This document shows, piece by piece, positions 1-64,000 of a stretch of DNA of 64,000 bases. A model generated the notes under the pieces. It saw nothing but the letters and a program-made list of their open reading frames with translations, did no database searches and was not told the DNA's origin. Made by a program: the position numbers and the translations under genes. The DNA is taken from assembly GCA_019186945.1 (NCBI GenBank), contig JABAQJ010000002.1:337897-401896 (forward strand), given 5' to 3'. The DNA is from Gemmatimonadaceae bacterium (GTDB taxonomy: Bacteria > Gemmatimonadota > Gemmatimonadetes > Gemmatimonadales > Gemmatimonadaceae). Numbering within the stretch: position 1 is the first letter of the stretch; each line of letters begins with the position of its first letter.

Positions 1-183
1 CCAGGCATTTGTGAGATTCGCGCCGGCGGCGAACAGATCCGGCTGTGCGGCGATGAAACGCGGCGGCACGCTCTGGGCGGCCGCAGCTTTCCGGTTGGGC
101 GATACGCTCTGTGTGCGCGACACCGACGGGCCAGCGAGGAGCGCGACGGTCACGGACGCGGCGGCAAGAATCGATCGACGCAT
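1..183 (-). CDS. Secreted protein, N-terminal fragment (possible FG-GAP/VCBS-type)
   Basis: This is the first 61 codons of a minus-strand gene that runs off the left edge. The ATG is at 183-181. The product begins with a classical signal peptide: MRRS, then a hydrophobic Ala/Val/Leu stretch ending near residue 22. A Ser/Ala/Pro linker follows, and then PDLFAAGANLTNAW. In secreted CRTAC1/FG-GAP-type proteins a similar 'elfa.gg.ltna' string comes just before the first Asp-rich beta-propeller repeat, so that family is my best guess. The diagnostic Asp repeats would lie outside the window. No clear Shine-Dalgarno sequence precedes the start. That it is a secreted protein is fairly safe; the family is tentative. 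Confidence 0.45.
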   Translation of the reverse strand, partial: MRRSILAAASVTVALLAGPSVSRTQSVSPNRKAAAAQSVPPRFIAAQPDLFAAGANLTNAW

Positions 184-379
184 TGGAACGGGGCGTTGAG
201 GTCAGCGTCAGACGCCGCGCGTCCGCGGCAGGAACAAGGAAGTTAGGCGCCCGCCCCGATCGTGACGAGAACGACAGGAACTCCGGAAAGCTCGTCGTCA
301 CGCTGTGGTACCCTTCCGGAGCCCCGATCGCTCAGGGAAGTTTCTGCTGACCCAGCGCCTCCCAGACCAACCCACTGCC

Positions 380-1966
380 ATGACCGTTGTAGCCGGCGTT
401 GACTTCGGCACCGAGAGTGTCCGCGTTTCACTCGTCGATGCCCAAGCCGGCGTCATCGGCGCCGGCGTCAGCGAGTTCGACGTCCGTCGCGACCCATCGA
501 ATCCCGACTTCGCTACTCAGTCGCACAACGCGCATATGCTCGCCCTCGTCGACGCTACCCGGCAGGCGCTCGACAGCGCGCGTTTGCCCGGGAACGCCGT
601 GCGGGCGATGGCGATCGACACCACTGGCTCGACGGTGGTCGTCGTCGGTCCCGGCCTGGAACCGTTGGGCGACTACTACCTGTGGTGCGACCACCGTGCC
701 CGCGACGAGGCAGCCCGCATCACCGCCGTCGCGCACGAGATGAAGCTGCCGGCAATCGAACGCTGCGGAGGCACCTACTCCTCGGAGTGGGGGTTTGCCA
801 AGCTTCTGCATTGGCTTCGCCACAACCCCGGCCAGCGCCATCGTGCCGTCGCCGCGCTCGAGCATTGCGACATGGCCGCTGCGATGCTCTGCGGCATTTC
901 GGACCCGGCCCAGCTGCCGCGTTCTGTATGCGCCATGGGCCACAAGTGGCTCTGGAACGCGGATCTTGGCGGACTGCCGCCGAAAGAGTTCCTCAGTGCT
1001 GTCGACCCACTGCTGAGCGACTCGGCCAGCTTGCTTCGCGGGCGCTATGGTACTTCCAACCACCATGCCGGCACGCTCACGGCCGAGTGGGCGGCACGAC
1101 TTGGCCTGACGGCGGGAATCCCCATTCCCATCGGCGGACTGGACGCGCACTGGGATGCGATAGGCGCGGGCATCGGCGACGGTGACATAGTGAACGTCGT
1201 CGGAACCAGCACGTGCATCATGGCAATTGCGGAGAACGCCGGCTGGGTACCGGGTGTCTGCGGTGTCGTGGATGGGTCGATCCATCCGCATCGGCGAGGC
1301 ATCGAGGCAGGTCTCTCCGCGACGGGAGATCTGTTTACGGCCATAGCTCGCCGGGGCGGCGCGACGCTCGCCGAGCTCACGCGCATGATCGAATCCTGTC
1401 GCGCCGGTCAGAGCGGGCTCCTGCGTCTGGCGTGGGACAACGGAGACCGCACGGTGCTGGTCAACCCGCATCTCGGTGGCGTCACGCTTGGCTGGAACCT
1501 GCGACACACCGCCGCCGATGAGCTGTTCGCTGCGATCGAGGGCACGGCGTTCCACACGCGTATCATCCTCGAGCGCATGAACGAGCACGGGGTACCGATC
1601 GAGCGTGTCATCCAGGCGGGCGGCATTCCCCAGAAGAACGAGACCCTGAATCGCGTCTACGCAAACGTCCTTGGCAAACCGCTGCTCGTCCCCGAACGCC
1701 CCATTACGAGCCTCGGATCCGCCATCTTCGCGTTTCTTGCCGCGGGTGTCTTTCGTTCGGTCGAGTCGGCGCAAGCTGCCCTCTGCCCCCCGTTTCGCAC
1801 AGTGGCACCGGATCCCGTTGAACATGCCACGTACGAACGACTGTACCCGCTATTTCGGACGCTATACTTTGCGCTCGGCGTCCCGGACTCATCGGGGGTA
1901 GCCCTTGGCCATCTGCTGCCCGAGCTTCAGGCCTTGGCACGTGCCAAAGTTGCATCCGGAGCCTGA
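380..1966 (+). CDS. araB: L-ribulokinase (FGGY carbohydrate kinase)
   Basis: This 528-aa FGGY kinase should phosphorylate L-ribulose to L-ribulose 5-phosphate with ATP in the cytoplasm. The N-terminal phosphate loop is GVDFGTESVR. Motifs shared with E. coli AraB but not with generic xylulokinases follow in order: DTTGST (about 78-83), GGTYSSEW (about 132), an EHCDM segment, AMGHKWLW followed by GGLPPKEF, VVGTSTC and the VCGVVDGSI block. A C-terminal AGGIPQKN replaces the AraB GGIARKN. Length is close to the usual 530-560 aa. I chose the ATG at 380 because the FGGY domain begins directly after it; an upstream in-frame ATG at 305 would add a tail of no family resemblance. No other arabinose genes are in the window. 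Confidence 0.9.
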   Translation: MTVVAGVDFGTESVRVSLVDAQAGVIGAGVSEFDVRRDPSNPDFATQSHNAHMLALVDATRQALDSARLPGNAVRAMAIDTTGSTVVVVGPGLEPLGDYYLWCDHRARDEAARITAVAHEMKLPAIERCGGTYSSEWGFAKLLHWLRHNPGQRHRAVAALEHCDMAAAMLCGISDPAQLPRSVCAMGHKWLWNADLGGLPPKEFLSAVDPLLSDSASLLRGRYGTSNHHAGTLTAEWAARLGLTAGIPIPIGGLDAHWDAIGAGIGDGDIVNVVGTSTCIMAIAENAGWVPGVCGVVDGSIHPHRRGIEAGLSATGDLFTAIARRGGATLAELTRMIESCRAGQSGLLRLAWDNGDRTVLVNPHLGGVTLGWNLRHTAADELFAAIEGTAFHTRIILERMNEHGVPIERVIQAGGIPQKNETLNRVYANVLGKPLLVPERPITSLGSAIFAFLAAGVFRSVESAQAALCPPFRTVAPDPVEHATYERLYPLFRTLYFALGVPDSSGVALGHLLPELQALARAKVASGA

Positions 1967-2224
1967 CGGCAACCCGGCCAGCGCTCAGGCCCCTTCGGCG
2001 TTTGACTTCGGGGGCAGGTGGCACTACTTTCTGGTGTCGCGAATCCGGGAGATGCGCGACCCTGATCAGACGCGGGGCCAACGCAGCTGCGCTGGCCTCG
2101 TCGCATTTTCGGGAGAACGCTGGCGGTAGCTGGCGACAACCCGCGTGGGGGTTCCACGAAAACATCATGTCGTCGGCACGTACGGATATCCGGACTCCGA
2201 CTACACCACACTGAAGGAGCAGGT
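1967..2224 (+). promoter_or_regulatory. Leader/intergenic region before the cold-shock gene
   Basis: About 258 bases separate araB from the cold-shock gene and contain no convincing ORF. Cold-shock genes often have long structured 5' leaders that act as thermosensors, and part of this gap may serve that role. I see a good ribosome binding site (AAGGAG at about 2214-2219, just upstream of the ATG at 2225) but no unambiguous promoter hexamers. Confidence 0.3.
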
Positions 2225-2437
2225 ATGCGTACGACCGGTACCGTGAAGTGGTTCAATGACGCGAAGGGCTTCGGCTTTGTCACGCCGGAAGGTGGACAGA
2301 AGGATTGCTTCGTGCATCACTCGGCGATTCAGGGAAGCGGTTTCAAGTCGCTTCAGGAAGGCGAGCGCGTCGAGTTCGACATCGTGCAGGGGCAGAAGGG
2401 CCCGGCTGCCGAGAACGTCGTCAAGCTTGGTCGCTAA
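2225..2437 (+). CDS. Cold-shock domain protein
   Basis: This 70-aa protein is a complete single cold-shock domain, an OB-fold that binds single-stranded RNA/DNA and melts RNA secondary structure. The start [19 protein letters not shown] contains the conserved KWFN and RNP1 (KGFGFV). RNP2 is CFVHHS, with Cys in place of the usual Val or Ile. Length and basic/aromatic pattern match the CspA family exactly. A strong Shine-Dalgarno sequence precedes the ATG. The next gene encodes ribosomal protein bS21, a csp-rpsU neighbourhood that recurs in bacteria and links the pair to translation under cold or stress. A GC-rich hairpin lies between the two genes. Confidence 0.95.
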
Positions 2438-2461
2438 AGCCAAGGGATGATTGAACCGAGA

Positions 2462-2493
2462 GGGCCGGCTCACGAGAAAGCGAGCCGGCCCTT
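2462..2493 (+). terminator. Hairpin terminator/attenuator between csp and rpsU
   Basis: A perfect 10-bp stem, GGGCCGGCTC (2462-2471) with GAGCCGGCCC (2482-2491), encloses a 10-base loop and is followed by only two T residues. It may end most csp transcripts and let part of the transcription through to rpsU. The weak T-tract makes complete termination uncertain. Confidence 0.55.
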
Positions 2494-2535
2494 GGTGTCT
2501 CACCGGCGGCAGCGCCGCCACATTACGGAGATTGC

Positions 2536-2733
2536 ATGATCGACATCAAGTTGGCCGAAGGAGACAGCGTCGAGCGCGCGCTCAAGGCGCTCAAGAAACA
2601 GGTACTTCGCTCCGGACTACTCAAGGAACTGCGACGTCGGCGTCACTATGTGAAGCCGAGCGAAGCCCGCCAGCTAAAAGCAGCCGCTGCCCGCCGTCGC
2701 TCACGGTCGGCCACACGACGCTCCAGCAGCTGA
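2536..2733 (+). CDS. rpsU: 30S ribosomal protein bS21
   Basis: This 65-aa, very basic protein matches bS21 of the small ribosomal subunit, which helps mRNA base-pair with the 3' end of 16S rRNA at initiation. Family signatures are the start MIDIKLAEGDSVERALK, the central KKQV.RSG..KELRRRRHY block and a Lys/Arg/Ala-rich tail. A GGAG ribosome binding site lies 6-10 bases upstream. The gene follows the cold-shock gene by about 100 bases, across the hairpin at 2462-2493. Size and composition are normal for the family. Confidence 0.93.
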   Translation: MIDIKLAEGDSVERALKALKKQVLRSGLLKELRRRRHYVKPSEARQLKAAAARRRSRSATRRSSS

Positions 2734-2848
2734 TACACGTGGCGGGCCTGACCCGATCAGGAATGGGTTGGCTCGTGCCTCGAACCGTCCCCGGTATCAC
2801 GCGCGAGTGCAGCCTGAGTCGATCGTACGTCTTGCGAAGCCTCGATCC

Positions 2849-3796
2849 ATGACGTCCTCCCCGAGGCTTCCGATGCGACTCCTGGTGACGGCGCTCCTCG
2901 CGATCGCGTCTGCCTGCTCGACCGGCGGACCCCGCACGGTGCCTGCAGCACCGGAACCGGCCGTGCCGCAGCGAATCGTTCAGTCCGCGACCGCGCAGGC
3001 GATCTCGCTGGATGCACTGGCCCTCGCGGCCTCCCGCGCCGACGTAGTGTTCTTCGGCGAGCAGCACACGGACCCAGAGACGCATCGCGTCGAGTTTGAG
3101 CTGCTCGAGGCAATCGAACGGCACCGTGCCGTGGTGCTGTCGCTCGAGATGTTCGAGCGCGACGTGCAGGCGATTTTGGACGACTATCTCGCCGGCCGTA
3201 TTCCCGAAGCGGACTTCCTCGCTCGGAGCCGGCCCTGGCCTCGTTACGCGACCGACTACCGGCGTCTGGTGGAGCTGGCGAAGACCCGCGGTTGGCCGGT
3301 GATCGCCGCCAACGTTCCCAGACCAGTGGCGTCGGCGGTCGGAAGGCGCGGACTCGCCGCCCTCGATTCTCTCCCCTCGGTCGAGCGCGGCGTTGCCGCC
3401 ACCGACATCCTGTGTCCTGACGATGACTACCGGCGACGTTTCATGGACGAAATGAAGGGGCACTCGTCAGGCTCGGCGGCGCCAGCAGCCGGCGACACCC
3501 TCCCGACGGCCGTCGCCGAGCGGTTCTACTTCGCGCAGTGCGTCAAGGACGAGACGATGGGCGAGTCGATCGCGCAGGCACGGTTGCACCACGGCCGCGA
3601 CGCGGTGGTGGTGCACTACGATGGAGCATTTCACAGCGACTTCGGCGCCGGAACCGTCGAACGCGTGCGGCGCCGCGCTCCCTCGGCCCGGACGCTCGTC
3701 ATCACCGCCATTCCCGTCGCGGATCCGAGCGCAGCCGTCGTTTCCGATCCGAAGCGTGCCGACTACGTGATCTTCACGAAGGCGCCGCCGCGTTAG
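2849..3796 (+). CDS. ChaN-family (haem-binding, DUF399) lipoprotein
   Basis: The product is about 315 aa. It begins with a lipoprotein signal peptide: MRLLVTALLAIASAC with lipobox ASAC, followed by a Thr/Pro/Ala-rich tether. The mature domain opens with ADVVFFGEQHTDPETHR, continues with the VVLSLEMFERDVQ strand and has a central SRPWPRYATDYRRLVELA block. These features define the ChaN/Tiki-like superfamily, whose studied member (Campylobacter ChaN) binds haem at the outer membrane. A late VVVHYDGAFHSDFGAG segment fits the second half of the fold. The ATG at 2849 was chosen because the signal peptide begins here; an in-frame ATG at 2873 is an alternative. The stop TAG lies inside a CGTTAGG motif. 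The haem role is inferred from family only. Confidence 0.75.
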   Translation: MTSSPRLPMRLLVTALLAIASACSTGGPRTVPAAPEPAVPQRIVQSATAQAISLDALALAASRADVVFFGEQHTDPETHRVEFELLEAIERHRAVVLSLEMFERDVQAILDDYLAGRIPEADFLARSRPWPRYATDYRRLVELAKTRGWPVIAANVPRPVASAVGRRGLAALDSLPSVERGVAATDILCPDDDYRRRFMDEMKGHSSGSAAPAAGDTLPTAVAERFYFAQCVKDETMGESIAQARLHHGRDAVVVHYDGAFHSDFGAGTVERVRRRAPSARTLVITAIPVADPSAAVVSDPKRADYVIFTKAPPR

Positions 3797-3876
3797 GTAC
3801 TGACCGCTCACCTGGATCGCGATCACTCGCGCTCGCCAGGCAGCAATCCGTCGCTCCCGTGCACGTACAGGCCTGC

Positions 3877-4557
3877 TTACATCTCCCGTACACCCGCGCG
3901 CTCGGGGATCCGGATCGGTTCGGCCGGGCCCTGACCGGCGGGGAGCGACGCCAGACCGTTGGCCTCGGCCAACAGACGCGTCGCATAGCGCTGGTTCTCG
4001 GCCACCCGCTCGACTTCGAGCGCGATCGTGTCGATTGCCTGTTCGATCCGCTCCATGCGTCGCTCGGCGTCAGCGTCCTTCGGCGGCACACGCACCGTGG
4101 CGCGCTTCCACATCAGGCGAGCGAACGCCAGCGTTAACGGGAACAGGACGAATATCGTGAACGCGCCGGCAAGTTGCGTGAAGTTCCGTTCTTCGAGCCC
4201 CATGATTCGTGCAGGGGGTTCGGTCGAAGTCACCAGTTCCCGAGGTGCGTTCGACAATTCCCGGCCCGTTGCAGCAATATCCGTCTCCAGTTGCACGATC
4301 CGGTTGTCGAGTACCTCGATTCGGGCCAGCAGTCCCTGCCTTGCATCGCCTTCCGTGCCCTTGAGCTCCTTCGCCAGGTTTTCCCTGCGCTCGGCCGCCG
4401 ATGTGAGCTGGCGGGACAGTTCGGCTCGCTGTTCTCGCAGTGCGGTGACGTCGCGTGCCGAGAGAACGCGAGTCGTCTGGCCAGGAACCTGGGGCGCAAC
4501 GGGTAGCCCGGGAGGCGACGGCGGCTGTTCGGCGGTAACCACGGTTTGAGCGCTCAT
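3877..4557 (-). CDS. Hypothetical coiled-coil protein with one membrane segment
   Basis: I do not recognise a named family in this 226-aa product. It has a Pro-rich N-terminus (residues 1-30). A long heptad-like coiled coil follows (about 34-105), rich in Leu, Glu, Arg and Gln. One transmembrane helix spans about 130-150 (LAGAFTIFVLFPLTLAFARLMW). A second charged helix (about 165-200) has MERIEQAIDTIALEVERVAENQRY. The layout suggests an inner-membrane scaffold or partner protein. It converges on the ChaN-like gene with an 80-base gap and has no operon partner. The ATG at 4557 gives the full Pro-rich start; no strong ribosome binding site is visible. Confidence 0.6.
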   Translation of the reverse strand: MSAQTVVTAEQPPSPPGLPVAPQVPGQTTRVLSARDVTALREQRAELSRQLTSAAERRENLAKELKGTEGDARQGLLARIEVLDNRIVQLETDIAATGRELSNAPRELVTSTEPPARIMGLEERNFTQLAGAFTIFVLFPLTLAFARLMWKRATVRVPPKDADAERRMERIEQAIDTIALEVERVAENQRYATRLLAEANGLASLPAGQGPAEPIRIPERAGVREM

Positions 4558-5211
4558 GCCGGGAATACGGTAATGAGCCGGCGAAGGTTACGCCATTTTC
4601 GGAGCCGCAAGAAAGCTCCGAACCGCTAGCGGTTGGCGCAAAGGCTGTTGCACCCAGACAGTGCGCTTCGCTCCATTCGCACAGCAACACAGGCAGGGAT
4701 CCTGAACGCGCTCCGCAACAAAGAAGGAGCGATGGCCTCGACGCGCCGTGTCAGGTTGCATGCGCTGGGTCCGCGTGGTGTGTCGTCTGCTCCCGGTAAG
4801 CGGAGCCGCCGGACACGTTGGGAGTCCGGTCCGCCAGGCGGCGGGTGACTGATGATACAATCGCGATTCGCCAGGCAGCAGATCGGGATTCTGTGTGTGC
4901 GGGCGCGGGGAGAACCTGATGGCCGCGCAGTGAAGCACCTGTGGAAGTTCGTGAAGGTGCGGTAGCGCGGCCCGTGAACGAGCACGCCACGGGTGCAGAC
5001 GTCGGTCGCGCTTGCCAATCTCCATTTCTCGTGCGACCCCCGTTAGGCGCCTCCACCGGCGACCTGCCCACGGTTGACGTCGCCGGCGAAGGTCTGATGC
5101 CCCAACGCCGCCTTCGGATTCGGACGCGGCTGCATTCGTTGGGGACCTCGGAGCCGCTCGACTGGTCCGATGCCACGAACGAACTACGCGGAGACGAAGA
5201 TCACGAGTGTG
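4558..5211. other. Non-coding stretch upstream of tRNA-Ile terminator
   Basis: About 650 bases lie between the coiled-coil gene and the tRNA-Ile terminator. Six-frame reading gives only overlapping, low-quality ORFs with no recognisable motif and atypical residue composition. One copy of the dispersed CGTTAGG motif lies at 5041-5047 in its extended form CGTTAGGCGCC. I see no RNA gene, repeat array or convincing small ORF here. Confidence 0.4.
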
Positions 5212-5244
5212 AAAACCCCGCTCGGACGGCAAGTCCAAGCGGGG
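5212..5244 (-). terminator. Rho-independent terminator of tRNA-Ile
   Basis: Read on the minus strand, the stem CCCCGCT/AGCGGGG (5238-5244 with 5216-5222) continues into an inner GGAC/GTCC pairing and is followed by TTTT (5215-5212). It lies about 18 bases past the 3' end of the tRNA-Ile gene, so it very probably ends that transcript. Confidence 0.8.
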
Positions 5245-5261
5245 CGGTCAATATGACTCAG

Positions 5262-5335
<74 letters not shown>

Positions 5336-5578
5336 CTCGCGAGCCGATCAACCTAACCAGCCCGGACCCTCGGATGCAATGTGCGACTGCCGCACGGACG
5401 CGACACGCATGAGGGATCTGTACCGCCACAGTAGCGGGCCAGTACATTCTCTGACGCCGGTCTCGCAGGTTGACGCCAGCGTTGCACCACGAACCCACGC
5501 CGGGCGCATGACTTGCAAACGTGCGTCCGGATCGGTCGTCCTATTCTCACGAACTGACGTTTCACGAGGGCTGGGCCT
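5336..5578. promoter_or_regulatory. Divergent intergenic region (tRNA-Ile / FHA gene)
   Basis: This gap should hold the tRNA-Ile promoter on the minus strand. About 20 bases upstream of the tRNA I find TTGCAT, a 17-base spacer and TTAGGT (or TAGGTT at 18). This is a plausible but imperfect sigma-70-like pair. Nothing else is recognisable. Confidence 0.25.
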
Positions 5579-5623
5579 ATTCAATTCGTCGTCGCTGGGG
5601 TCATCGCACTTCTAGTCGTCGCA

Positions 5624-6331
5624 ATGGCGATCCTTTTCGGTTCGGTTCTGCCGAAGCGGCGGCGCGCGCGCGCGCGCACGGGTCAGGTCGAACTCATCCC
5701 GTTTGGCACCCCGAACGCTGCCATTCCGCCGCGTCCAATCCTCCAGCGCCAGGCTGCGCCCACACCGCCGATGTCACCCAGGGTGGTCGAGCAGCCGCCG
5801 CTCCAGAACACTGGCGTGCTCGTCTCGGAGGCGCAGATGGCGGTGGCTCAGCCGGCGCCCCCACTTCCCATGCGAACGGAGTATCCACCGCTGCGCCTGG
5901 AAGTCGGGGGGGGTATTGATGCCGGCATCGCAGTGCCCGATTTCCGATCCTCGACACTGCGCGTTCAGCCAACGCCAATGCTCGACGGCACCCTCCAGTT
6001 CCTGCCGGGCCGTTTCGAAATCATCGAGGGTTCCGACAGCGGCCAAGAGGTTCGCTTCGTCAAGACGCCTGGCCCGGACGGAACCTCGATCACGTTCGGT
6101 CGCTCGGATGGCCCCACTTACCGGCACGTCACGCTCAACGCCGCCACGGTCTCCCGCCAACACGCCCGGATAGTCCAGGAAGGACGGGATTGGCGCCTTT
6201 TCAACCTGTCCAAGACCAACCCGGTGGTCATCAACGGGCGTGCCATGGACGGCGAAGGGGACTCCAGCCTCCTGAACGACGGCGACCGCGTGGAAATGGG
6301 CGAAGTCGTCTTCCGGTATCACGCCCACTGA
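5624..6331 (+). CDS. Membrane-anchored FHA-domain protein (first of a tandem pair)
   Basis: The product has an N-terminal hydrophobic anchor, a KRRRARAR stop-transfer, a Pro-rich linker of about 100 aa and a C-terminal FHA domain (about residues 115-232). The FHA core is visible: ITFGRSDGP, VSRQHARI and a LSKTNPVVING segment, so it should bind phospho-threonine on partner proteins at the inner face of the membrane. The next gene is a clear paralogue with the same layout and a Ser/Thr kinase follows, so both are likely readers of that kinase. The start is doubtful: the reading frame stays open and hydrophobic (QFVVAGVIALLVV) upstream of the ATG to about 5558. The true N-terminus may therefore use a rare codon such as ATT at 5579. 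Confidence 0.8.
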   Translation: MAILFGSVLPKRRRARARTGQVELIPFGTPNAAIPPRPILQRQAAPTPPMSPRVVEQPPLQNTGVLVSEAQMAVAQPAPPLPMRTEYPPLRLEVGGGIDAGIAVPDFRSSTLRVQPTPMLDGTLQFLPGRFEIIEGSDSGQEVRFVKTPGPDGTSITFGRSDGPTYRHVTLNAATVSRQHARIVQEGRDWRLFNLSKTNPVVINGRAMDGEGDSSLLNDGDRVEMGEVVFRYHAH

Positions 6332-6581
6332 CCCGCAGTAGCCACCGCAAACCGATGCGCAGTCGCAGGTTCAGCATGCGCCGCCGCTTTCTATCGTCGC
6401 GGCGCTGGCTCTGGCGTGTGCGGACGTAAGACACGACATTGACGCAGTAGTCTTTTCAACGCGGAGCGGTCGCGCGCCTGTCCGGGCTCCGACGCTCCGC
6501 TCGTTGTCGGGGTCGACGGGCGAAAGGCAGACCGGTTGGTCGGCTCTTGCGCGCGGTTCCGATGCGGAGAATCGGCGAGGA

Positions 6582-7334
6582 ATGGGAGTAAGCCTCACGA
6601 TCATCGGCATCATAGCTGGCGTACTGTTCGCGACGGCGGTTGCCATCGTGATCGGGCTACGGGTGCACCGCCAGCGCCGAGACCACGACCTGGCGCATCA
6701 CGCCCTGCCGCAACTGGTCATGCCTGTGACCTCCAGCACAGCGGCACGGCCCCGCTTGGCACATAACGTTTCGTCGGTCCGCTCGTCGCCCCGCTCTGTG
6801 TCGGTGGTCACGCCGGAATCGCACTTCCAGGATCCCACCGCCACCGACGATATCGATGAAGACCTGCTGCTTCTGGTCGACGACGACCGGAATGAATCGC
6901 CGACCCCGACCATTCCAGTGGAGGCGGCTGCGCGCGCCCCACTTCTGGTCGAAGGGACGTCACTTCGCTACTACCAGCAGGCAGAAGAAGGAACCCTTGA
7001 GTTCCTACCCGGACGATTGGACGTCATCGGCGGAGCCGATCGAGGGCAGGAAATCCACTTTGTCCGACCATCGGACGACGAACTGCCGTCAGTCACGTTC
7101 GGACGCATCGAGGGACCGCCTCATCGTCACGTGCAGCTTCTCGATCGCACGGTGAGCCGCCAGCACGCCCGACTCACCTACGCGGAGAATCGCTGGCATC
7201 TCACGAACCTCTCGCGCACGAATCCCGTGTTGTTGAACGGCGCCGCGCTTCCCAACGACGGCCCGGCGATGACCCTCGTGTCCGGTGACCGGATCGAGAT
7301 GGGCGCCGTGGTCTTCGTGTTCCAGGAGCGGTAG
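6582..7334 (+). CDS. Membrane-anchored FHA-domain protein (second of a tandem pair)
   Basis: The 250-aa product begins MGVSLTIIGIIAGVLF, a single transmembrane helix (about 4-28), then a basic stop-transfer (HRQRRDHD). A low-complexity linker holds an acidic patch (DDIDEDLLLLVDDD, about residues 84-97). The C-terminal FHA domain (about 125-248) has VTFGRIEGP, VSRQHARL and LSRTNPVLLNG. It matches the preceding FHA protein along the whole domain, including the lead-in GTLEFLPGR, so the two arose by tandem duplication. The ATG at 6582 puts the helix at the N-terminus; an in-frame ATG at 6504 would add 26 unremarkable residues. The kinase gene starts 37 bases after this stop, which points to shared transcription and a kinase-reader role. 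Confidence 0.83.
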   Translation: MGVSLTIIGIIAGVLFATAVAIVIGLRVHRQRRDHDLAHHALPQLVMPVTSSTAARPRLAHNVSSVRSSPRSVSVVTPESHFQDPTATDDIDEDLLLLVDDDRNESPTPTIPVEAAARAPLLVEGTSLRYYQQAEEGTLEFLPGRLDVIGGADRGQEIHFVRPSDDELPSVTFGRIEGPPHRHVQLLDRTVSRQHARLTYAENRWHLTNLSRTNPVLLNGAALPNDGPAMTLVSGDRIEMGAVVFVFQER

Positions 7335-7371
7335 TCACTATGCCGCGCTACATACTTTCTGGCGAGTACCG

Positions 7372-9987
7372 ATGGAGCAGCAAGACGCCGGCGTGACGGA
7401 GACCACCCTTGGTGGCGGTAGTCCGGAGTCCCGCGTCTTTGGCTGGCCGCAGGAACTGGACTCGGAATACGAGTTGCTCGGCGAACTCGGACGGGGCGGG
7501 ATGGCTGTGGTTTACCGCGCTCGCGACCGGGAACTCGGCCGAGAGGTCGCGGTCAAGGTCGTCCGGCCACGATATGCCTCCGATGAAGACGCCGTGGCCC
7601 GCCTGGCCCGCGAGGCGCGTACCGTTGCCGCGCTCGAACATCCGAACATCGTTGGGTTGTACGCGGTCAAGCGACTCCCGGACGCCACGCTTGCCCTGGT
7701 CATGCAACTGGTGCCCGGCCTTACGCTCAAGGCAGCGCTCGAACAATCGGGACCTTTCGCACCCGTGCGCGCCGAGCGGGTCATGCGCGACATTGCGCGC
7801 GCCCTGGCGTATGCACACCGCTGCGGCGTGGTGCACCGTGACGTCAAGCCGGAGAACATCTTCATCGACGCGGTGACCGGCCGGGCGCTCCTTTCCGACT
7901 TCGGCGTTGCCCGCCAGCTCGACCAGAACACGGATCTTACGGCTACCGGGACGGCGATCGGGACGCCAACGTACATGGCCCCGGAACAAATCGACGGCGG
8001 CCGCCTGGACGGGCGATCGGATCTGTACTCACTCGGCCTCGTTGGATGGGAACTCCTCACCGGCCAGCGTCCGTGGGCAGGCGAGTCGCTCTACTCAGTC
8101 ATCTACCGGCAGAAACACGATCCGCTGCCACCGATAGACTGGTTCCGTGACGACGTTCCATCGCGGTTCCAGTACCTGATCGAAGGGCTCCTCCCCAAGA
8201 ACCCGGACCGGCGGTGGAAGAGCGCATCGCGCTTCCTGTCGCTGATGTCCTCGGAAGCCGAACTCCCAGGGTTCCGGGACTGGCAGGCGGCGTCGAAACG
8301 CCGAAAGCGACAACGCGTGTACGACGACGCCCGCGCGCGAGGGTCCAATCCGCTGGCGGCGGCGTACGAGACCGTCAGATTGAACCGCACGGACACACCG
8401 GCCGGCACGCCAGTGCTCGGTCCGGCGGAAAGCGAGTCCCAGCAGATCGAGATTCCGGCGGATTCTGGCGAGCACGTTGCGCACGAGGTCGATGTCCAGG
8501 AGGGCCCGCTCGCGGAGCCGGCCGCGCCGCCCCGGCGCTGGCTGCAGCGTTCGCTGCTCGCGATAACGGTGATCGCGGGCGTCGGTGGACTGGGCGCCGT
8601 GATCTGGAACGCGCGTCAGAGCAACACGCTCCCGGCGCCTACGGTGGCGCTCCAGGACAAGTCGAGCATCGAGGTCCCGGTCTTTCCGTCGGTGTCGGAC
8701 TCCGCAGCCAACGACTCCGTGCTGCTGGCGGCCGCCGCCGACTCGCTGTCGCTTGCCGCGCGCGCCGATTCCGTCATGGCCGCCGCCGGGGCAGACAGCG
8801 CCGCCACGGACAGCGCGCGGCGCGTGGCCGCTGTGAACCGCGTGGCTGGCGACACCGCGCGACGCCGCGTCGTGCCGCCTGCGGTTGCACCGGCGCCTCC
8901 TCCGCCAGTACCAACGGTAACCTTCCCCTCCGAGCGCGCGCTGATTGCGGCTGGCGGGAGGCATTCCTGCATGGTTGGCGAACGCGGCGCGCTGCTCTGC
9001 TGGGGAAACAACGAACGCGGCCAACTGGGTGACGGCTCGTTCGACGCCCACCAGCATCCGACGCCCGTGGAGAGCGATCTCGCGTTCTCGCAGGTGTCGG
9101 CCGGTGTCTGGCACACATGCGCGCTGGCGACCACCGGCGACGTCTACTGCTGGGGGAGCAACGACGCCGGTCAACTTGGCGACGGCACTACCGCCGCGCA
9201 CCCGGTGCCCGTGCACACGGGCGCGACGACCTTCCGGATGGTCCGGACCGGCCAGGCCCACACTTGCGCCCTGTCGCGAGGCGGAGCCGTTCTTTGCTGG
9301 GGCGCCAACTCAGCCGGTCAACTTGGCGATGGCACCCGCAGCATCAAGACCTCCCCGACGTCCGTATCTCTCCCGTTGCCAGCCGGTGCGATCACCGCTG
9401 GCTGGAACCACAGCTGCGCCTTGACCACCGATGGGACGGCCTATTGCTGGGGTCAGAACACGTCCGGACAGCTTGGTGACGGAACCACCGCGGACCGAGC
9501 CGCCCCAGGGGCCGTCAGCGCAGACGTGAAGTTCGTCAGCATCGCCGCCGGACGCGATCATACCTGTGCCGTAGCGACGACCGGAACGCTGTACTGCTGG
9601 GGAGGGAATGCGTACGGCCAGGTGGGAAGCGGATCGATGGGTGGCAGCATGCTCTCCCCGAAAGCGGTGGACTCGGAAACGAACTTCGTGACAGTGGTTG
9701 CGGGACTGGTTCATTCGTGCGGGCGCGCCAGGGACGGCCGCGCCTTCTGCTGGGGCCGCAATGTGTATGGACAGCTTGGCGATGGGACGAGCACGGATCG
9801 TGCACGACCGGTCGCGGTCCGTGGCGCCTTGAGTTTCGTATCGTTGGACGCCAACGGTTCTCACACATGCGGCCTTACCGTTAGCAGCGATGCCTACTGC
9901 TGGGGCTTCAACATCGATGGACAGCTCGGAAGCGGAAATAGCGACAACGCAGTATCGCCCGTGAAGGTTACGGCACCGGGACGTTAA
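7372..9987 (+). CDS. Transmembrane Ser/Thr kinase with seven C-terminal RCC1 repeats
   Basis: This 871-aa protein joins a Hanks-type kinase to a presumed extracytoplasmic sensor. The kinase (about residues 33-290) has the Gly loop GELGRGGMAVVY, Lys62 (VAVKVV), Glu81, the catalytic HRDVKPEN with Asp157, the SDFGVA Mg motif and the MAPEQ site, so it should be active. After a charged juxtamembrane stretch there is one membrane helix (about 394-412). An Ala/Ser/Asp-rich linker follows. From about 521 there are seven RCC1-type repeats, each with a CWGxNxxGQLGDGT-like core; seven is the number needed for a closed beta-propeller. It lies 37 bases after the second FHA gene and 9 bases before the Big2 lipoprotein gene. 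The ligand is unknown. Confidence 0.9.
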   Translation: MEQQDAGVTETTLGGGSPESRVFGWPQELDSEYELLGELGRGGMAVVYRARDRELGREVAVKVVRPRYASDEDAVARLAREARTVAALEHPNIVGLYAVKRLPDATLALVMQLVPGLTLKAALEQSGPFAPVRAERVMRDIARALAYAHRCGVVHRDVKPENIFIDAVTGRALLSDFGVARQLDQNTDLTATGTAIGTPTYMAPEQIDGGRLDGRSDLYSLGLVGWELLTGQRPWAGESLYSVIYRQKHDPLPPIDWFRDDVPSRFQYLIEGLLPKNPDRRWKSASRFLSLMSSEAELPGFRDWQAASKRRKRQRVYDDARARGSNPLAAAYETVRLNRTDTPAGTPVLGPAESESQQIEIPADSGEHVAHEVDVQEGPLAEPAAPPRRWLQRSLLAITVIAGVGGLGAVIWNARQSNTLPAPTVALQDKSSIEVPVFPSVSDSAANDSVLLAAAADSLSLAARADSVMAAAGADSAATDSARRVAAVNRVAGDTARRRVVPPAVAPAPPPPVPTVTFPSERALIAAGGRHSCMVGERGALLCWGNNERGQLGDGSFDAHQHPTPVESDLAFSQVSAGVWHTCALATTGDVYCWGSNDAGQLGDGTTAAHPVPVHTGATTFRMVRTGQAHTCALSRGGAVLCWGANSAGQLGDGTRSIKTSPTSVSLPLPAGAITAGWNHSCALTTDGTAYCWGQNTSGQLGDGTTADRAAPGAVSADVKFVSIAAGRDHTCAVATTGTLYCWGGNAYGQVGSGSMGGSMLSPKAVDSETNFVTVVAGLVHSCGRARDGRAFCWGRNVYGQLGDGTSTDRARPVAVRGALSFVSLDANGSHTCGLTVSSDAYCWGFNIDGQLGSGNSDNAVSPVKVTAPGR

Positions 9988-9996
9988 CTTCTGCGC

Positions 9997-12900
9997 ATGC
10001 GAAGGGTTGGTTCGGGGATGCACGCGGTTTCGAAGCGGAATGCCAGGCGCACGTCGCAGCTGCTGGCGTACGCTCTTCTGCTCGTTTCCTGCGAAGACCC
10101 GTTGGGACCGGATTCCAGGACCGTCGGGCGCCTGGAAATACAGCCGGCAGGCGTCAGCATCGCGGTTGGCGCATCGGCATCGCTGCGTGCCGATGTGTTC
10201 GACTCGAACGGTGAGCGTCTTGCCGGTCGACGTGTGTTCTGGTCTTCCCAGAACCTCTCGATTGCGGCGGTCTCGCAGACCGGCACCGTGACCGGCGTTG
10301 CCCCAGGCATGGTGGCAATTTCCGCGAACAGCGGCGGCAAGTCGGCGCTGGCGAACGTCACCGTGACTGCCCGTCCGGTCAGCTCCGTGCGGGTGACGCC
10401 GACGAGCAATCAGCTGACGGTCGGAAGTTCGTTGCCGCTGATGGCCGAAGCGCTGGATGCCGGCGGTCTGGAAGTGACGGGCAAGGTCTTTGCCTGGTCT
10501 TCGACCAATACGGCGATTGTCACCGTCAGCTCCACCGGTGTCATCACCGCGCTCGCGCCGGGAAACGCGACCATCACGGCGAGCGTGGACGGCGTATCCG
10601 GGTCCGCCACAGTCACGGCGATCGCCGTTCCCGTCGCCTCCGTTTCGGTTTCTCCGGCCTCGGGCACGATGACGGTTGGCGACAACGTGCAGTTGCGTGC
10701 CACACCGCTCGATGCCAGCGGCAACGTCCTGACCGGGCGCCCGGTCGAATGGGGATCGAGTGACAACGCGGTCGCCACCGTAACCTCGACGGGCCTGGTG
10801 GTCGGGCTGAGCCCCGGGAGAGCCACGATCGCGGCCACGATCGGCGGCATCTCCGGGAGCGCGACCATCACCGTCACGCTCGTCCCGATCGGGAGCATCT
10901 CCATTACGCCGGCGCAAGCGACGATTGCTGCTGGCGGAACGGTGCAATTCACCGCGACGCCGAAGGACGCCAACGGCAACGTGCTGGTAGGGCGGGACAT
11001 AGCCTGGACGAGCGATCAGCCGTCGATCGCGACTGTCTCCGGCGGTGGCGTAGCAACAGGGGTATCGCAGGGCGTGGCACGTATCACCGCGGAGTCCGAA
11101 GGGAAGACGGCCGTGGCACTCGTTACGGTTACGCCCGTAGCGATTTCCAGTATCGATGTCACGCCAGCCACGGTAGGCCTGGCACTGGGAGGCACGACGC
11201 AACTGACGGCGACACCCAGGGACGCGCGCGGCCAGCCCCTCCTGGGACGTGTGATCACGTGGATCACAGGAGCCCCGTCGGTAGCCACCGTGTCGCAGAC
11301 TGGCATGGTCACGGCCGTCGGGACGGGGAGCGCGATCGTCTTCGCCGCTTCGGAAGGAGTCAGCGGCAGTGCCGCCATCAACGTTTCGTCCGTCGCCGTC
11401 GCGAAGGTGATCGTGGCACCGGCCGCCTCGAACATCACCGTCGGCGGATTCGTGCAGCTGACCGCGGAAACCCGGGATGCCCAGGACAGTGTGCTCACCG
11501 GCCGCACGGTACAGTGGACGTCGAGCAACCAGTCGGTGGCCGTGGTGTCGGGCACCGGGCGAGTGCAGAGCGTGTCCGCGGGTACTGTGACTATCACAGC
11601 CACCAGCGAAGGCGTAAGCGGATCGGCAAGCGTCACGATTGGCAACGTTCCGGTTTCCACGGTTCAGGTCACCCCCACGAATGCAACACTGGTCATCGGG
11701 CAGATCACGACCTTTCTGGCAACGCCGCGTGACGCCCACGGAAATGTCCTTACCGGCCGGGTGATCAGTTGGGAAAGCTCCAACCCGGCCGTGGCGACGG
11801 TGAGCACCAACGGCACCGTCACGGCGATCAGTCCCGGGTCGACGCAGCTGACGGCCACCTGCGAGTCGATCTTCGGCACCGCGTCGGTAACGGTGACCAA
11901 CGTGCCGGTGGCGAGCGTCACGATGACGCCATCGACGGCATCGCTGACTTCGGGACAGACACAGCAGATGACCGTCACCGTGAAGGACGCATCCGGGAAG
12001 GCGCTTCCGAACAGAACGGTGTCGTTCACCTCGAGCAGCGTCCCCACGGCGACGGTCTCGCCATCGAGCACGACGACGAACACCAACGGGCAGGCGTTCA
12101 CCACGGTCACCGCGGTTGGAACCGGGGCGTCCACCATCACCGCGACGAGTGGCGGCTTGCAGGCAACGGCAACCATTACCGTGACAGTCGTGCCGATAGC
12201 CTCGGTGACGGTCACGCCCGGCACGCCGACGGTCGAGGAAGGACAGTCGGTGCAACTGACGGCCACCGCGCGCGATGCGAACAACGTTATCCTGCCCGGT
12301 CGCACGATCGTCTGGGCATCCAGCAATCCCTCGATCAGCGTCTCCCAATCCGGCATGGTCACCGCCGTCGTGAACTCGGCGACGCAGACGGCGACAATCA
12401 CGGCCTCGGCGCCTAACGCGGGACCGAACGGCACCACGCCATTCGGCACGGTAACGGTCACGGTTACCTACGCCCCCGTCGCGAGCGTCACGATCCTCCC
12501 GTCGCCTGCGGTGGTCACGGTCAACGGAGTAATGACGCTGAGCGTCACGCTCAAGGATGCCGCAAACAACACCCTCAATCCCACCGGACGGATCGTCACC
12601 TGGGCGAGCCAGAATACGTCGATCGTGACCGTCAGCCCCGGGGGTGCGATCACTGGCATCGCTACCGGCCAAACCACCGTCACCGCCGACGCAAGGTCAC
12701 CGGGGCAGGCCACGGCCGTCCAGCAGGTCGTTCAGGTCAGCGTGTCGAACGTGCCGGTGGCGAGCGTCACCATTTCACCGAGCCCTGCAACGATCCATGT
12801 CGGCGCGCTCTACCAGGTCGCGTTCAGCGCCGTGACCAGGGATGCTGGCGGCGCCGTGCTTCCCGGACGTCAGGTGGTGTGGGGCAGCTCGAATCCCGCG

Positions 12901-15459
12901 GTACTTTCGATCGACGCCCTCTCCGGCGTGGCGGTCGGCGTCTCGACAGGCTCGGCCACGGTTACCGCCACCAGCGAGGGCGTGCCCGGCACGTCCTCGG
13001 TAACGGTTGACCTGGTCCCGGTCGCAACGGTCGTCGTAATGCCAGGAAACGCCACGCTCACTCCTCCGCAGACCGTGCAGCTCGCTGCCACACCGAAGGA
13101 TTCGGCAGGCAACGACATCACGGGAGTAGCGTTAGGCGCCAGGAGCACCAGCTGGAATTCGTCCAACGCTTCCGCGGCAACCGTCAGTGCCACCGGACTC
13201 GTGACGTCGGTCGGGCTGGCCGCCGCCAACGTAACCATCACTGCCACCGTCGGCGGCACGAACGGCGTCGCCGCCATCACCGTCCTCGCTCCGGTCGCCT
13301 CGGTCACGCTCACGCCCTTCAGTCCCGACTCGATCATCGCACCGAATTCGGTCGCCGGCGTCGCCACTGTGCTCGACGCCGCAACCAACCCCCTTGCTGG
13401 CCGGCTGGTCAGTTTCACATCGAGCCTGCCATCACGCGGAGCGGTCACCGCATCCGGTACGTCCGACGCTTCCGGACACGTGTCGTTCACGGTTACTGGT
13501 GTGGCGGCAGCGGCAGGCCCCGCGACGGTCAACATCACCGCCACGAGCGAAGCCCAGACGTCCCCCGCCGAACCGGTGAAGGTGCTGAACCCCGTCGCCA
13601 CGGTGGCGCTGACCACGCCAACGGATTCGCTGATCGGGACCGGCGGGACGATCGCGTCCACGGTCGTCCTGCACGACGCATTCGCCAATACGATCGCTGG
13701 CCGTCCCATCAGCTACACAAGCAGCAACCCGGCCGTTGCCACCGTAAGTACGACCGGCGTGATCACGGCGGTATCCATCGGCACAGCCACGATTACCGCA
13801 ACCAGCGAGTCGAAATCGGCAAACGTCACCGTGCGCATCCTCCCTCCGGTGGCCACGGTCAGCGTGACAGCGCCTGCGGATTCGCTCGGCGTGGGGCAGT
13901 CGTTGCAGGCGACGGCAACCCTGAAGGACGCAAGCAACGGAACGATCGTCGGCCGACCGATCGCCTGGAGCAGCGCGTCGCCCTCGATTGCCACTGTTCA
14001 TCCCACGACGGGTCTCATCACGGCCGTCGCCATTGGAAACTCGTTAATCACCGCGACCAGCGAAGGGCAGCAGGGATCCTTCACGGTACGCGTCATTCCG
14101 GCACTCGACACGATCGCTCTGAAGGCGTTCGCGGATTCGTTGATCGGGCCGGGGACCATCGCGGTCACGGCGACCGCCCTGGACGCCGCGGCGGCGCCGG
14201 TGCCCGGGCGGCTACTGACGGTGTCCTCCTCGAATCCGGCAGCAGCAACGGTGCTCCCCGCGAGCGGAATCACCGATGCCTCCGGATCGCTCTCGATCAC
14301 GGTGACACATGTATCAGCCGGAACCAGCACGATCTCCGCCTCGGGCGGGGGAAAGATCGGGACACTCGTGTTGAGAATGCTCGCGCCCGTGGCGACGGTC
14401 ACGCTCACGGCACCGAGCGATTCGCTCGTCGGCGCCGGGTCCATCCAGACCGCGGTCACGCTCCGCGACGCGGCCAACAACACGATTACCGGCCGTCCGA
14501 TCGTGTACACGTCTTCCGATCCCCTCGTGGCGACCGTCAGCCCCACGGGGCTGGTCACCGGAGTCGCAACGGGGAATGTCACGATCACGGCCACGTCGGA
14601 AGGAAAGTCCGGAAGCGTGGCGCTGCGTATGCTGGCGTCGGTCGCGTCGGTCACCATAGCCTCTGCAGCTGGCGACTCGGTGCTCGCCGGGTTCATTACC
14701 GTGCAGACTTCGGTCGTACTGCGTGACGCCGCCAGCAACATCCTCACCGGACGACCGATCTCCTATGCCAGCTCCAACGCATCGCTCGCCACGGTAAGCG
14801 CCGGAGGGCTCGTGAGTGCCGCCGGTAGTACGCCGGGCACAGCCGACATCAGCGCTACCAGCGAGGGCGTGACGAGTGCCACACCACTCGCCATCCGCAT
14901 CCTCGCTCCGGTTGACACGGTGATAGTGACGGCGCCGGACTCAACCGTGCCCGTCGGCAACACTGTCACCGCGACGGCAACCCTGCTTGACGCCAGCAGC
15001 AACACGCTAACTGGTCGCCCAGTCAGCTGGTCATCGTCGGCGCCCTCTGTCGCGAGCGTCGGCGCGACCACCGGGCTGGTCACGGCGCTTGCTCCCGGAC
15101 AGACCGACATCGTTGCCAGCGTCGAGGGCAAGACCGGAATGATCCAGACGTTCCGATCGCTAGGACCGCTGGACTCGGTGACGGTGGTTCCGGCCACGGT
15201 AACCGTCGCCGCTGGCAGCAGTGCCCAGATCACCGCCACCGCGCTCGATGCCGCCACGATTCCTAACTCGCTGCCCGGTATCAACTGCTCGATCTCCTCG
15301 AGCAATGCTTTCAATGCGATCCCCTTCCCACTGACCGGGACGACCAATGCCAAGGGTCAAATCGCGATCAATGTGTTTGGGCTCTCGACGGGTACGGCCA
15401 AGATCACGGTGACTTGCGGTGGAAAGAGCGCGCACAGCGACATCACGGTCACACCATGA
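9997..15459 (+). CDS. Giant lipoprotein with about 20 Big2 immunoglobulin-like domains
   Basis: This 1820-aa protein starts with a signal sequence ending LLAYALLLVSC (lipobox LVSC), then about 20 tandem bacterial Ig-like (Big2) domains of about 85-90 aa each. Every unit opens with a VASVxVTPxxxxLxxG-type strand and repeats W-S-S-N/x-x-V-A-T-V and G-x-A-x-I-T-A-T-S-E-G blocks. Big2 domains occur in bacterial adhesins and surface stalks, so a rod-like surface or periplasmic role is likely. From about the thirteenth unit the strand changes to a ..TxPxDSLxG form, which suggests two rounds of repeat expansion. No catalytic or anchor domain other than the lipid was seen. It is 9 bases after the kinase gene and its stop overlaps the next start. 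Confidence 0.88.
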   Translation: MRRVGSGMHAVSKRNARRTSQLLAYALLLVSCEDPLGPDSRTVGRLEIQPAGVSIAVGASASLRADVFDSNGERLAGRRVFWSSQNLSIAAVSQTGTVTGVAPGMVAISANSGGKSALANVTVTARPVSSVRVTPTSNQLTVGSSLPLMAEALDAGGLEVTGKVFAWSSTNTAIVTVSSTGVITALAPGNATITASVDGVSGSATVTAIAVPVASVSVSPASGTMTVGDNVQLRATPLDASGNVLTGRPVEWGSSDNAVATVTSTGLVVGLSPGRATIAATIGGISGSATITVTLVPIGSISITPAQATIAAGGTVQFTATPKDANGNVLVGRDIAWTSDQPSIATVSGGGVATGVSQGVARITAESEGKTAVALVTVTPVAISSIDVTPATVGLALGGTTQLTATPRDARGQPLLGRVITWITGAPSVATVSQTGMVTAVGTGSAIVFAASEGVSGSAAINVSSVAVAKVIVAPAASNITVGGFVQLTAETRDAQDSVLTGRTVQWTSSNQSVAVVSGTGRVQSVSAGTVTITATSEGVSGSASVTIGNVPVSTVQVTPTNATLVIGQITTFLATPRDAHGNVLTGRVISWESSNPAVATVSTNGTVTAISPGSTQLTATCESIFGTASVTVTNVPVASVTMTPSTASLTSGQTQQMTVTVKDASGKALPNRTVSFTSSSVPTATVSPSSTTTNTNGQAFTTVTAVGTGASTITATSGGLQATATITVTVVPIASVTVTPGTPTVEEGQSVQLTATARDANNVILPGRTIVWASSNPSISVSQSGMVTAVVNSATQTATITASAPNAGPNGTTPFGTVTVTVTYAPVASVTILPSPAVVTVNGVMTLSVTLKDAANNTLNPTGRIVTWASQNTSIVTVSPGGAITGIATGQTTVTADARSPGQATAVQQVVQVSVSNVPVASVTISPSPATIHVGALYQVAFSAVTRDAGGAVLPGRQVVWGSSNPAVLSIDALSGVAVGVSTGSATVTATSEGVPGTSSVTVDLVPVATVVVMPGNATLTPPQTVQLAATPKDSAGNDITGVALGARSTSWNSSNASAATVSATGLVTSVGLAAANVTITATVGGTNGVAAITVLAPVASVTLTPFSPDSIIAPNSVAGVATVLDAATNPLAGRLVSFTSSLPSRGAVTASGTSDASGHVSFTVTGVAAAAGPATVNITATSEAQTSPAEPVKVLNPVATVALTTPTDSLIGTGGTIASTVVLHDAFANTIAGRPISYTSSNPAVATVSTTGVITAVSIGTATITATSESKSANVTVRILPPVATVSVTAPADSLGVGQSLQATATLKDASNGTIVGRPIAWSSASPSIATVHPTTGLITAVAIGNSLITATSEGQQGSFTVRVIPALDTIALKAFADSLIGPGTIAVTATALDAAAAPVPGRLLTVSSSNPAAATVLPASGITDASGSLSITVTHVSAGTSTISASGGGKIGTLVLRMLAPVATVTLTAPSDSLVGAGSIQTAVTLRDAANNTITGRPIVYTSSDPLVATVSPTGLVTGVATGNVTITATSEGKSGSVALRMLASVASVTIASAAGDSVLAGFITVQTSVVLRDAASNILTGRPISYASSNASLATVSAGGLVSAAGSTPGTADISATSEGVTSATPLAIRILAPVDTVIVTAPDSTVPVGNTVTATATLLDASSNTLTGRPVSWSSSAPSVASVGATTGLVTALAPGQTDIVASVEGKTGMIQTFRSLGPLDSVTVVPATVTVAAGSSAQITATALDAATIPNSLPGINCSISSSNAFNAIPFPLTGTTNAKGQIAINVFGLSTGTAKITVTCGGKSAHSDITVTP

Positions 15460-16616
15460 CGACGCGCCGCGCCGGTTCAGCCACCAGATGCGGCCTCGCC
15501 AGCCGACTCGTCCTGTACATTCTGGCGCTCGCGGCCGCTACCCATTCCGTTGGCGCGCAGAGTCTCCAGCCAAAGGAAGCGCTGGCCGGCGCAGGAGCAA
15601 CCGGGTGCGCGGCGTTCCCAGCGCCTAACGTCTCGTCGGCTCCTGCCGCTCCCGCGGTGGATGCCGAGGCGCGTCAGTTGCTCACGACGGCGCAGGACGC
15701 TGCACTGCTTGGCGAGCACGCCGCCGCGCGCGATGCGTTCGAACGCGCCGTGCGCCTCACACCCGCGAACGCACGCATCTCCTACTACCTCGGACGGGAG
15801 CACGAAGCGCTCGGCGATGCCTCGGCCGCAGTCGTTGCGTACTGTCGCTACCTTGCGCTCGCTCCGTCGGCGCCGGACGGCGACGAAGTGCGAGGCCGCG
15901 TTGTGCGCCTGGTGCCGTCAACCGAACTCGCTCGCATGGATGAGGCGCGCTCGACGTTCCGGTCCGCGCTCGCGCTCCTCCAGCGCCGACAGTACTCGGC
16001 CGCGGATTCTGCGTTCGGATTCGTGGCTCAGGCGCTCCCGTCCGCGCCAGAACCGTACTTCAATCGGGCGCTGGCGCGCGCGGCGCGTGGCAGCCGCCAG
16101 AGTGCGCTCGATGACTTCGACAAGTATCTGGAGCTTTCACCTGGGGCGCAGGATCGGGGCGCAGTTCGCTCCGCGATGTCGCGTATCCCGGACGGTTTGT
16201 ACTCGTCTTGGGCGGCGTTCGGGTCCGGGCTGCTGATTCCAGGGTTGGGTCAGATGACAACCGGCAGGCCATTCCTCGGGATCGTCAGCCTTGGCGCGGT
16301 GAGCGGAGCCATGGTGCTCGCGCTCCAGTCGAAAACGGGGATCGAGGCGGGTACCTTCAGCGATCCCTTCGGCAACTCATACGCCGATTCCATCCCGACC
16401 ACCTCACGGCCGAACCTTGTTGCGGCTGCCATTGGCGCTGCCGCCGTCTGGGTGGGAAGCGCGATCGAGGCGTCGGCTTTCGCGCGACGGTCACGCACTC
16501 GTGCCGAATCGATCCTCTCGCGGGAGCCTGGCCGAGCGGATCCTCGTGTTTCCCTGTATTTGGTGCCTCGTGGCGGCTCGCTCGCGCTCGGTATCCGGCT
16601 AGCGACGCATCCCTAG
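15456..16616 (+). CDS. Secreted TPR protein with C-terminal DUF5683-like membrane segment
   Basis: The 386-aa product has a signal peptide (LVLYILALAAATHSVGAQ), then two TPR blocks. One runs over about residues 65-140 (AARDAFERAVRLTPANARISYYLGREHEALGD) and the second over about 165-230 (YSAADSAFGFVAQALPSAPEPYFNRALAR). Near residue 250 comes FGSGLLIPGLGQMTTGRPFLG, the 'PGLGQ-Y-GR' signature of DUF5683-type proteins, followed by a hydrophobic stretch. The start codon overlaps the Big2 stop (ATGA at 15456-15459), so translation of the two is probably coupled. This makes it a likely envelope partner of the Big2 lipoprotein. Function beyond protein binding is unknown. Confidence 0.75.
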   Translation: MTTRRAGSATRCGLASRLVLYILALAAATHSVGAQSLQPKEALAGAGATGCAAFPAPNVSSAPAAPAVDAEARQLLTTAQDAALLGEHAAARDAFERAVRLTPANARISYYLGREHEALGDASAAVVAYCRYLALAPSAPDGDEVRGRVVRLVPSTELARMDEARSTFRSALALLQRRQYSAADSAFGFVAQALPSAPEPYFNRALARAARGSRQSALDDFDKYLELSPGAQDRGAVRSAMSRIPDGLYSSWAAFGSGLLIPGLGQMTTGRPFLGIVSLGAVSGAMVLALQSKTGIEAGTFSDPFGNSYADSIPTTSRPNLVAAAIGAAAVWVGSAIEASAFARRSRTRAESILSREPGRADPRVSLYLVPRGGSLALGIRLATHP

Positions 16617-16628
16617 GCAGCGACCGGA

Positions 16629-16655
16629 GGGGACGGGGTCGTACGCCTCGTCCCC
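16629..16655. terminator. Putative bidirectional terminator hairpin
   Basis: GGGGACG (16629-16635) can pair with CGTCCCC (16649-16655) in the 60-base gap between two convergent genes. A short direct repeat, CAGCGACCGGA, flanks it on both sides. There is no T-tract, so the call rests on position and stem only. Confidence 0.35.
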
Positions 16656-16675
16656 TGAGGCGTCAGCGACCGGAC

Positions 16676-17074
16676 TCAGTCGTCGTAGTGCGAGTGCCCG
16701 GGCCTGCGGCGCTCGTCCTCATCGAAGTCGTCATACTCGTCGTCGAGGTCGATCAAGTCGGAGTTGAGTTCGCCGTCGAGTTCGTCGACTTCGTCGTCAG
16801 GGTCCGGATCCTCGTCCAGGGTGTCGAGATCCGCCTCATCTTCGTCGACCTCGTCGTCGTCCTCCTCCTCTTCCTCCTCGTATTCGAGATCTTCGTCGTC
16901 GTAGTCCTCGTCGTCTTCGGCATCCAGATCGACGCCCTCGAGATCGTCGTCTTCCTCCTGCTCGTCAGCTTCATCATAGTCATCGTCGCCATCCTGCCTC
17001 GGTGAGAAATTGGCTCTCCCCGCCAGCTCCCACTCCTCATGTCGTGTTTCCGACGACTCCCACGCGCCTGACAT
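16676..17074 (-). CDS. Extremely acidic, probably disordered protein downstream of bipA
   Basis: The 132-aa product is dominated by Asp and Glu (runs such as DDDLEGVDLDAEDDEDYDD) with a short basic tail (ERRRPGHSHYDD). I recognise no fold; the sequence predicts an intrinsically disordered polyanion. The ATG at 17074 was chosen because it has an excellent Shine-Dalgarno sequence, GAGGAGG (17087-17081 on the minus strand), six bases upstream; an ATG at 17089 would not. The gene begins 22 bases after the bipA stop and is surely co-transcribed with it. Polyanionic tails occur in proteins that mimic nucleic acid (for example the RNA polymerase delta subunit), so a ribosome- or polymerase-related role is conceivable but unproven. 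Confidence 0.7.
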   Translation of the reverse strand: MSGAWESSETRHEEWELAGRANFSPRQDGDDDYDEADEQEEDDDLEGVDLDAEDDEDYDDEDLEYEEEEEEDDDEVDEDEADLDTLDEDPDPDDEVDELDGELNSDLIDLDDEYDDFDEDERRRPGHSHYDD

Positions 17075-17096
17075 GACTCGCCTCCTCAACGATGAT

Positions 17097-18938
17097 CTAA
17101 AGGGTGGCCTGCGCTCGTTCGCGCTTCGCTTCGCGCGACAGCTTCCGACGATCGATGGTTCCCAACTCTCGCTTCCGAAGACGGATCGATCGAGGGGTCA
17201 CTTCGATCAACTCGTCGTCCTCGATATACTCCAATGCCGCTTCCAACGTCAACTCCCGAGGCGGCTCCAGCGTGATGTTCTCGTCACTCGCCTTGGACCT
17301 CATATTCGTCAGCTTTTTCTCTTTCGTGGGATTCACGTCCATGTCTCCCGAACGCGAGTTCTCGCCGACGATCATGCCTTCATAGACCTGGTCGCCTGGG
17401 GCGACAAAAAGCGTCGAGCGTTCCTGTAACGTAAAGAGAGCGAAGCCTACGACTGTTCCGTTCTCCATCGACACCAGCGTCCCCCGCGAACGTCCCGTGA
17501 GCGCGCCAGCCCACGGACCGTATTCGAGAAACCGGTGGTGCATGATGCCCGTCCCGCGCGTGTCGGTTAGAAACTCGCTCCGGTACCCGAACAGACCACG
17601 CGCGGGAATGCGGTACATCACGCGAACCATCCCCTGCCCAGGATTCCTCATGTCGATCAACTCACCCTTCCGCTGTCCAAGACGCTCGATGACGGCGCCA
17701 AGGTACGACTCGGGAACGTCGACCATCAGTTCCTCGTAAGGCTCCAGCCGCTCCCCGTCAGGCCCCTCGCGTTGAATGACGCGTGGCCGTGAGACCTGGA
17801 ATTCGTATCCCTCGCGGCGCATCGTTTCCATGAGGATCGACAAATGCAATTCGCCGCGCCCCGATACGGTCCACGTGTCGGTCGCGTCCGTGTCTTCGAC
17901 CTTGAGAGCAACGTTGCGTTCCAGTTCTCGATACAACCGTTCCCGCACCTGTCGCGACGTCATGAACTTCCCTTCCCGTCCGGCGAATGGAGAGTTGTTG
18001 ACGACGAAGTCCACGGAGATCGTCGGCTCCTCGACCGCGATGCCTTCAAGGCGCTCACGCGTATCCGGGTCCGTGACCGTCAGACCGATCTCGATTCCCT
18101 CGAGGCCCGCCAGGGCGACGATGTCGCCGGCGCTCGCCGAGTCGACTTCCTTTCGTTCCAAGCCATCGTGCGTGTACAACTTCGTCACGCGCGCGGTCTC
18201 ATCCGGCAGAGAAGGATCCTGGGAGAGAAGTGCCACGTGCTGTCCGACGCGTACCGTCCCCCGTTCCACGCGACCGATCGCCACCCGCCCCAGATATGGC
18301 GAATAGTCGAGGGTGGAAACGAGCAGCTGAAAGGGGCCGCTGGCATCGCTCGGCGGCGCCGGCACATGCGCGACGATAGCCTCGAAGAGGGGTGTGAGAT
18401 CCACTGGCGGGATGCCAAGGTCGGTTGTCGCCACCCCTTCGCGCGCGGACGAATAGATGAACGGCGCGTCGAGCAAGTCGTCGTCGGCTTCGAGTTCGAT
18501 CAGCAGATCCAGCACCTCGTCGTGCACACGAAGCGGTTCCGCGCCCACACGGTCGATCTTGTTGATCACGATTATCGGACGGCGCTTCAGATCGAGCGCC
18601 TTGCGCAGGACAAAACGCGTCTGCGGCATCGGCCCGTCCGCGGCGTCCACTACCAGCAGAACACCGTCCACCATGCGGAGGATTCGTTCAACTTCGCCGC
18701 CGAAATCCGAGTGTCCAGGGGTGTCGACAATGTTGATTTTCGTGCCGTGCCAAGCGACTGCGGTGTTCTTTGCGAGGATGGTAATGCCCCGCTCGCGCTC
18801 CAGCGGATTGGAGTCCATCACACGCTCGGCCACGACCTGGTTCTCGCGAAACGCACCAGCCTGCCGAAGCATCTTGTCGACCAGCGTAGTTTTCCCGTGA
18901 TCGACGTGCGCAATGATGGCAATGTTCCGAATCTGCAT
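17097..18938 (-). CDS. bipA: Ribosome-associated GTPase BipA/TypA
   Basis: This 613-aa translational GTPase resembles EF-G and acts on the ribosome during stress, cold growth and late 50S assembly. The G domain shows G1 [12 protein letters not shown] (about residues 9-20), ERERGITI (switch I), [14 protein letters not shown] (G3) and NKIDR (G4). BipA-specific C-terminal blocks follow: [20 protein letters not shown] and [22 protein letters not shown]. Length matches the family (about 605-615 aa). The ATG at 18938 was chosen because homologues begin directly with [15 protein letters not shown] good promoter lies 8 bases upstream, so the mRNA may be nearly leaderless. The acidic gene follows in the same operon. 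Confidence 0.95.
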
Positions 18939-18946
18939 AGCCGCGA

Positions 18947-18975
18947 AGTATCGCGGACTCGAGGATTCCCGACAA
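18947..18975 (-). promoter_or_regulatory. bipA promoter placing the start almost at +1
   Basis: On the minus strand TTGTCG (18975-18970), a 17-base spacer and GATACT (18952-18947) form a good sigma-70-type promoter. Only 8 bases separate the -10 box from the bipA ATG, so the transcript should have little or no 5' leader. No Shine-Dalgarno sequence is present. Confidence 0.5.
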
Positions 18976-19041
18976 GCTCTTGCCATCAATTCTCATGTGG
19001 TGCAGCGTGAGGGTGCTACTTTCTCGCCGGAGGTGTTGCCG

Positions 19042-19239
19042 ATGAACCATCAGCAGGAAGCCAGCAGGGATCAGTACCCCCACGGTCGCGGCTACGGGCA
19101 TGACTACATGAGAGGCGGCGAAGTGAACGGAGGCTATGGCTACAGCGAGCGCGAGGCGTACGAAAAGTCTCGCGGTGAGTTGAGCGGCGCCGATTACCCC
19201 GCCCCATCGTCAGGAGCGGACGTTCCGCCGAGCACCTGA
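19042..19239 (+). CDS. Small hydrophilic protein of unknown function
   Basis: The 65-aa product (start MNHQQEASRDQYPHGRGYG) is rich in Gly, Tyr, Glu, Arg and Ser, with no hydrophobic segment or known motif. It looks disordered. I accept it as real because a near-perfect Shine-Dalgarno sequence, GGAGGTG (19029-19035), sits six bases before the ATG. The upstream extension to an ATG at 18913 overlaps bipA antisense and reads poorly. It is divergent from bipA, with about 100 bases between starts, and is followed by a hairpin. There is no operon partner. Function unknown. Confidence 0.6.
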   Translation: MNHQQEASRDQYPHGRGYGHDYMRGGEVNGGYGYSEREAYEKSRGELSGADYPAPSSGADVPPST

Positions 19240-19328
19240 AAAACCGACCGCCGGGAACCTAACGTCGGATCGTCCCGCCTACGGCGAGTGACACGCCGGC
19301 ACGCGGGGAGCGAGAGGGCCTGCTGGAC

Positions 19329-19358
19329 TGCGGGGCGCGACACGGTCGCCGCCCCGCA
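19329..19358 (+). terminator. GC-rich hairpin after the 65-aa gene
   Basis: TGCGGGGCG (19329-19337) pairs perfectly with CGCCCCGCA (19350-19358) around a 12-base loop, followed by CTGCATTTCACG. It is about 90 bases past the small gene's stop. The T-tract is poor, so this may be a weak or Rho-assisted terminator. Confidence 0.4.
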
Positions 19359-19384
19359 CTGCATTTCACGAATCCCGTAAGTAT

Positions 19385-19401
19385 CCCCGGCGGAGCCGGG
19401 G
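19385..19401 (-). terminator. Hairpin downstream of the PilT-type gene
   Basis: CCCCGGC (19385-19391) pairs with GCCGGGG (19395-19401) around a 3-base loop, 15-30 bases beyond the minus-strand PilT-type stop. No T-run follows. It is placed as expected for a terminator or mRNA-stabilising hairpin. Confidence 0.4.
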
Positions 19402-19416
19402 CCTCCCACTGTCCGG

Positions 19417-20997
19417 CTAGCGCCGGCCAGCGTGCGTCGGCCGCGGCGTCTGGTGCCGCACCCCTGCTCCCGATTCTCCACGCATCCCATCGCTACCCGC
19501 AGCCGCAACGCTCCCCGGGCCGCCAGCTCCATCGAGAGCGTGGCAATCGTGCCCACGGGCTTTCAGCATTTGGGCCACGCTCGCCTTGTCGATCGCCTTC
19601 AGGTAGGCCTCCTGCGGTTCCACCAAGCCGTGGTCCACCAGTTCCAGCAACGCGTCGTTCAGTGTCACCATGCCCAGCTTCCGCGACGTCTGCATGACCG
19701 AGGGAATCTGGAACGTTTTCGCTTCCCGAATCAGGTTCGACAGCGCTGGCGTGGTAAGCAGGATCTCCATCGCCGCTACGCGCCCACCGCCCACCTTCCG
19801 GCAGAGCGTCTGCGCAATCACGCCTTTCAAGGATTCGGAGAGCATCACACGAACCTGCGACTGCCGGTCCGCCGGAAACTGGTCGATGATGCGGTCGATC
19901 GTGCTGGCGGCGGTCGACGTATGCATGGTCCCGAACACCAGATGCCCAGTCTCTGCCGTCTCGATCGCGATGCCGACGGTCTCCAGATCCCGGAGTTCGC
20001 CAACCAGCACGACATCCGGATCCTCGCGCAGGGCTGCCCGCAGCGCGTTCTTGAAGCTCGCGGTGTGCACGCCGACCTGACGCTGGGTGATCAAGCATCC
20101 CTTGCTCTCGTGCACGAACTCGATCGGATCCTCGATCGTGATGATGTGATCCTGCCGGGTCCGATTCACCAGATCGACGAGGGCGCTCAACGTGGTCGAC
20201 TTGCCGCTGCCAGTCGGCCCGGTCACCAGCACCAATCCCTTGCTCAACTTGGCGAGCGCCTGCACCTCGGGGGACAGTCGCAGTTCATCGGCAGTGACAA
20301 CTGTCGAGGGAATCGCGCGGAAGACGGCACCAGGCCCGCGACTGTCCCGGAATGCGTTCACACGGAACCGTCCCACTCCGTCGATCTGATACGCGAAGTC
20401 GGTATCCGCGGTCGCGGCGAACTCCTCGCGATTGCGCACCGGCATGATCGCGCGAAGCATCGCTTCCACGCGAATCGGCTCCAGACTGCCTGAGTCCTGC
20501 ATTGTGACGATGCTTCCACTCGTGCGCAGCAACGGAACAGCGCCGCTCCGCAGATGGAGGTCCGACGCTCCCCGCTCCCGCTGCGTCTTGAGCAACACGT
20601 CGAGTTCCGCCTGCGCTTCGAGATCGACGCCGCGATCGTCGGCCTGAACGGTCGGCGAAGTCCTGCGCACCGCATGACCGTCGATCGCGCCGTGCTGCTC
20701 TCCCCCGGCGGCAAAGGTCACCTCCGCCGCCAGGCGACCGCCATCGCGTCGCACGAGCACCTGATACGTCGTCTCGCCGCTCCGGTATTCGAACGCGCGC
20801 TCGCCATCGCTCGATCCCACCGACGCGGGTAATGCCTCGCTCATCACGGACGCGAGATGCTCAGCCGACAGCGGCTGCCTCGTGATGGGATGCTCGGCGC
20901 CGCCGCGCACGACCCGCGCATGCTCGTCCGTCGCCAGCAGCAACCCAGTGGCACGACTGGATTGCATGGCGGCAATCAGGCGGTCAAGTTGCCGCAT
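19417..20997 (-). CDS. PilT-type (type IV pilus retraction) ATPase with N-terminal extension
   Basis: This 526-aa secretion ATPase belongs to the PilT/PilB superfamily. The core (about residues 130-470) has ASDLHLRSG, Walker A GPTGSGKST (260-268), the Asp box IEDPIEF (about 288), Walker B with DPDVVLVGELRDLET, and the His box TGHLVFGTMHT. VGELRDLET with the later SNLIREAKTFQIPSVMQT block is PilT-like rather than PilB- or GspE-like, and the C-terminal PilB zinc motif is missing. PilT depolymerises pilin to retract pili. The roughly 125-residue N-terminal extension and about 45-residue Ala/Gly-rich tail are extra to the usual 350 aa. The ATG at 20997 overlaps the upstream gene by 14 bases, so the two are co-translated. 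No other pilus gene is in the window. Confidence 0.82.
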   Translation of the reverse strand: MRQLDRLIAAMQSSRATGLLLATDEHARVVRGGAEHPITRQPLSAEHLASVMSEALPASVGSSDGERAFEYRSGETTYQVLVRRDGGRLAAEVTFAAGGEQHGAIDGHAVRRTSPTVQADDRGVDLEAQAELDVLLKTQRERGASDLHLRSGAVPLLRTSGSIVTMQDSGSLEPIRVEAMLRAIMPVRNREEFAATADTDFAYQIDGVGRFRVNAFRDSRGPGAVFRAIPSTVVTADELRLSPEVQALAKLSKGLVLVTGPTGSGKSTTLSALVDLVNRTRQDHIITIEDPIEFVHESKGCLITQRQVGVHTASFKNALRAALREDPDVVLVGELRDLETVGIAIETAETGHLVFGTMHTSTAASTIDRIIDQFPADRQSQVRVMLSESLKGVIAQTLCRKVGGGRVAAMEILLTTPALSNLIREAKTFQIPSVMQTSRKLGMVTLNDALLELVDHGLVEPQEAYLKAIDKASVAQMLKARGHDCHALDGAGGPGSVAAAGSDGMRGESGAGVRHQTPRPTHAGRR

Positions 20998-21481
20998 CGA
21001 CCAGTTGCCGGACGAGGACCACTTGCGACAGGGCGACGAGTACCAGCCCGTCTGTTCGGTAGACCGGAAGGAAGCGATCCGTCGCCCTGTTGAGATAGTC
21101 GAGGGCGCGGGCGCTCCGTGGCATTGGATCGACGCAGAGCTTTCCTTCCACCTCCGCTCCGTCCAGAAGCTGAATGCGGACCGGAGTTGGCACGCCAACC
21201 GACCAGTCGGGTGGTGCACTGTGGTCTGCCGCAACGTGCACCTCGCGCACCTGGATCTTCGAGATGAGTACCGTGGTGCCGTTCGACAAACGCAGCGGGA
21301 AGAACACGCTCGGATTGTTCATGACCTCGATCGCGTCTTCCTGCTCGAAGCGATGGCGCGCACTTGCCTGGACGAACACATCTCCATTCAGAACCTGCCC
21401 GTCCATCAGGCGAAGGCTCACGGGTAGGAGGCTTTTTTCGATGCGGAACTCGTTCAGCATCATGTAGTTCGGTGTGGTCAT
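20984..21481 (-). CDS. Protein with two DUF6812-like beta domains, upstream of the pilT-like gene
   Basis: The 165-aa product appears to be two copies of one small beta-rich domain of about 70 aa. Copy 1 (about 19-85) reads PVSLRLMDGQVLNGDVFV ... FFPLRLSNGTTVLISKIQV. Copy 2 (about 100-162) reads PVRIQLLDGAEVEGKLCV ... FLPVYRTDGLVLVALSQVV. The 'IxLxDGxxVxGxL...FxPV..xxGxxxLxSxxQV' pattern resembles DUF6812, found next to pilus or motility genes in some phyla; that link is from memory. No signal peptide is seen, so a cytoplasmic partner of the ATPase is likely. The gene end overlaps the ATPase start by 14 bases. The ATG at 21481 lacks a clear ribosome binding site; another Met lies six codons downstream. 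Confidence 0.6.
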   Translation of the reverse strand: MTTPNYMMLNEFRIEKSLLPVSLRLMDGQVLNGDVFVQASARHRFEQEDAIEVMNNPSVFFPLRLSNGTTVLISKIQVREVHVAADHSAPPDWSVGVPTPVRIQLLDGAEVEGKLCVDPMPRSARALDYLNRATDRFLPVYRTDGLVLVALSQVVLVRQLVDAAT

Positions 21482-21596
21482 GGCACTGTATGGACGTTCG
21501 GCGAACCCTGCCGGTCACTCGGAGCGGCAGGATTCCGCGCCGGACTTCACATGCCTGGTCGCCACCCTCGGGTAGGCGGTCGATCGCGAAGGCGGA

Positions 21597-21602
21597 TAGA
21601 CT
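21597..21602 (+). promoter_or_regulatory. -10-like box close to the CorC/HlyC start
   Basis: TAGACT lies only 7 bases before the ATG at 21610, and no Shine-Dalgarno sequence is present. No good -35 hexamer occurs at the usual spacing. It is reported because the spacing repeats that seen at bipA and the DUF58 gene. Confidence 0.3.
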
Positions 21603-21609
21603 TCAGCCG

Positions 21610-22950
21610 ATGCTGGCACGCCTCTCCGGGATCATTTTCCTACTCGTCCTCAACGCCGTGTTCGTCGCCGCCGAGTTTTCGCTGGTGCGGGCGCGGCGCT
21701 CGCGACTGGAGGGCATGGCTCGCGGTGGCGACCGAAAGGCCAGCGTCGCTCTCCGGGCCGTCAGCAACCTGACACGAGTCCTGTCGGCGAGTCAGCTCGG
21801 GATCACGCTAACGAGCCTGGGTATCGGATGGTTGGCCGAGAGCGCGCTTGGCGATTTGCTCCAGGAGTGGCTCCTCGCAATCCCTGTTCCGATCGAGGTC
21901 TCGCTTCGATTGAGCATCGCCGCTGTCGTGGCTATTTCGATAGCCACGTTCATGCATGTCGTGTTCGGCGAACTCGCTCCTCGCGCCCTGGCACTCCAGC
22001 ACCCTGAGAAGTTCGCTCGCTGGCTCGCCCCACCGGCGCTTTTTTTCGCGTGGCTCACGGCTCCGATCACGATCCTGCTCAACGCGTCCGCACAGCTCGT
22101 GCTGCGTCTTATCGGACAGAAAGCCGACGTCCAGGAGGAGCCCGTCCACTCTCCCGAGGAACTCCGCATCCTGGTCGAGCACAGTGAGGAGGGCGGGGCG
22201 ATCCCGTCACAGGATGCGGCGCTCATCGAAGGCGTATTCGAGTTTTCCGAGAAGAACGCCCAGGAAGTCATGACGCCGCGCACCGACGTCGTCGCGATCC
22301 CCATGGATGCAACGCTGGAGGAAGCGCTTGCGATCGTCGAAGAGAGCAACTTCTCGCGTTACCCGGTCTACGACGGGACGATCGACAACGTCGTGGGATT
22401 GATGCTCGCCAAGGATCTGATCCCTGCGCTGCATGGCGGAACGGATCGGTTCTCCATCTCGCAGTTCATGCGTAACGTCCACGTCGTTCCGGGATCGCGA
22501 GAGGTCGAGGAGGTACTTGCCGACTTCAAGCGGCTGAAGGAGCACATGGCGATCGTGCTCGACGAATACGGCGGAACGGCAGGTGTTGTGACGATGGAAG
22601 ATCTGCTCGAGGAAATCGTCGGCGAGATCCTCGACGAGCACGACGAACCGGAAATCCACGCGACTTCAGCCGGCGGCGAACTGCTCATCGCGGGCGACCT
22701 GCACATCACCGAAGTGAACGAAACCTACGGACTCGCGGTACCGGAGGACGACTACACTACGATCGGCGGCTTCGTATTCGGCGTGCTTGGCCGTCTGCCA
22801 GTCGTTGGCGATCGCGTTTCCGGGGGAGGCGCGTCGTTTACCGTGCGGGAGATGGACGGTCGTCGCATCTCGCAGCTGCAACTGATCCGCGCCGAGATCG
22901 ATGCGGTGGACACCGGGAGCGATCTGACGGCTGCGATCAAGTCGACCTGA
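21610..22950 (+). CDS. CorC/HlyC-family membrane protein with CNNM, CBS and CorC domains
   Basis: The 446-aa product has an N-terminal CNNM-type membrane domain (about residues 1-190) with three to four helices and the [20 protein letters not shown] start typical of the family. A CBS-domain pair follows (about 215-335: [13 protein letters not shown] and [28 protein letters not shown]). The C-terminal CorC_HlyC domain (about 350-435) has [18 protein letters not shown]. Relatives are implicated in Mg2+/Co2+ efflux, with nucleotide sensing by CBS; the old 'hemolysin C' name is misleading. Length is normal. The ATG at 21610 puts the first helix at the N-terminus. The last 14 bases overlap the convergent pdxA gene. 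Confidence 0.88.
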
Positions 22951-23833
22951 CAGTCCCACCGAGGCCGGCGATCCGGGCGCATTCGCGCATCGCCGCCTTC
23001 ATGCTCCCCGCGTCAGCGACTCCAAGACCGGCGATGTCCACCGCTGTGCCGTGATCGGGTGAGGTTCGTGGGAACGGCAGGCCGAGCGTAACATTCACCG
23101 CCGCCCCGAACGACGCCACCTTGATGGCCGTCATGCCGACATCGTGATACGGCGCGACGACCGCGTCGAACTCGCCGCGCATCGCCCGTACGAACACGGT
23201 GTCGGCCGGAAACGGCCCGGCAATCCCCGCGGTTCTGGCTGCTGGATCGAGGATGGCCTGGTCCTCCCGCCCGAAGCGACCGCCGTCACCGCCATGCGGA
23301 TTGAGCGCGCACAGCGCGATCCGCGGGTCCGGGATCCCGAACCATCGCTGGAGTCCAAGGCGTGTGATGCTGGCGGTTTCGACAATAACTTCTGCCGTCA
23401 CGGCATCCGGCACATCGCGGAGCGCCATGTGCGTCGTCGCCAGGACAACCCGCAGCCGATCCGACGCCAGCATCATCGCCGTTCTCGATCGGGTCAACGC
23501 CGCCAGCATTTCCGTGTGGCCCGGGTAATCGTATCCACCGGACAGGAGTGCGCCCTTGTCGATCGGCGCGGTCACCAGCCCGGTGGCGAGACCACTCTGC
23601 ACGAGGGCGACCGCTCGTTCGATCGCCCGACCGGCAAGGCGGCCAGCCTGCCGGCCGTCCCCGCCGGAGGTCCAGGCTCCGACGCTTTCGTCTACTGTAA
23701 CGCCGGTGCCCGTCGGCCCCACGATCAGGGGATGGAACACGTCGCGTATCCGCGCGTCGGCAAGCGCCTTGACGACAAGCTCCGGCCCGATGCCACGCGG
23801 ATCACCTAACGTGATGGCGATGGTCGGGCGCAT
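22937..23833 (-). CDS. pdxA: 4-hydroxythreonine-4-phosphate dehydrogenase
   Basis: PdxA oxidises 4-phosphohydroxy-L-threonine with NAD in the DXP-dependent route to pyridoxal 5'-phosphate. The 298-aa product starts with the family signature ITLGDPRGIGPELVVKAL (usually TxGDPAGIGPE). It also has TAPIDKGAL, YPGHTEMLA, the metal-ligand region ALNPHGGDGGRFGREDQ and APYHDVGMTAIK, and ends in RTSPDHGTAVDIAG. It is shorter than the common 320-330 aa, mostly through loss in the second quarter, but the metal-binding His residues (in GHTE, HDVG and DHGT) remain. It starts 2 bases after the surA stop; surA-pdxA order is also known in E. coli. The convergent overlap with the CorC gene is 14 bases. Confidence 0.92.
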   Translation of the reverse strand: MRPTIAITLGDPRGIGPELVVKALADARIRDVFHPLIVGPTGTGVTVDESVGAWTSGGDGRQAGRLAGRAIERAVALVQSGLATGLVTAPIDKGALLSGGYDYPGHTEMLAALTRSRTAMMLASDRLRVVLATTHMALRDVPDAVTAEVIVETASITRLGLQRWFGIPDPRIALCALNPHGGDGGRFGREDQAILDPAARTAGIAGPFPADTVFVRAMRGEFDAVVAPYHDVGMTAIKVASFGAAVNVTLGLPFPRTSPDHGTAVDIAGLGVADAGSMKAAMRECARIAGLGGTVRST

Positions 23834-23835
23834 AT

Positions 23836-25185
23836 CTACGGTGAAGCGGCGGGAAGGCTGTCCAGGCGGATCGAAACGTAGATCTCCTTCTTCAGCGAAT
23901 CGATCAGACGCCGGAACGATTTTTCCTGTTGCAGCTGCTCGCGTATCTGCTCTCGGAGATCCTTCACCGTGTAGTCGCCTTCGTCCTGTGCGACCAGCAC
24001 CTGCCCGATCACGTATTTCGGCAGTCCGCGCAGCTTGTCCTCGATAGGGAACGGGCCGAAGAAGTCGCCGGACTTCGCGCTCTTCATGCCTTCCTTGTAC
24101 GATTCCGGCAGCTGATCGCGCGGGAATGGATCCAGGCTTCCCGGCAGTTCATCTGCGTCATGAAACCGGGCTACGAGCGTGTCATACGATGCACCGGCCT
24201 TCCACGCGACGAGCAGGGAGTCAGCGAGGTGCTCGGCGCGCTGCGCGTCGGCCGAATCCAGCGCTGGCTTGATCAGGATATGTCGCGCCTTCACTTCCGA
24301 CGGCTTCACGCGATCCACTTTGATGATGTGGAATCCGTACGCCGTCTCCACTACCGGACTCACCTGTCCCGGGTTGAGCGCAAACATCATCTGATCGAAC
24401 GCCGGAACCATCACGCCACGGCGGTTCCAGCCCAGGTCACCTCCCTGCTCCCTGGATCCCGGATCCTGCGACTCGCGTTTCGCGATGCTGGCGAAATCGC
24501 CTCCCCGATTGATCTCGGCAAGGAGGGACTCCGCCTTCACGCGCGCCGCTTCCTTCGCGTTTGGCGTTGCTGCCGTGGCGATGACGATCTGGCGGAATGT
24601 CAACGTGGCTGGCCGTTTCGGAAGCTGCAATCTGTTCTTTTCGAATGCTTCCGTGATCTCCGCCTCGGACACGGCTGCCGAGATCATCTTCCCCGACTGC
24701 TGCAGATGCTGGATCAGGCGCTGCGACAGAGCGCGCCGGCGGGCCTGCTCCGTCAGCCACCGCCTGTACTCTTCCTGGTTTCCGAAACCACCCGACTTCA
24801 GAGCCTGAACGTACTCCTGGTCCGACTTGAAGTTTTCGCGCAGACGTTTCATCTGCTGCTCGACTGTGGTCGCGACGTCAGCGTCGGCGACTACGATGCT
24901 GGTGTCGCTCCGCGCCTTCTGGACAAGGATTTCCTCGTCCACCAGTTCGCTCACCACCTGACGAGCGAGCGTCACCATCCCCAATGAATCGTCCGGAATC
25001 TGCATTCCCTGGGCGCGCCGCTGGTTGATGACTTCGAGCACCTCGGACCACAGCAGGGGGGTGGAGCCAACCACCGCGACGATGCGGTCCATGGGGAAGT
25101 TCCTGAGCCCGCCCCCCTGAGCGTGCGCCAGCGAGGCGACGGTCAGAAACGCACCCACAACCCAGGTTCGAACGAATGGAGACAT
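23836..25185 (-). CDS. surA: Periplasmic peptidyl-prolyl isomerase/chaperone SurA
   Basis: The 449-aa product has a signal peptide (VVGAFLTVASLAHAQ) and a SurA-N chaperone domain (about 30-175: MDRIVAVVGSTPLLWSEVLEVINQRR). Two parvulin domains follow. The first, about 185-280, has ESQDPGSREQGGDLGW and VSPVVETAYGFHIIKVD. The second, about 290-390, is more divergent and begins KARHILIK. SurA escorts unfolded outer-membrane proteins through the periplasm. The gene is 2 bases from pdxA, as in the surA-pdxA operon of enterobacteria, and follows a second parvulin lipoprotein across a gap with a strong hairpin. Length is near the E. coli protein (428 aa). Confidence 0.9.
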   Translation of the reverse strand: MSPFVRTWVVGAFLTVASLAHAQGGGLRNFPMDRIVAVVGSTPLLWSEVLEVINQRRAQGMQIPDDSLGMVTLARQVVSELVDEEILVQKARSDTSIVVADADVATTVEQQMKRLRENFKSDQEYVQALKSGGFGNQEEYRRWLTEQARRRALSQRLIQHLQQSGKMISAAVSEAEITEAFEKNRLQLPKRPATLTFRQIVIATAATPNAKEAARVKAESLLAEINRGGDFASIAKRESQDPGSREQGGDLGWNRRGVMVPAFDQMMFALNPGQVSPVVETAYGFHIIKVDRVKPSEVKARHILIKPALDSADAQRAEHLADSLLVAWKAGASYDTLVARFHDADELPGSLDPFPRDQLPESYKEGMKSAKSGDFFGPFPIEDKLRGLPKYVIGQVLVAQDEGDYTVKDLREQIREQLQQEKSFRRLIDSLKKEIYVSIRLDSLPAASP

Positions 25186-25242
25186 GGTGGCAACCTACCC
25201 AGGAATCACGGGTGCGGTCCAATGCGGCCGAACCCGGAACGG

Positions 25243-25269
25243 CGCGCGCGGGCCCATGGCCCGCGCGCG
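25243..25269 (-). other. Strong GC hairpin between the parvulin lipoprotein and surA
   Basis: An 11-bp perfect inverted repeat (25243-25253 with 25259-25269, almost all C/G) closes a 5-base loop. It lies in the 116-base gap inside an otherwise tight operon. No T-run follows on the minus strand, so it looks more like an attenuating or mRNA-processing hairpin than a full terminator. Confidence 0.5.
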
Positions 25270-25301
25270 TGTCGAATGGCGTACTCCAATTTCCCTTCCG
25301 G

Positions 25302-26747
25302 CTACTTCTTTGTCGTATCCTGCGCGCCAGGGGTTGCTGGCGCTGACGGGATCGGGACGGTGGACTTCGGTTGAGCCGCGGAACGCGCGGAGTCGGCCGC
25401 GGAGCGGATCTTCAGCGCTGCCTGCACGGCTCGGTCGAGTCCGGCGTCGTTCACCTTGCCCTCGTACTTGAGGTGCAACGCTGTCGACAGTGGCGCCGGG
25501 ATCTCCACGAATCTTTCCTGCTGCTGGATTAGCCGATCGACGTAGGAGTCGACGCGCGACGCTGCCAGTCGCGCCTTCTCGTCTTTCGTCCGCGCGCTAT
25601 CCGCCAGAGCGGTCGGCGCGACGCCCAGTCCTGCCCACGAATTCGTGACGAGCGATTCGAAGGCGCGGCGAATGTTGTTCACCTCGGCGGTGTCCAGCTG
25701 GATCTTCACGCTGTCCGCCTGCAACAGAAACAGCTCGTTCCTGACCACCGACTTCACGAACATCTGCAGCACGGAGTCCGGAGCCTGCTGCAGCTGCATC
25801 CGGACCTGATCCGGCTGCGGGAAGCCGCCGATCCATTTTACGAGGCGGCCCGCGGTCAATTCGCCGCCCTTGTAGGTGGCCACGACCGTCTTGTCCTTGC
25901 GATGCTGCTCAGGATCGGCCGCGATCTCTTTGACCAGCTTGGGCACGGTCGGCTTCAGCTCGACCTTCCCGCCATTCTCGACGTTCGTGACATAGGTGCT
26001 TTCGGCGGCGCGCTTCCCGATCGCCTCGTACTGCTTCGAGAACTGATCCTTCACTTCTCCGTACGTTGACCGCCGGATGATGTGATAACCGAATTGCGTC
26101 TTGACGAGCGGTCCGATTTCCCCGGGCTTGAGCGCGCGCACGGCGTTCTCGAACTCCGGTACCATTGCCCCTTTCGGGAACAGTCCGAGGTCACCGCCCT
26201 GGTCCTTCGTACCGTCGGACCCGTACTGTTTGGCGAGCGCGGCGAAGTTTGCGCTGGTCGCGCGTGCCAGGACGGCCTCGGCCTTCTTCCTTACCGAATC
26301 GCTTCCCGTGGCTTCCTGTCCCGCTGGCACTGGAAAGAGAATGTGACGCGCCGCCAGCAGGGCTCCCTCGTTGAACTTGCCTTCGAGATTCGAGGTGTCG
26401 CTCACGAAATTGGCAGACACCTTGTCGTACCACTTGCGTGTCCGCTCCTGCGTGTACACGGACCACATCGCGTCATCGACGACGTCCGGATCGTTGAGCG
26501 AGTCGTCGTTCGCTGCGGCGAGAGCAAGGAGCTGGTAGTTGACCCAGACCTCCGCGATGTTCTGCGCAACTTCCTTGCGAATCGGCACCTGGGACTTGCC
26601 CATCATGTCCGCGAGGTGCTGGACCGAGAGCTCCTGCGATCCTGCCTTGGCGGCGACATCGACGTGGGCGGTCATCGCCTCCTTGAAGCCTTCACATGCT
26701 GTGACAGAGACAAGGATTCCAACAACGAGCAGTCGGGAACGTGACAT
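25302..26747 (-). CDS. Parvulin-type peptidyl-prolyl isomerase lipoprotein (PrsA/SurA-like)
   Basis: The 481-aa product begins MSRSRLLVVGILVSVTACEG, with lipobox VTAC, so it should be membrane-anchored in the periplasm. An N-terminal SurA/PrsA-like helical domain (about 30-130) precedes one parvulin domain (about 145-245: AARHILFPV ... GTKDQGGDLGLFPKGAMVPEFENAV ... IGPLVKTQFGYHIIR). The roughly 230-aa C-terminal part is helical and ends in a Ser/Pro/Ala tail. It may help fold secreted or outer-membrane proteins next to SurA. The gene lies 53 bases after the mfd stop and upstream of surA, so two periplasmic isomerases share an operon. ATG 26747 was chosen because the signal peptide begins there. 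Confidence 0.82.
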   Translation of the reverse strand: MSRSRLLVVGILVSVTACEGFKEAMTAHVDVAAKAGSQELSVQHLADMMGKSQVPIRKEVAQNIAEVWVNYQLLALAAANDDSLNDPDVVDDAMWSVYTQERTRKWYDKVSANFVSDTSNLEGKFNEGALLAARHILFPVPAGQEATGSDSVRKKAEAVLARATSANFAALAKQYGSDGTKDQGGDLGLFPKGAMVPEFENAVRALKPGEIGPLVKTQFGYHIIRRSTYGEVKDQFSKQYEAIGKRAAESTYVTNVENGGKVELKPTVPKLVKEIAADPEQHRKDKTVVATYKGGELTAGRLVKWIGGFPQPDQVRMQLQQAPDSVLQMFVKSVVRNELFLLQADSVKIQLDTAEVNNIRRAFESLVTNSWAGLGVAPTALADSARTKDEKARLAASRVDSYVDRLIQQQERFVEIPAPLSTALHLKYEGKVNDAGLDRAVQAALKIRSAADSARSAAQPKSTVPIPSAPATPGAQDTTKK

Positions 26748-26800
26748 TGGGAACGGACCTGAATGGGGGCGAGAGTTTGGGCGGGGATCGTGCAGAGCGT

Positions 26801-29800
26801 TCACGCGCTACGCGCTTCAGGGTTTTGGCGAAGGAGCTGGAGCGCCCGCACCAGCCCATCCACAATCCCCGATCCGCCGAGCCGCGTGAGTTTGAGCGAA
26901 AGTGGGTGCGCCCGACGCACGTCGGCGCGGAACTGTACCTCGTGAAAAGCTGCGGACAGCCCCTTCATCCGGGGTGCCGCAGAATCACGAAAGGTAATAC
27001 GTGCTTCATCGCCATGCACGAGGATCCCTTCGATCCTCAGCTCGCCCCCGACGACACGCAACTGCGCGCTGGCCAGCAGGTGTTCGACTGCAGGCGGTAT
27101 CGCTCCGAACCGGTCGCGGAGTTCCCGCCGGATGTCATCGATGGCCGCCGGATCGGTGGCGGCAGTCAGCCGGCGGTAGACATCGAGCTTGACCTCAGCC
27201 GATACTATGTATTCGTCCGGGATGAAGGCTGGCACGTCGAGCGATACGTCCGGAGGGATGGCCTTGGGGGCGTCGTCTCCCGCCTGGACTCTGCGGACCG
27301 TTTCATCGAGCATGCGCAGGTATAGATCGAACCCGACGGCGTGCACGAAACCCGACTGCTCAGGGCCCAACAGGTTGCCCGCTCCGCGCAGTTCCAGATC
27401 CTTGAGCGCGACGCGATACCCGGAGCCCAGCTCCGTATGGTGTTCCAGGACCTGCAGGCGGCGTTCAGCGTCTTCGTCTATCGAATCCGGCACCATCAGG
27501 TAGCAGTACGCGCGCCGATGCGATCGACCCACGCGCCCCCGCAACTGGTACAGCTGAGCGAGGCCGAAGTGATCGGCGCGGTTCACGAACATCGTATTGG
27601 CGTTGGGCACGTCCAGTCCGGATTCCACGATCATCGTGCTCACCAGGACGTCGAGGTCACCAGCGACGAAGCGCCGCATGACATCATCCAGCTCTCGCTC
27701 CCGCATCTGTCCATGCCCGATGCCCACGCGGGCGCGCGGAACCAGGCGTCGGAGGTGGCTGGCGATGCCTTCGATCGTCTCGATCCGGTTGTGGACGAAG
27801 AAGACCTGCCCGCCACGATCCAGTTCGCGTCCGACGCCTTCCTCTATCAGCCCATCGTCCCACGGCTCGACGAACGTGAGGACCGGTGAGCGATCGCGCG
27901 GCGGCGTTTGCATCAGCGTCATGTCGCGCAGACCGGCGAGCGACAGGTGCAGGGTACGCGGGATCGGTGTCGCGGTCAGCGTCAGCACGTCGGTCTCCAG
28001 GCGCAGCTGCTTCAACCGTTCCTTGTGCTTCACGCCGAACCTGTGCTCCTCGTCGACGACAATCAGGCCTAACGAGGAAAATCCGACGTCCGAACTCAGC
28101 AATCGGTGCGTTCCGATGACGATGTCGATCCGGCCACCCGCCAGCTCAGCCAGTTCCGCCGCCTGCTCTTTCCCCGTTCGGAAACGCGACAGCGTAGCTA
28201 TCCGGATCGGGAAGTCAGCCAGCCTGTCGCCGAACGTCCGGGCGTGTTGTTCGGCAAGGATCGTCGTCGGGACGAGCACAGCGACCTGGCGGCCCGACTG
28301 CACTGCCTTGAACGCCGCACGGACGGCAATCTCCGTCTTGCCGTAGCCCACGTCGCCAACCAGCAGGCGATCCATCGGGCGCGGGCGCTCCATGTCGCCT
28401 TTCACGTCGCGTGTCGCCTTGCGCTGGTCAGGCGTGTCCTCGAACAGGAACGACGATTCGAGCTGACGCTGCCACGCGGTATCCGGCAGATGCTGCGGAC
28501 GTGAGGCCAGTTGGCGGCGCGCGTACAGATCCAGCAACTCCTGCGTCATCTCCTGAATGGCGCTCCGCGTCTTGTCGCGCTGGGCGGACCAGCGGCGCCC
28601 GCCCAGCTTGTGCAGGCGCGGCGGCGGCGCGTCGTCGCCGATATCGGCCGCGGACCGATACCGTTCGATCTGATCGAGCCGATACAAAGGTACGTTGAGT
28701 CGATCGCCCCCCTCGTACTCCAGTACCGCGACTTCGATCGTGCTCTCGCGAAAGTAGATCTTCTCGATGCCGCGGTATATGCCGACGCCGTGCTCCAAAT
28801 GCACCACGTAGTCGCCGGCCTTGAGTGCGGAGACGGTGTCGAGGAACGACCCGCCCGAATACCGCCGCGCGCGACGCAGGCGGCGTTCGCGCCGAAAGAT
28901 CTCGTGGTCCGTAAGCACACGCAGTGCATGCGCACCGGACAGCACGAAGCCGCCATGCAGGACGCCGATCACGAGTGCGGCACCGCTCGGCGCGTAATCC
29001 GTCTCGTTGAGGAGCTCGTCGAGTCGTTCCGCCTGGCCGGTATTGTCGCAGAGAATCATCGTCGGCGTGCCATCCCGGACGATGCGGCGCAGCACCTTCA
29101 TATCGCGCCCGATCGGCTCCGGCGGGCGGATGGGAAAGACGATCGCATCCGATACCGACGCCGACGTCTGCTCGAAAATCGTTCCAAAGGTTTCGAGCTG
29201 GCGGGCAATCTCGCCGGGAACAAGGAAGACCCGGTCGCGACCCGGAGCGTCCTCTCCGTGGCGGCGGGCAAGGTCGGCATGGTGTTCCGCCTCCTCCCAC
29301 GTGCGCCGCATTTCCGCGTCGGGATGCGAATCCGCCGGGATGAACACGACGCTGTCCGGCGGGAAGAGGTCGAGGATGCCGGCTCGCTCGAGCTCCTGCC
29401 CCCTGTCGATCCGTGCGCCGTCCACCGGGAGGATGAGCGCGACCGGCGCATCACGCGTACTTCGCTGCGTCGCCAGATCGAAATGCCGGCAATCGACGAT
29501 CTCGTCTCCCAGGAACTCCATCCGCACGGGGTCCGCCATGCCGAATCCATAGACATCGAGAATCCCGCCACGCACGGAAAATTGCGTGACATCGTCGATC
29601 GCATCCACGCGCTCGAAACCGATGCTCGTCAGGTGGTCGACGAGATCGGTCAGTCGCTTGACGTCGCCTTTTCGCAGTTCCAGCCGAGCGGCGCGAAGCG
29701 CACGGGGAAGCCGGGTGCGTTCGAGGAGTGCCCGCGCCGTCGTGATCACGATGCGAACGGCACCCCGCATCACCAGCTCCAAAGTCTCCACGCGTTCGCC

Positions 29801-30103
29801 GGCGATCTCGGCATGCGGTTCCGTCTCGCGGAACCCTTCGCGCGGGGGATAGAACGCCGCGAAACCGGGACCGACGAGGACATCGATATCCGCCAACCAA
29901 CGCTCGGCCTCGGCGACGCCATCAGCTACAACAATGAACAGCCGGTTGACGTGCGCGCGCGCCAGCCCGGCCACCAGGACCGCGTCCGTCGATCCCGCCA
30001 ATCCCGTCACCACCACGCGCGCGGATGGCTGCGGCAATTCCGACTGCAGACGCCGGAAGGACTGGAGTCCCTCGAACGCCTCGATCAACGACTCAAGCGC
30101 CAT
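26801..30103 (-). CDS. mfd: Transcription-repair coupling factor
   Basis: Mfd removes RNA polymerase stalled at DNA lesions and recruits UvrA. This 1100-aa copy has all the expected modules. A UvrB-like region covers about 1-330. The RNA polymerase-interaction domain (about 425-490) holds GDYVVHLEHGVGIYRGI. The RecG-like translocase follows, with Walker A VGDVGYGKTE (about 582-591), DEEHRFG, the GRVGRS motif and a C-terminal TRCF domain. Length is near the usual 1150 aa. The ATG at 30103 overlaps the stop of the VWA gene by one base (TGATG), so translation is coupled; upstream in-frame Met codons fall inside the VWA gene. An Mfd inside an envelope operon is unusual. Confidence 0.95.
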   Translation of the reverse strand: MALESLIEAFEGLQSFRRLQSELPQPSARVVVTGLAGSTDAVLVAGLARAHVNRLFIVVADGVAEAERWLADIDVLVGPGFAAFYPPREGFRETEPHAEIAGERVETLELVMRGAVRIVITTARALLERTRLPRALRAARLELRKGDVKRLTDLVDHLTSIGFERVDAIDDVTQFSVRGGILDVYGFGMADPVRMEFLGDEIVDCRHFDLATQRSTRDAPVALILPVDGARIDRGQELERAGILDLFPPDSVVFIPADSHPDAEMRRTWEEAEHHADLARRHGEDAPGRDRVFLVPGEIARQLETFGTIFEQTSASVSDAIVFPIRPPEPIGRDMKVLRRIVRDGTPTMILCDNTGQAERLDELLNETDYAPSGAALVIGVLHGGFVLSGAHALRVLTDHEIFRRERRLRRARRYSGGSFLDTVSALKAGDYVVHLEHGVGIYRGIEKIYFRESTIEVAVLEYEGGDRLNVPLYRLDQIERYRSAADIGDDAPPPRLHKLGGRRWSAQRDKTRSAIQEMTQELLDLYARRQLASRPQHLPDTAWQRQLESSFLFEDTPDQRKATRDVKGDMERPRPMDRLLVGDVGYGKTEIAVRAAFKAVQSGRQVAVLVPTTILAEQHARTFGDRLADFPIRIATLSRFRTGKEQAAELAELAGGRIDIVIGTHRLLSSDVGFSSLGLIVVDEEHRFGVKHKERLKQLRLETDVLTLTATPIPRTLHLSLAGLRDMTLMQTPPRDRSPVLTFVEPWDDGLIEEGVGRELDRGGQVFFVHNRIETIEGIASHLRRLVPRARVGIGHGQMRERELDDVMRRFVAGDLDVLVSTMIVESGLDVPNANTMFVNRADHFGLAQLYQLRGRVGRSHRRAYCYLMVPDSIDEDAERRLQVLEHHTELGSGYRVALKDLELRGAGNLLGPEQSGFVHAVGFDLYLRMLDETVRRVQAGDDAPKAIPPDVSLDVPAFIPDEYIVSAEVKLDVYRRLTAATDPAAIDDIRRELRDRFGAIPPAVEHLLASAQLRVVGGELRIEGILVHGDEARITFRDSAAPRMKGLSAAFHEVQFRADVRRAHPLSLKLTRLGGSGIVDGLVRALQLLRQNPEARSA

Positions 30104-31920
30104 CAGGCCGCGCGAATCGCCTTCGGTTGGCCATCCCGCCTGACGACCATGAGTTCTCCAGCGAGACACGCCAGCGCGAGGAGCAGCAACGATGGCTGGA
30201 GCGGGCGACGGGATCCCACATCGAACACCGCACGCTTCCATGCCCCGTCGTCCGACACGACCACGCTCTCCCGCACGCGAATACGACTGCGCAACTGGTC
30301 CAATGGCAGACGACGCAAGTCAGACTCCTCGGGCTCCGCGTTCACCACGACCGCGCCCACCCGCTCGGCACCCCGGCGCAGGAAATACACTCCTGCCCTG
30401 CTCGGCGCGATCAGCGTACGCGATGTGAGCTTAGCAGCCTGTTGATCATCGCCCTCCAGCGCGTCCACGCCGGATGGGACGGTGACTGATCCGCCCGGTA
30501 CAGTGTTGAGGACGATAGTGGCATCACCCGCCAACCGTTGCGCGAGGACATCCCCGAACCAGGGAAGAAATGTCGCCCGTAACGGAAACGTCGTGGCAAC
30601 AGGATCGACCGGCGAACCCACGATCGCGTAGTGTTCGCCGGCGACGATCCATGGCTCACCAGCCACGGTTGCCAGCGTATCTGCCGGCGCTGCCACCGTT
30701 GCCACCAGCGGATATCGCACCGTAGCCGCGGCGCCGTCGAATCCAGCGCCTCTGACAACTGTCTCCTCGCGTCGCGCCGGCCCAAACCGCCATGGCACAT
30801 TCAGTCGCTCGAGGGCACGATTGGCTGCGCCAAGCCGTACCGCGTCCCCTGGCGGGAGGATCAGTGCCGGCAAGTGAGTCACCGCGTCGGCTGGACCGAT
30901 TTCGATCTCGTTCCCGAGGGCAAGTCGACCGCTCTGTACTAGCGCGTCAACCGCTGTCTTGACGAAGGGGCCGGAACCTGGGAGCAGACGCACGCTTGGC
31001 GCGCCGCCCATCCAGACGGCGAAGTAGCGCATGTCGTCGGCACGCAACTCGTCAGGCGCGAGCTCGATGACGCCGCGTTGCCAGCCCCGCTCCGCCGGTT
31101 CCGCGCGTACGCTGATCTCTTCGCCACCTCTCGTCAGGCCGCGCGCGAGCGTCCTCTCACCTAACGAAACGCGAAAGGTGGCCGAGTCCACGCCGCTGGT
31201 CTGGCCCAGCACCGTGCCGCGCGGAGTCCAGCGCGCCGGCCGGGCGTCAGCGGCAACGATCGCGCGATTGGGAGGCGCCGCGACCGTCGGCGCGTACACC
31301 ACGACGCGAACGTCGCCCAGCGGAATCTCGGATGACCACGACGTCGCCTGAGCATCCGTAACGATCGCGACCTCTCGCGACGGGAGACCGGCGGCCATGA
31401 CCAGTCCCGCGGCTCGCGTCACTGCATAAGGCAGGTCTCCTCTCCCACCAATCGCCTCGATGCGCGCGAGGGCGTCGCGGACAGCCGCTCTGGTTCCCCC
31501 CACGACCTGCCCGTCTGCCGTTACCAGCCACAGCCGGTCACTGGCTGACGTTCCATCGATCGCAGTCGCCGCGGCCCGCTTCAGCCGGTTCAGGAGCGGA
31601 GCCCCGTCGACGATCACGGACGTGCTCATGGAATTGTCCAGCACTACCGCGATCGCCGTCGGCACGTGACCAGCACCGATCAGTCGTCCCACCGGTCGTG
31701 CCGCGGCAAGCGCCAGAAACAATACGGCCAGGACCCGCAGCATCATCAGCAACAGATTGCGGATCCGCATCTGGCGCACGTTTTCCCGTTCGGCGCGTGC
31801 CAGGTACAACACAGCCGGGAAATCGAACGTGATCTCGATCCGCTTGCGCATCAGATGCAGGACCAGCGGTACCGCAACGGCTCCTGCCAGCAGCAGGTAC
31901 AGCGGAGCGAGAAAACTCAC
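30103..31920 (-). CDS. BatA/VWA-type membrane protein
   Basis: The 605-aa product begins VSFLAPLYLLLAGAVAVPLVLHLMRKR, the BatA N-terminal domain with a first membrane helix. A second helix follows (LLLMMLRVLAVLFLALAAARP). The von Willebrand A-like fold (about 85-210) starts with TAIAVVLDNSMSTSV, a DxSxS metal site in which the first Asp and the Ser residues are kept. A long extracytoplasmic part leads to a last helix near the C-terminus (SLLLLALACLAGELMVV). The GTG start overlaps the DUF58 stop (GTGA, 31920-31917). With the DUF58 protein it forms part of the MoxR-DUF58-VWA system, which is thought to aid assembly or aerotolerance, but no MoxR ATPase gene is in the window. Confidence 0.8.
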   Translation of the reverse strand: MSFLAPLYLLLAGAVAVPLVLHLMRKRIEITFDFPAVLYLARAERENVRQMRIRNLLLMMLRVLAVLFLALAAARPVGRLIGAGHVPTAIAVVLDNSMSTSVIVDGAPLLNRLKRAAATAIDGTSASDRLWLVTADGQVVGGTRAAVRDALARIEAIGGRGDLPYAVTRAAGLVMAAGLPSREVAIVTDAQATSWSSEIPLGDVRVVVYAPTVAAPPNRAIVAADARPARWTPRGTVLGQTSGVDSATFRVSLGERTLARGLTRGGEEISVRAEPAERGWQRGVIELAPDELRADDMRYFAVWMGGAPSVRLLPGSGPFVKTAVDALVQSGRLALGNEIEIGPADAVTHLPALILPPGDAVRLGAANRALERLNVPWRFGPARREETVVRGAGFDGAAATVRYPLVATVAAPADTLATVAGEPWIVAGEHYAIVGSPVDPVATTFPLRATFLPWFGDVLAQRLAGDATIVLNTVPGGSVTVPSGVDALEGDDQQAAKLTSRTLIAPSRAGVYFLRRGAERVGAVVVNAEPEESDLRRLPLDQLRSRIRVRESVVVSDDGAWKRAVFDVGSRRPLQPSLLLLALACLAGELMVVRRDGQPKAIRAA

Positions 31921-32825
31921 GGGATCCTCTGACGCGCGGCGAGCGCGCGGCGAAGCGGAACGCCGAACGGCGTGTCGGTTGGCACGACCTCGTATGCCGC
32001 ACCGAGCGACGCGAGCATGGAGCGCCACTCTTCGATCGCTCGATCCACCGTCTTCCTGTAGGCCGTCCTCACATCAGCCACCGTAGCCGGGATGGCGAGC
32101 GACGTCTCGGTGTCCGCGAACACCGCCTCTCCAACCATGTCGAGATCCCGCTCCAGCGGGTCCATGACGTGCAGCACGATAAGCTGATGGCCCGCCGCAC
32201 GGACGGCACGCAGTGCGTTCTGGATCTGCTCGCGATCGATCAGCAGGTCCGACACGAGCACCACGAATCCAGGGCGCTTGACCAATTTCGCGGCCTGCAC
32301 TACCGCATCCGCCATCCGGGACTCACGCCCCGATCCCGGCTGTTCCAGACCGCGAATGATCCGCATCCATTGAATACTTCGCGCCCTCGGCGGGATCACC
32401 GTCCGGAGCTGCTCGTCGTATCGGATGAGTCCGACCGCATCCCGCTGTCGTATGAACAGCAGCGCCAGGGCAGCGACGATCTGTTCGGCGTAGCGGAGTT
32501 TGGTAAGGCGGCTGGTGCTTCCGGTCCAATCCATCGACTTGCTGACATCGAGGACCAGCGCCGCCCGTGTATTCGTCTCCTCCTCGAACTGCTTGATCAT
32601 CCATCGATCGGCGCGAGCCACGATCTTCCAATCGATATACCGCAAGTCGTCGCCCGGCATGTACGGCCGGAACTCGGCGAACTCGACCGAGAAACCTTTG
32701 CGTGGCGATCGGTGTAACCCGGCCAGAAATCCGTCCACGACCCAGCGAGCGACAATTTCTATCCGCCCCAGACTCGCAATCGAGGCTGGGTCGATCAGGT
32801 CGGCTCGGCTTGGCTGGCTTTCCAT
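31917..32825 (-). CDS. DUF58 protein of the MoxR-associated VWA system
   Basis: The 302-aa protein matches DUF58. The signature GFSVEFAEFRPYMPGDDLRYIDW (about 44-66; usual form G.g.eF...R.Y.pGDd.r.IdW) is followed by a VWA-like core with LVLDVSKSMDW (about 89-99), an intact DxSxS metal motif. LVSDLL and the closing GVPLRRAL also fit. There is no membrane helix. It is first in a long operon (DUF58 - VWA - mfd - parvulin - surA - pdxA). In MoxR systems this protein pairs with an AAA ATPase and membrane VWA proteins; the ATPase must be encoded elsewhere. A strong promoter lies 9 bases upstream and no Shine-Dalgarno sequence is present, which suggests a near-leaderless mRNA. Confidence 0.85.
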   Translation of the reverse strand: MESQPSRADLIDPASIASLGRIEIVARWVVDGFLAGLHRSPRKGFSVEFAEFRPYMPGDDLRYIDWKIVARADRWMIKQFEEETNTRAALVLDVSKSMDWTGSTSRLTKLRYAEQIVAALALLFIRQRDAVGLIRYDEQLRTVIPPRARSIQWMRIIRGLEQPGSGRESRMADAVVQAAKLVKRPGFVVLVSDLLIDREQIQNALRAVRAAGHQLIVLHVMDPLERDLDMVGEAVFADTETSLAIPATVADVRTAYRKTVDRAIEEWRSMLASLGAAYEVVPTDTPFGVPLRRALAARQRIP

Positions 32826-32834
32826 CGCGGACGA

Positions 32835-32863
32835 AGCTTAGAGGAGACGTCAAGGCGGGTCAA
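32835..32863 (-). promoter_or_regulatory. Promoter of the DUF58-mfd-surA-pdxA operon
   Basis: TTGACC (32863-32858), a 17-base spacer and TAAGCT (32840-32835) on the minus strand make a close sigma-70 match. Only 9 bases lie between the -10 box and the ATG at 32825, so the expected transcript begins within a few bases of the start codon. Confidence 0.6.
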
Positions 32864-32906
32864 TTCGACCGACGCAAAGGGCTGCATGGCGACAATCGTC
32901 GCGAAA

Positions 32907-32913
32907 CGTTAGG
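32907..32913 (+). repeat. Intergenic copy of the dispersed CGTTAGG motif
   Basis: This copy lies in the divergent gap between the DUF58 gene and the DUF4384-like lipoprotein gene. Other intergenic copies are at 5041-5047, 19258-19264 and 58230-58236. See the finding on the motif. Confidence 0.4.
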
Positions 32914-32975
32914 TTGGAACGCGCGGACTCCCGGTGAGCGTTGAATCCGGGCCCGCCCTTCGCTTGGAGGATCAA

Positions 32976-34484
32976 ATGCGGCATCGGCTCCTGCTCTCCT
33001 CGGCGCTTCTGGTCGCGCCTTCGCTGGCCGCCTGCGCGCAGACGACCCGGTGGAACGATCGAGCGATGGATCGTTTCACGGAGGAAGCCCCCATCGTCTC
33101 CGTGTGGTTCGAAGATTCTCGCCAGCTGAGGTTCGGGAGTTCCCCGCGCGTGCGCTTCCGCGTGGAAGACGACGCCTATGTCGTCGTCGGGCGTGTCGAC
33201 AGCGACGGACGCATGACGATCCTCTTCCCGTACAATCGTAGCAGCACGACGCGCGTCCGCGGCAATTCCGACCATCTGGTACGCAGCCGACGAGGAGGTA
33301 CGAACTACAGTTTCACCGCGTACGAGCGCTGGGGGATGGGCTTCGTCTTCGCGATTGCTTCGAACGAACCGATGGATCTCTCCAAGCTACGAAACCGGGA
33401 CTTCGAAAGCACTGGTATCGTCAGCGCGATTACCGAGCGCTACACCGGCAACCCGACCCGAATCGTTGAGCGGTTCGCTCCCTGGGTGCTGTACGATCGG
33501 GATACGCCTTACGACTTCGACATTGCCAACTACGCGGTCGAAGGATCCGCCTACACCACGGTGGCGTCGTTTTGTGGCAGCTACTCCGGTTTCGACGGCT
33601 TCTACGATCCATCGTTCTGCCACCGATCGTACGGCTACTACGGGTTCTTCTGCTCCACGTACCTTGGCTTCGGTTCGGCGCTTTGCTACGACCCCTACTT
33701 CGGGCGCTTCTACAATCGGAACGGGATCATCGTCTCCGGTCCGCAAACTCCGCCCACGCAACCGACAGCACCAGAGAGCACGCCAAACACCAAACTCATC
33801 CCGCAGATTCCGGCGCCGGGCGACGATGGAAAGATCACGGGTGGCCAGAAGGCACGCGTGGCAGCGGGCCAGCCGGACGTGGGCGGTACTGCCAGCGACG
33901 AAGAACTCAACCGCGTGTATTCGATTCCCCGTCGCGCGCTGGACGACCTCCGGCGGCAGGAGATGATCGAGCGGCGTCCGCTCTCCGAGACTGCTGGCGG
34001 GTTGCGCCTCGGCGACGCCGGCCCGCGTCCCACACCGGGATCTCGCGGGGAAGGCCGGCAACCGGGAGGCGACCGTCGCCAACCTAGGGACGATCCGTTG
34101 GGCCGGTCAGGACGGGAAAACTGGGTGCGCGGTCAGGATAACCCTACGACTCGCGGGGACACCCGGCAGCAATTCGATCCCCCACCACGTGAGAGCCCGC
34201 GAACGTTCGACGCTCCGCCACGCGGCGGTGACAACGGTGGCAGTCGCATCGGCAGGGGAAGCGAGCGCTCATTCGATCCGCCGCCGCGCTCGTTCGAGCC
34301 ACCGAGCCGAGCCGGGGGTCGCAGCGACGCCGGCGGAGGTGGCGGGCGCATTCCGGGAGACCGGACGATGGGCGGAGGGATCCCTGGCAGCGGCGCACAT
34401 CCGGCTCCGTCCACGCCTACGCCTCGGACACAGGCTCCCGCGGTTCGTGAACCCGCCGTCGAGAAGAAACCGGAAAAGCCCTGA
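32976..34484 (+). CDS. DUF4384-like lipoprotein with long disordered tail
   Basis: The 502-aa product starts with the lipoprotein signal MRHRLLLSSALLVAPSLAAC (lipobox LAAC). A folded region of about 170 aa follows (VWFEDSRQLRFGSSPRVRFRVEDDAYVVVGRVDSDGRMTILFPYNRSS), matching the DUF4384 pattern in which a beta domain with 'dAYv.v...dsdG...lLFPN' is read. Next is an aromatic, Cys-containing region (GSYSGFDGFYDPSFCHRSYG). Last is a roughly 240-aa tail rich in Pro, Arg, Gly, Asp and Ser with PPPRESPRTFD-like repeats, surely disordered. Ribosome binding site GGAGG lies eight bases before the ATG. It is divergent from the DUF58 operon and ends in a terminator. The function is unknown. Confidence 0.72.
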   Translation: MRHRLLLSSALLVAPSLAACAQTTRWNDRAMDRFTEEAPIVSVWFEDSRQLRFGSSPRVRFRVEDDAYVVVGRVDSDGRMTILFPYNRSSTTRVRGNSDHLVRSRRGGTNYSFTAYERWGMGFVFAIASNEPMDLSKLRNRDFESTGIVSAITERYTGNPTRIVERFAPWVLYDRDTPYDFDIANYAVEGSAYTTVASFCGSYSGFDGFYDPSFCHRSYGYYGFFCSTYLGFGSALCYDPYFGRFYNRNGIIVSGPQTPPTQPTAPESTPNTKLIPQIPAPGDDGKITGGQKARVAAGQPDVGGTASDEELNRVYSIPRRALDDLRRQEMIERRPLSETAGGLRLGDAGPRPTPGSRGEGRQPGGDRRQPRDDPLGRSGRENWVRGQDNPTTRGDTRQQFDPPPRESPRTFDAPPRGGDNGGSRIGRGSERSFDPPPRSFEPPSRAGGRSDAGGGGGRIPGDRTMGGGIPGSGAHPAPSTPTPRTQAPAVREPAVEKKPEKP

Positions 34485-34498
34485 ACTTCGATGATGCC

Positions 34499-34532
34499 AG
34501 CGAGGGCCGGCCCCAGTGCCTGCCCTCGCTTT
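34499..34532 (+). terminator. Rho-independent-like terminator of the lipoprotein gene
   Basis: AGCGAGGGC (34499-34507) pairs perfectly with GCCCTCGCT (34522-34530); TT follows. It lies 15 bases past the stop codon of the lipoprotein gene. Confidence 0.6.
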
Positions 34533-34603
34533 GCGTCGGTGACAAGTTGTGCCGACGATGTCTCGTGAGGGGCGCTCCGGACGAACAGGCGGATTCGTCG
34601 GCG

Positions 34604-34632
34604 TTGGGGCAGCTTCGTTGGGTCGCTAGATT
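34604..34632 (+). promoter_or_regulatory. Putative lepA promoter
   Basis: TTGGGG (34604-34609), a 17-base spacer and TAGATT (34627-34632) resemble a sigma-70 promoter. It lies between the upstream terminator and the lepA start, giving a leader of roughly 70 bases. The fit is moderate. Confidence 0.4.
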
Positions 34633-34709
34633 CTCCACCGCAATTTCTTGCGTGGCGAAGACTGCCCGCTGGCGCCTGACCGCGCGCCGATTCTCCTGCC
34701 CTCTGTCAC

Positions 34710-36506
34710 TTGCAGCTCGACCACATCCGCAACTTTTGTATCATCGCGCACATCGATCACGGCAAGTCCACGTTGGCCGATCGGCTGATCGAGGCCACCT
34801 CGACGATCGAGAAGCGCGAAATGAAGGAGCAGGTGCTGGACACACTGGACCTGGAGCGGGAGCGCGGCATCACGATCAAGCTCAACGCGGTCCGCATGAC
34901 GTATGAGGCGCCCGCCGGCGGCGTCTTCGAGCTGAACCTGATCGACACACCGGGACACGTCGACTTCACCTATGAGGTGTCGCGTTCGCTCGCTGCCTGT
35001 GAAGGGGCGATCCTGGTGGTGGACGCGTCGCAGGGAATCCAGGCGCAGACGCTGTCCAACCTGTTTCTTGCGCTCGATGCGGGACTCGACATCATCCCCG
35101 TACTCAACAAGATCGATCTGCCGGGTGCAGAGCCCGACCGGCGCAAGAAAGAAGTGCACGACCTGATCGGGGCCAACGAAGAGGACATACTGCTGGTCAG
35201 CGCCAAGGAGGGCGTCGGCATCCCGGCGCTGCTGGACGCGATCGTCGCGCGCGTGCGCCCTCCGGTGGGCAAGCCGGATGCGCCGCTTCGGGCGCTGATC
35301 TTCGATTCGTACTACGACCGGTATCGGGGCGCCATCCCCAGCATTCGGGTGGTCGACGGTTCCATTCGCCCTGGTATGGAGATCACGTTCGGTGCCAACG
35401 CCGGTCAGTACGAGGTGGCGGAGGTCGGATATCTCCAGTTGCGACAGGTCAAGGCCGCAGAGCTGTCGGCGGGCGAGGTCGGTTACGTGGTGGCCAACGT
35501 TCGCTCCGTGAAGGAGACGCGGGCCGGCGACACGATTTTCGATGCCAGTCATCCTGCCGGAGAGGCGTTGCCCGGCTACAAGGAGGTCCACTCGATGGTG
35601 TTCGCGGGCATATATCCCACGGACACCACCCAGTACGAGAACCTGCGCGACGCGCTGTCCAAGTTGCAGCTGAACGACGCGTCCCTCCGATACGAGCCGG
35701 AGACCTCGGTCGCGCTGGGCTTCGGCTTCCGTTGCGGATTTCTCGGTCTGCTTCACATGGAGATCGTGCAGGAGCGCCTGGAGCGTGAGTTCAACCTGGA
35801 CCTGGTAACGACGGTGCCGAACGTGGAGTACCGCGTCTACTATCCGGACGGTACCATGGGCCTGATAGAGAATCCCTCCCGCATGCCGTCCGCCGGCACG
35901 CTCGATCGGATCGAGGAGCCGTTCGTCAAGGCCCGGATCGTATCGCCCGTCGACTATATCGGCCCGATCATGACGTTAGGCACCGAAAGGCGCGGCGTCT
36001 ACCACGGCATGCGGTACCTGGATACCACTCGCGTCGAATTCGACTGGGAGTTCCCGCTCGCGGAGATCGTCCTCGACTTCTACGACCGACTGAAAACGAT
36101 CTCGCGCGGGTATGCGAGCCTGGACTACGAACTGGGCGACTACCGCGCCAGTGAACTGGTGCGGCTGGACATGCTGATCAATGGCGATCCCATCGACGCG
36201 TTCAGCGTGATCATCCACCGGGACAAGGCATACGAGTGGGGGCGCAAGATCGCCGACAAGCTCAAGGAACTGATTCCGCGGCAGCTGTTCGAGGTGGCGA
36301 TCCAGGCAACGATCGGAAACAAGGTGATTGCACGAACCACGGTGAAGCCGCTGCGCAAGGACGTCCTCGCCAAGTGCTACGGCGGCGACATCACCAGGAA
36401 ACGCAAGCTCCTCGAAAAGCAGAAAGAGGGAAAGCGGCGGATGAAGCAGGTCGGAGCGGTCGAGATCCCCCAGGAGGCGTTCCTGGCCGTCCTGCAAGTC
36501 GATTAG
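34710..36506 (+). CDS. lepA: Elongation factor 4 (LepA)
   Basis: This 598-aa translational GTPase back-translocates or remodels ribosomes and supports initiation and stress tolerance. The G domain reads [18 protein letters not shown] (G1), [21 protein letters not shown] (G3) and NKIDLPGA (G4). The LepA-specific C-terminal domain ends [26 protein letters not shown]. Domains and length (about 600 aa) are canonical. The start is a TTG at 34710: homologues begin only a few residues before [16 protein letters not shown] and no in-frame ATG or GTG lies nearby. The next gene follows 17 bases after the stop. Confidence 0.95.
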
Positions 36507-36523
36507 CCGGATCGTCCGCTGTC

Positions 36524-37549
36524 ATGGCGCACCTGTCGCTGGTGGTTCAGACGTCTTTTCTTGGCGATGTGGTGCTGGCTACCCCCTTGCTGGCGCAGCT
36601 GGCGACCGATGGTCCTGTGGATGTGGTGACGACGCCCGCGGCAGCCGGCCTGCTTGCGAACCATCCAGCCGTGCGGCGGGTGATCGTGTACGACAAGCGA
36701 GGGACGCACTCCGGTGTTGGTGGCCTTGCCGAGCTTTCGCGCGCGATCCGCGCGCCCGATCGGTCTGCTATCGCCTACTGTGCTCAGGGTTCGCTCCGAA
36801 CCGCAGCCCTCGCGTTGGCAGCCGGCTACCGCACGCGCATCGGCTTCGACCGCTCGGCCGGCCGGTGGTTGTATACTTCCCGCGTTGCGTATCGACGAGA
36901 GCAGCACCATGTGGAGCGGCTTTGGCGCCTGGCAGCCGGCAGTGGCGCCGTGGCTGACCCGGCGGCGTTGCTCCCGCGACTCTATCCGGGAGACGATGAC
37001 CGCGCGCGCGTCAGCGAGTTGCTCGTCAGAGAGGCGTCGCCCGGCGGCGAGCCGCTGATCGCGCTGGCCCCGGGAAGTGTCTGGGCGACGAAGCGCTGGC
37101 CGTACTATCTGGACCTCGCTCGACGCCTGACTTCTGCCGGACAGTTGGTGGTAGTCGGGGGCGCCGCAGACCGCGACATCGCGCGCGCCATCGTGGACGC
37201 AACGTTCGGCGCGGCCATCGATGCGACCGGGTGCTTGTCGTTGCTGCAGTCGGCCGAACTCATTGGCCGGTGCGCGCTGCTGATCACCAACGATTCAGCG
37301 CCGCAGCACTTGGCCAGCGCCATGCGCACGCCAACTGTCGCGATCTTCGGCTCCACCGTTCCTGCGCTCGGGTTCGGGCCGCTGGCGCCGCAATCAGCAA
37401 TCGTCGAGCATTTGGGGCTGGACTGCCGCCCGTGCAACGCCCATGGGCCGGTGCAGTGCCCACTTGGGCATTGGCGCTGCATGCGCGACCTCGACGCCGA
37501 TCGGGTTGCACAAGTGGCAATGCGATTGGCGAATGCCAGGGAGCGTTGA
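36524..37549 (+). CDS. Glycosyltransferase family 9 (lipopolysaccharide heptosyltransferase-like)
   Basis: The 341-aa product fits the ADP-heptose:LPS heptosyltransferase family (GT9, GT-B fold), which adds heptose to the lipid A-core at the inner membrane. It opens with VVQTSFLGDVVLATPLLAQL, the 'vk.s.lGDvv.a.P.l..l' entry of the family. It later has IALAPGSVWATKRWPYY (usual APGs.w..KrWp...) and LLITNDSAPQHLASAMRTPTVAIFGST. A Cys-rich loop near the C-terminus (LDCRPCNAHGPVQCPLGHWRCM) resembles WaaF/WaaC-type proteins. It lies 17 bases after lepA. It supports an LPS-bearing outer membrane. I cannot say which heptose position it uses, so I give no gene symbol. Confidence 0.8.
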   Translation: MAHLSLVVQTSFLGDVVLATPLLAQLATDGPVDVVTTPAAAGLLANHPAVRRVIVYDKRGTHSGVGGLAELSRAIRAPDRSAIAYCAQGSLRTAALALAAGYRTRIGFDRSAGRWLYTSRVAYRREQHHVERLWRLAAGSGAVADPAALLPRLYPGDDDRARVSELLVREASPGGEPLIALAPGSVWATKRWPYYLDLARRLTSAGQLVVVGGAADRDIARAIVDATFGAAIDATGCLSLLQSAELIGRCALLITNDSAPQHLASAMRTPTVAIFGSTVPALGFGPLAPQSAIVEHLGLDCRPCNAHGPVQCPLGHWRCMRDLDADRVAQVAMRLANARER

Positions 37550-37594
37550 CGCGTATTCCGCGTTCCGTGCGCGGCTGTTTTCTTTCCCATCGCC

Positions 37595-38362
37595 ATGGAC
37601 GTCATAGGAACAGCGCTTGCGTTGGCGGTCGGCATTGTCCTGGGTTTGCTGGGCGGTGGCGGATCGATCCTGGCGCTGCCGATCTTCCTGTACGCATTTC
37701 ATGTCGATACCAAGCCGGCAATCGCGATGAGCCTTGCTGTCGTGGGCATGAGCGCGTTCATCGGGTTCCTGACGCACTGGCGGCAGGGGACGGTGCGGCT
37801 CCGCGTCGCGATACCGTTTGGCGCGTTTGCGATGGTCTCTGCATTCGTGACCGCGCGATTGACGCACCACGTGTCGGCGGCCGTGCAGCTCGCACTGTTC
37901 ACAGCCTTCGCGTTCACGGCCGCGATCTTCATGTTTCGGGACTCGCTCAGGGACGACTCCGCGACCGGTGCACCTAACGATGTCGAGGCGATCCGATTCA
38001 CCCCGGTGCTGGGGGTTCAGGCGCTCGGCGTGGGTACGCTCACGTCGCTCATCGGGGCTGGCGGCGGTTTCGTGATCGTTCCCGCCCTGGTGCTCCTTGC
38101 CGGCGTTCCGGTGAGGCCGGCAGTGGGGAGTTCGCTGCTGATCATCGCGATGAACGCGTTGAGCGGCCTCCTCGGCTACATCGGCCAGGTGCCGATCGAC
38201 TGGCCGCTGGTCGGGTCGTTCACGGGCTTGGCGGCAGTGGGCGCGGTACTGGGCACCCGATTCAACCGCCTGGTTCCCCAGCGCCGCATAAAGCAGGGAT
38301 TCGCGCTGCTCATCGTCGTCCTCGGAAGCTATCTTGTGGCACGCAGACTGGCTGCGTTGTAG
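37595..38362 (+). CDS. TauE/SafE-family membrane permease
   Basis: The 255-aa protein is almost entirely hydrophobic, with about eight predicted helices. It carries the paired glycine motifs of TauE/SafE permeases: GIVLGLLGGGGSILALPI near the N-terminus and GTLTSLIGAGGGFVIVPALV in the second half. The family exports or imports small sulfur- or carbon-containing anions such as sulfite, sulfoacetate and taurine products. Nothing in the neighbourhood fixes the substrate. The gene follows the glycosyltransferase by 45 bases and may share its transcript. The loop near residue 128 (GAPND) contains a CCTAACG motif. Confidence 0.85.
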   Translation: MDVIGTALALAVGIVLGLLGGGGSILALPIFLYAFHVDTKPAIAMSLAVVGMSAFIGFLTHWRQGTVRLRVAIPFGAFAMVSAFVTARLTHHVSAAVQLALFTAFAFTAAIFMFRDSLRDDSATGAPNDVEAIRFTPVLGVQALGVGTLTSLIGAGGGFVIVPALVLLAGVPVRPAVGSSLLIIAMNALSGLLGYIGQVPIDWPLVGSFTGLAAVGAVLGTRFNRLVPQRRIKQGFALLIVVLGSYLVARRLAAL

Positions 38363-38415
38363 CCGCCGACGATAACCGTCATCTGCAACTCCTCCTTCCC
38401 CCCTCCCTCGCTCCG

Positions 38416-39417
38416 ATGTCCACCACAGTTCGCACCCGTTACATCGTTGGCGTCGATTTGGGCGGTACCAACATCGTAGCAGCGGCTCTGCCCGAGGATG
38501 GGAGCCGGACGTATGCCGTACGCACCGAGTTGACGCTGGCATCGCAGGGTGCCGATGCGGTGGTTGACCGGATGGTGGGCATGATCGAGAGCGTGATCGC
38601 GGACACGATGACTGTCACGGGGGCCGAGCGTGGCGATTTCGCCGGCGTCGGCGTGGGAGCGCCGGGGCCGCTGGATCGCGATCGCGGGATCGTGATCACG
38701 ACGCCGAACCTAGGCTGGACAAATTTCCCGCTGCGGGACGTGATTGCCTCCCGGGTGGGGTTGCACGCCACGATCGACAACGACGCGAACTGCGCCACGC
38801 TGGGCGAGTGGTGGCTGGGCGCGGCGGCGGGCGGACGCAACGTGGTCGGCATGACGATCGGCACGGGTATCGGCGGAGGTTTGATCCTCGATGGGCAGTT
38901 GTACCACGGTTCGGCCGACGTCGCTGGCGAAATCGGACACACCACGATCGACATCACCGGCCGGCGCTGCAAGTGCGGCAACTACGGATGCCTGGAGGCC
39001 TATGCGTCGGGGCCGTCGATCGCCGAGCGGGCGCGAGAGGCGTTAGGCGGCGATGCGGACTCGGTGCTCCACACCATGGTGGGTGGCGATCTGGATCGAC
39101 TGACGGCGGCTATCGTTTACGAAGGCGCGCATCGTGGTGACGAGTTGAGTCTCGAGGTCGTGCGGGAGACAGCCCGATTCCTGGGCGCGGGCATCGCCAA
39201 TCTGCTCAACATCTTCAACCCGGACGTCGTGGTGATCGCCGGCGGCGTTACCCAGGCCGGCGACAAGCTGTTCGATCCTCTGCGCAAGGAGGTGCGCAAG
39301 CGCGCGTTCCGGCCCGCGGTCGAAGCGTGTCGTATCGTGCCGGGATCGTTGCCGGGGACGGCCGGCGTCGTGGGAGCGGTGGCGACATTCAGGCAACAGG
39401 TGCCTGGCGTTTCCTGA
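38416..39417 (+). CDS. ROK-family sugar kinase (glucokinase-like)
   Basis: The 333-aa product is a ROK kinase that should phosphorylate glucose or a related hexose. It shows the ATP loop GVDLGGTNI (about 12-20), GAPGPLD, the catalytic DNDANCATLGEWW (Asp of DNDA), GTGIGGGLI and GEIGHTTID. It also has the zinc motif CKCGNYGCLE (CxCGxxGCxE), in which three Cys and a His bind zinc, and VIAGGVTQAG. There is no N-terminal helix-turn-helix, so it is an enzyme and not a ROK repressor. It heads a run of six closely spaced genes to 43289. Sugar preference cannot be read from the sequence; ROK glucokinases are the nearest functional class. Confidence 0.88.
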   Translation: MSTTVRTRYIVGVDLGGTNIVAAALPEDGSRTYAVRTELTLASQGADAVVDRMVGMIESVIADTMTVTGAERGDFAGVGVGAPGPLDRDRGIVITTPNLGWTNFPLRDVIASRVGLHATIDNDANCATLGEWWLGAAAGGRNVVGMTIGTGIGGGLILDGQLYHGSADVAGEIGHTTIDITGRRCKCGNYGCLEAYASGPSIAERAREALGGDADSVLHTMVGGDLDRLTAAIVYEGAHRGDELSLEVVRETARFLGAGIANLLNIFNPDVVVIAGGVTQAGDKLFDPLRKEVRKRAFRPAVEACRIVPGSLPGTAGVVGAVATFRQQVPGVS

Positions 39418-39431
39418 ACGAGGCAGCACGG

Positions 39432-40400
39432 GTGAGGCGCGTTGGCGTGCTGGGATCGTTTGTCTGGGACGTGATCCACGGACGCGATGTCCGATCGGCA
39501 CCGGTGGAGGAGTGGGGTGGAATTACCTACGCGCTCGCCGGTTTCGACGCCGCGCTGCCGGCGGACTGGGCGATAGTGCCGATCGCGAAGGTCGGCCGTG
39601 ATCTGGCCCCCCGGGCGCGGCAGTTCCTCGGCAGTCTGAAGCGGCTGGCTCCCGGTGCCGGGGCGATCGAAGTCGACGCGCGAACCAACCGCGTACAGCT
39701 TCGCTACGTCAACGCCGAGCGCCGAACGGAAGTGCTTTCCGGTGGCGTTCCGCCGTGGACGTTTGCGGCACTGCAGCCGCTGTTGAGGGATCTGGACGCC
39801 CTGTACCTGAACCTGATCAGCGGGTTCGAGCTGGACTTGGCCACCGCGCAGGACGTGCGCCGCGCTTTTCATGGTCCGATTTACCTGGACCTGCATTCGT
39901 TGATGCTGGCACTGCAGCCGGATGGTCTGCGCACGTTGCAGCCGCTGCCCGACGCTGCCGGGTGGTGCGGCTGTGCCGACCTGTTGCAGGTGAACGAGGA
40001 CGAGATGTCGATGATGGCCAGCGATCCGCTGGCGTTGGCGGCGATCGCGATGGCGCGCGGCGTCCGGTCGCTCGTCGTGACGCTGGGCGCGCGAGGACTC
40101 GTCTACGTGAACGCCCCGTCGTTCGAACGTCTCGATCCCGGACGCGCATCCGGAATCGCGCCGGTCGGTGGCGCGATCCGCACCGCCCTCGTGCCGCCGA
40201 TGCCGCGATCTGTCAAGACCGAAGGAGACCCGACAGGGTGCGGCGACGTTCTTGGCGCGACCTATTTCTCACGGCTCCTCGCGGGTGATATGTTTGCCGA
40301 GGCGCTCCGCGTCGCTACCATTGCGGCAGCGCGGAATGTGGACTATCGGGGCGCGAGCGGGCTCGCGTCGTATCTTCGTGGAGAACTGATCACATCGTGA
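39432..40400 (+). CDS. PfkB-family carbohydrate kinase
   Basis: The 322-aa product is a PfkB/ribokinase-fold kinase. It begins VRRVGVLGSFVWDVIHG (the PfkB N-terminal strand), keeps a GGITYALAGFDAALP block, and has LLQVNEDEMSMM (substrate/ATP side). It ends with the signature GDPTGCGDVLGATYF, where the last Asp of GCGD is the catalytic base. Substrates in the family range from sugars to nucleosides. The GTG at 39432 was chosen because it follows the ROK stop by 14 bases and puts the domain start correctly; an earlier start at 39327 overlaps the ROK gene. The stop overlaps the next GTG (GTGA at 40397-40400), so translation is coupled. A sugar kinase coupled to the next regulatory gene is unusual. 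Confidence 0.82.
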   Translation: MRRVGVLGSFVWDVIHGRDVRSAPVEEWGGITYALAGFDAALPADWAIVPIAKVGRDLAPRARQFLGSLKRLAPGAGAIEVDARTNRVQLRYVNAERRTEVLSGGVPPWTFAALQPLLRDLDALYLNLISGFELDLATAQDVRRAFHGPIYLDLHSLMLALQPDGLRTLQPLPDAAGWCGCADLLQVNEDEMSMMASDPLALAAIAMARGVRSLVVTLGARGLVYVNAPSFERLDPGRASGIAPVGGAIRTALVPPMPRSVKTEGDPTGCGDVLGATYFSRLLAGDMFAEALRVATIAAARNVDYRGASGLASYLRGELITS

Positions 40401-41287
40401 CTACCGTCATCACCGTTCCGCCTTCACTCGATGACGAGACGTTTGAACAGGTGTTCGACCAGCTTGCCCCGGTCCCGGCCGACGAGAAGGTTTTGATCGA
40501 CGCGCGCCATACTCGATGGTCCTCGCCATTCGGGCTGACAGCGCTGCTGACCGTCGGACAGTCGCGGGAGGTCCGCGCCGACTTCACCGGACCGGAGGCA
40601 GAGGACACGGCCAGCTACTGGCAGCGCGCGGGCTTCTATCGGCACGCGGAAGAATTGTTTGAGCTGCACGGCCACGTACCTCGCGCCCGGAACCTCAGCG
40701 GCGAGTCCAACGTTCTGCTCGAAATCACGCCCGTCGAAAAGAGCGACGACGTTCATGGCGTCGTCGAACGCATTCAGACGAAGGCGCAGGTCATCCTCGT
40801 CAATGAGTTGAACCTGGACGCGCAGACCACGATGCGCTTTGCCATGACGCTGTCCGAGGCTTGCCAGAACATCGTCGAACATGCCGAGGCGCGCGGGTGG
40901 GTGGCGGTGCAGACCTATACCTGGCGCCAGCGGCTGGGTCGCCGTGTGGTCGTCATCGCCGTTTGCGACGCAGGCATCGGCTTCCGTCGATCGCTGGAAA
41001 TGGCCCAGGGACGGAAGCGGATCGATCGCTGGGATGACGGAGTAGCTCTCGAGGACGCCGTCGTCCGCGGAGTCAGCCGCTTTCATGACCCAGGCCGTGG
41101 CCAGGGACTCGCCGGTGTCCAGCGTTTCGTGGCAAAATGGGACGGCAAGCTGTCGATCCGCAGCGGTACTGCGCGCATCGCCATCGTGCCACCGTGGGAT
41201 ACGGACACCCCACTCCTCAGGCACCTCCCGCCATTCCCGGGCGCGCAGTTGCAGATCACTATTCCGGAGCGAGTAGTTTCACGGTGA
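40397..41287 (+). CDS. STAS-like plus HATPase (anti-sigma-factor-kinase-type) protein
   Basis: The 296-aa cytoplasmic protein joins two regulatory folds. Residues 1-110 look like a STAS-type domain (KVLIDARHTRWSSPFGLTALLTV). Residues 115-265 form a GHKL ATPase domain with N box EACQNIVEHA (154-163), G1 CDAGIGF (190-196) and G2 GRGQGL (233-238). These are the marks of RsbW/SpoIIAB-like kinases and other HATPase regulators, which bind and often phosphorylate STAS partners. The GTG start overlaps the PfkB stop and its own stop overlaps the next GTG (41284-41287), where a STAS-like gene begins. I infer a partner-switching module tied to carbohydrate kinases; sigma-factor control is not shown. Confidence 0.78.
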   Translation: MTTVITVPPSLDDETFEQVFDQLAPVPADEKVLIDARHTRWSSPFGLTALLTVGQSREVRADFTGPEAEDTASYWQRAGFYRHAEELFELHGHVPRARNLSGESNVLLEITPVEKSDDVHGVVERIQTKAQVILVNELNLDAQTTMRFAMTLSEACQNIVEHAEARGWVAVQTYTWRQRLGRRVVVIAVCDAGIGFRRSLEMAQGRKRIDRWDDGVALEDAVVRGVSRFHDPGRGQGLAGVQRFVAKWDGKLSIRSGTARIAIVPPWDTDTPLLRHLPPFPGAQLQITIPERVVSR

Positions 41288-41838
41288 AACACTTTATTGA
41301 TGTCAGTGTGGTTCTTCGCCAGACCGGTTCTGGCCAGTATTCGAACCTGGTCACGCGATCGACTGGCGCCGCCGTGCGGCAGGAGATCGAGCTGGCGGTG
41401 GCTGCGCTGCCCGAACGCACCCTGACGATTATCGATTTTTCGTCGGTGGGAATGATGGACTTCTCGTGCGCCGACGAAGTGGTGGGCAAACTCCTCAACG
41501 ATATCCGGCGCGGCCCCGAACCGCGCGAAGTGTACATCGCAGTGAGCGGCGTGGGAGATTCGCACCTCGAGGCGATCGAGACTGTGCTCGAATGCTACGG
41601 GCTCGCGGTCGTCGTGGAGGACGCACACGGCCCCTGGCGTGTCGTCGGTCCGCTCGACGACGATTCGCGCCGTGCCTGCAATGCCGTCAACCGGCGCGGA
41701 CGGGCATGCGCCGCGGACATCGCTCCCGAACTGGGGGAATCGGCCGACCTCACGGACCGCACGCTCAATACGCTCTGGGAACGCCGACTCGTTATGCGCG
41801 ACGCGAACGGCTATTTGGCGTTGCAGATGGCGCTGTGA
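41284..41838 (+). CDS. STAS-like regulatory protein with winged-helix-like C-terminus
   Basis: The 184-aa product begins VKHFIDVSVVLRQTGSGQY and has a STAS/DUF4325-like core (about 30-110: LTIIDFSSVGMMDFSCADEVVGKLLNDI, then VYIAVSGV). The C-terminal 65 residues (ADLTDRTLNTLWERRLVMRDANGYLAL) read like a small winged-helix wing. STAS proteins bind HATPase kinases and are switched by phosphorylation of a Ser or Thr; here Ser residues occur in DFSSVG and DFSCAD. It is translationally coupled to the HATPase gene (GTGA) and to the small gene that follows (GTGA at 41835-41838). The likely role is target or antagonist of the HATPase protein. DNA binding is a guess from the C-terminal pattern. Confidence 0.65.
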   Translation: MKHFIDVSVVLRQTGSGQYSNLVTRSTGAAVRQEIELAVAALPERTLTIIDFSSVGMMDFSCADEVVGKLLNDIRRGPEPREVYIAVSGVGDSHLEAIETVLECYGLAVVVEDAHGPWRVVGPLDDDSRRACNAVNRRGRACAADIAPELGESADLTDRTLNTLWERRLVMRDANGYLALQMAL

Positions 41839-42134
41839 CGCGATCTTTCAACCCGCCCCTGCAGGTGGTCGGGTTCATCGGCACGCGCGCCGGCGAACCG
41901 GACCGCGGCCCGCTGGTCCGACTCTCCACGAGCGAAGCGTCGCTCCGCATGCTCTCCCGGGGAGAAATGGTCTGGGTCTACGGCCCGCGACGTCACGACC
42001 TCGCAACGGTCGAGATCGACGACACCGTTCCCAAAGGCGGTGTCGTCGTCCGCGACATCGCCGGCATCGCCGTGTCCGAAATCGTGCGCCTGGTCAAGCC
42101 CGACCTCGATCGCCGCGGCGGCAGATTCGCCTGA
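41835..42134 (+). CDS. Small conserved-looking protein in the PfkB/STAS operon
   Basis: The 99-aa product starts at a GTG that overlaps the previous stop (GTGA). It is a compact, beta-rich, charged protein: GFIGTRAGEPDRGPLVRLS, LRMLSRGEMVWVYGPRRHDLATVEIDD, then PKGGVVVRDIAGIAVSEIVRLVKPDLDRR. No signal peptide or membrane helix is seen and I do not recognise a family. The pattern of alternating strands with VVVRDIAGIAVSE could form a small beta barrel. Its tight coupling on one side and 9-base gap to the PLP-fold gene on the other argue that it belongs to the same system. Confidence 0.65.
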   Translation: MTRSFNPPLQVVGFIGTRAGEPDRGPLVRLSTSEASLRMLSRGEMVWVYGPRRHDLATVEIDDTVPKGGVVVRDIAGIAVSEIVRLVKPDLDRRGGRFA

Positions 42135-42143
42135 GACGACCGC

Positions 42144-43289
42144 ATGCCCGACTGCGACCCAGGCTCCGTGTCTCTCGCCACGTTGCTCCTCGGGGCGGGC
42201 CGCACCAGGGACATTGCCGGAGTGCCGGCGGCACCCCCGACGGATTCAGGGAGCATCACCCGGATAGCCGGCGAGCGACCGGCTGCGTTCCAGCCCGACG
42301 CGGTCGACGTCGTCCTCCTTCACAAGCAGATCGCGGCCATCGAAGGCGCCGAGGACGCGCTCATCCTCGCTGGCGGTGCGGTGTTACCCTGTGCCCTCCT
42401 CGCGCTCCTGCGCCCCGGCGATCATCTCATTGCCAGCCGATTGGTCGGTAGCGCCGAGCGATCTCTCTTCCAGCACGAGTTCTCTCGACTCGGCATCGAC
42501 GTCACCACCGTCGATCCCCTTGCCAGTCGCGCCTGGCGCCAGGCGCTACGGAAGGAAACGCGTGCTGTGTTCGCCGCGACACCCAGCGATGTGGCTGGTC
42601 GCGTGCTGGATTTGCGACCGCTCTCGCAGCTGACGAGGGATGCCGGCCTTGCCCTGATCGTCGATAGCACGCGTGCCTCGCCGATCAATTTCCGAGCGCT
42701 CGACCTGGGTGCTGACGTCGTCGTCCACGCTGAAGCCACGTCCCTGAGCGGCTTCGACGAAGTGGCCGACGGCATCGTGGTCGGCACCGCGCCCTATATC
42801 GACGAAGTGCGCCACAAGATGATCGAGAGGAAAGCCACGCCGGATTCGTTCAGTTGCTGGCTTCTCGAACGCGGACTGCGAACGCTCGATGTACGCAGAC
42901 AGCGGCAGAACGACAACGCTGTCGCTCTTGCCCGCGTGCTCGCGAACCATCCCGACGTCCGTCGCGTTCACTACGCCGGCCTCGAATCCCACCCGGATCA
43001 CGAACTGGCCAGGGATACAATGTCGGGGTTCGGTGCCGCGCTGACCGTCGTGCTGGACGACGTAGCCGCCGCCACCCGTTTCTTGTCGCGACTCAGGATC
43101 TTCGCCGTTTCAACACGACTGGGCAGCGTTGCGTCGTTGGCATGCGAACCCCGGATCTCGCCGCACAACGACCTCACACCGTCCCAACGCAGCGAACTCG
43201 GGATCCCGGACGGCGCCGTGCGTTTGATCGCGGGAATCGAGGCTGCCAGCGATCTAATCGCCGATGTCGTGCAGGCGCTCGAACGCTGA
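42144..43289 (+). CDS. Cys/Met-metabolism PLP-fold protein lacking the catalytic lysine
   Basis: The 381-aa product aligns by eye with the trans-sulfuration family (cystathionine beta-lyase/gamma-synthase). It keeps LILAGGAVLPCALLALLRPGD, the cofactor-binding Asp in LALIVDSTRASP (usual vVDNTfaTP), LGADVVVHAEATS and the C-terminal carboxylate-binding Arg in GAVRLIAGIEA. In the active-site motif the Schiff-base Lys (usually STKY.GH) is replaced: T199 is followed by Ser200, with no Lys within 20 residues on either side. The N-terminal Tyr/Arg motif is also degraded. It therefore cannot work as a normal PLP enzyme and may be a binding or regulatory subunit. It ends the ROK-PfkB-STAS operon. Confidence 0.78.
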   Translation: MPDCDPGSVSLATLLLGAGRTRDIAGVPAAPPTDSGSITRIAGERPAAFQPDAVDVVLLHKQIAAIEGAEDALILAGGAVLPCALLALLRPGDHLIASRLVGSAERSLFQHEFSRLGIDVTTVDPLASRAWRQALRKETRAVFAATPSDVAGRVLDLRPLSQLTRDAGLALIVDSTRASPINFRALDLGADVVVHAEATSLSGFDEVADGIVVGTAPYIDEVRHKMIERKATPDSFSCWLLERGLRTLDVRRQRQNDNAVALARVLANHPDVRRVHYAGLESHPDHELARDTMSGFGAALTVVLDDVAAATRFLSRLRIFAVSTRLGSVASLACEPRISPHNDLTPSQRSELGIPDGAVRLIAGIEAASDLIADVVQALER

Positions 43290-43421
43290 ACGAGGACGCC
43301 ACGCGTGACGCCGCCGCAGGATTTCGCTTGGGGAGGCCTGCATTACCGGGCAGTTTGCAAGCCTTCGTGGATCCTGATCGTCTAGATTGTGGTACGCGTC
43401 CAGACACCGGACCCTCGACTC

Positions 43422-44117
43422 GTGATCCGATTCGCTAGCGTCTTCAAGGAATACCCGCGCACTGGACTGGCGCTCAGTGACGTCTCGTTCACAGTGCAGA
43501 AGGGAGAGTTCGTCTTTCTCACGGGACCGAGTGGCGCCGGCAAGAGCACCATCCTGAAACTCATCTATCTGGACGAGTTTCCATCCAAGGGGGACGTCTG
43601 GATCGCGGGTGCGCGCAGCCGACAGGTCAAGCGGCGCGAGGTACCTCTGCTCCGCCGCAAGCTGGGCGTCGTCTTTCAGGATTTTCGACTGCTGGACGAT
43701 CGTACTGTGGAAGCCAACGTCGGTTTTGCGCTGGAGGTGACGGGCGTTCCGCGCGATCGGATTCCGCCCAAGGTGTCGCGTCTGCTGACACAGGTCGGAT
43801 TGGCCTCGAAGGCCACGGCGTATCCCCGTGAACTGAGCGGAGGGGAGCAGCAGCGCGTCGCAATCGCCCGCGCACTGGTGAACGATCCGATGGTGCTGGT
43901 CGCCGACGAGCCTACTGGGAACCTGGATGAGCGCGCCACGCGCAGCGTATTCCAGCTCCTCAGGGACATCAACGCCTTGGGCACGGCAGTAATCATGGCA
44001 ACCCATGACCTCGATGTCGTGCGACGCGCGGACCTCCGCGTGCTGGAGATCAATCGTGGCCAGGTAGCTTTCGATTCGGCCGACGACTCGCGGGCCGGGA
44101 CGAGGGACGCGTCGTGA
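43422..44117 (+). CDS. ftsE: Cell-division ABC ATPase FtsE
   Basis: The product is about 231 aa from the GTG at 43422. It has Walker A GPSGAGKST, the Q-loop VFQDFRLLDDRTV (the FtsE-type 'QDfrLl'), signature LSGGEQQR, Walker B MVLVADEPTGNLD and the His switch ATHD. FtsE with the membrane protein FtsX controls septal peptidoglycan hydrolysis. An in-frame GTG at 43389 would add 11 residues; I prefer 43422 because homologues start with 'MIrF..V.K.Y' and a -10-like TAGATT touches the earlier GTG. The stop overlaps the ftsX GTG (GTGA). The ftsE-ftsX-EnvC order makes the assignment firm. Confidence 0.92.
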   Translation: MIRFASVFKEYPRTGLALSDVSFTVQKGEFVFLTGPSGAGKSTILKLIYLDEFPSKGDVWIAGARSRQVKRREVPLLRRKLGVVFQDFRLLDDRTVEANVGFALEVTGVPRDRIPPKVSRLLTQVGLASKATAYPRELSGGEQQRVAIARALVNDPMVLVADEPTGNLDERATRSVFQLLRDINALGTAVIMATHDLDVVRRADLRVLEINRGQVAFDSADDSRAGTRDAS

Positions 44118-44965
44118 GGCTCGCGCTTCGCGAAGTGGCACTAGGCATGCGGCGCGCGCCGCTGCTTGGCATGCTGAGCGTCACGACGATCGCCTTCTCG
44201 CTGTTCGCATTCGGCCTTTTCTCGCTGGTAGCACTGAACATCCGGGAAGCGCTCCGCGCCGTCGAGTCGCAAGTGGAAATCCGCGCCTTCGTCGCGGATT
44301 CGACATCGGTAGACGACGTCGGGCGCGCGATGGAGGATGTTGCCACATACCGTGAGGTCGAACGCGTCGAGTACGTCTCACCCGACCAGGCGCTGGAGCG
44401 TGCACGGCAGGACTTGGGCGAGTTCAAGGATGTCTTCGATTCAGCATTTCTCCCCGGGTCGATCGACATACGGCTGCGCGATGGTTTTCGAGATCCAGCG
44501 ACCGTGAAGAGCGTGGCTGACCGGCTGCGCGCGTTCCCGATCATCGAGGACGTTCGGTACGGCGAGGAGTGGGTGTCCAAGCTGCATCGTATCCGTACTG
44601 TTGCGACGGTTGCGGGTGTGACGCTTGGCCTTGCATTCGCCGCGGTGGCGGTGATCGTCATTGGCGCGACGATCCGCATGGCCGTGCTGGCGCGCGGCCC
44701 CGAGATCTCGATAATGCGAATGGTGGGTGCTACCGACAGCTTCATTCGACGCCCATTCCTCATCGATGGATTCCTCAAGGGCATCGCCGGCGGACTGCTG
44801 GCGCTACTGCTCACCTGGCTGGCGAGCGTGTTGATCACGCGAACCTTCATTCAGACGGAGTTTTTCGATGCAACTCTGGCGGCATCAGGCGTGGTGGGTG
44901 GGGCCTTGATTGGTCTTCTGGGAAGTGCCTTCTCCGTCAACCGTCACCTGCGACTGGTCAGGTGA
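44114..44965 (+). CDS. ftsX: Cell-division permease FtsX
   Basis: The 283-aa integral membrane protein has one N-terminal helix (about 15-40). A roughly 115-residue extracytoplasmic loop follows (VEIRAFVADSTSVDDVGRAM ... PGSIDIRLRDGF), and then three C-terminal helices (from about 160). It contains the FtsX family sequence EISIMRMVGATDSFIRRPFLIDG. The loop is where FtsX meets its periplasmic activator. The GTG start overlaps the ftsE stop by four bases and the stop overlaps the next ATG by one base (TGATG at 44963-44967), so all three proteins are probably made in fixed ratio. Confidence 0.93.
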   Translation: MRLALREVALGMRRAPLLGMLSVTTIAFSLFAFGLFSLVALNIREALRAVESQVEIRAFVADSTSVDDVGRAMEDVATYREVERVEYVSPDQALERARQDLGEFKDVFDSAFLPGSIDIRLRDGFRDPATVKSVADRLRAFPIIEDVRYGEEWVSKLHRIRTVATVAGVTLGLAFAAVAVIVIGATIRMAVLARGPEISIMRMVGATDSFIRRPFLIDGFLKGIAGGLLALLLTWLASVLITRTFIQTEFFDATLAASGVVGGALIGLLGSAFSVNRHLRLVR

Positions 44966-46167
44966 TGCGGCGGGTACCGGTCCTGGCCGTGGCCACGATC
45001 GTGGCATGCGCGACGCCTTGGCCGACGCTCATGGCCCAGTCTTCCGTGGACCAGCGACTGCGGGCACAGCGCGAGGAACTGGACCGCATCCGGCGCGAGC
45101 GCGACGAACTCCAGCGAAAGCGCTCCGTACTGGCGGGACGGGTACACGATCTCTCGGATGAAGTAGTGAATTCGCGCCGCCAGGCGGAAGCGACGGCTCG
45201 GCTCGTCCGCTCGCTCAACGCGCAGTTGGTCGCGATCGCCGCCGAAGTGGACTCGGCCTCGGCGCGCGTCGCCGCGGCACAGGATGAAGTCCGGAACAGG
45301 AACCGGGTGCTGCACCGTCGCGTCACAGACATATACAAGCGCGGTCCCCTGCACACGACGGAAGCATTGCTCTCCGCGCGATCGTTCGCCGAACTGGTGG
45401 CGCGCTACAAGTACCTGCACGAGCTTGCCCTGCGCGACCGATCGATGGTCAATCGCGTGCAGCAACTGTATGCCAGCATCGCGTCGCAACGGGAGCTGCT
45501 GGTGCGTTTGCAGGATGAGCTGGCCCGCAACAGGTCGGAGAAGCAGCGGGAGGAGCAGCGCCTTCGGAATCTGGTCGGAGCACGACAGGCGTCGCTCCTC
45601 CAGGCGCAGCAGACCGCGGCCGACGTCGAGGAACGCCTCAAGCGGATCGCCCGGGACGAGCAGCGGCTCGCCGACGTGATTGCGTCGCTCGAAGCGAGTC
45701 GACGCAAGGCAGAGGCCGCGCCTAACGCTGCCGCACCGACGACCAGCTCGATCCGGACGAGCGACTTCGGCAAGCTCGGCTGGCCGGTCGAGGGCGACAT
45801 CCTGTATCGGTTTGGACGCCTCGTCAACCCGAACAACACCACGATCCGATGGAATGGCATCGGAATACGCGCGGATGCCGGCGCGCAGGTGAAGGCGATC
45901 GCGGCCGGCGAGGTCATGGTGGCCGACCAGATCGGAACCTATGGCCAGACGGTTATCGTGCAGCACGGAGGCGGCGACTATTCGGTGTACGGTTCGTTAG
46001 GCCGGATAGACGTCCGGAAGGGGCAGCAGGTGATCAAGGGACAGGTAATCGGAACGGTAGGGCGCGCCGATCCGGACATGGATCCACACCTGCATTTCGA
46101 GATCCGGCCTAAGGGCAGAGCGATGGATCCGCTCGCCTGGCTGCAGGAGAGAAGCGGCCGTCGCTAG
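44965..46167 (+). CDS. EnvC-like murein hydrolase activator (degenerate LytM domain)
   Basis: The 400-aa secreted protein has a signal peptide (LAVATIVACATPWPTLMAQS). A long coiled coil follows (about 27-250, heptads rich in Arg, Glu and Leu), then a C-terminal M23/LytM domain (about 275-395). The first zinc motif (HxGxD) is replaced by NGIGIRADAGAQVKAIAAG and only the HLHFEIRP end is kept, just as in E. coli EnvC, which activates amidases rather than cutting wall itself. Placement directly after ftsE and ftsX, with a one-base overlap, makes it the presumed FtsEX-regulated activator. The two CGTTAGG-type motifs in the gene lie at 45721 and 45995. Confidence 0.88.
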   Translation: MRRVPVLAVATIVACATPWPTLMAQSSVDQRLRAQREELDRIRRERDELQRKRSVLAGRVHDLSDEVVNSRRQAEATARLVRSLNAQLVAIAAEVDSASARVAAAQDEVRNRNRVLHRRVTDIYKRGPLHTTEALLSARSFAELVARYKYLHELALRDRSMVNRVQQLYASIASQRELLVRLQDELARNRSEKQREEQRLRNLVGARQASLLQAQQTAADVEERLKRIARDEQRLADVIASLEASRRKAEAAPNAAAPTTSSIRTSDFGKLGWPVEGDILYRFGRLVNPNNTTIRWNGIGIRADAGAQVKAIAAGEVMVADQIGTYGQTVIVQHGGGDYSVYGSLGRIDVRKGQQVIKGQVIGTVGRADPDMDPHLHFEIRPKGRAMDPLAWLQERSGRR

Positions 46168-46263
46168 CGGCGCGAAGCGCGGTCGGAGCTGACAGGCTAC
46201 GTTCGGCGCGACAGATATCCGGTCGGTCTGGCGCCGGCGGCGACCGCGGCGCACGTTTCCGGC

Positions 46264-46980
46264 GTGTCCAGGCGCCGACTGATTACCGAACGCGACGTCC
46301 GGCGTGCCGTTCGGGAAGGATTGACCGCGATCGATGGGAGCGGAGCCGTCGTCACGCCCGCCGCGCTCGACGTGGCTCGCAAGCTGGGCATTGGCCTGAG
46401 CGGCGTGACGACGACGGACCGATCGTTTCGAAAGACCGGCATACCGGCCTCGGAGCACCGCTCCAGAGGCATCAGCCGACACTCGACCGCGCCTGTCTCC
46501 GCTCTCGACGCTCAGGAGGGTGACAGAGCCACGCGAACTCCGCTCCGGATCTCCATCGGATGCGATCACGGCGGGCTTGCCCTCAAGCAGCAGATCATCC
46601 AGCGGGTTCGTGAGCTCGGACACAGCGTTGACGATCGAGGAACGACGACACCAGAGGCGGTCGATTACCCGGACTTCGCAGTACTGGTCGCGCGCGACGT
46701 GGCTGCCGGGATCGCCGACCTCGGCATCATGGTGGACGGCGCGGGCATCGGCAGCTGCATGGCAGCCAACAAGGTTGCCGGCGTGCGAGCCGCGATGTGT
46801 TACGACGTCACGACCGCCCGAAACGCCCGCGAGCACAACCACGCGAACCTTTTGACGTTAGGTGCCGGACTCACGGGAACGCGCCTCGCATTCGAGATTG
46901 TCGATGCCTTCCTGTCCACGCAGGCGGGCGTGGGACGTCATGCTTCTCGTGTTGCGAAGATCGACGCCCTCCTGCGATGA
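46264..46980 (+). CDS. RpiB/LacAB-family isomerase with N-terminal extension and no catalytic Cys
   Basis: The 238-aa product has an extension (1-92) with LITERDVRRAVREG and VTPAALDVARKLGI. The 'ITE..vR ... vTPaA.d.....i' pattern recalls EutT/microcompartment-type proteins. The RpiB domain (94-238) keeps GCDHGGLALKQ, VDYPDFAV, AANKVAGVRAA and EHNHANLLTLGA, which interconvert ribose 5-phosphate and ribulose 5-phosphate. The usual catalytic Cys in ICGTGIG is replaced by Asp158 (VDGAGIG), although Cys165 lies seven residues on in GIGSCMAANK. It may therefore use another nucleophile or another sugar phosphate. GTG 46264 was chosen because it gives the ordered start; other starts are possible. No microcompartment shell gene is in the window. 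Confidence 0.75.
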   Translation: MSRRRLITERDVRRAVREGLTAIDGSGAVVTPAALDVARKLGIGLSGVTTTDRSFRKTGIPASEHRSRGISRHSTAPVSALDAQEGDRATRTPLRISIGCDHGGLALKQQIIQRVRELGHSVDDRGTTTPEAVDYPDFAVLVARDVAAGIADLGIMVDGAGIGSCMAANKVAGVRAAMCYDVTTARNAREHNHANLLTLGAGLTGTRLAFEIVDAFLSTQAGVGRHASRVAKIDALLR

Positions 46981-47092
46981 GGCTACTCCCGACAGCCTCG
47001 CCAGACCGACCTTCGACTCGCACCGTGAGGAGCTTCGCCCTGGCTCGCGTGACGGATAGTCGATCGTTGGATTCCCTTGTCCCGCGCCTCCC

Positions 47093-48520
47093 GTGATACG
47101 CCCGATTCATTTCGCGGTCCTGCTGGCCGTCGCATCTGCGCTCCAGGCCCAGGATACTCCGACCGAACGTGCCGCTGCCTCGCAGGTCGTGAAAAAGATG
47201 GCCGAAATGCAGCAGTCCCTCGCCGTCCCGACCCTCGTCGCACGCCTCATGCGCCCGAACGCCGTGCGCGACGCTGTTGCCGCCCGCGCCAGGCAGCTGA
47301 TGGACACCGAACTGCTGGCGATGTCGGACGACCTGACGCGGCACCCGGAGGTCGGGTTCAAGGAGGAACGCTCGGTCAGAATCCTGACGGAATTTCTCGA
47401 GGCGCACGACTTCATCGTCACGAGAGGTGTGGCTGGCCTGTCCACCGCATTCGTGGCGACGTACCGCCATGGCACTCCAGGACCCAATCTGGGTGTGATC
47501 CTTGAATACGATGCGCTTCGTGGCACGAAAGGCGATTTCCACGGGGACCAGCACAGTGCGCAGGGCCCGACGGGGATCGCGGCGGGCCTCGCCGTGGCAG
47601 AGTTCCTCACGCGATCGAAGACGCCCGGTACGGTGACGTTCTATGGGACACCGGCCGAGGAGATGATGCCACCGCCGTCCAAGACCGTCATGCACGACGC
47701 CGGCGTCTTTTCCGGAGCCGATGTGATCGTTCGATCGCATTCGAGCATGGCCACGGAGCGTGCAGCGCACGGTTTTGGCACGTGCTGCCTGAATATCGAC
47801 GGGGTCAGCTACATCTACTCGGGCGCCCCCGCGCATCAGATGACAGCGTGGGAAGGTCGCGACGCGCTGACCGCCGTCATCCACCTCTTCAACAACATCG
47901 ACGCCATTCGCCGCACCCTGAGGCCGGAGACACGCATCCAGGGAATCATCACCGAAGGCGGTAAGGCGCCTAACGTGGTGCCAGACCGTGCAGTCGCCGA
48001 CTTCTACATAAGGTATCCGGATCAGGTGTACCTGACTCAGGTGCGCGAGATGGTGGACAATGCCGCGCGCGCCGCCGCGCTCGCCACCGGCACACAGGTG
48101 AAAATCGAACCGTACGGCTCCATGCGCGACGGTATCTCGGTCGCCACGTTGAACGAGGTGGCGTTCGCGTACCTGAAGAAGTTCGGTGGAACGAACGTGC
48201 AGGACGAGCCGGGCAAGCCTCAGGGCTACGAGGAGACGGGGAGCGTGTCGAGCGCCATTCCCGGTGTGGGGTTTTCCGCGCACACGTCCAACGGCGGGTT
48301 CCATACTTACGAGATGGAGTCGGACGCGTTAGGCGCTGTTGGACACACCGGCTTCGTGGTGAACGCGCAAGCGATGGCGTCGCTGCTCTACGACTTCGCG
48401 ACGAGTGCCGAATATCGGGCCCTGGTGCAGCGGGAGTTCGCCGGGACCAAGGCGCTGTTCGGCGAGTACGTGGCTGCCCTCGAGAAGGCGTATCCACGAC
48501 CGGTCGTGAAGGCTCCCTGA
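47093..48520 (+). CDS. Secreted M20-family amidohydrolase
   Basis: The 475-aa product begins with a short signal peptide (MIRPIHFAVLLAVASALQAQ). It carries an M20 peptidase/amidohydrolase fold like the p-aminobenzoyl-glutamate hydrolase subunits AbgA/AbgB and IAA-amino-acid hydrolases: LTRHPEVGFKEERSV, ILEYDALRGTKG, DQHSAQGPTGIAAG, YGTPAEEM, FSGADVIVRSHSSM and a SAHTSNGGFH end. Metal ligands (the His of DQHS and the Glu pair in PAEE) are present. The YSGAPAHQMTAWEGRDAL block is the dimer/lid domain. The substrate is likely an N-acyl or peptide bond of an external compound. It starts with GTG, 112 bases after the RpiB-like gene. No clear promoter was seen. Confidence 0.82.
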   Translation: MIRPIHFAVLLAVASALQAQDTPTERAAASQVVKKMAEMQQSLAVPTLVARLMRPNAVRDAVAARARQLMDTELLAMSDDLTRHPEVGFKEERSVRILTEFLEAHDFIVTRGVAGLSTAFVATYRHGTPGPNLGVILEYDALRGTKGDFHGDQHSAQGPTGIAAGLAVAEFLTRSKTPGTVTFYGTPAEEMMPPPSKTVMHDAGVFSGADVIVRSHSSMATERAAHGFGTCCLNIDGVSYIYSGAPAHQMTAWEGRDALTAVIHLFNNIDAIRRTLRPETRIQGIITEGGKAPNVVPDRAVADFYIRYPDQVYLTQVREMVDNAARAAALATGTQVKIEPYGSMRDGISVATLNEVAFAYLKKFGGTNVQDEPGKPQGYEETGSVSSAIPGVGFSAHTSNGGFHTYEMESDALGAVGHTGFVVNAQAMASLLYDFATSAEYRALVQREFAGTKALFGEYVAALEKAYPRPVVKAP

Positions 48521-48579
48521 GCACGAGGCGCGATGCCGGCGACAGGTCGAGACATCGGTCCGCCACCTGCCACAACCGT

Positions 48580-48585
48580 TATCTT
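48580..48585 (+). promoter_or_regulatory. -10-like box close to the maeB start
   Basis: TATCTT is six bases before the maeB ATG at 48592 and there is no Shine-Dalgarno sequence. The -35 region is poor. It is a candidate for near-leaderless transcription. Confidence 0.3.
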
Positions 48586-48591
48586 TCGGTC

Positions 48592-50895
<2,304 letters not shown>

Positions 50896-50911
50896 ACCCG
50901 GATTTCTTCCT

Positions 50912-52516
50912 ATGGCAACGCAGACAACTCCCACTCGCGAATCGGTTCACGGTCTCGACGCGCAAGGGCTCGCCCCAACGGGCATCGTCTACTGGAACTT
51001 CGTTGCACCTGAACTGGTGCAGGCGGCCATCGAGCGTCGCGAGGGAACGCTGGCGGACATGGGCCCGTTCGTGGCAGTGACCGCACCGCATACGGGCCGG
51101 TCACCTAACGACAAATTTGTCGTGAAGGAGACCACCACCGAAGCCGACGTCGACTGGGGGAAGGTCAACCAGCCGATTGGGGAGGACAAGTTCGAGCTGC
51201 TGCTCGGGGACGTCCGTGGTTACCTCAACGGCCTTGGGGAGTTGTTCGTCCAGGATCTGTATTGCGGCGCTGACCGCACCCACCGCCTGAGCGTACGCTA
51301 CGTCACGCCCAACGCGTGGCATGCCAATTTCGTGCGGAACATGTTCATCCGGCCGGATGCCACGGAGTTGCCGACGTTCAATCCGAACTTCACGGTCCTG
51401 CACGCTCCTGAGTTCCAGGCGACGCCGGAGCGTCACGGCACGCGCACCGGCACGTTCATCGTGTTGCACCTCGCGCGCCGGATGATCCTCATCGGCGGCA
51501 CTCGCTACGCAGGCGAACTCAAGAAGGCGATGTTCACGGTGATGAACTACCTGATGCCGAAAGCGGGCGTCATGTCGATGCACTGCTCGGCGAACGTTGG
51601 CGACGCCGGCGACGTGGCTCTCTTCTTCGGCCTTTCGGGAACCGGCAAGACGACGCTGTCGGCGGATCCTGACCGATCGCTGATCGGCGACGACGAGCAC
51701 GGCTGGTCCGACGACGGCGTCTTCAATTACGAAGGCGGATGCTATGCGAAGGTCATCAACCTCTCGCGTGAACACGAGCCCGACATCTATGCCACCACGC
51801 AGATGTTCGGAACGATCCTCGAGAACGTGGTCCTCGATCACCACCGCCGTGTGAAATTCGACGACCGTTCGATCACGGAGAACACGCGCGCCTCGTACCC
51901 GCTGCACTACATTCGCAATCACGTGCCGAGTGGTGCCGGCGGACATCCGCGCAACGTCGTTTTCCTGACCGCGGATGCGTTCGGCGTCCTTCCGCCGGTC
52001 GCGCGACTGACGCGCGATCAGGCGATGTACTACTTCATGTCCGGTTACACGGCCAAGGTTGCCGGTACGGAGCGCGGCGTGACCGAGCCACAGGCGACGT
52101 TCTCGTCGTGTTTCGGCGCCGTGTTCCTCGTCTGGCATCCGACCAGGTACGCGGAGATGCTCGGTCAGCTGATCGACCGCCACGGCTCGCGCGTCTGGCT
52201 GGTGAACACTGGCTGGAGCGGCGGAGCCTACGGCGAGGGTTCGCGCATGAAGATCGCCTACACGCGGGCAATGGTGCGTGCCGCGTTAGGTGGGCGCCTG
52301 GATGCGGTGGCCACGTTCCAGGATCCGATCTTCGGACTGCACATCCCGACGGCGGTGCCCGACGTCCCATCGGATGTCCTGAACCCAAGGAAGACGTGGA
52401 AGGACGGCGCGGCCTACGACGCCCAGGCGCGGAAACTCGCGGACATGTTCCGGAAGAACTTCGAGAAGTTCGGGACCGTGAGCGACGCCATTCGCGGTGC
52501 CGGCCCGAAAGGGTGA
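50912..52516 (+). CDS. pckA: ATP-dependent phosphoenolpyruvate carboxykinase
   Basis: The 534-aa product converts oxaloacetate to PEP with ATP, the entry to gluconeogenesis. Diagnostic blocks are TGRSPNDKF (about 60), [26 protein letters not shown] (ATP site), [22 protein letters not shown] (metal and substrate), [29 protein letters not shown] and [11 protein letters not shown]. This is the ATP-type PEPCK of bacteria, not the GTP-type. The length is normal. The start at 50912 is 16 bases after the maeB stop; an in-frame start at 50819 would overlap maeB. MaeB and PckA side by side allow fluxes between malate, pyruvate, oxaloacetate and PEP to be set together. Confidence 0.95.
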
Positions 52517-52645
52517 GCGAGCCGGCATCTTTAGCCTCGATGGCCACCGCGTCCCGGCTCGCGGTGGCCACGATCCCCCAACGGGCACTCGCCTCGACGA
52601 CGCGTCTGGCTGCCCGCCATCCCGGATGAGCGACGCCTCGACTCC

Positions 52646-53929
52646 GTGTTCGACATCATCCGCGACCCGCTCTGGAACAACATCAGGCTCGATGCTCTCG
52701 CCATCCGGCTGATCGACACACGCGCGTTCCAGCGCCTGCGATATGTCCGGCAGCTCGGACTGGCGCACCTCGTGTATCCCGGCGCCACCCACACGCGATT
52801 CGAGCACGCGTTAGGCGCCTACCACCTCGCCGGCCGCACGCTGGCAATCATGGACGAGCGTGGCGAACTTCGCGACACGTCGCGCATCGATCTGGCCATC
52901 GTCCGCGCCGCCGCGCTCCTGCACGACGTCGGGCATTACCCGTTCTCGCATGCGCTGGAGGAAATCGGCGCGCCGCACCACGAAGAAGTCGCCCTGCCAT
53001 TGATCGCCGACGGCGAGATCGGCGCCATCCTCCGAGCCGACCTCTCGACCGACGCCCCGGAGCGCATCCTCGCGCTCATTCGCGGCCTGAGCGCGTCACC
53101 GCTGCAAGGCCTCGTCTCCGGTTCGCTCGACCTCGACAAGATCGAGTACCTGAAGCGTGACGCAACCATGTGCGGCGTCCCTTACGGCGAAATCGATGTC
53201 GACCGACTCATCAATTCGCTGACCCTCGTCCCCGCCCCGTCAGATCCAGCGACTCTGACGATCGGCGTCGCCGAAAAGGGCCTGTCGGCACTCGAGTCGC
53301 TGCTGTTCGCGAAGTACCAGATGTACCGAAACGTCTACTGGCACCACGCCGTCCGCAGCGCGACGGCGATGTACAAGCGCCTGGTGGACGACGCGCTCGC
53401 CGGCGAGTCGCTGAGCGCGCGCGAACTCGCCGCACACACGGACGAGTCGCTGCTATTCGTGCTGGCGGAACGGGCTCCGTCGACAATGCTCACCGCGCTG
53501 CGCGAGAGACGTCTCTTCAAACGTGCGTTCGAGTGTCCCAGCGCAGAACTCCCGTCCGCGGAAGCCGCCGAATGGATTGCCGCCGATCGCGCGCTGTGCG
53601 TCGCGGCGGAGGATACCATCGCCGCCGAACTGGGCCTGAACCGCGGTGACGTGCTACTCGACTACCCGGAGAAGACGCAAATGCTCGGACTCGACATCCC
53701 GGTCCGGCGCAGGGACGGCGAGGTCCGGCGCCTTACGGGCGAAGGCATCGAGGGAGCGATCAATCTGACGCGCCTGTCGGACGAGCTATACCGCTCGGCG
53801 CGCTGGCTGCGCGTGTTCACCGCACGGCCGGTGGACCTGCCTCGGAAACGCGTGCTGGCCCTTGCCGCACTCAGCGCCGACGAAACCGCGTCTCGCCTGG
53901 CACATGGACGTCCGCTGCTCGTCGGCTAG
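52646..53929 (+). CDS. HD-domain phosphohydrolase (dNTPase/SAMHD1-like)
   Basis: The 427-aa product is an HD-superfamily hydrolase. The metal motif is clear: HTRFEHALG (first His), LLHDVGHYPFSHALE (His-Asp pair) and DLDKIEYLKRDA (final Asp). The order matches COG1078-type proteins related to dGTPase and SAMHD1, which hydrolyse dNTPs or related nucleotides. The rest is helical with no membrane segment. The GTG at 52646 is used because no ATG lies nearby in frame. The gene follows pckA by 130 bases and ends at TAG inside CTAG (53926-53929), a palindrome that also gives the stop of the convergent small gene. Confidence 0.8.
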   Translation: MFDIIRDPLWNNIRLDALAIRLIDTRAFQRLRYVRQLGLAHLVYPGATHTRFEHALGAYHLAGRTLAIMDERGELRDTSRIDLAIVRAAALLHDVGHYPFSHALEEIGAPHHEEVALPLIADGEIGAILRADLSTDAPERILALIRGLSASPLQGLVSGSLDLDKIEYLKRDATMCGVPYGEIDVDRLINSLTLVPAPSDPATLTIGVAEKGLSALESLLFAKYQMYRNVYWHHAVRSATAMYKRLVDDALAGESLSARELAAHTDESLLFVLAERAPSTMLTALRERRLFKRAFECPSAELPSAEAAEWIAADRALCVAAEDTIAAELGLNRGDVLLDYPEKTQMLGLDIPVRRRDGEVRRLTGEGIEGAINLTRLSDELYRSARWLRVFTARPVDLPRKRVLALAALSADETASRLAHGRPLLVG

Positions 53930-54141
53930 GCGCTACCGCCTGGAGTCTCCATTCCGCCGTCCAGCCCCGCCCGCTCCCGACCCCGCGCCTCCGCCAGCTT
54001 TCGCGCCAAGCCACGGTAGAACGCAGCGCCATCCGGCTGCCCGTCAGCTTCAAGCGACATCGCACACCGTTCCAGGGCATACAACAGGTTACCCAGGTAC
54101 AGGGATGCGACTCCGGCGACACTCTCGTCGTTGTCTCCCAC
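53926..54141 (-). CDS. Small protein downstream of the PP2C phosphatase
   Basis: The 71-aa ORF (VGDNDESVAGVASLYLGNLL ...) reads as a two-helix, charged protein with AALLYALERC-like amphipathic character and a Gly-rich C-terminus. It starts at a GTG 11 bases after the phosphatase stop with a GGAGG-rich stretch just upstream, so it may be the last gene of the FHA-PP2C operon. Its stop lies in the CTAG shared with the HD gene. I recognise no family. A real small gene is plausible but not proven. Confidence 0.4.
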   Translation of the reverse strand: MGDNDESVAGVASLYLGNLLYALERCAMSLEADGQPDGAAFYRGLARKLAEARGRERAGLDGGMETPGGSA

Positions 54142-54151
54142 ACCCCCTCCG

Positions 54152-54931
54152 TCAGCGGTAGGCCGGGTTCTCGAGCGTCGGCTCGGCGGCTGGAGTTATC
54201 GCCTGCACCTGGACGACGATCGCGGTGATGTTGTCAAGCCCACCGCGGTAGTTCGCCTCCGCGATCAGCGCATCCACCACCCGTCCCGCGGTCGCTCGCG
54301 ACAGCAGGAGCTGCTGGATCCGCCGATCGTCGACCATTCCGGTCAGCCCGTCGCTGGCGACCAGAAAGACATCACCGGTCTTTATCTCTCCGGCATACGT
54401 GTCGGGTTCGACTTCCTCGCTTGCGCCAACGCACCTCGTGATGACGTTGCTGTACGGGTGGTAGCGCGCCTGCTCAGGCGTCAGGAACCCGGCATCGACC
54501 TGTTCCTGCACATAGGAGTGATCCCGTGTCAGTTGCTTGAGAGCACCATCGCGCAGCAGATAGATCCGGGAATCGCCGACCTGGCCAATCAGGAACCTGC
54601 TTCCGGAGACGGCAAGGAGCGATACGGTCGTCCCCATCCCCTGCTTGTCCGATTCCGATATCGTCCGCTGGTAGATCGCGCGATTAGACGTCCGGATCGA
54701 TTCCGCGACCCTTTCTCGCGCTGCATCGCTGTAGAGGTCGTTCAGAGGCGCCAGCTCTCGTGAAACGATCTGTACCGCCATTTCGCTCGCCACTTCGCCG
54801 GCAGCATGGCCACCCATGCCATCGGCGACTATGAACAGCCCGCATTCCCTGTTGGCATGCGCGTAGAACGAATCCTCGTTCCCGGATCGAATCATGCCCA
54901 CATCGCTGCGGGCAGCCACGGTGAGCTCCAC
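54152..54931 (-). CDS. PP2C-type protein Ser/Thr phosphatase
   Basis: The 259-aa product is a PPM/PP2C phosphatase that removes phosphate from Ser/Thr on proteins in the cytoplasm. Residues run SDVGMIRSGNEDSF (the RxxNED motif), FIVADGMGGHAAGE (metal-binding Asp of DGMGG), GMGTTVSLL, GQVGDSRIYL, LTRDHSYV, ASDGLTGMV and GGLDNITAIVV. All metal-binding Asp residues are present. The GTG at 54931 shares one base with the FHA stop (TAGTG), so translation is coupled. With the triple-FHA protein it forms an FHA-phosphatase pair that likely opposes Ser/Thr kinases such as the RCC1 kinase at 7.4-10 kb. Confidence 0.92.
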   Translation of the reverse strand: MELTVAARSDVGMIRSGNEDSFYAHANRECGLFIVADGMGGHAAGEVASEMAVQIVSRELAPLNDLYSDAARERVAESIRTSNRAIYQRTISESDKQGMGTTVSLLAVSGSRFLIGQVGDSRIYLLRDGALKQLTRDHSYVQEQVDAGFLTPEQARYHPYSNVITRCVGASEEVEPDTYAGEIKTGDVFLVASDGLTGMVDDRRIQQLLLSRATAGRVVDALIAEANYRGGLDNITAIVVQVQAITPAAEPTLENPAYR

Positions 54932-56184
54932 TAGGCGCCTTGCAGGATGAAGATGGCGACGACGATGGCAAGCACGATTACGGCAATCAGAATGAAGGGT
55001 GGTATTCCCAGGCGAATCGGTTCTGTCGTCGGTTCGCGACGGGGCATCGGTGCGCGCGTCGCGTCCGCGGCGGCTCGCACCGGATCCGCTCCCTTGAGAC
55101 CGACAATGACGCGCGTGCCATGCGGCGCATCGACTGCTCCACCCTTGGCACGGAAAAGGAACTTCATCCCACCGAAGCGCAGATCGACATTGGGATGCAA
55201 TCGCGCCTCTCCACTCACGCGCTCTCCGCCGACGTACGTCCCGTTGGTGGAGCCCATGTCCACCACGTACCACCCGTCCTCACGAAGCTGCACCTTTGCA
55301 TGCAGGTCGGACACGCTCTCGTCCGGGATCGGCACATCGTTATGCGTCCCACGACCGATGTGGGACAACGGCGTCGTAAGATCGAAGCGCTGCCCCTTGG
55401 CGGGTCCCTCGTTGATGACTTCCAGGGTTGCCAGCACTGGCCGTCGCGCCGCGGTCGCGACTTCCGCAGCCGGCCCCTGTGTCCTCCCCGCCGTGGCGCC
55501 TGCCGAGGCTGGCGGCGTTGGCGGGAGCACGGGCTCCGCGTGAAAGCGAAACTCCTCCGAGCCAACGCGAATCGTATCGTGACGTCCCAGTGAGGCGCGG
55601 CTCTGGACTCGTTCGCCATTCAACAGCACGCCGTTGGTGCTGGTATCGATCAGAACGTATCCGCCGGCATCCGGCTCGATGCGCGCGTGTCGGCGCGAGA
55701 CCTCGGTCACGGCGACGACCACGTCGCACCCGGCATCACGACCGATCGTGATCGAACCATCGCCAACACGGTATTCTCGTCCGTCGGTCAGCGAGATCAG
55801 TCGGCCGCCAGTCAGCGCCGCCTCACCCGTCCGCTGCACTGGAGGTACTCCTGTCGCCAGCGGTACCGTCGGCATGGGATGTGTGATCATGCCCTGCAAT
55901 TCATCGGCGAAGCGCAGCTGCACACCCGCCAGCTCGATCCGATCGCCATGCTGGAGCGGCGACGCTTCGCGGCCCAGAACGATCCCGTTCACCTTGACCG
56001 GGAAGGTATCGCTTGCGCCCGCGATCGTGGCGGCGTGATCGTCACCCAGGGTGACCACCGCGATCAATTCCGTTTCCTCGGCTTCCGATCCCGGTATCAG
56101 GATGTCAGCGCCGACACCTCGCCCAACGTGCGTCTCCCCAACGAACAGCGGGTACTGCGAGTCGTTGAGCTGGATGTAGGGCAT
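54931..56184 (-). CDS. Triple FHA-domain tail-anchored protein
   Basis: The 417-aa product has three FHA domains and a C-terminal membrane helix (PPFILIAVIVLAIVVAIFIL). The first FHA (about 10-95: PLFVGETHVGRGVGADILIP) has lost the usual SxxH. The second (about 130-215: ITIGRDAGCDVVV, VSRRHARIEPD, DTSTNGVLLNG) and third (about 255-335: HIGRGTHNDVPIPDESVSDLHAKV, DMGSTNGTYVGG) are canonical. FHA domains bind phospho-threonine, so the protein may gather phosphorylated partners near the membrane. It is coupled to the PP2C gene (TAGTG) and starts 115 bases after the ABC exporter gene. Confidence 0.9.
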   Translation of the reverse strand: MPYIQLNDSQYPLFVGETHVGRGVGADILIPGSEAEETELIAVVTLGDDHAATIAGASDTFPVKVNGIVLGREASPLQHGDRIELAGVQLRFADELQGMITHPMPTVPLATGVPPVQRTGEAALTGGRLISLTDGREYRVGDGSITIGRDAGCDVVVAVTEVSRRHARIEPDAGGYVLIDTSTNGVLLNGERVQSRASLGRHDTIRVGSEEFRFHAEPVLPPTPPASAGATAGRTQGPAAEVATAARRPVLATLEVINEGPAKGQRFDLTTPLSHIGRGTHNDVPIPDESVSDLHAKVQLREDGWYVVDMGSTNGTYVGGERVSGEARLHPNVDLRFGGMKFLFRAKGGAVDAPHGTRVIVGLKGADPVRAAADATRAPMPRREPTTEPIRLGIPPFILIAVIVLAIVVAIFILQGA

Positions 56185-56298
56185 GAAGGGCCGGTGAATG
56201 CGGAAGTCCGCCTGGCGTCCGCGGGCGCAGCAACTCGACGCTTCGAGACCGAGTTGAGCGCCGGAAGCTATTCCCGCATCCGTAGCTACCGCAAGCAC

Positions 56299-58200
56299 CT
56301 ACCGCCCCTCGCGGGTCGACGATTCGAGGGCTCCAATCTGCAGGCGATACAACCGCTCGTAGAGCCCTCGAGACGCCATCAATTGGCGGTGCGTCCCTCG
56401 CTCGCGGACCTCGCCGTGGTGGAGCACGAGTATCTCCGTCGCACGAACGATCGTGCTCAGCCGGTGCGCGATAGCGATGGTCGTGCGTCCCCGCATCAAC
56501 ACTTCAACCGCCCGCTGGATCTCGCTCTCGATCTCGGAGTCTACCGCGCTCGTGGCTTCGTCGAGAATGAGAAGCGATGGATTGGCCGCCACGGCTCGCG
56601 CGAACGAGAGCAACTGCCGCTCACCCACGCTCAAGGAGGCGCCGCGCTCGCCCAATTCCCGACCCGTACCCTTCGGGGTTCGCGCGATGATACGCGTCGC
56701 ACCAGCGGCGCTCAGCGCCGCCGCCACAGATTCTTCCGAAGTCGGGCTCGAGAGCCGGATGTTCGACGCGATGTCGCCGGCGAACAGGAAGATGTCCTGC
56801 TGCACGTAGCCAATGCGCTCGCGCACGTCACTGGTCGTGAGCGTTCGGACATCCACGCCATTCAGAAGGATGCGGCCGCGCTGGGGATCGTAGAACCGGA
56901 GGATGAGGCTGACGATCGTCGTCTTTCCGGCTCCGGTGTGACCCACGAGTGCCAGCGTGTTCCCCGGCGTCACCCGGAACGATACTGCCTTGAGCACCCA
57001 TTGAGGCTCAGACGGCGCGACTCCATCCGCGGCGATGTGCGCCGCGTCGTACGCGAACCAGACATCCTCGAACTCTATCGTCACGGGTTCGAATGCCGCC
57101 ACGCCGTCCACCGGGCTTGGTCGCCGCGCAAGCGCCCGGGTTCGATCCACTGGCTCCGGGATCGACGGTTCGTCCATGACCTTGAAAACCCGCTCCGACG
57201 ATGCCATCGCCTGCTGCAACGTGTTGTACTTGTCCGAGAGATCCTGCAGCGGGTCGAAGAACCGGCGGACAAGCTGCAGAAACGCCGCTACCGTTCCCAC
57301 AGACAGCGCACCATCTCCCACTCCTGTTCTACGCGCGCCCGCCACCAGAAGGCTCGCCACGGCCACGGTCGTGAGAATCTCGATGAGCGGGAAGTACAGG
57401 GCATACACCGTGATCGAGCGCAATTGCGCCTGGAGATGATCCCGATTCAGTCCGTCAAAGCGCTTCGCCTCGGCCTGCTCTTCGCCAAAGAGCTGGACCA
57501 CGCGCATCCCCGTCAACCGCTCCTGCAGATACGCGTTGATCCGCGCGACCCGCACGCGGATGTCACGGTAGGCGCGCCGGACGTGCACGCGAAAGAGGTT
57601 CGATACCAGCAGGATGAAGGGGATAACCGCAAACGCAGCCAGTGCGAGCCGCCAATCGATCGCGATCATCAGAATGCTGATCGCCAGCAGGGTGAACAGA
57701 TCGCCCAGGCCCGCGACCACGCCCGACGTGAACAGTTCGTTGAGCGATTCGATGTCCGACGTAACGCGAGTGACCAATCGCCCCACCGGGGTCCGATCGA
57801 AGTACGCCACCGGCAGCCGCTGCACGTGCGCGAACAGCTGCGTCCGCAGATCGTGCATGATCCCCTGACCCAGCCGCGCGGTCAGCAGGGTCTCTCCGTA
57901 CGAGCACACGGACTGTCCCGCCAGGGCACCGAGGAAGGCGAGCGCAGATCCGACTATGGCTGTCCGATCCGCTGCGGGAACGGCAACATCGATTACGTAG
58001 CGCGTGAGCAGGGGCCCGGTGAGCTGCAACGCCCCATCGATCAGCAGCAGGGCGAGCGACGCGGCGACCAGGCCCCAGTATGGCCGGGCGTACCTGAGCA
58101 ACCGACGCGCCAGGCGCGCGTCGTATGCCTTGCCCAGGATCTCGTCGTCGTGGATCGGCCCGGTGTCGCTCACACCGAATGGTAGCAGCAGCCGCGGCAT
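56299..58200 (-). CDS. ABC exporter, MsbA/MDR-like half-transporter
   Basis: The 633-aa protein has a six-helix transmembrane domain (about 35-330) fused to an ATPase domain (about 375-625). The ATPase has Walker A GHTGAGKTT, Q-loop YVQQDIFLFAGDI, signature LSVGER (a variant of LSGGQ), Walker B SLLILDEATSAVD and the His switch AHRLST. Half-transporters of this kind dimerise and export lipids, drugs or peptides; the MsbA group flips lipid A. A roughly 20-aa N-terminal and a 40-aa linker (about 360) are unremarkable. The gene precedes the triple-FHA gene. No substrate clue is present. A GC hairpin separates it from the subtilase gene. Confidence 0.88.
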   Translation of the reverse strand: MPRLLLPFGVSDTGPIHDDEILGKAYDARLARRLLRYARPYWGLVAASLALLLIDGALQLTGPLLTRYVIDVAVPAADRTAIVGSALAFLGALAGQSVCSYGETLLTARLGQGIMHDLRTQLFAHVQRLPVAYFDRTPVGRLVTRVTSDIESLNELFTSGVVAGLGDLFTLLAISILMIAIDWRLALAAFAVIPFILLVSNLFRVHVRRAYRDIRVRVARINAYLQERLTGMRVVQLFGEEQAEAKRFDGLNRDHLQAQLRSITVYALYFPLIEILTTVAVASLLVAGARRTGVGDGALSVGTVAAFLQLVRRFFDPLQDLSDKYNTLQQAMASSERVFKVMDEPSIPEPVDRTRALARRPSPVDGVAAFEPVTIEFEDVWFAYDAAHIAADGVAPSEPQWVLKAVSFRVTPGNTLALVGHTGAGKTTIVSLILRFYDPQRGRILLNGVDVRTLTTSDVRERIGYVQQDIFLFAGDIASNIRLSSPTSEESVAAALSAAGATRIIARTPKGTGRELGERGASLSVGERQLLSFARAVAANPSLLILDEATSAVDSEIESEIQRAVEVLMRGRTTIAIAHRLSTIVRATEILVLHHGEVRERGTHRQLMASRGLYERLYRLQIGALESSTREGR

Positions 58201-58249
58201 GGCAGCAGCCGCCGGCGCAATTTCCGATACCTAACGATCACAACGAACC

Positions 58250-58274
58250 GGGGGCCGGCGCAGCGCCGGCCCCC
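58250..58274 (-). terminator. GC hairpin between the subtilase and ABC-exporter genes
   Basis: GGGGGCCGGCG (58250-58260) pairs perfectly with CGCCGGCCCCC (58264-58274) around a 3-base loop, 25 bases past the minus-strand subtilase stop. Only scattered T residues follow on the minus strand. It is best read as the subtilase terminator. A CCTAACG motif lies at 58230-58236. Confidence 0.5.
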
Positions 58275-58298
58275 GCGTCAGATGTGTCACCTCGCCCG

Positions 58299-59672
58299 CT
58301 ACCCGGTACAGAGGCTCGACTTGAGCACGTCCAATCGTCCATATCCGAATATCCGTGGACTGCCGACGCGCTTCGCCGGACCCTTTAGGCACTTCTCGAC
58401 CGTCGCCGGTGACGGCGCGCCCAGCACCGCCTGGATGATGGCCGCCGTTGCCGAGACCTGCGGCGCCGCAAACGACGTCCCCCCCGCCAGCACGTACTGG
58501 TTCCTGGTGCCGCATACGACCGTGCTGCATACCGACAGAATCAGGTCGAAGGGATTGTTGGCATCCGGGAGATCGCCGCCAGGAGCAACAAGGTCCACGC
58601 CAGTCTGACCGCCAAAGTTGGAGTAGCTCGCCAGCGCATCGTAGTTGAAGTTCAGATCCGGGCCCGTGGCGCCCACGCTGATCACGCGATCCAGCTGCGC
58701 CGGAAGACTGATCCAGGTAGGCCCGTCGGCATCAAGGTCGACACCGTCGTTCCCGGCCGATGCAACCACGACCGCGCCCTTTCGGTTGGCGAAATCGACG
58801 GCGGCCTGCATCAGACGGAGGAGTGCCACGCCGCCCTCGGTCTTGCTGTCGAAGTAGGCACCAAGACTCATATTCACCACGTTCGCGCCGACGTCGGCGA
58901 CGAAGACCAACGACGAAGCCAGGTCGCCGAAAGTACCCTTGCCGTCCTCAGACAGCACCTTGCGCGTGCAGACGCGAGCCGACGGCGCCACGGAAGCCAT
59001 GCCCAGACCGTTAGAGGCAATGATCCCGGACACGAAGCTTCCGTGAAAGTTGAAGTCCACAGCATACACGTCGCTCATGAACCGCGGCACCGTAATTCCA
59101 GTCGAGTAGCACGGCTGGTGCCCGCTCAAATCGATGTGGTACGGGTCGTATCCGGTATCGAGTACCCAGACAGTCCGACCGGCACCACTGTTCGTCTGCT
59201 GCCACGCAGTGTTCGCGTTGATCCGCGGAAGATTCCACTGCGCCGGATAGAAGTACGCACCGCTCTGATCCGGCCCTTGCGCGCGACCGCCGGCCGGCGC
59301 GCTCAGCGGCTGCCCGTATCGCTTGGGCAGTACGGTCGAGATCATCACGTCACGATACACGCCGACGACGTCCGATCGCTTGGCCAACGCCGCAGCGCGC
59401 CCGGCATCGAGTCCGGCTGCGCTAATCATGCGGATCTGCGGAACATTCGATCGGATCCGGCCACCAGCCTGGCTTATCGCAGCCACGACAGGTTCCGTCG
59501 CACCTGACGTCTCGATGACGTACAGCCCCTGCATGTCCTGTTGTACCTGCCCGAAACTCGGTGCGCTATCCCGCAGACGAGGAGACGTCGGACTGTCCGA
59601 TGCACATGCCGTAACCCCGAACGCGGTGACCAGCAACGGCAACCGCACCTGTAACCACGCGCCACGCGACAT
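58299..59672 (-). CDS. Subtilisin-like serine protease lipoprotein
   Basis: The 457-aa product has a lipoprotein signal (VRLPLLVTAFGVTACASD, lipobox VTAC). A propeptide-inhibitor-like part (about 45-115) has LYVIETSG and VVGVYRDVMIS. The S8 domain (about 150-450) follows. The catalytic triad is visible: Asp in VWVLDTGYD, His in FNFHGSFVSGI and Ser in GGTSFAAPQVS, with the oxyanion Asn in ASAGNDG. The His loop (HGS in place of HGTH) is unusual but keeps the His. It should cleave proteins outside the cytoplasm. A GGAGGT ribosome binding site lies 6 bases before the ATG at 59672. Confidence 0.88.
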   Translation of the reverse strand: MSRGAWLQVRLPLLVTAFGVTACASDSPTSPRLRDSAPSFGQVQQDMQGLYVIETSGATEPVVAAISQAGGRIRSNVPQIRMISAAGLDAGRAAALAKRSDVVGVYRDVMISTVLPKRYGQPLSAPAGGRAQGPDQSGAYFYPAQWNLPRINANTAWQQTNSGAGRTVWVLDTGYDPYHIDLSGHQPCYSTGITVPRFMSDVYAVDFNFHGSFVSGIIASNGLGMASVAPSARVCTRKVLSEDGKGTFGDLASSLVFVADVGANVVNMSLGAYFDSKTEGGVALLRLMQAAVDFANRKGAVVVASAGNDGVDLDADGPTWISLPAQLDRVISVGATGPDLNFNYDALASYSNFGGQTGVDLVAPGGDLPDANNPFDLILSVCSTVVCGTRNQYVLAGGTSFAAPQVSATAAIIQAVLGAPSPATVEKCLKGPAKRVGSPRIFGYGRLDVLKSSLCTG

Positions 59673-59833
59673 GAATTACCTCCAATAATGGGCCTGACCT
59701 GCGCGAAGTTGTGCCCGCAGACGAACGCTGTCAATTCCTCAGCACGCCACGGCACTCTACTGTGCTGCTGACTTATCCGGCCGCGCTGTGCACGGCGCCA
59801 CGCGGCCTTGAAGCCCGGGATTACCTTTTCAGC

Positions 59834-62701
59834 GTGTCATCTGCCATCGTCGTTCGGGGCGCGCGACAGCATAACCTCAAGAATCTCACTCTGGAGATTC
59901 CCCATCGCGCCATTACAGTCGTTACCGGACCGTCCGGCTCGGGCAAGTCTTCGCTTGCGTTCGACACCGTGTTCGCCGAAGGTCAGCGCCGGTACGTGGA
60001 ATCGCTCTCGGCGTACGCTCGGCAGTTCCTTGACCGGATGCAGAAGCCGGACGTCGACTCCATCGAGGGAATCGCGCCGGCCGTTGCGATCGAGCAGAAG
60101 AACCCCACCCGGACGTCCCGGTCGACTGTCGGCACAGCTACCGAAGTCTATGATTACCTGCGACTTCTGTTCGCGCGCGTGGGCAGGACATCGTGCCCGC
60201 TGTGCGGGCGCGCATTGGCCCCGGACACGCCGCAGTCCGTCTCCGACGATGTCGGAAAGCTCCCTGCCGGAACGCGCATCGTAGTCGCGTTTCCGCTCAG
60301 GCTGTCGAAGCGCGTGACCCATGCCGTGGTAATTGACAACCTGCGAGCACAGGGATTCCTCAGAATCAGCCTGGATGGAGGTCGGACGAACGTTCACCTG
60401 GACGAAATCCGGGCGGACGTGACCAAGGTTCCCGAGCTGCTGGTCGTGGTAGACCGCGTGACGAGCGATCCCGATCACCACGCTCGTGTGTCCGAAGCGG
60501 TCGCCACGGCATTCCGGGAAGGGGACGGCGACACCGTGCTGGCGATCCAGGGTGACGCTGGGACGAAGCTGGCGCGATACACCGACCGGTTCGAGTGCCC
60601 AGACGACGGAACCCGGCTCCCCGAACCGACACCGCAGCTGTTCTCGTTCAACAACCCGCGTGGGGCATGCAGCCGCTGCAACGGGTTCGGTGCGGTTCTC
60701 GAATACGATGAGTCTTTGATCGTCCCTGACACGTCTCGCACGCTCCGCGAGGGTGCAATCGACCCTTGGACGAAGCCGCGCTACGACGGACGGCGCCGGA
60801 CACTGGCCGATTTCGCGCGCCGCGAGAAGATCCCCTTCGATGTCGCGTGGTCGGAATTGAGCGAGAGGGATCGCCAGCGACTTCTGCATGCGCGCGGGCG
60901 TGCTTTCACCGGCATCGTCCCATTCCTCACTGGCCTCGAAGCGAAGAAGTACAAGCAATACATCCGGGTATTCCTGCGGCAGTACCAGACTGCACAAACG
61001 TGCCCCGTCTGCCTTGGCAGCCGACTGCACGTCGATGCGCTCAACGTACGGGTGGCAGGGCGAACGATCGCGGAAGTGTCGCGATGTCCGCTCGGGGAAC
61101 TGCGTGACTGGATGGACGCCCTGGCGCTATCGGGCGCCGACCGGACGATCGCACAGCACGTTCTGCGGGAGGCGCACGACCGGGTGCGGTTCCTGTGCGA
61201 TGTTGGGCTTGGCTACCTGACTCTCGACCGGGCAACACGGACGCTCTCGGGCGGCGAGGCCCAGCGGATCGCACTGGCCAATTCGTTAGGATCGCGTCTG
61301 ATCGACACGCTGTATGTGCTGGACGAGCCATCGATCGGGTTGCATTCCCGCGACATGGATCGTTTGCTCTCACTCCTCGTCAGGCTGCGGGATGCCGGCA
61401 ACACGGTGTTGATTGTGGAGCACGACCTGGACGCCATCCGCATCGCCGACCGCATGATCGAGTTGGGGCCCGGCTCCGGCGAACGCGGCGGTCAGGTGGT
61501 GTACGCCGGTCCGCTCGCTGGCTCTGAGACAACCACCGTCACCGGTCAGTACCTGAGCGGCGCGAGGACCATCCCGCTTCCGCAGCGACGCCGCGCACCG
61601 CGCCGCTGGTTGGAACTGAAGGGCGTGCGCGAACACAATCTGCACGATGTCGACGTCCGCTTCCCGCTGGGTGCGCTGGTCGCCGTGACCGGCGTGTCAG
61701 GATCGGGAAAGTCAACGCTCGTGCACGATGTACTCTACCGTGCTCTCGAAACCGCACTGACCGGCAAGACATCCGCGAAGCAGCACCTGGGCGAGCGCAT
61801 CGGAACCTATCGGTCGATGACGGGGCACGAGGGCCTCGCCAGTGTGGTCCTCGTGGACCAGGAGCCGATCGGCCGATCGCCGCGTTCCAATCCCGTCACC
61901 TACATCAAGGCGTACGACGAAGTCCGTCGCATCTTCGCGGAGACGCCACTCGCCAGGCAGCGCCGCTATACCGCGGGAACGTTTTCCTTCAACGTGAAAG
62001 GGGGGCGCTGCGAAACTTGCGAGGGAGCAGGGTACCTGCAGATCGAGATGGTCTTCATGGCGGACGTCTACGTTCCGTGCGAGGCCTGCGGCGCCAGGCG
62101 GTTCAAGCCGGAAGTCCTGGACGTGAAGGTGCGAGGACGCTCCATCCACGACGTCCTCCAGTTGAGCGTGGACGAGGCAATCCGTTTCTTCCCAACCGAA
62201 GACACGCTCGGACAGGATCTCTGGCAGCTACAACAAGTTGGGCTCGGCTACCTCAGGCTGGGACAGCCGGCGACGACGTTGTCGGGTGGCGAGGCACAAC
62301 GCGTCAAGATCGCCCGCGAACTAACCCGGGCCGCAAAGGACGCGACTCGGAAGCTCTATATCATGGACGAGCCGACTACCGGACTGCATGTGGAGGATGT
62401 CCGCACTCTCGTCGATGTGCTGCAGCGGCTGGTCGATGCCGGCAACACGGTTGTCGTGATCGAGCACAACCTCGACGTGATCAAGCTGGCGGACTGGCTG
62501 ATCGACCTCGGTCCGGACGCAGGCGACGACGGCGGACGCATCGTTGCCATGGGCACGCCAGAGGACGTGGCCGGTGTCCTGGCGTCTCACACTGGCGCGT
62601 GGCTCAGGAAGGTCGGGATCGTCCCTCGCGCGAGCGGCGGCGGCGCTCCTGGATCGCGCGCACCGTCCGCAGGACAAACCCCCGTGGCAGCAGGCGGCTG
62701 A
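59834..62701 (+). CDS. uvrA: Excinuclease ABC subunit A (UvrA family)
   Basis: The 955-aa product is a UvrA-type double ABC ATPase, the DNA-damage sensor of nucleotide excision repair. It has two Walker A sites (GPSGSGKSS near the N-terminus; GVSGSGKST around 615), two LSGGEAQR signatures and DEPSIGLH/DEPTTGLH Walker B regions. Zinc-finger cysteines are in CPLCG, ACSRCNGFGA, CPVCLGSRL and CETCEGAGY/CEACGARR. SPRSNPVTYIKAYDEVR and VFMADVYVPCEAC differ slightly from typical UvrA1, so it could be the second paralogue found in some phyla. The GTG at 59834 was chosen because UvrA domains begin just after it. It overlaps the convergent SDR gene by 98 bases. Confidence 0.9.
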   Translation: MSSAIVVRGARQHNLKNLTLEIPHRAITVVTGPSGSGKSSLAFDTVFAEGQRRYVESLSAYARQFLDRMQKPDVDSIEGIAPAVAIEQKNPTRTSRSTVGTATEVYDYLRLLFARVGRTSCPLCGRALAPDTPQSVSDDVGKLPAGTRIVVAFPLRLSKRVTHAVVIDNLRAQGFLRISLDGGRTNVHLDEIRADVTKVPELLVVVDRVTSDPDHHARVSEAVATAFREGDGDTVLAIQGDAGTKLARYTDRFECPDDGTRLPEPTPQLFSFNNPRGACSRCNGFGAVLEYDESLIVPDTSRTLREGAIDPWTKPRYDGRRRTLADFARREKIPFDVAWSELSERDRQRLLHARGRAFTGIVPFLTGLEAKKYKQYIRVFLRQYQTAQTCPVCLGSRLHVDALNVRVAGRTIAEVSRCPLGELRDWMDALALSGADRTIAQHVLREAHDRVRFLCDVGLGYLTLDRATRTLSGGEAQRIALANSLGSRLIDTLYVLDEPSIGLHSRDMDRLLSLLVRLRDAGNTVLIVEHDLDAIRIADRMIELGPGSGERGGQVVYAGPLAGSETTTVTGQYLSGARTIPLPQRRRAPRRWLELKGVREHNLHDVDVRFPLGALVAVTGVSGSGKSTLVHDVLYRALETALTGKTSAKQHLGERIGTYRSMTGHEGLASVVLVDQEPIGRSPRSNPVTYIKAYDEVRRIFAETPLARQRRYTAGTFSFNVKGGRCETCEGAGYLQIEMVFMADVYVPCEACGARRFKPEVLDVKVRGRSIHDVLQLSVDEAIRFFPTEDTLGQDLWQLQQVGLGYLRLGQPATTLSGGEAQRVKIARELTRAAKDATRKLYIMDEPTTGLHVEDVRTLVDVLQRLVDAGNTVVVIEHNLDVIKLADWLIDLGPDAGDDGGRIVAMGTPEDVAGVLASHTGAWLRKVGIVPRASGGGAPGSRAPSAGQTPVAAGG

Positions 62702-63419
62702 AGGCGACGACGATCCTGTTACGGATCCCGGTGACCTCGACGCGGGTTCCTCGCATCATGGCATCGAAGCTCAGACGGGCTACCGCAGACGAGGTCATGG
62801 CCGGAGCGCCGCTCGTCGGGGCATCCGCATGGAAGCCCGCGGCCACGCCGAACTCGGTCGTCGTCGGTCCAGGACACGCCGCCGTCACGGTCACGCCCGT
62901 GCCCTGGCACTCGTTCGCCAGCGCCTCGGAGAGCGAGAGCACGAAAGCCTTGCTGGCGTAGTAGACCGCCATCAGCGGTCCTGGCTGAAACGATGCCACG
63001 CTCGCGATGTTCAGAATGCGGCCCGACCGGTTGGCTATCATCCACGGCAATACCGCCTTCGTCAGCTGCACCAACGCCCGGCAGTTGACGTCGATCATCT
63101 CCAGGTCCCGATCCGTGGGAATGTCGTGGAAGAATCCGTGCGTACCGAAACCGGCGTTGTTGACGAGGATCGCAAGCCGTGACCTGTCCGGTGCCAGCGC
63201 CTCGATGAGCCGCTGAACCTCGGCAGGACTGGCAAGGTCGGCGGCAAACGACGTGCAGGTCACCGCATGCGATACGGAGAGGCGATCTGCCAACTCGCCC
63301 AGCCGATCGAGCCGTCGCGCGGTCAGCAGCAGGTCATAACCGGCCTCCGCCAGCAATTCGGCCAGGTCCGTGCCGATCCCGCTCGAGGCGCCGGTGACAA
63401 CGGCGAGCGACCTGCTCAT
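62604..63419 (-). CDS. Short-chain dehydrogenase/reductase
   Basis: The 271-aa product is a classical SDR using NAD(P): nucleotide loop TGASSGIG (about residues 9-16), VNNAG (about 86-90), the catalytic Ser in IASVASF, YYASK (catalytic Tyr and Lys) and PGPTTTEF. An unusual C-terminal segment (about 225-255), rich in Arg and hydrophobics, ends in a basic RRRRSREGRSR tail. The last 98 bases overlap the 3' end of uvrA on the opposite strand, a larger convergent overlap than elsewhere here. The substrate cannot be read from the sequence. Confidence 0.82.
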   Translation of the reverse strand: MSRSLAVVTGASSGIGTDLAELLAEAGYDLLLTARRLDRLGELADRLSVSHAVTCTSFAADLASPAEVQRLIEALAPDRSRLAILVNNAGFGTHGFFHDIPTDRDLEMIDVNCRALVQLTKAVLPWMIANRSGRILNIASVASFQPGPLMAVYYASKAFVLSLSEALANECQGTGVTVTAACPGPTTTEFGVAAGFHADAPTSGAPAMTSSAVARLSFDAMMRGTRVEVTGIRNRIVVAFSRLLPRGFVLRTVRAIQERRRRSREGRSRPS

Positions 63420-63553
63420 GGAGTGCGCGGAAGGTCATGCATGGTGGATAGGATTCTGCATCGTGGACATGCCGGTATGGTGGACATGATAGTCGCGCTG
63501 TCATCTCTGCGCCTTGACCCTGCTCCCCTATGCCATCTAGCTTTCGCGCCCGA

Positions 63554-63626
63554 TCCCGAGTAGCTCAGTTGGTAGAGCAGGTGACTGTTAATCACCGGGT
63601 CGCAGGTTCGAGTCCTGCCTCGGGAG
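63554..63626 (+). tRNA. tRNA-Asn(GTT)
   Basis: The cloverleaf is complete in 73 nt. Acceptor stem TCCCGAG (63554-63560) pairs with CTCGGGA (63619-63625). The D-arm is TAGCTCAGTTGGTAGAGCA. Anticodon stem GGTGA/TCACC closes loop CTGTTAA with anticodon GTT (63587-63589). The T-arm is GCAGGTTCGAGTCCTGC. The discriminator is G and CCA is not encoded. A decayed IS3-like fragment follows within about 60-200 bases. Confidence 0.95.
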
Positions 63627-63691
63627 CTCTGCAGGACAGCGATCTACGACGAAAGAGATGGCCTGACGGATCGGGACAGGGAGAATGGTGA

Positions 63692-63873
63692 AATCGGCGG
63701 CTCAGCGAGGCGCGCTTCACCCCAGTGGTGGTAGTGCCCCCACGAGGTGTTCGCGGGCGGAAACCGCCGACGCCCGAGCCGCCAATCGAGGTGAAGGCGC
63801 TCCACGCCATGATCGGCCAGCAGGCCCTGGAACTGGCTTTTTTTCACCTGCGCTCGGACGCGATCCAGGCCTG
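63692..63873 (+). pseudogene. Decayed IS3-family OrfA (transposase) fragment
   Basis: In one frame the DNA reads ... RGRKPPTPEPPIEVKALHAM IGQQALELAFF, ending at a TGA at 63871-63873. The piece 'PPIEVKALHAMIGQQALE' strongly resembles the end of IS3-group OrfA, where 'P.(D/E)(V/I)K.LHAKIGQL.LE.DF' precedes OrfB. The upstream helix-turn-helix part is not recognisable, no ATG fits and a stop precedes the frame, so it is a remnant. It lies just past tRNA-Asn, a common landing zone for mobile DNA. The rest of the insertion, if any, lies outside the window or has decayed. Confidence 0.4.
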
Positions 63874-64000
63874 AGCGGAAAGCGATTCTCGATCGCCGCC
63901 GCCGATTGCCGGACCGGTGCTTGCCTGTACAGCCGTGTCCGTGACGTTTGAGCTGGGGGGCCGGCGGTTCCATACCCTCCACGTTGCCCGATGGACGAGT

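Follow-up and report, generated by a model that had tools for sequence, protein, structure and literature searches.

The gene cluster between lepA and ftsEX

The window, the whole stretch of DNA that was analysed, comprises 64,000 nucleotides of a Gemmatimonadaceae bacterium (assembly GCA_019186945.1, contig JABAQJ010000002.1, positions 337,897-401,896 of the forward strand). It carries a six-gene operon, entirely on the plus strand, encoding a ROK-family sugar kinase, a PfkB-family kinase, a STAS-HATPase protein, a STAS-like protein, a 99-aa protein and a PLP-fold protein. In window positions, the ROK gene (38416-39417) is followed after a 14-base gap by the PfkB gene (39432-40400), which starts with GTG. 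GTGA overlaps then link the PfkB gene to the STAS-HATPase gene (40397-41287), the latter to the STAS-like gene (41284-41838), and this in turn to the 99-aa gene (41835-42134), while a 9-base spacer precedes the PLP-fold gene (42144-43289). The six genes and all of these junctions had been listed in the original prediction and were confirmed exactly on the sequence. The conserved neighbours of the cluster lie on the same strand, with lepA upstream (34710-36506) and ftsE, ftsX and an EnvC-like gene downstream (43389-46167), the latter three retained in families f1 to f3; FtsE scores 280.6 bits, above its cut-off.

The ROK protein is glucokinase-like (Pfam ROK, E 7e-71, 239 bits), its score of 238.5 bits for ROK_glcA_fam falling slightly below the cut-off of 260.35, and its closest solved structures are the glucokinases 2qm1 and 3vgk. 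The genome holds no other strong ROK protein, its one further ROK match reaching 24.8 bits, and among the ROK proteins encoded there this one alone is a strong candidate for a glucokinase. The PfkB-family kinase has an unusual N-terminal half and matches Pfam PfkB over residues 178-309 (E 5.5e-9, 36 bits); it retains the catalytic GCGD motif, with D272 in GDPTGCGD invariant among 26 aligned orthologues. The 99-aa protein resembles the C-terminal molybdopterin-binding (beta-barrel) domain of DMSO/TMAO reductases, with profile matches to 7l5i (E 7e-5) and 1dms (E 1.4e-4) and a Molydop_binding match (E 0.0014) that lies below the cut-off. Its gene was found only in f1, the family of the window.

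A pair homologous to the kinase CapK and its substrate CapS

The third and fourth genes encode a pair that had been described as a STAS-like/HATPase protein and a STAS-like protein; the pair stands, and its domain details are amended here. In the first protein the STAS domain occupies the N-terminus, ahead of a GHKL (HATPase) kinase domain (HATPase_c, E 4e-7, 31 bits), and STAS_2 was detected in 7 of 22 orthologues. Its structure model (pLDDT 84) matches CheA P4, UsfX and RsbW, and its active-site residues E154, N158, D191, G193, G195, G233, G235 and G237 are invariant in all 112 orthologues. PADLOC matched this protein to the DISARM component DrmA; the match extends over only a minor portion of a 1750-position model that includes the HATPase region, and it was not interpreted as DISARM. 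The second protein combines a STAS domain (about residues 1-122) with a C-terminal winged helix (about 124-184); its model (pLDDT 89) matches RsbS (Z 9.4), SpoIIAA (1til, Z 8.6) and winged helices. DUF4325 (PF14213) scores 12.6 bits against a cut-off of 23, with weak matches in 3 of 22 orthologues, and none of the papers searched dealt with DUF4325 or with partner switching in Gemmatimonadetes.

CapK is a kinase and CapS its substrate and repressor, which together control immune operons; phosphorylation by CapK breaks up the CapS dimer (Chambers et al., EMBO J 2026, PMC13373217). Plasmids of Nostoc, Sphingobium and Enterobacter carry the same two-gene pair ahead of ubiquitin-like operons; the STAS protein of the Enterobacter pair, WP_001567865.1, is CapS itself (PMC13373217), the structure of which has been solved (9z71). 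By profile and residue comparison, the HATPase and STAS-winged-helix proteins are homologous to CapK and CapS in gene order and architecture, at low overall identity. The HATPase profile scores 31.5 bits against CapK, compared with 4.4 for the best of 1000 shuffles (hhalign E 3.4e-9), and the STAS-protein profile 19.8 bits against CapS, compared with 4.1 (hhalign E 1.7e-4). Both systems place the kinase gene directly before that of its substrate, pair a STAS-GHKL with a STAS-winged-helix protein, adjoin an operon that the pair could control, and share the phosphoserine and the kinase active site: Asn218 of CapK corresponds to Asn158 of the HATPase (112/112), and the phosphoserine Ser54 of CapS aligns with Ser61, the predicted phosphosite of the STAS protein, which is invariant (112/112). 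This residue-level homology makes a kinase-substrate relation between the two proteins likely. CapK carries an N-terminal HTH on the kinase, unlike the window protein, which begins at the STAS domain; deletion of the HTH from CapK had no visible effect (PMC13373217).

Conservation across Gemmatimonadota

Of 298 Gemmatimonadota genomes sampled, 280 have the HATPase gene and 280 the STAS gene, each as a single copy, and nearly the whole class retains the cassette. In a scan of genome contigs, the best 80 of 467 relatives were nearly all Gemmatimonadota by title. Across 113 distinct Gemmatimonadota loci, the PfkB and HATPase genes share a strand wherever both were compared (109/109) and overlap by exactly 4 bases in 100 of these; the HATPase and STAS genes share a strand in 111 of 111 loci and lie no more than 60 bases apart in 108. 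These junctions are conserved beyond chance. The pair had been described as linked in one operon to the kinases, and this is borne out by a ROK-PfkB-HATPase-STAS order that is kept across the class. The longer order from PfkB to the PLP gene fared less well, as only f1 yielded the complete set with its 99-aa gene.

In early-branching relatives (family f8), the PfkB gene adjoins a lysine-bearing PLP gene with no HATPase-STAS pair between them, and the pair therefore behaves like a cassette. Linkage to PfkB is not obligatory, since one genome (G032, family f6) carries PfkB on a different contig from the pair and retains both.

A putative switch and its target

With a probability of about 60%, we favour the reading that a CapK/CapS-type cassette entered an older cluster of lepA, ROK, PfkB and the PLP enzyme, where it would act as a kinase-phosphoserine switch whose input has changed and whose target is probably a protein. 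A signal would be sensed in the groove between the STAS and GHKL domains of the HATPase, which would then phosphorylate Ser61 of the STAS-winged-helix protein and thereby break the dimer of that protein or its grip on a partner. The output might be a protein contact in place of CapS-like promoter repression, and the translationally coupled PfkB kinase may be the first candidate target, in which case sugar phosphorylation could be adjusted in response to stress or to a metabolite. A related system is VapK-VapS-VapC, in which the enzyme is held by direct contact with VapS until phosphorylation sets it free (PMC13373217); there, too, a CapK/CapS-like kinase and a STAS protein share an operon with an enzyme, although that enzyme is a PIN nuclease toxin and those of the window are sugar kinases. 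Such a switch, if real, would offer a first handle on the control of sugar phosphorylation in Gemmatimonadota.

The strongest competitor, a minority possibility at roughly one in four, is a true CapS-like repressor, in which the STAS-winged-helix protein would keep its own operon, or some other promoter, silent for as long as the HATPase has not phosphorylated it. Its architecture and phosphosite are those of CapS, and several of the winged helices match TrmB, MarR or IclR families. Nevertheless, the CapS DNA-contact residues Asn145, Lys151 and Gly169-170 (the Gly-Gly of the wing) are not kept; 77 of 112 proteins have Asp or Glu in place of Lys151, and the winged helix has a mean net charge of -1.8, compared with +4 in CapS. 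At the HATPase-STAS junction there is no room for an operator; a search turned up none of the CapS type, and the spacers that were examined lack TTAA. No operator-like repeat shared upstream of ROK was found either, in a search whose downstream set included coding DNA. The acidic residue at Lys151, the negative winged helix, the lack of an operator gap and the absence of TTAA argue against CapS-type promoter control, and the STAS protein probably targets a protein, not DNA. A different set of residues could nonetheless allow a winged helix to bind DNA.

A classical partner switch is unlikely: here the HATPase would serve as an anti-sigma factor countered by the STAS protein, with the sigma factor encoded elsewhere and the kinases mere neighbours. 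Partner-switching control of sigma factors and other targets had been offered as the precedent for this pair, a role that passes to CapK/CapS as the closest known system (PMC13373217). The GHKL and STAS folds do resemble RsbW, UsfX, RsbS and SpoIIAA, and the icfG operon of Synechocystis, with a GHKL kinase and STAS proteins, ties such a switch to glucose and carbon metabolism (PMC12329169). That operon, however, contains the IcfG phosphatase and an isoamylase, with no sugar kinase pair described. SpoIIAB/SpoIIAA and RsbW/RsbV share the kinase and substrate folds with the window pair, yet they are single-domain proteins acting on sigma factors, whereas the extra STAS domain of the kinase and the winged helix of the substrate fit CapK/CapS. 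The main phosphoserine of SpoIIAA and RsbV is the first Ser of the motif, a position that is Phe or Tyr here, immediately before Ser61. Within the cluster, neither a sigma factor gene nor one for a PP2C phosphatase was noticed.

Equally doubtful is the view that operon packing alone explains the arrangement, with gene order simply preserved in dense genomes and no pathway common to the proteins. Gene order near lepA is generally stable, and the genome with PfkB and the pair on separate contigs fits this view; against it, the exact 4-base PfkB-HATPase overlap is commoner than that of the known complex FtsE-FtsX (46 of 86 loci). Least probable is a CapK-like nucleic-acid sensor of DNA damage merely parked in a metabolic operon, for although the groove keeps an aromatic residue (W, Y or F) at position 176 (110/112) and near-invariant R179 and R182, the position of CapK Trp68, which is needed for activation by ssDNA, corresponds in an ungapped comparison through the Sphingobium protein to Leu11 (Leu 105, Phe 6, Val 1 of 112), and no immune genes adjoin the pair. 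VapK carries Phe54 at the ssDNA position (PMC13373217).

From CapK/CapS, the Gemmatimonadota pair thus differs in its replaced Trp68, lost DNA contacts, acidic winged helix and missing operator gap, and also in its distribution, as CapK/CapS is scattered beside immune operons and the Gemmatimonadota pair is fixed class-wide in a metabolic operon with sugar kinases, a PLP gene and ftsEX. This suggests that a portable stress switch became a fixed element in the control of basic metabolism. A class-wide, single-copy relative of CapK/CapS in a sugar-kinase operon would demonstrate exchange of such switches between defence and core physiology, and the pair provides a test case for the input of the kinase once the ssDNA residue is gone.

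The PLP-fold gene

The PLP-fold protein belongs to Cys/Met metabolism (Cys_Met_Meta_PP, 264 bits) and had been described as lacking the catalytic lysine. For the window protein this is correct, as Thr199 stands at the position of the relatives' PLP-lysine; as a general feature it does not hold, since the lysine is present in 81 of 97 orthologues, which are usually normal enzymes. The lysine column and the tree place its loss in two lineages, the window and one other, and mark the window protein as a lineage-specific pseudo-enzyme. The idea that a dead PLP fold belongs to the core of the system was accordingly rejected. On a bolder account, itself a minority possibility, an immune-type kinase/STAS switch would have been captured a single time and become part of the class core; having given up both its response to ssDNA and its hold on DNA, it would now control a sugar kinase by touching it directly, with a metabolite as the signal. 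At least twice, the PLP protein would have turned into a non-catalytic partner within that assembly.

A gap of about 150 bases between the 99-aa and PLP genes, considered together with the STAS-PLP spacers as promoter regions, was an artefact of start-codon choice; the real gap has a median of 16 bases. The PLP gene of the window has no close relative, and the gene as a whole presents a natural series from enzyme to pseudo-enzyme at one locus.

Organization and spread of the gene cluster

Re-reading of the window sequence reproduced all six genes of the original prediction, with their lengths and junctions, running on the forward strand from a ROK kinase (38416-39417) through a PfkB kinase (39432-40400), a HATPase (40397-41287), a STAS protein (41284-41838) and a 99-aa protein (41835-42134) to a PLP-fold protein (42144-43289). 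Domain searches identified ROK, PfkB, HATPase_c and the Cys/Met PLP fold, together with weak STAS-like and weak molybdopterin-binding signals. The cluster is preceded by lepA and followed by ftsE, ftsX and an EnvC-like gene; further along, the RpiB gene (46264-46980) has about 90 additional N-terminal residues if read from its first start. Among 40 diverse loci of 11-18 kb, the order lepA-(waaF)-ROK-PfkB-HATPase-STAS was repeated, with ftsEX downstream only in f1-f3 among the sampled Gemmatimonadota families, the window belonging to f1.

The STAS protein model (pLDDT 89) joins a STAS fold, aligning structurally in VIA-align with RsbS (Z 9.4, 100 residues, rmsd 2.8) and SpoIIAA 1til (Z 8.6, 99 residues, rmsd 2.7), to a C-terminal winged helix (Z 9-10 over ~58 residues against winged helices). 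The HATPase model (pLDDT 84) resembles CheA P4, UsfX and RsbW; its residues 1-95 weakly match the sequence of STAS structure 4hyl (E 0.015), and a STAS_2 domain was found in 7 of 22 orthologues.

Of 298 genomes sampled across the phylum, 280 contain a match to the STAS protein, almost always single-copy, and 280 a match to the HATPase; those without a match include fragmented assemblies. Both genes are lacking in the outlying family f11, in every one of its six genomes, and in f8 and f10. Across 113 distinct loci, PfkB and HATPase share a 4-base overlap in 100/109 cases and ROK and PfkB in 32/99, while HATPase and STAS lie at most 60 bases apart in 108/111, 45 of these with a 4-base overlap. 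The three consecutive GTGA couplings first taken to suggest a complex are present in the window, but these counts mark the PfkB-HATPase junction, rather than that chain, as the most constant coupling. In one f6 genome, the HATPase and STAS genes are separated by a reading frame (L053:8411-8956) resembling cyclophilin, a peptidyl-prolyl isomerase.

Two f8 genomes carry lepA-(waaF)-ROK-PfkB-PLP without HATPase or STAS; there PfkB and PLP overlap by 11 and 1 bases, and the PLP protein has its lysine. In a lepA tree rooted on f11, f8 and f10 branch outside the pair-carrying families, and the absence in f8 is accounted for equally well by a single gain later than this split and by a single loss in f8. 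Additionally, the lepA and PfkB region of G253 (f5) showed no pair, and in G032 (f6) PfkB and the pair lie on different contigs.

Relation to the CapK/CapS switch

Relatives were sought on plasmids by tblastn, the survey of chromosomes being confined to the phylum. A Nostoc linckia plasmid (L162:6004-11038) carries two CapK/CapS-like genes in the same order; behind them come a gene that PADLOC models mark as metallo-beta-lactamase-like and one for a Prok-E2/ThiF/JAB fusion. On a Sphingobium plasmid, a HATPase relative and, after it, a STAS-winged-helix protein precede multiubiquitin and ThiF genes, and a third pair on Enterobacter plasmids is likewise upstream of multiubiquitin and ThiF. Its STAS protein, WP_001567865.1, is the one whose structure Chambers et al. 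solved and named CapS (PMC13373217). In that system, ssDNA activates CapK, which phosphorylates CapS at Ser54, and phosphorylated CapS comes off DNA, allowing expression of the immune operon; the main text mentions neither Gemmatimonadota nor sugars (PMC13373217).

Gemmatimonadota-built profiles scored 31.5 bits for CapK and 19.8 bits for CapS, against 4.4 and 4.1 for the best of 1000 shuffles; hhalign agreed, and CapS 9z71 was among the weak matches of a PDB search. Ser61 of the STAS protein aligns with CapS Ser54 and is invariant (112/112) within the invariant motif D-x-S-C-x-D-E. HATPase Asn158 and Glu154, corresponding to CapK Asn218 and Glu214, are each kept in 112/112. T24-R25-x-T27-G28 forms a second invariant patch. 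The CapK/CapS-like pair is class-wide and single-copy, has intact catalytic and phosphosite residues, and is translationally coupled to the PfkB kinase.

The pair also differs from CapK/CapS. The window HATPase lacks the N-terminal HTH of CapK, and the ssDNA-stacking Trp68 is replaced at Leu11 by Leu in 105 and Phe in 6 of 112 orthologues, as assigned through the ungapped Sphingobium protein at a point where the automatic alignment has a gap. The DNA-contact residues of the CapS winged helix are not kept; the position of Lys151 is Asp or Glu in 77/112 STAS orthologues, and the domain's mean net charge is -1.8, versus +4 in CapS. A search for operators at the loci yielded nothing CapS-like, and hardly any space, if any, is available for one between HATPase and STAS.

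By analogy, the HATPase would phosphorylate Ser61 of the STAS protein, probably in response to a signal changed relative to that of CapK. The target of the switch may be a protein, with PfkB the first candidate, given its conserved overlap with the HATPase gene and the direct action of VapS, a CapS relative, on an enzyme of its own operon (PMC13373217).

The 99-aa and PLP-fold proteins

The last two proteins seem to have been added or modified later, in particular lineages. Among the loci and genomes examined, the 99-aa gene occurs only in f1; its product, a small free-standing protein, is similar to the molybdopterin-binding domain at the C-terminus of DMSO/TMAO reductases; R24, R52, R73 and D74 are invariant.

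The PLP protein, whose family has two further members in the window genome, has the lysine in 81/97 orthologues. By parsimony, the 16 without it represent at least two losses, one in a clade and one separately in the window (Thr199), although the tree, built with the lysine columns left out, has long branches that make placement unsure. Ratios calculated from pairwise dN and dS values are ~0.08 to 0.30 for lysine-less and ~0.03 to 0.17 for lysine-bearing pairs. The low lysine-less values indicate that purifying selection maintains the clade's proteins, suggesting a role other than catalysis. Other f1 loci with lysine-less proteins are L118, L121, L123-L125, L127, L129-L131, L133, L138, L140, L150, L154 and L061, where the replacing residue varies (M, A, V, T, E, G, F, L). 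L138, on a contig titled Candidatus Kuenenia stuttgartiensis, shows the locus version typical of Gemmatimonadota and probably comes from a mislabelled bin.
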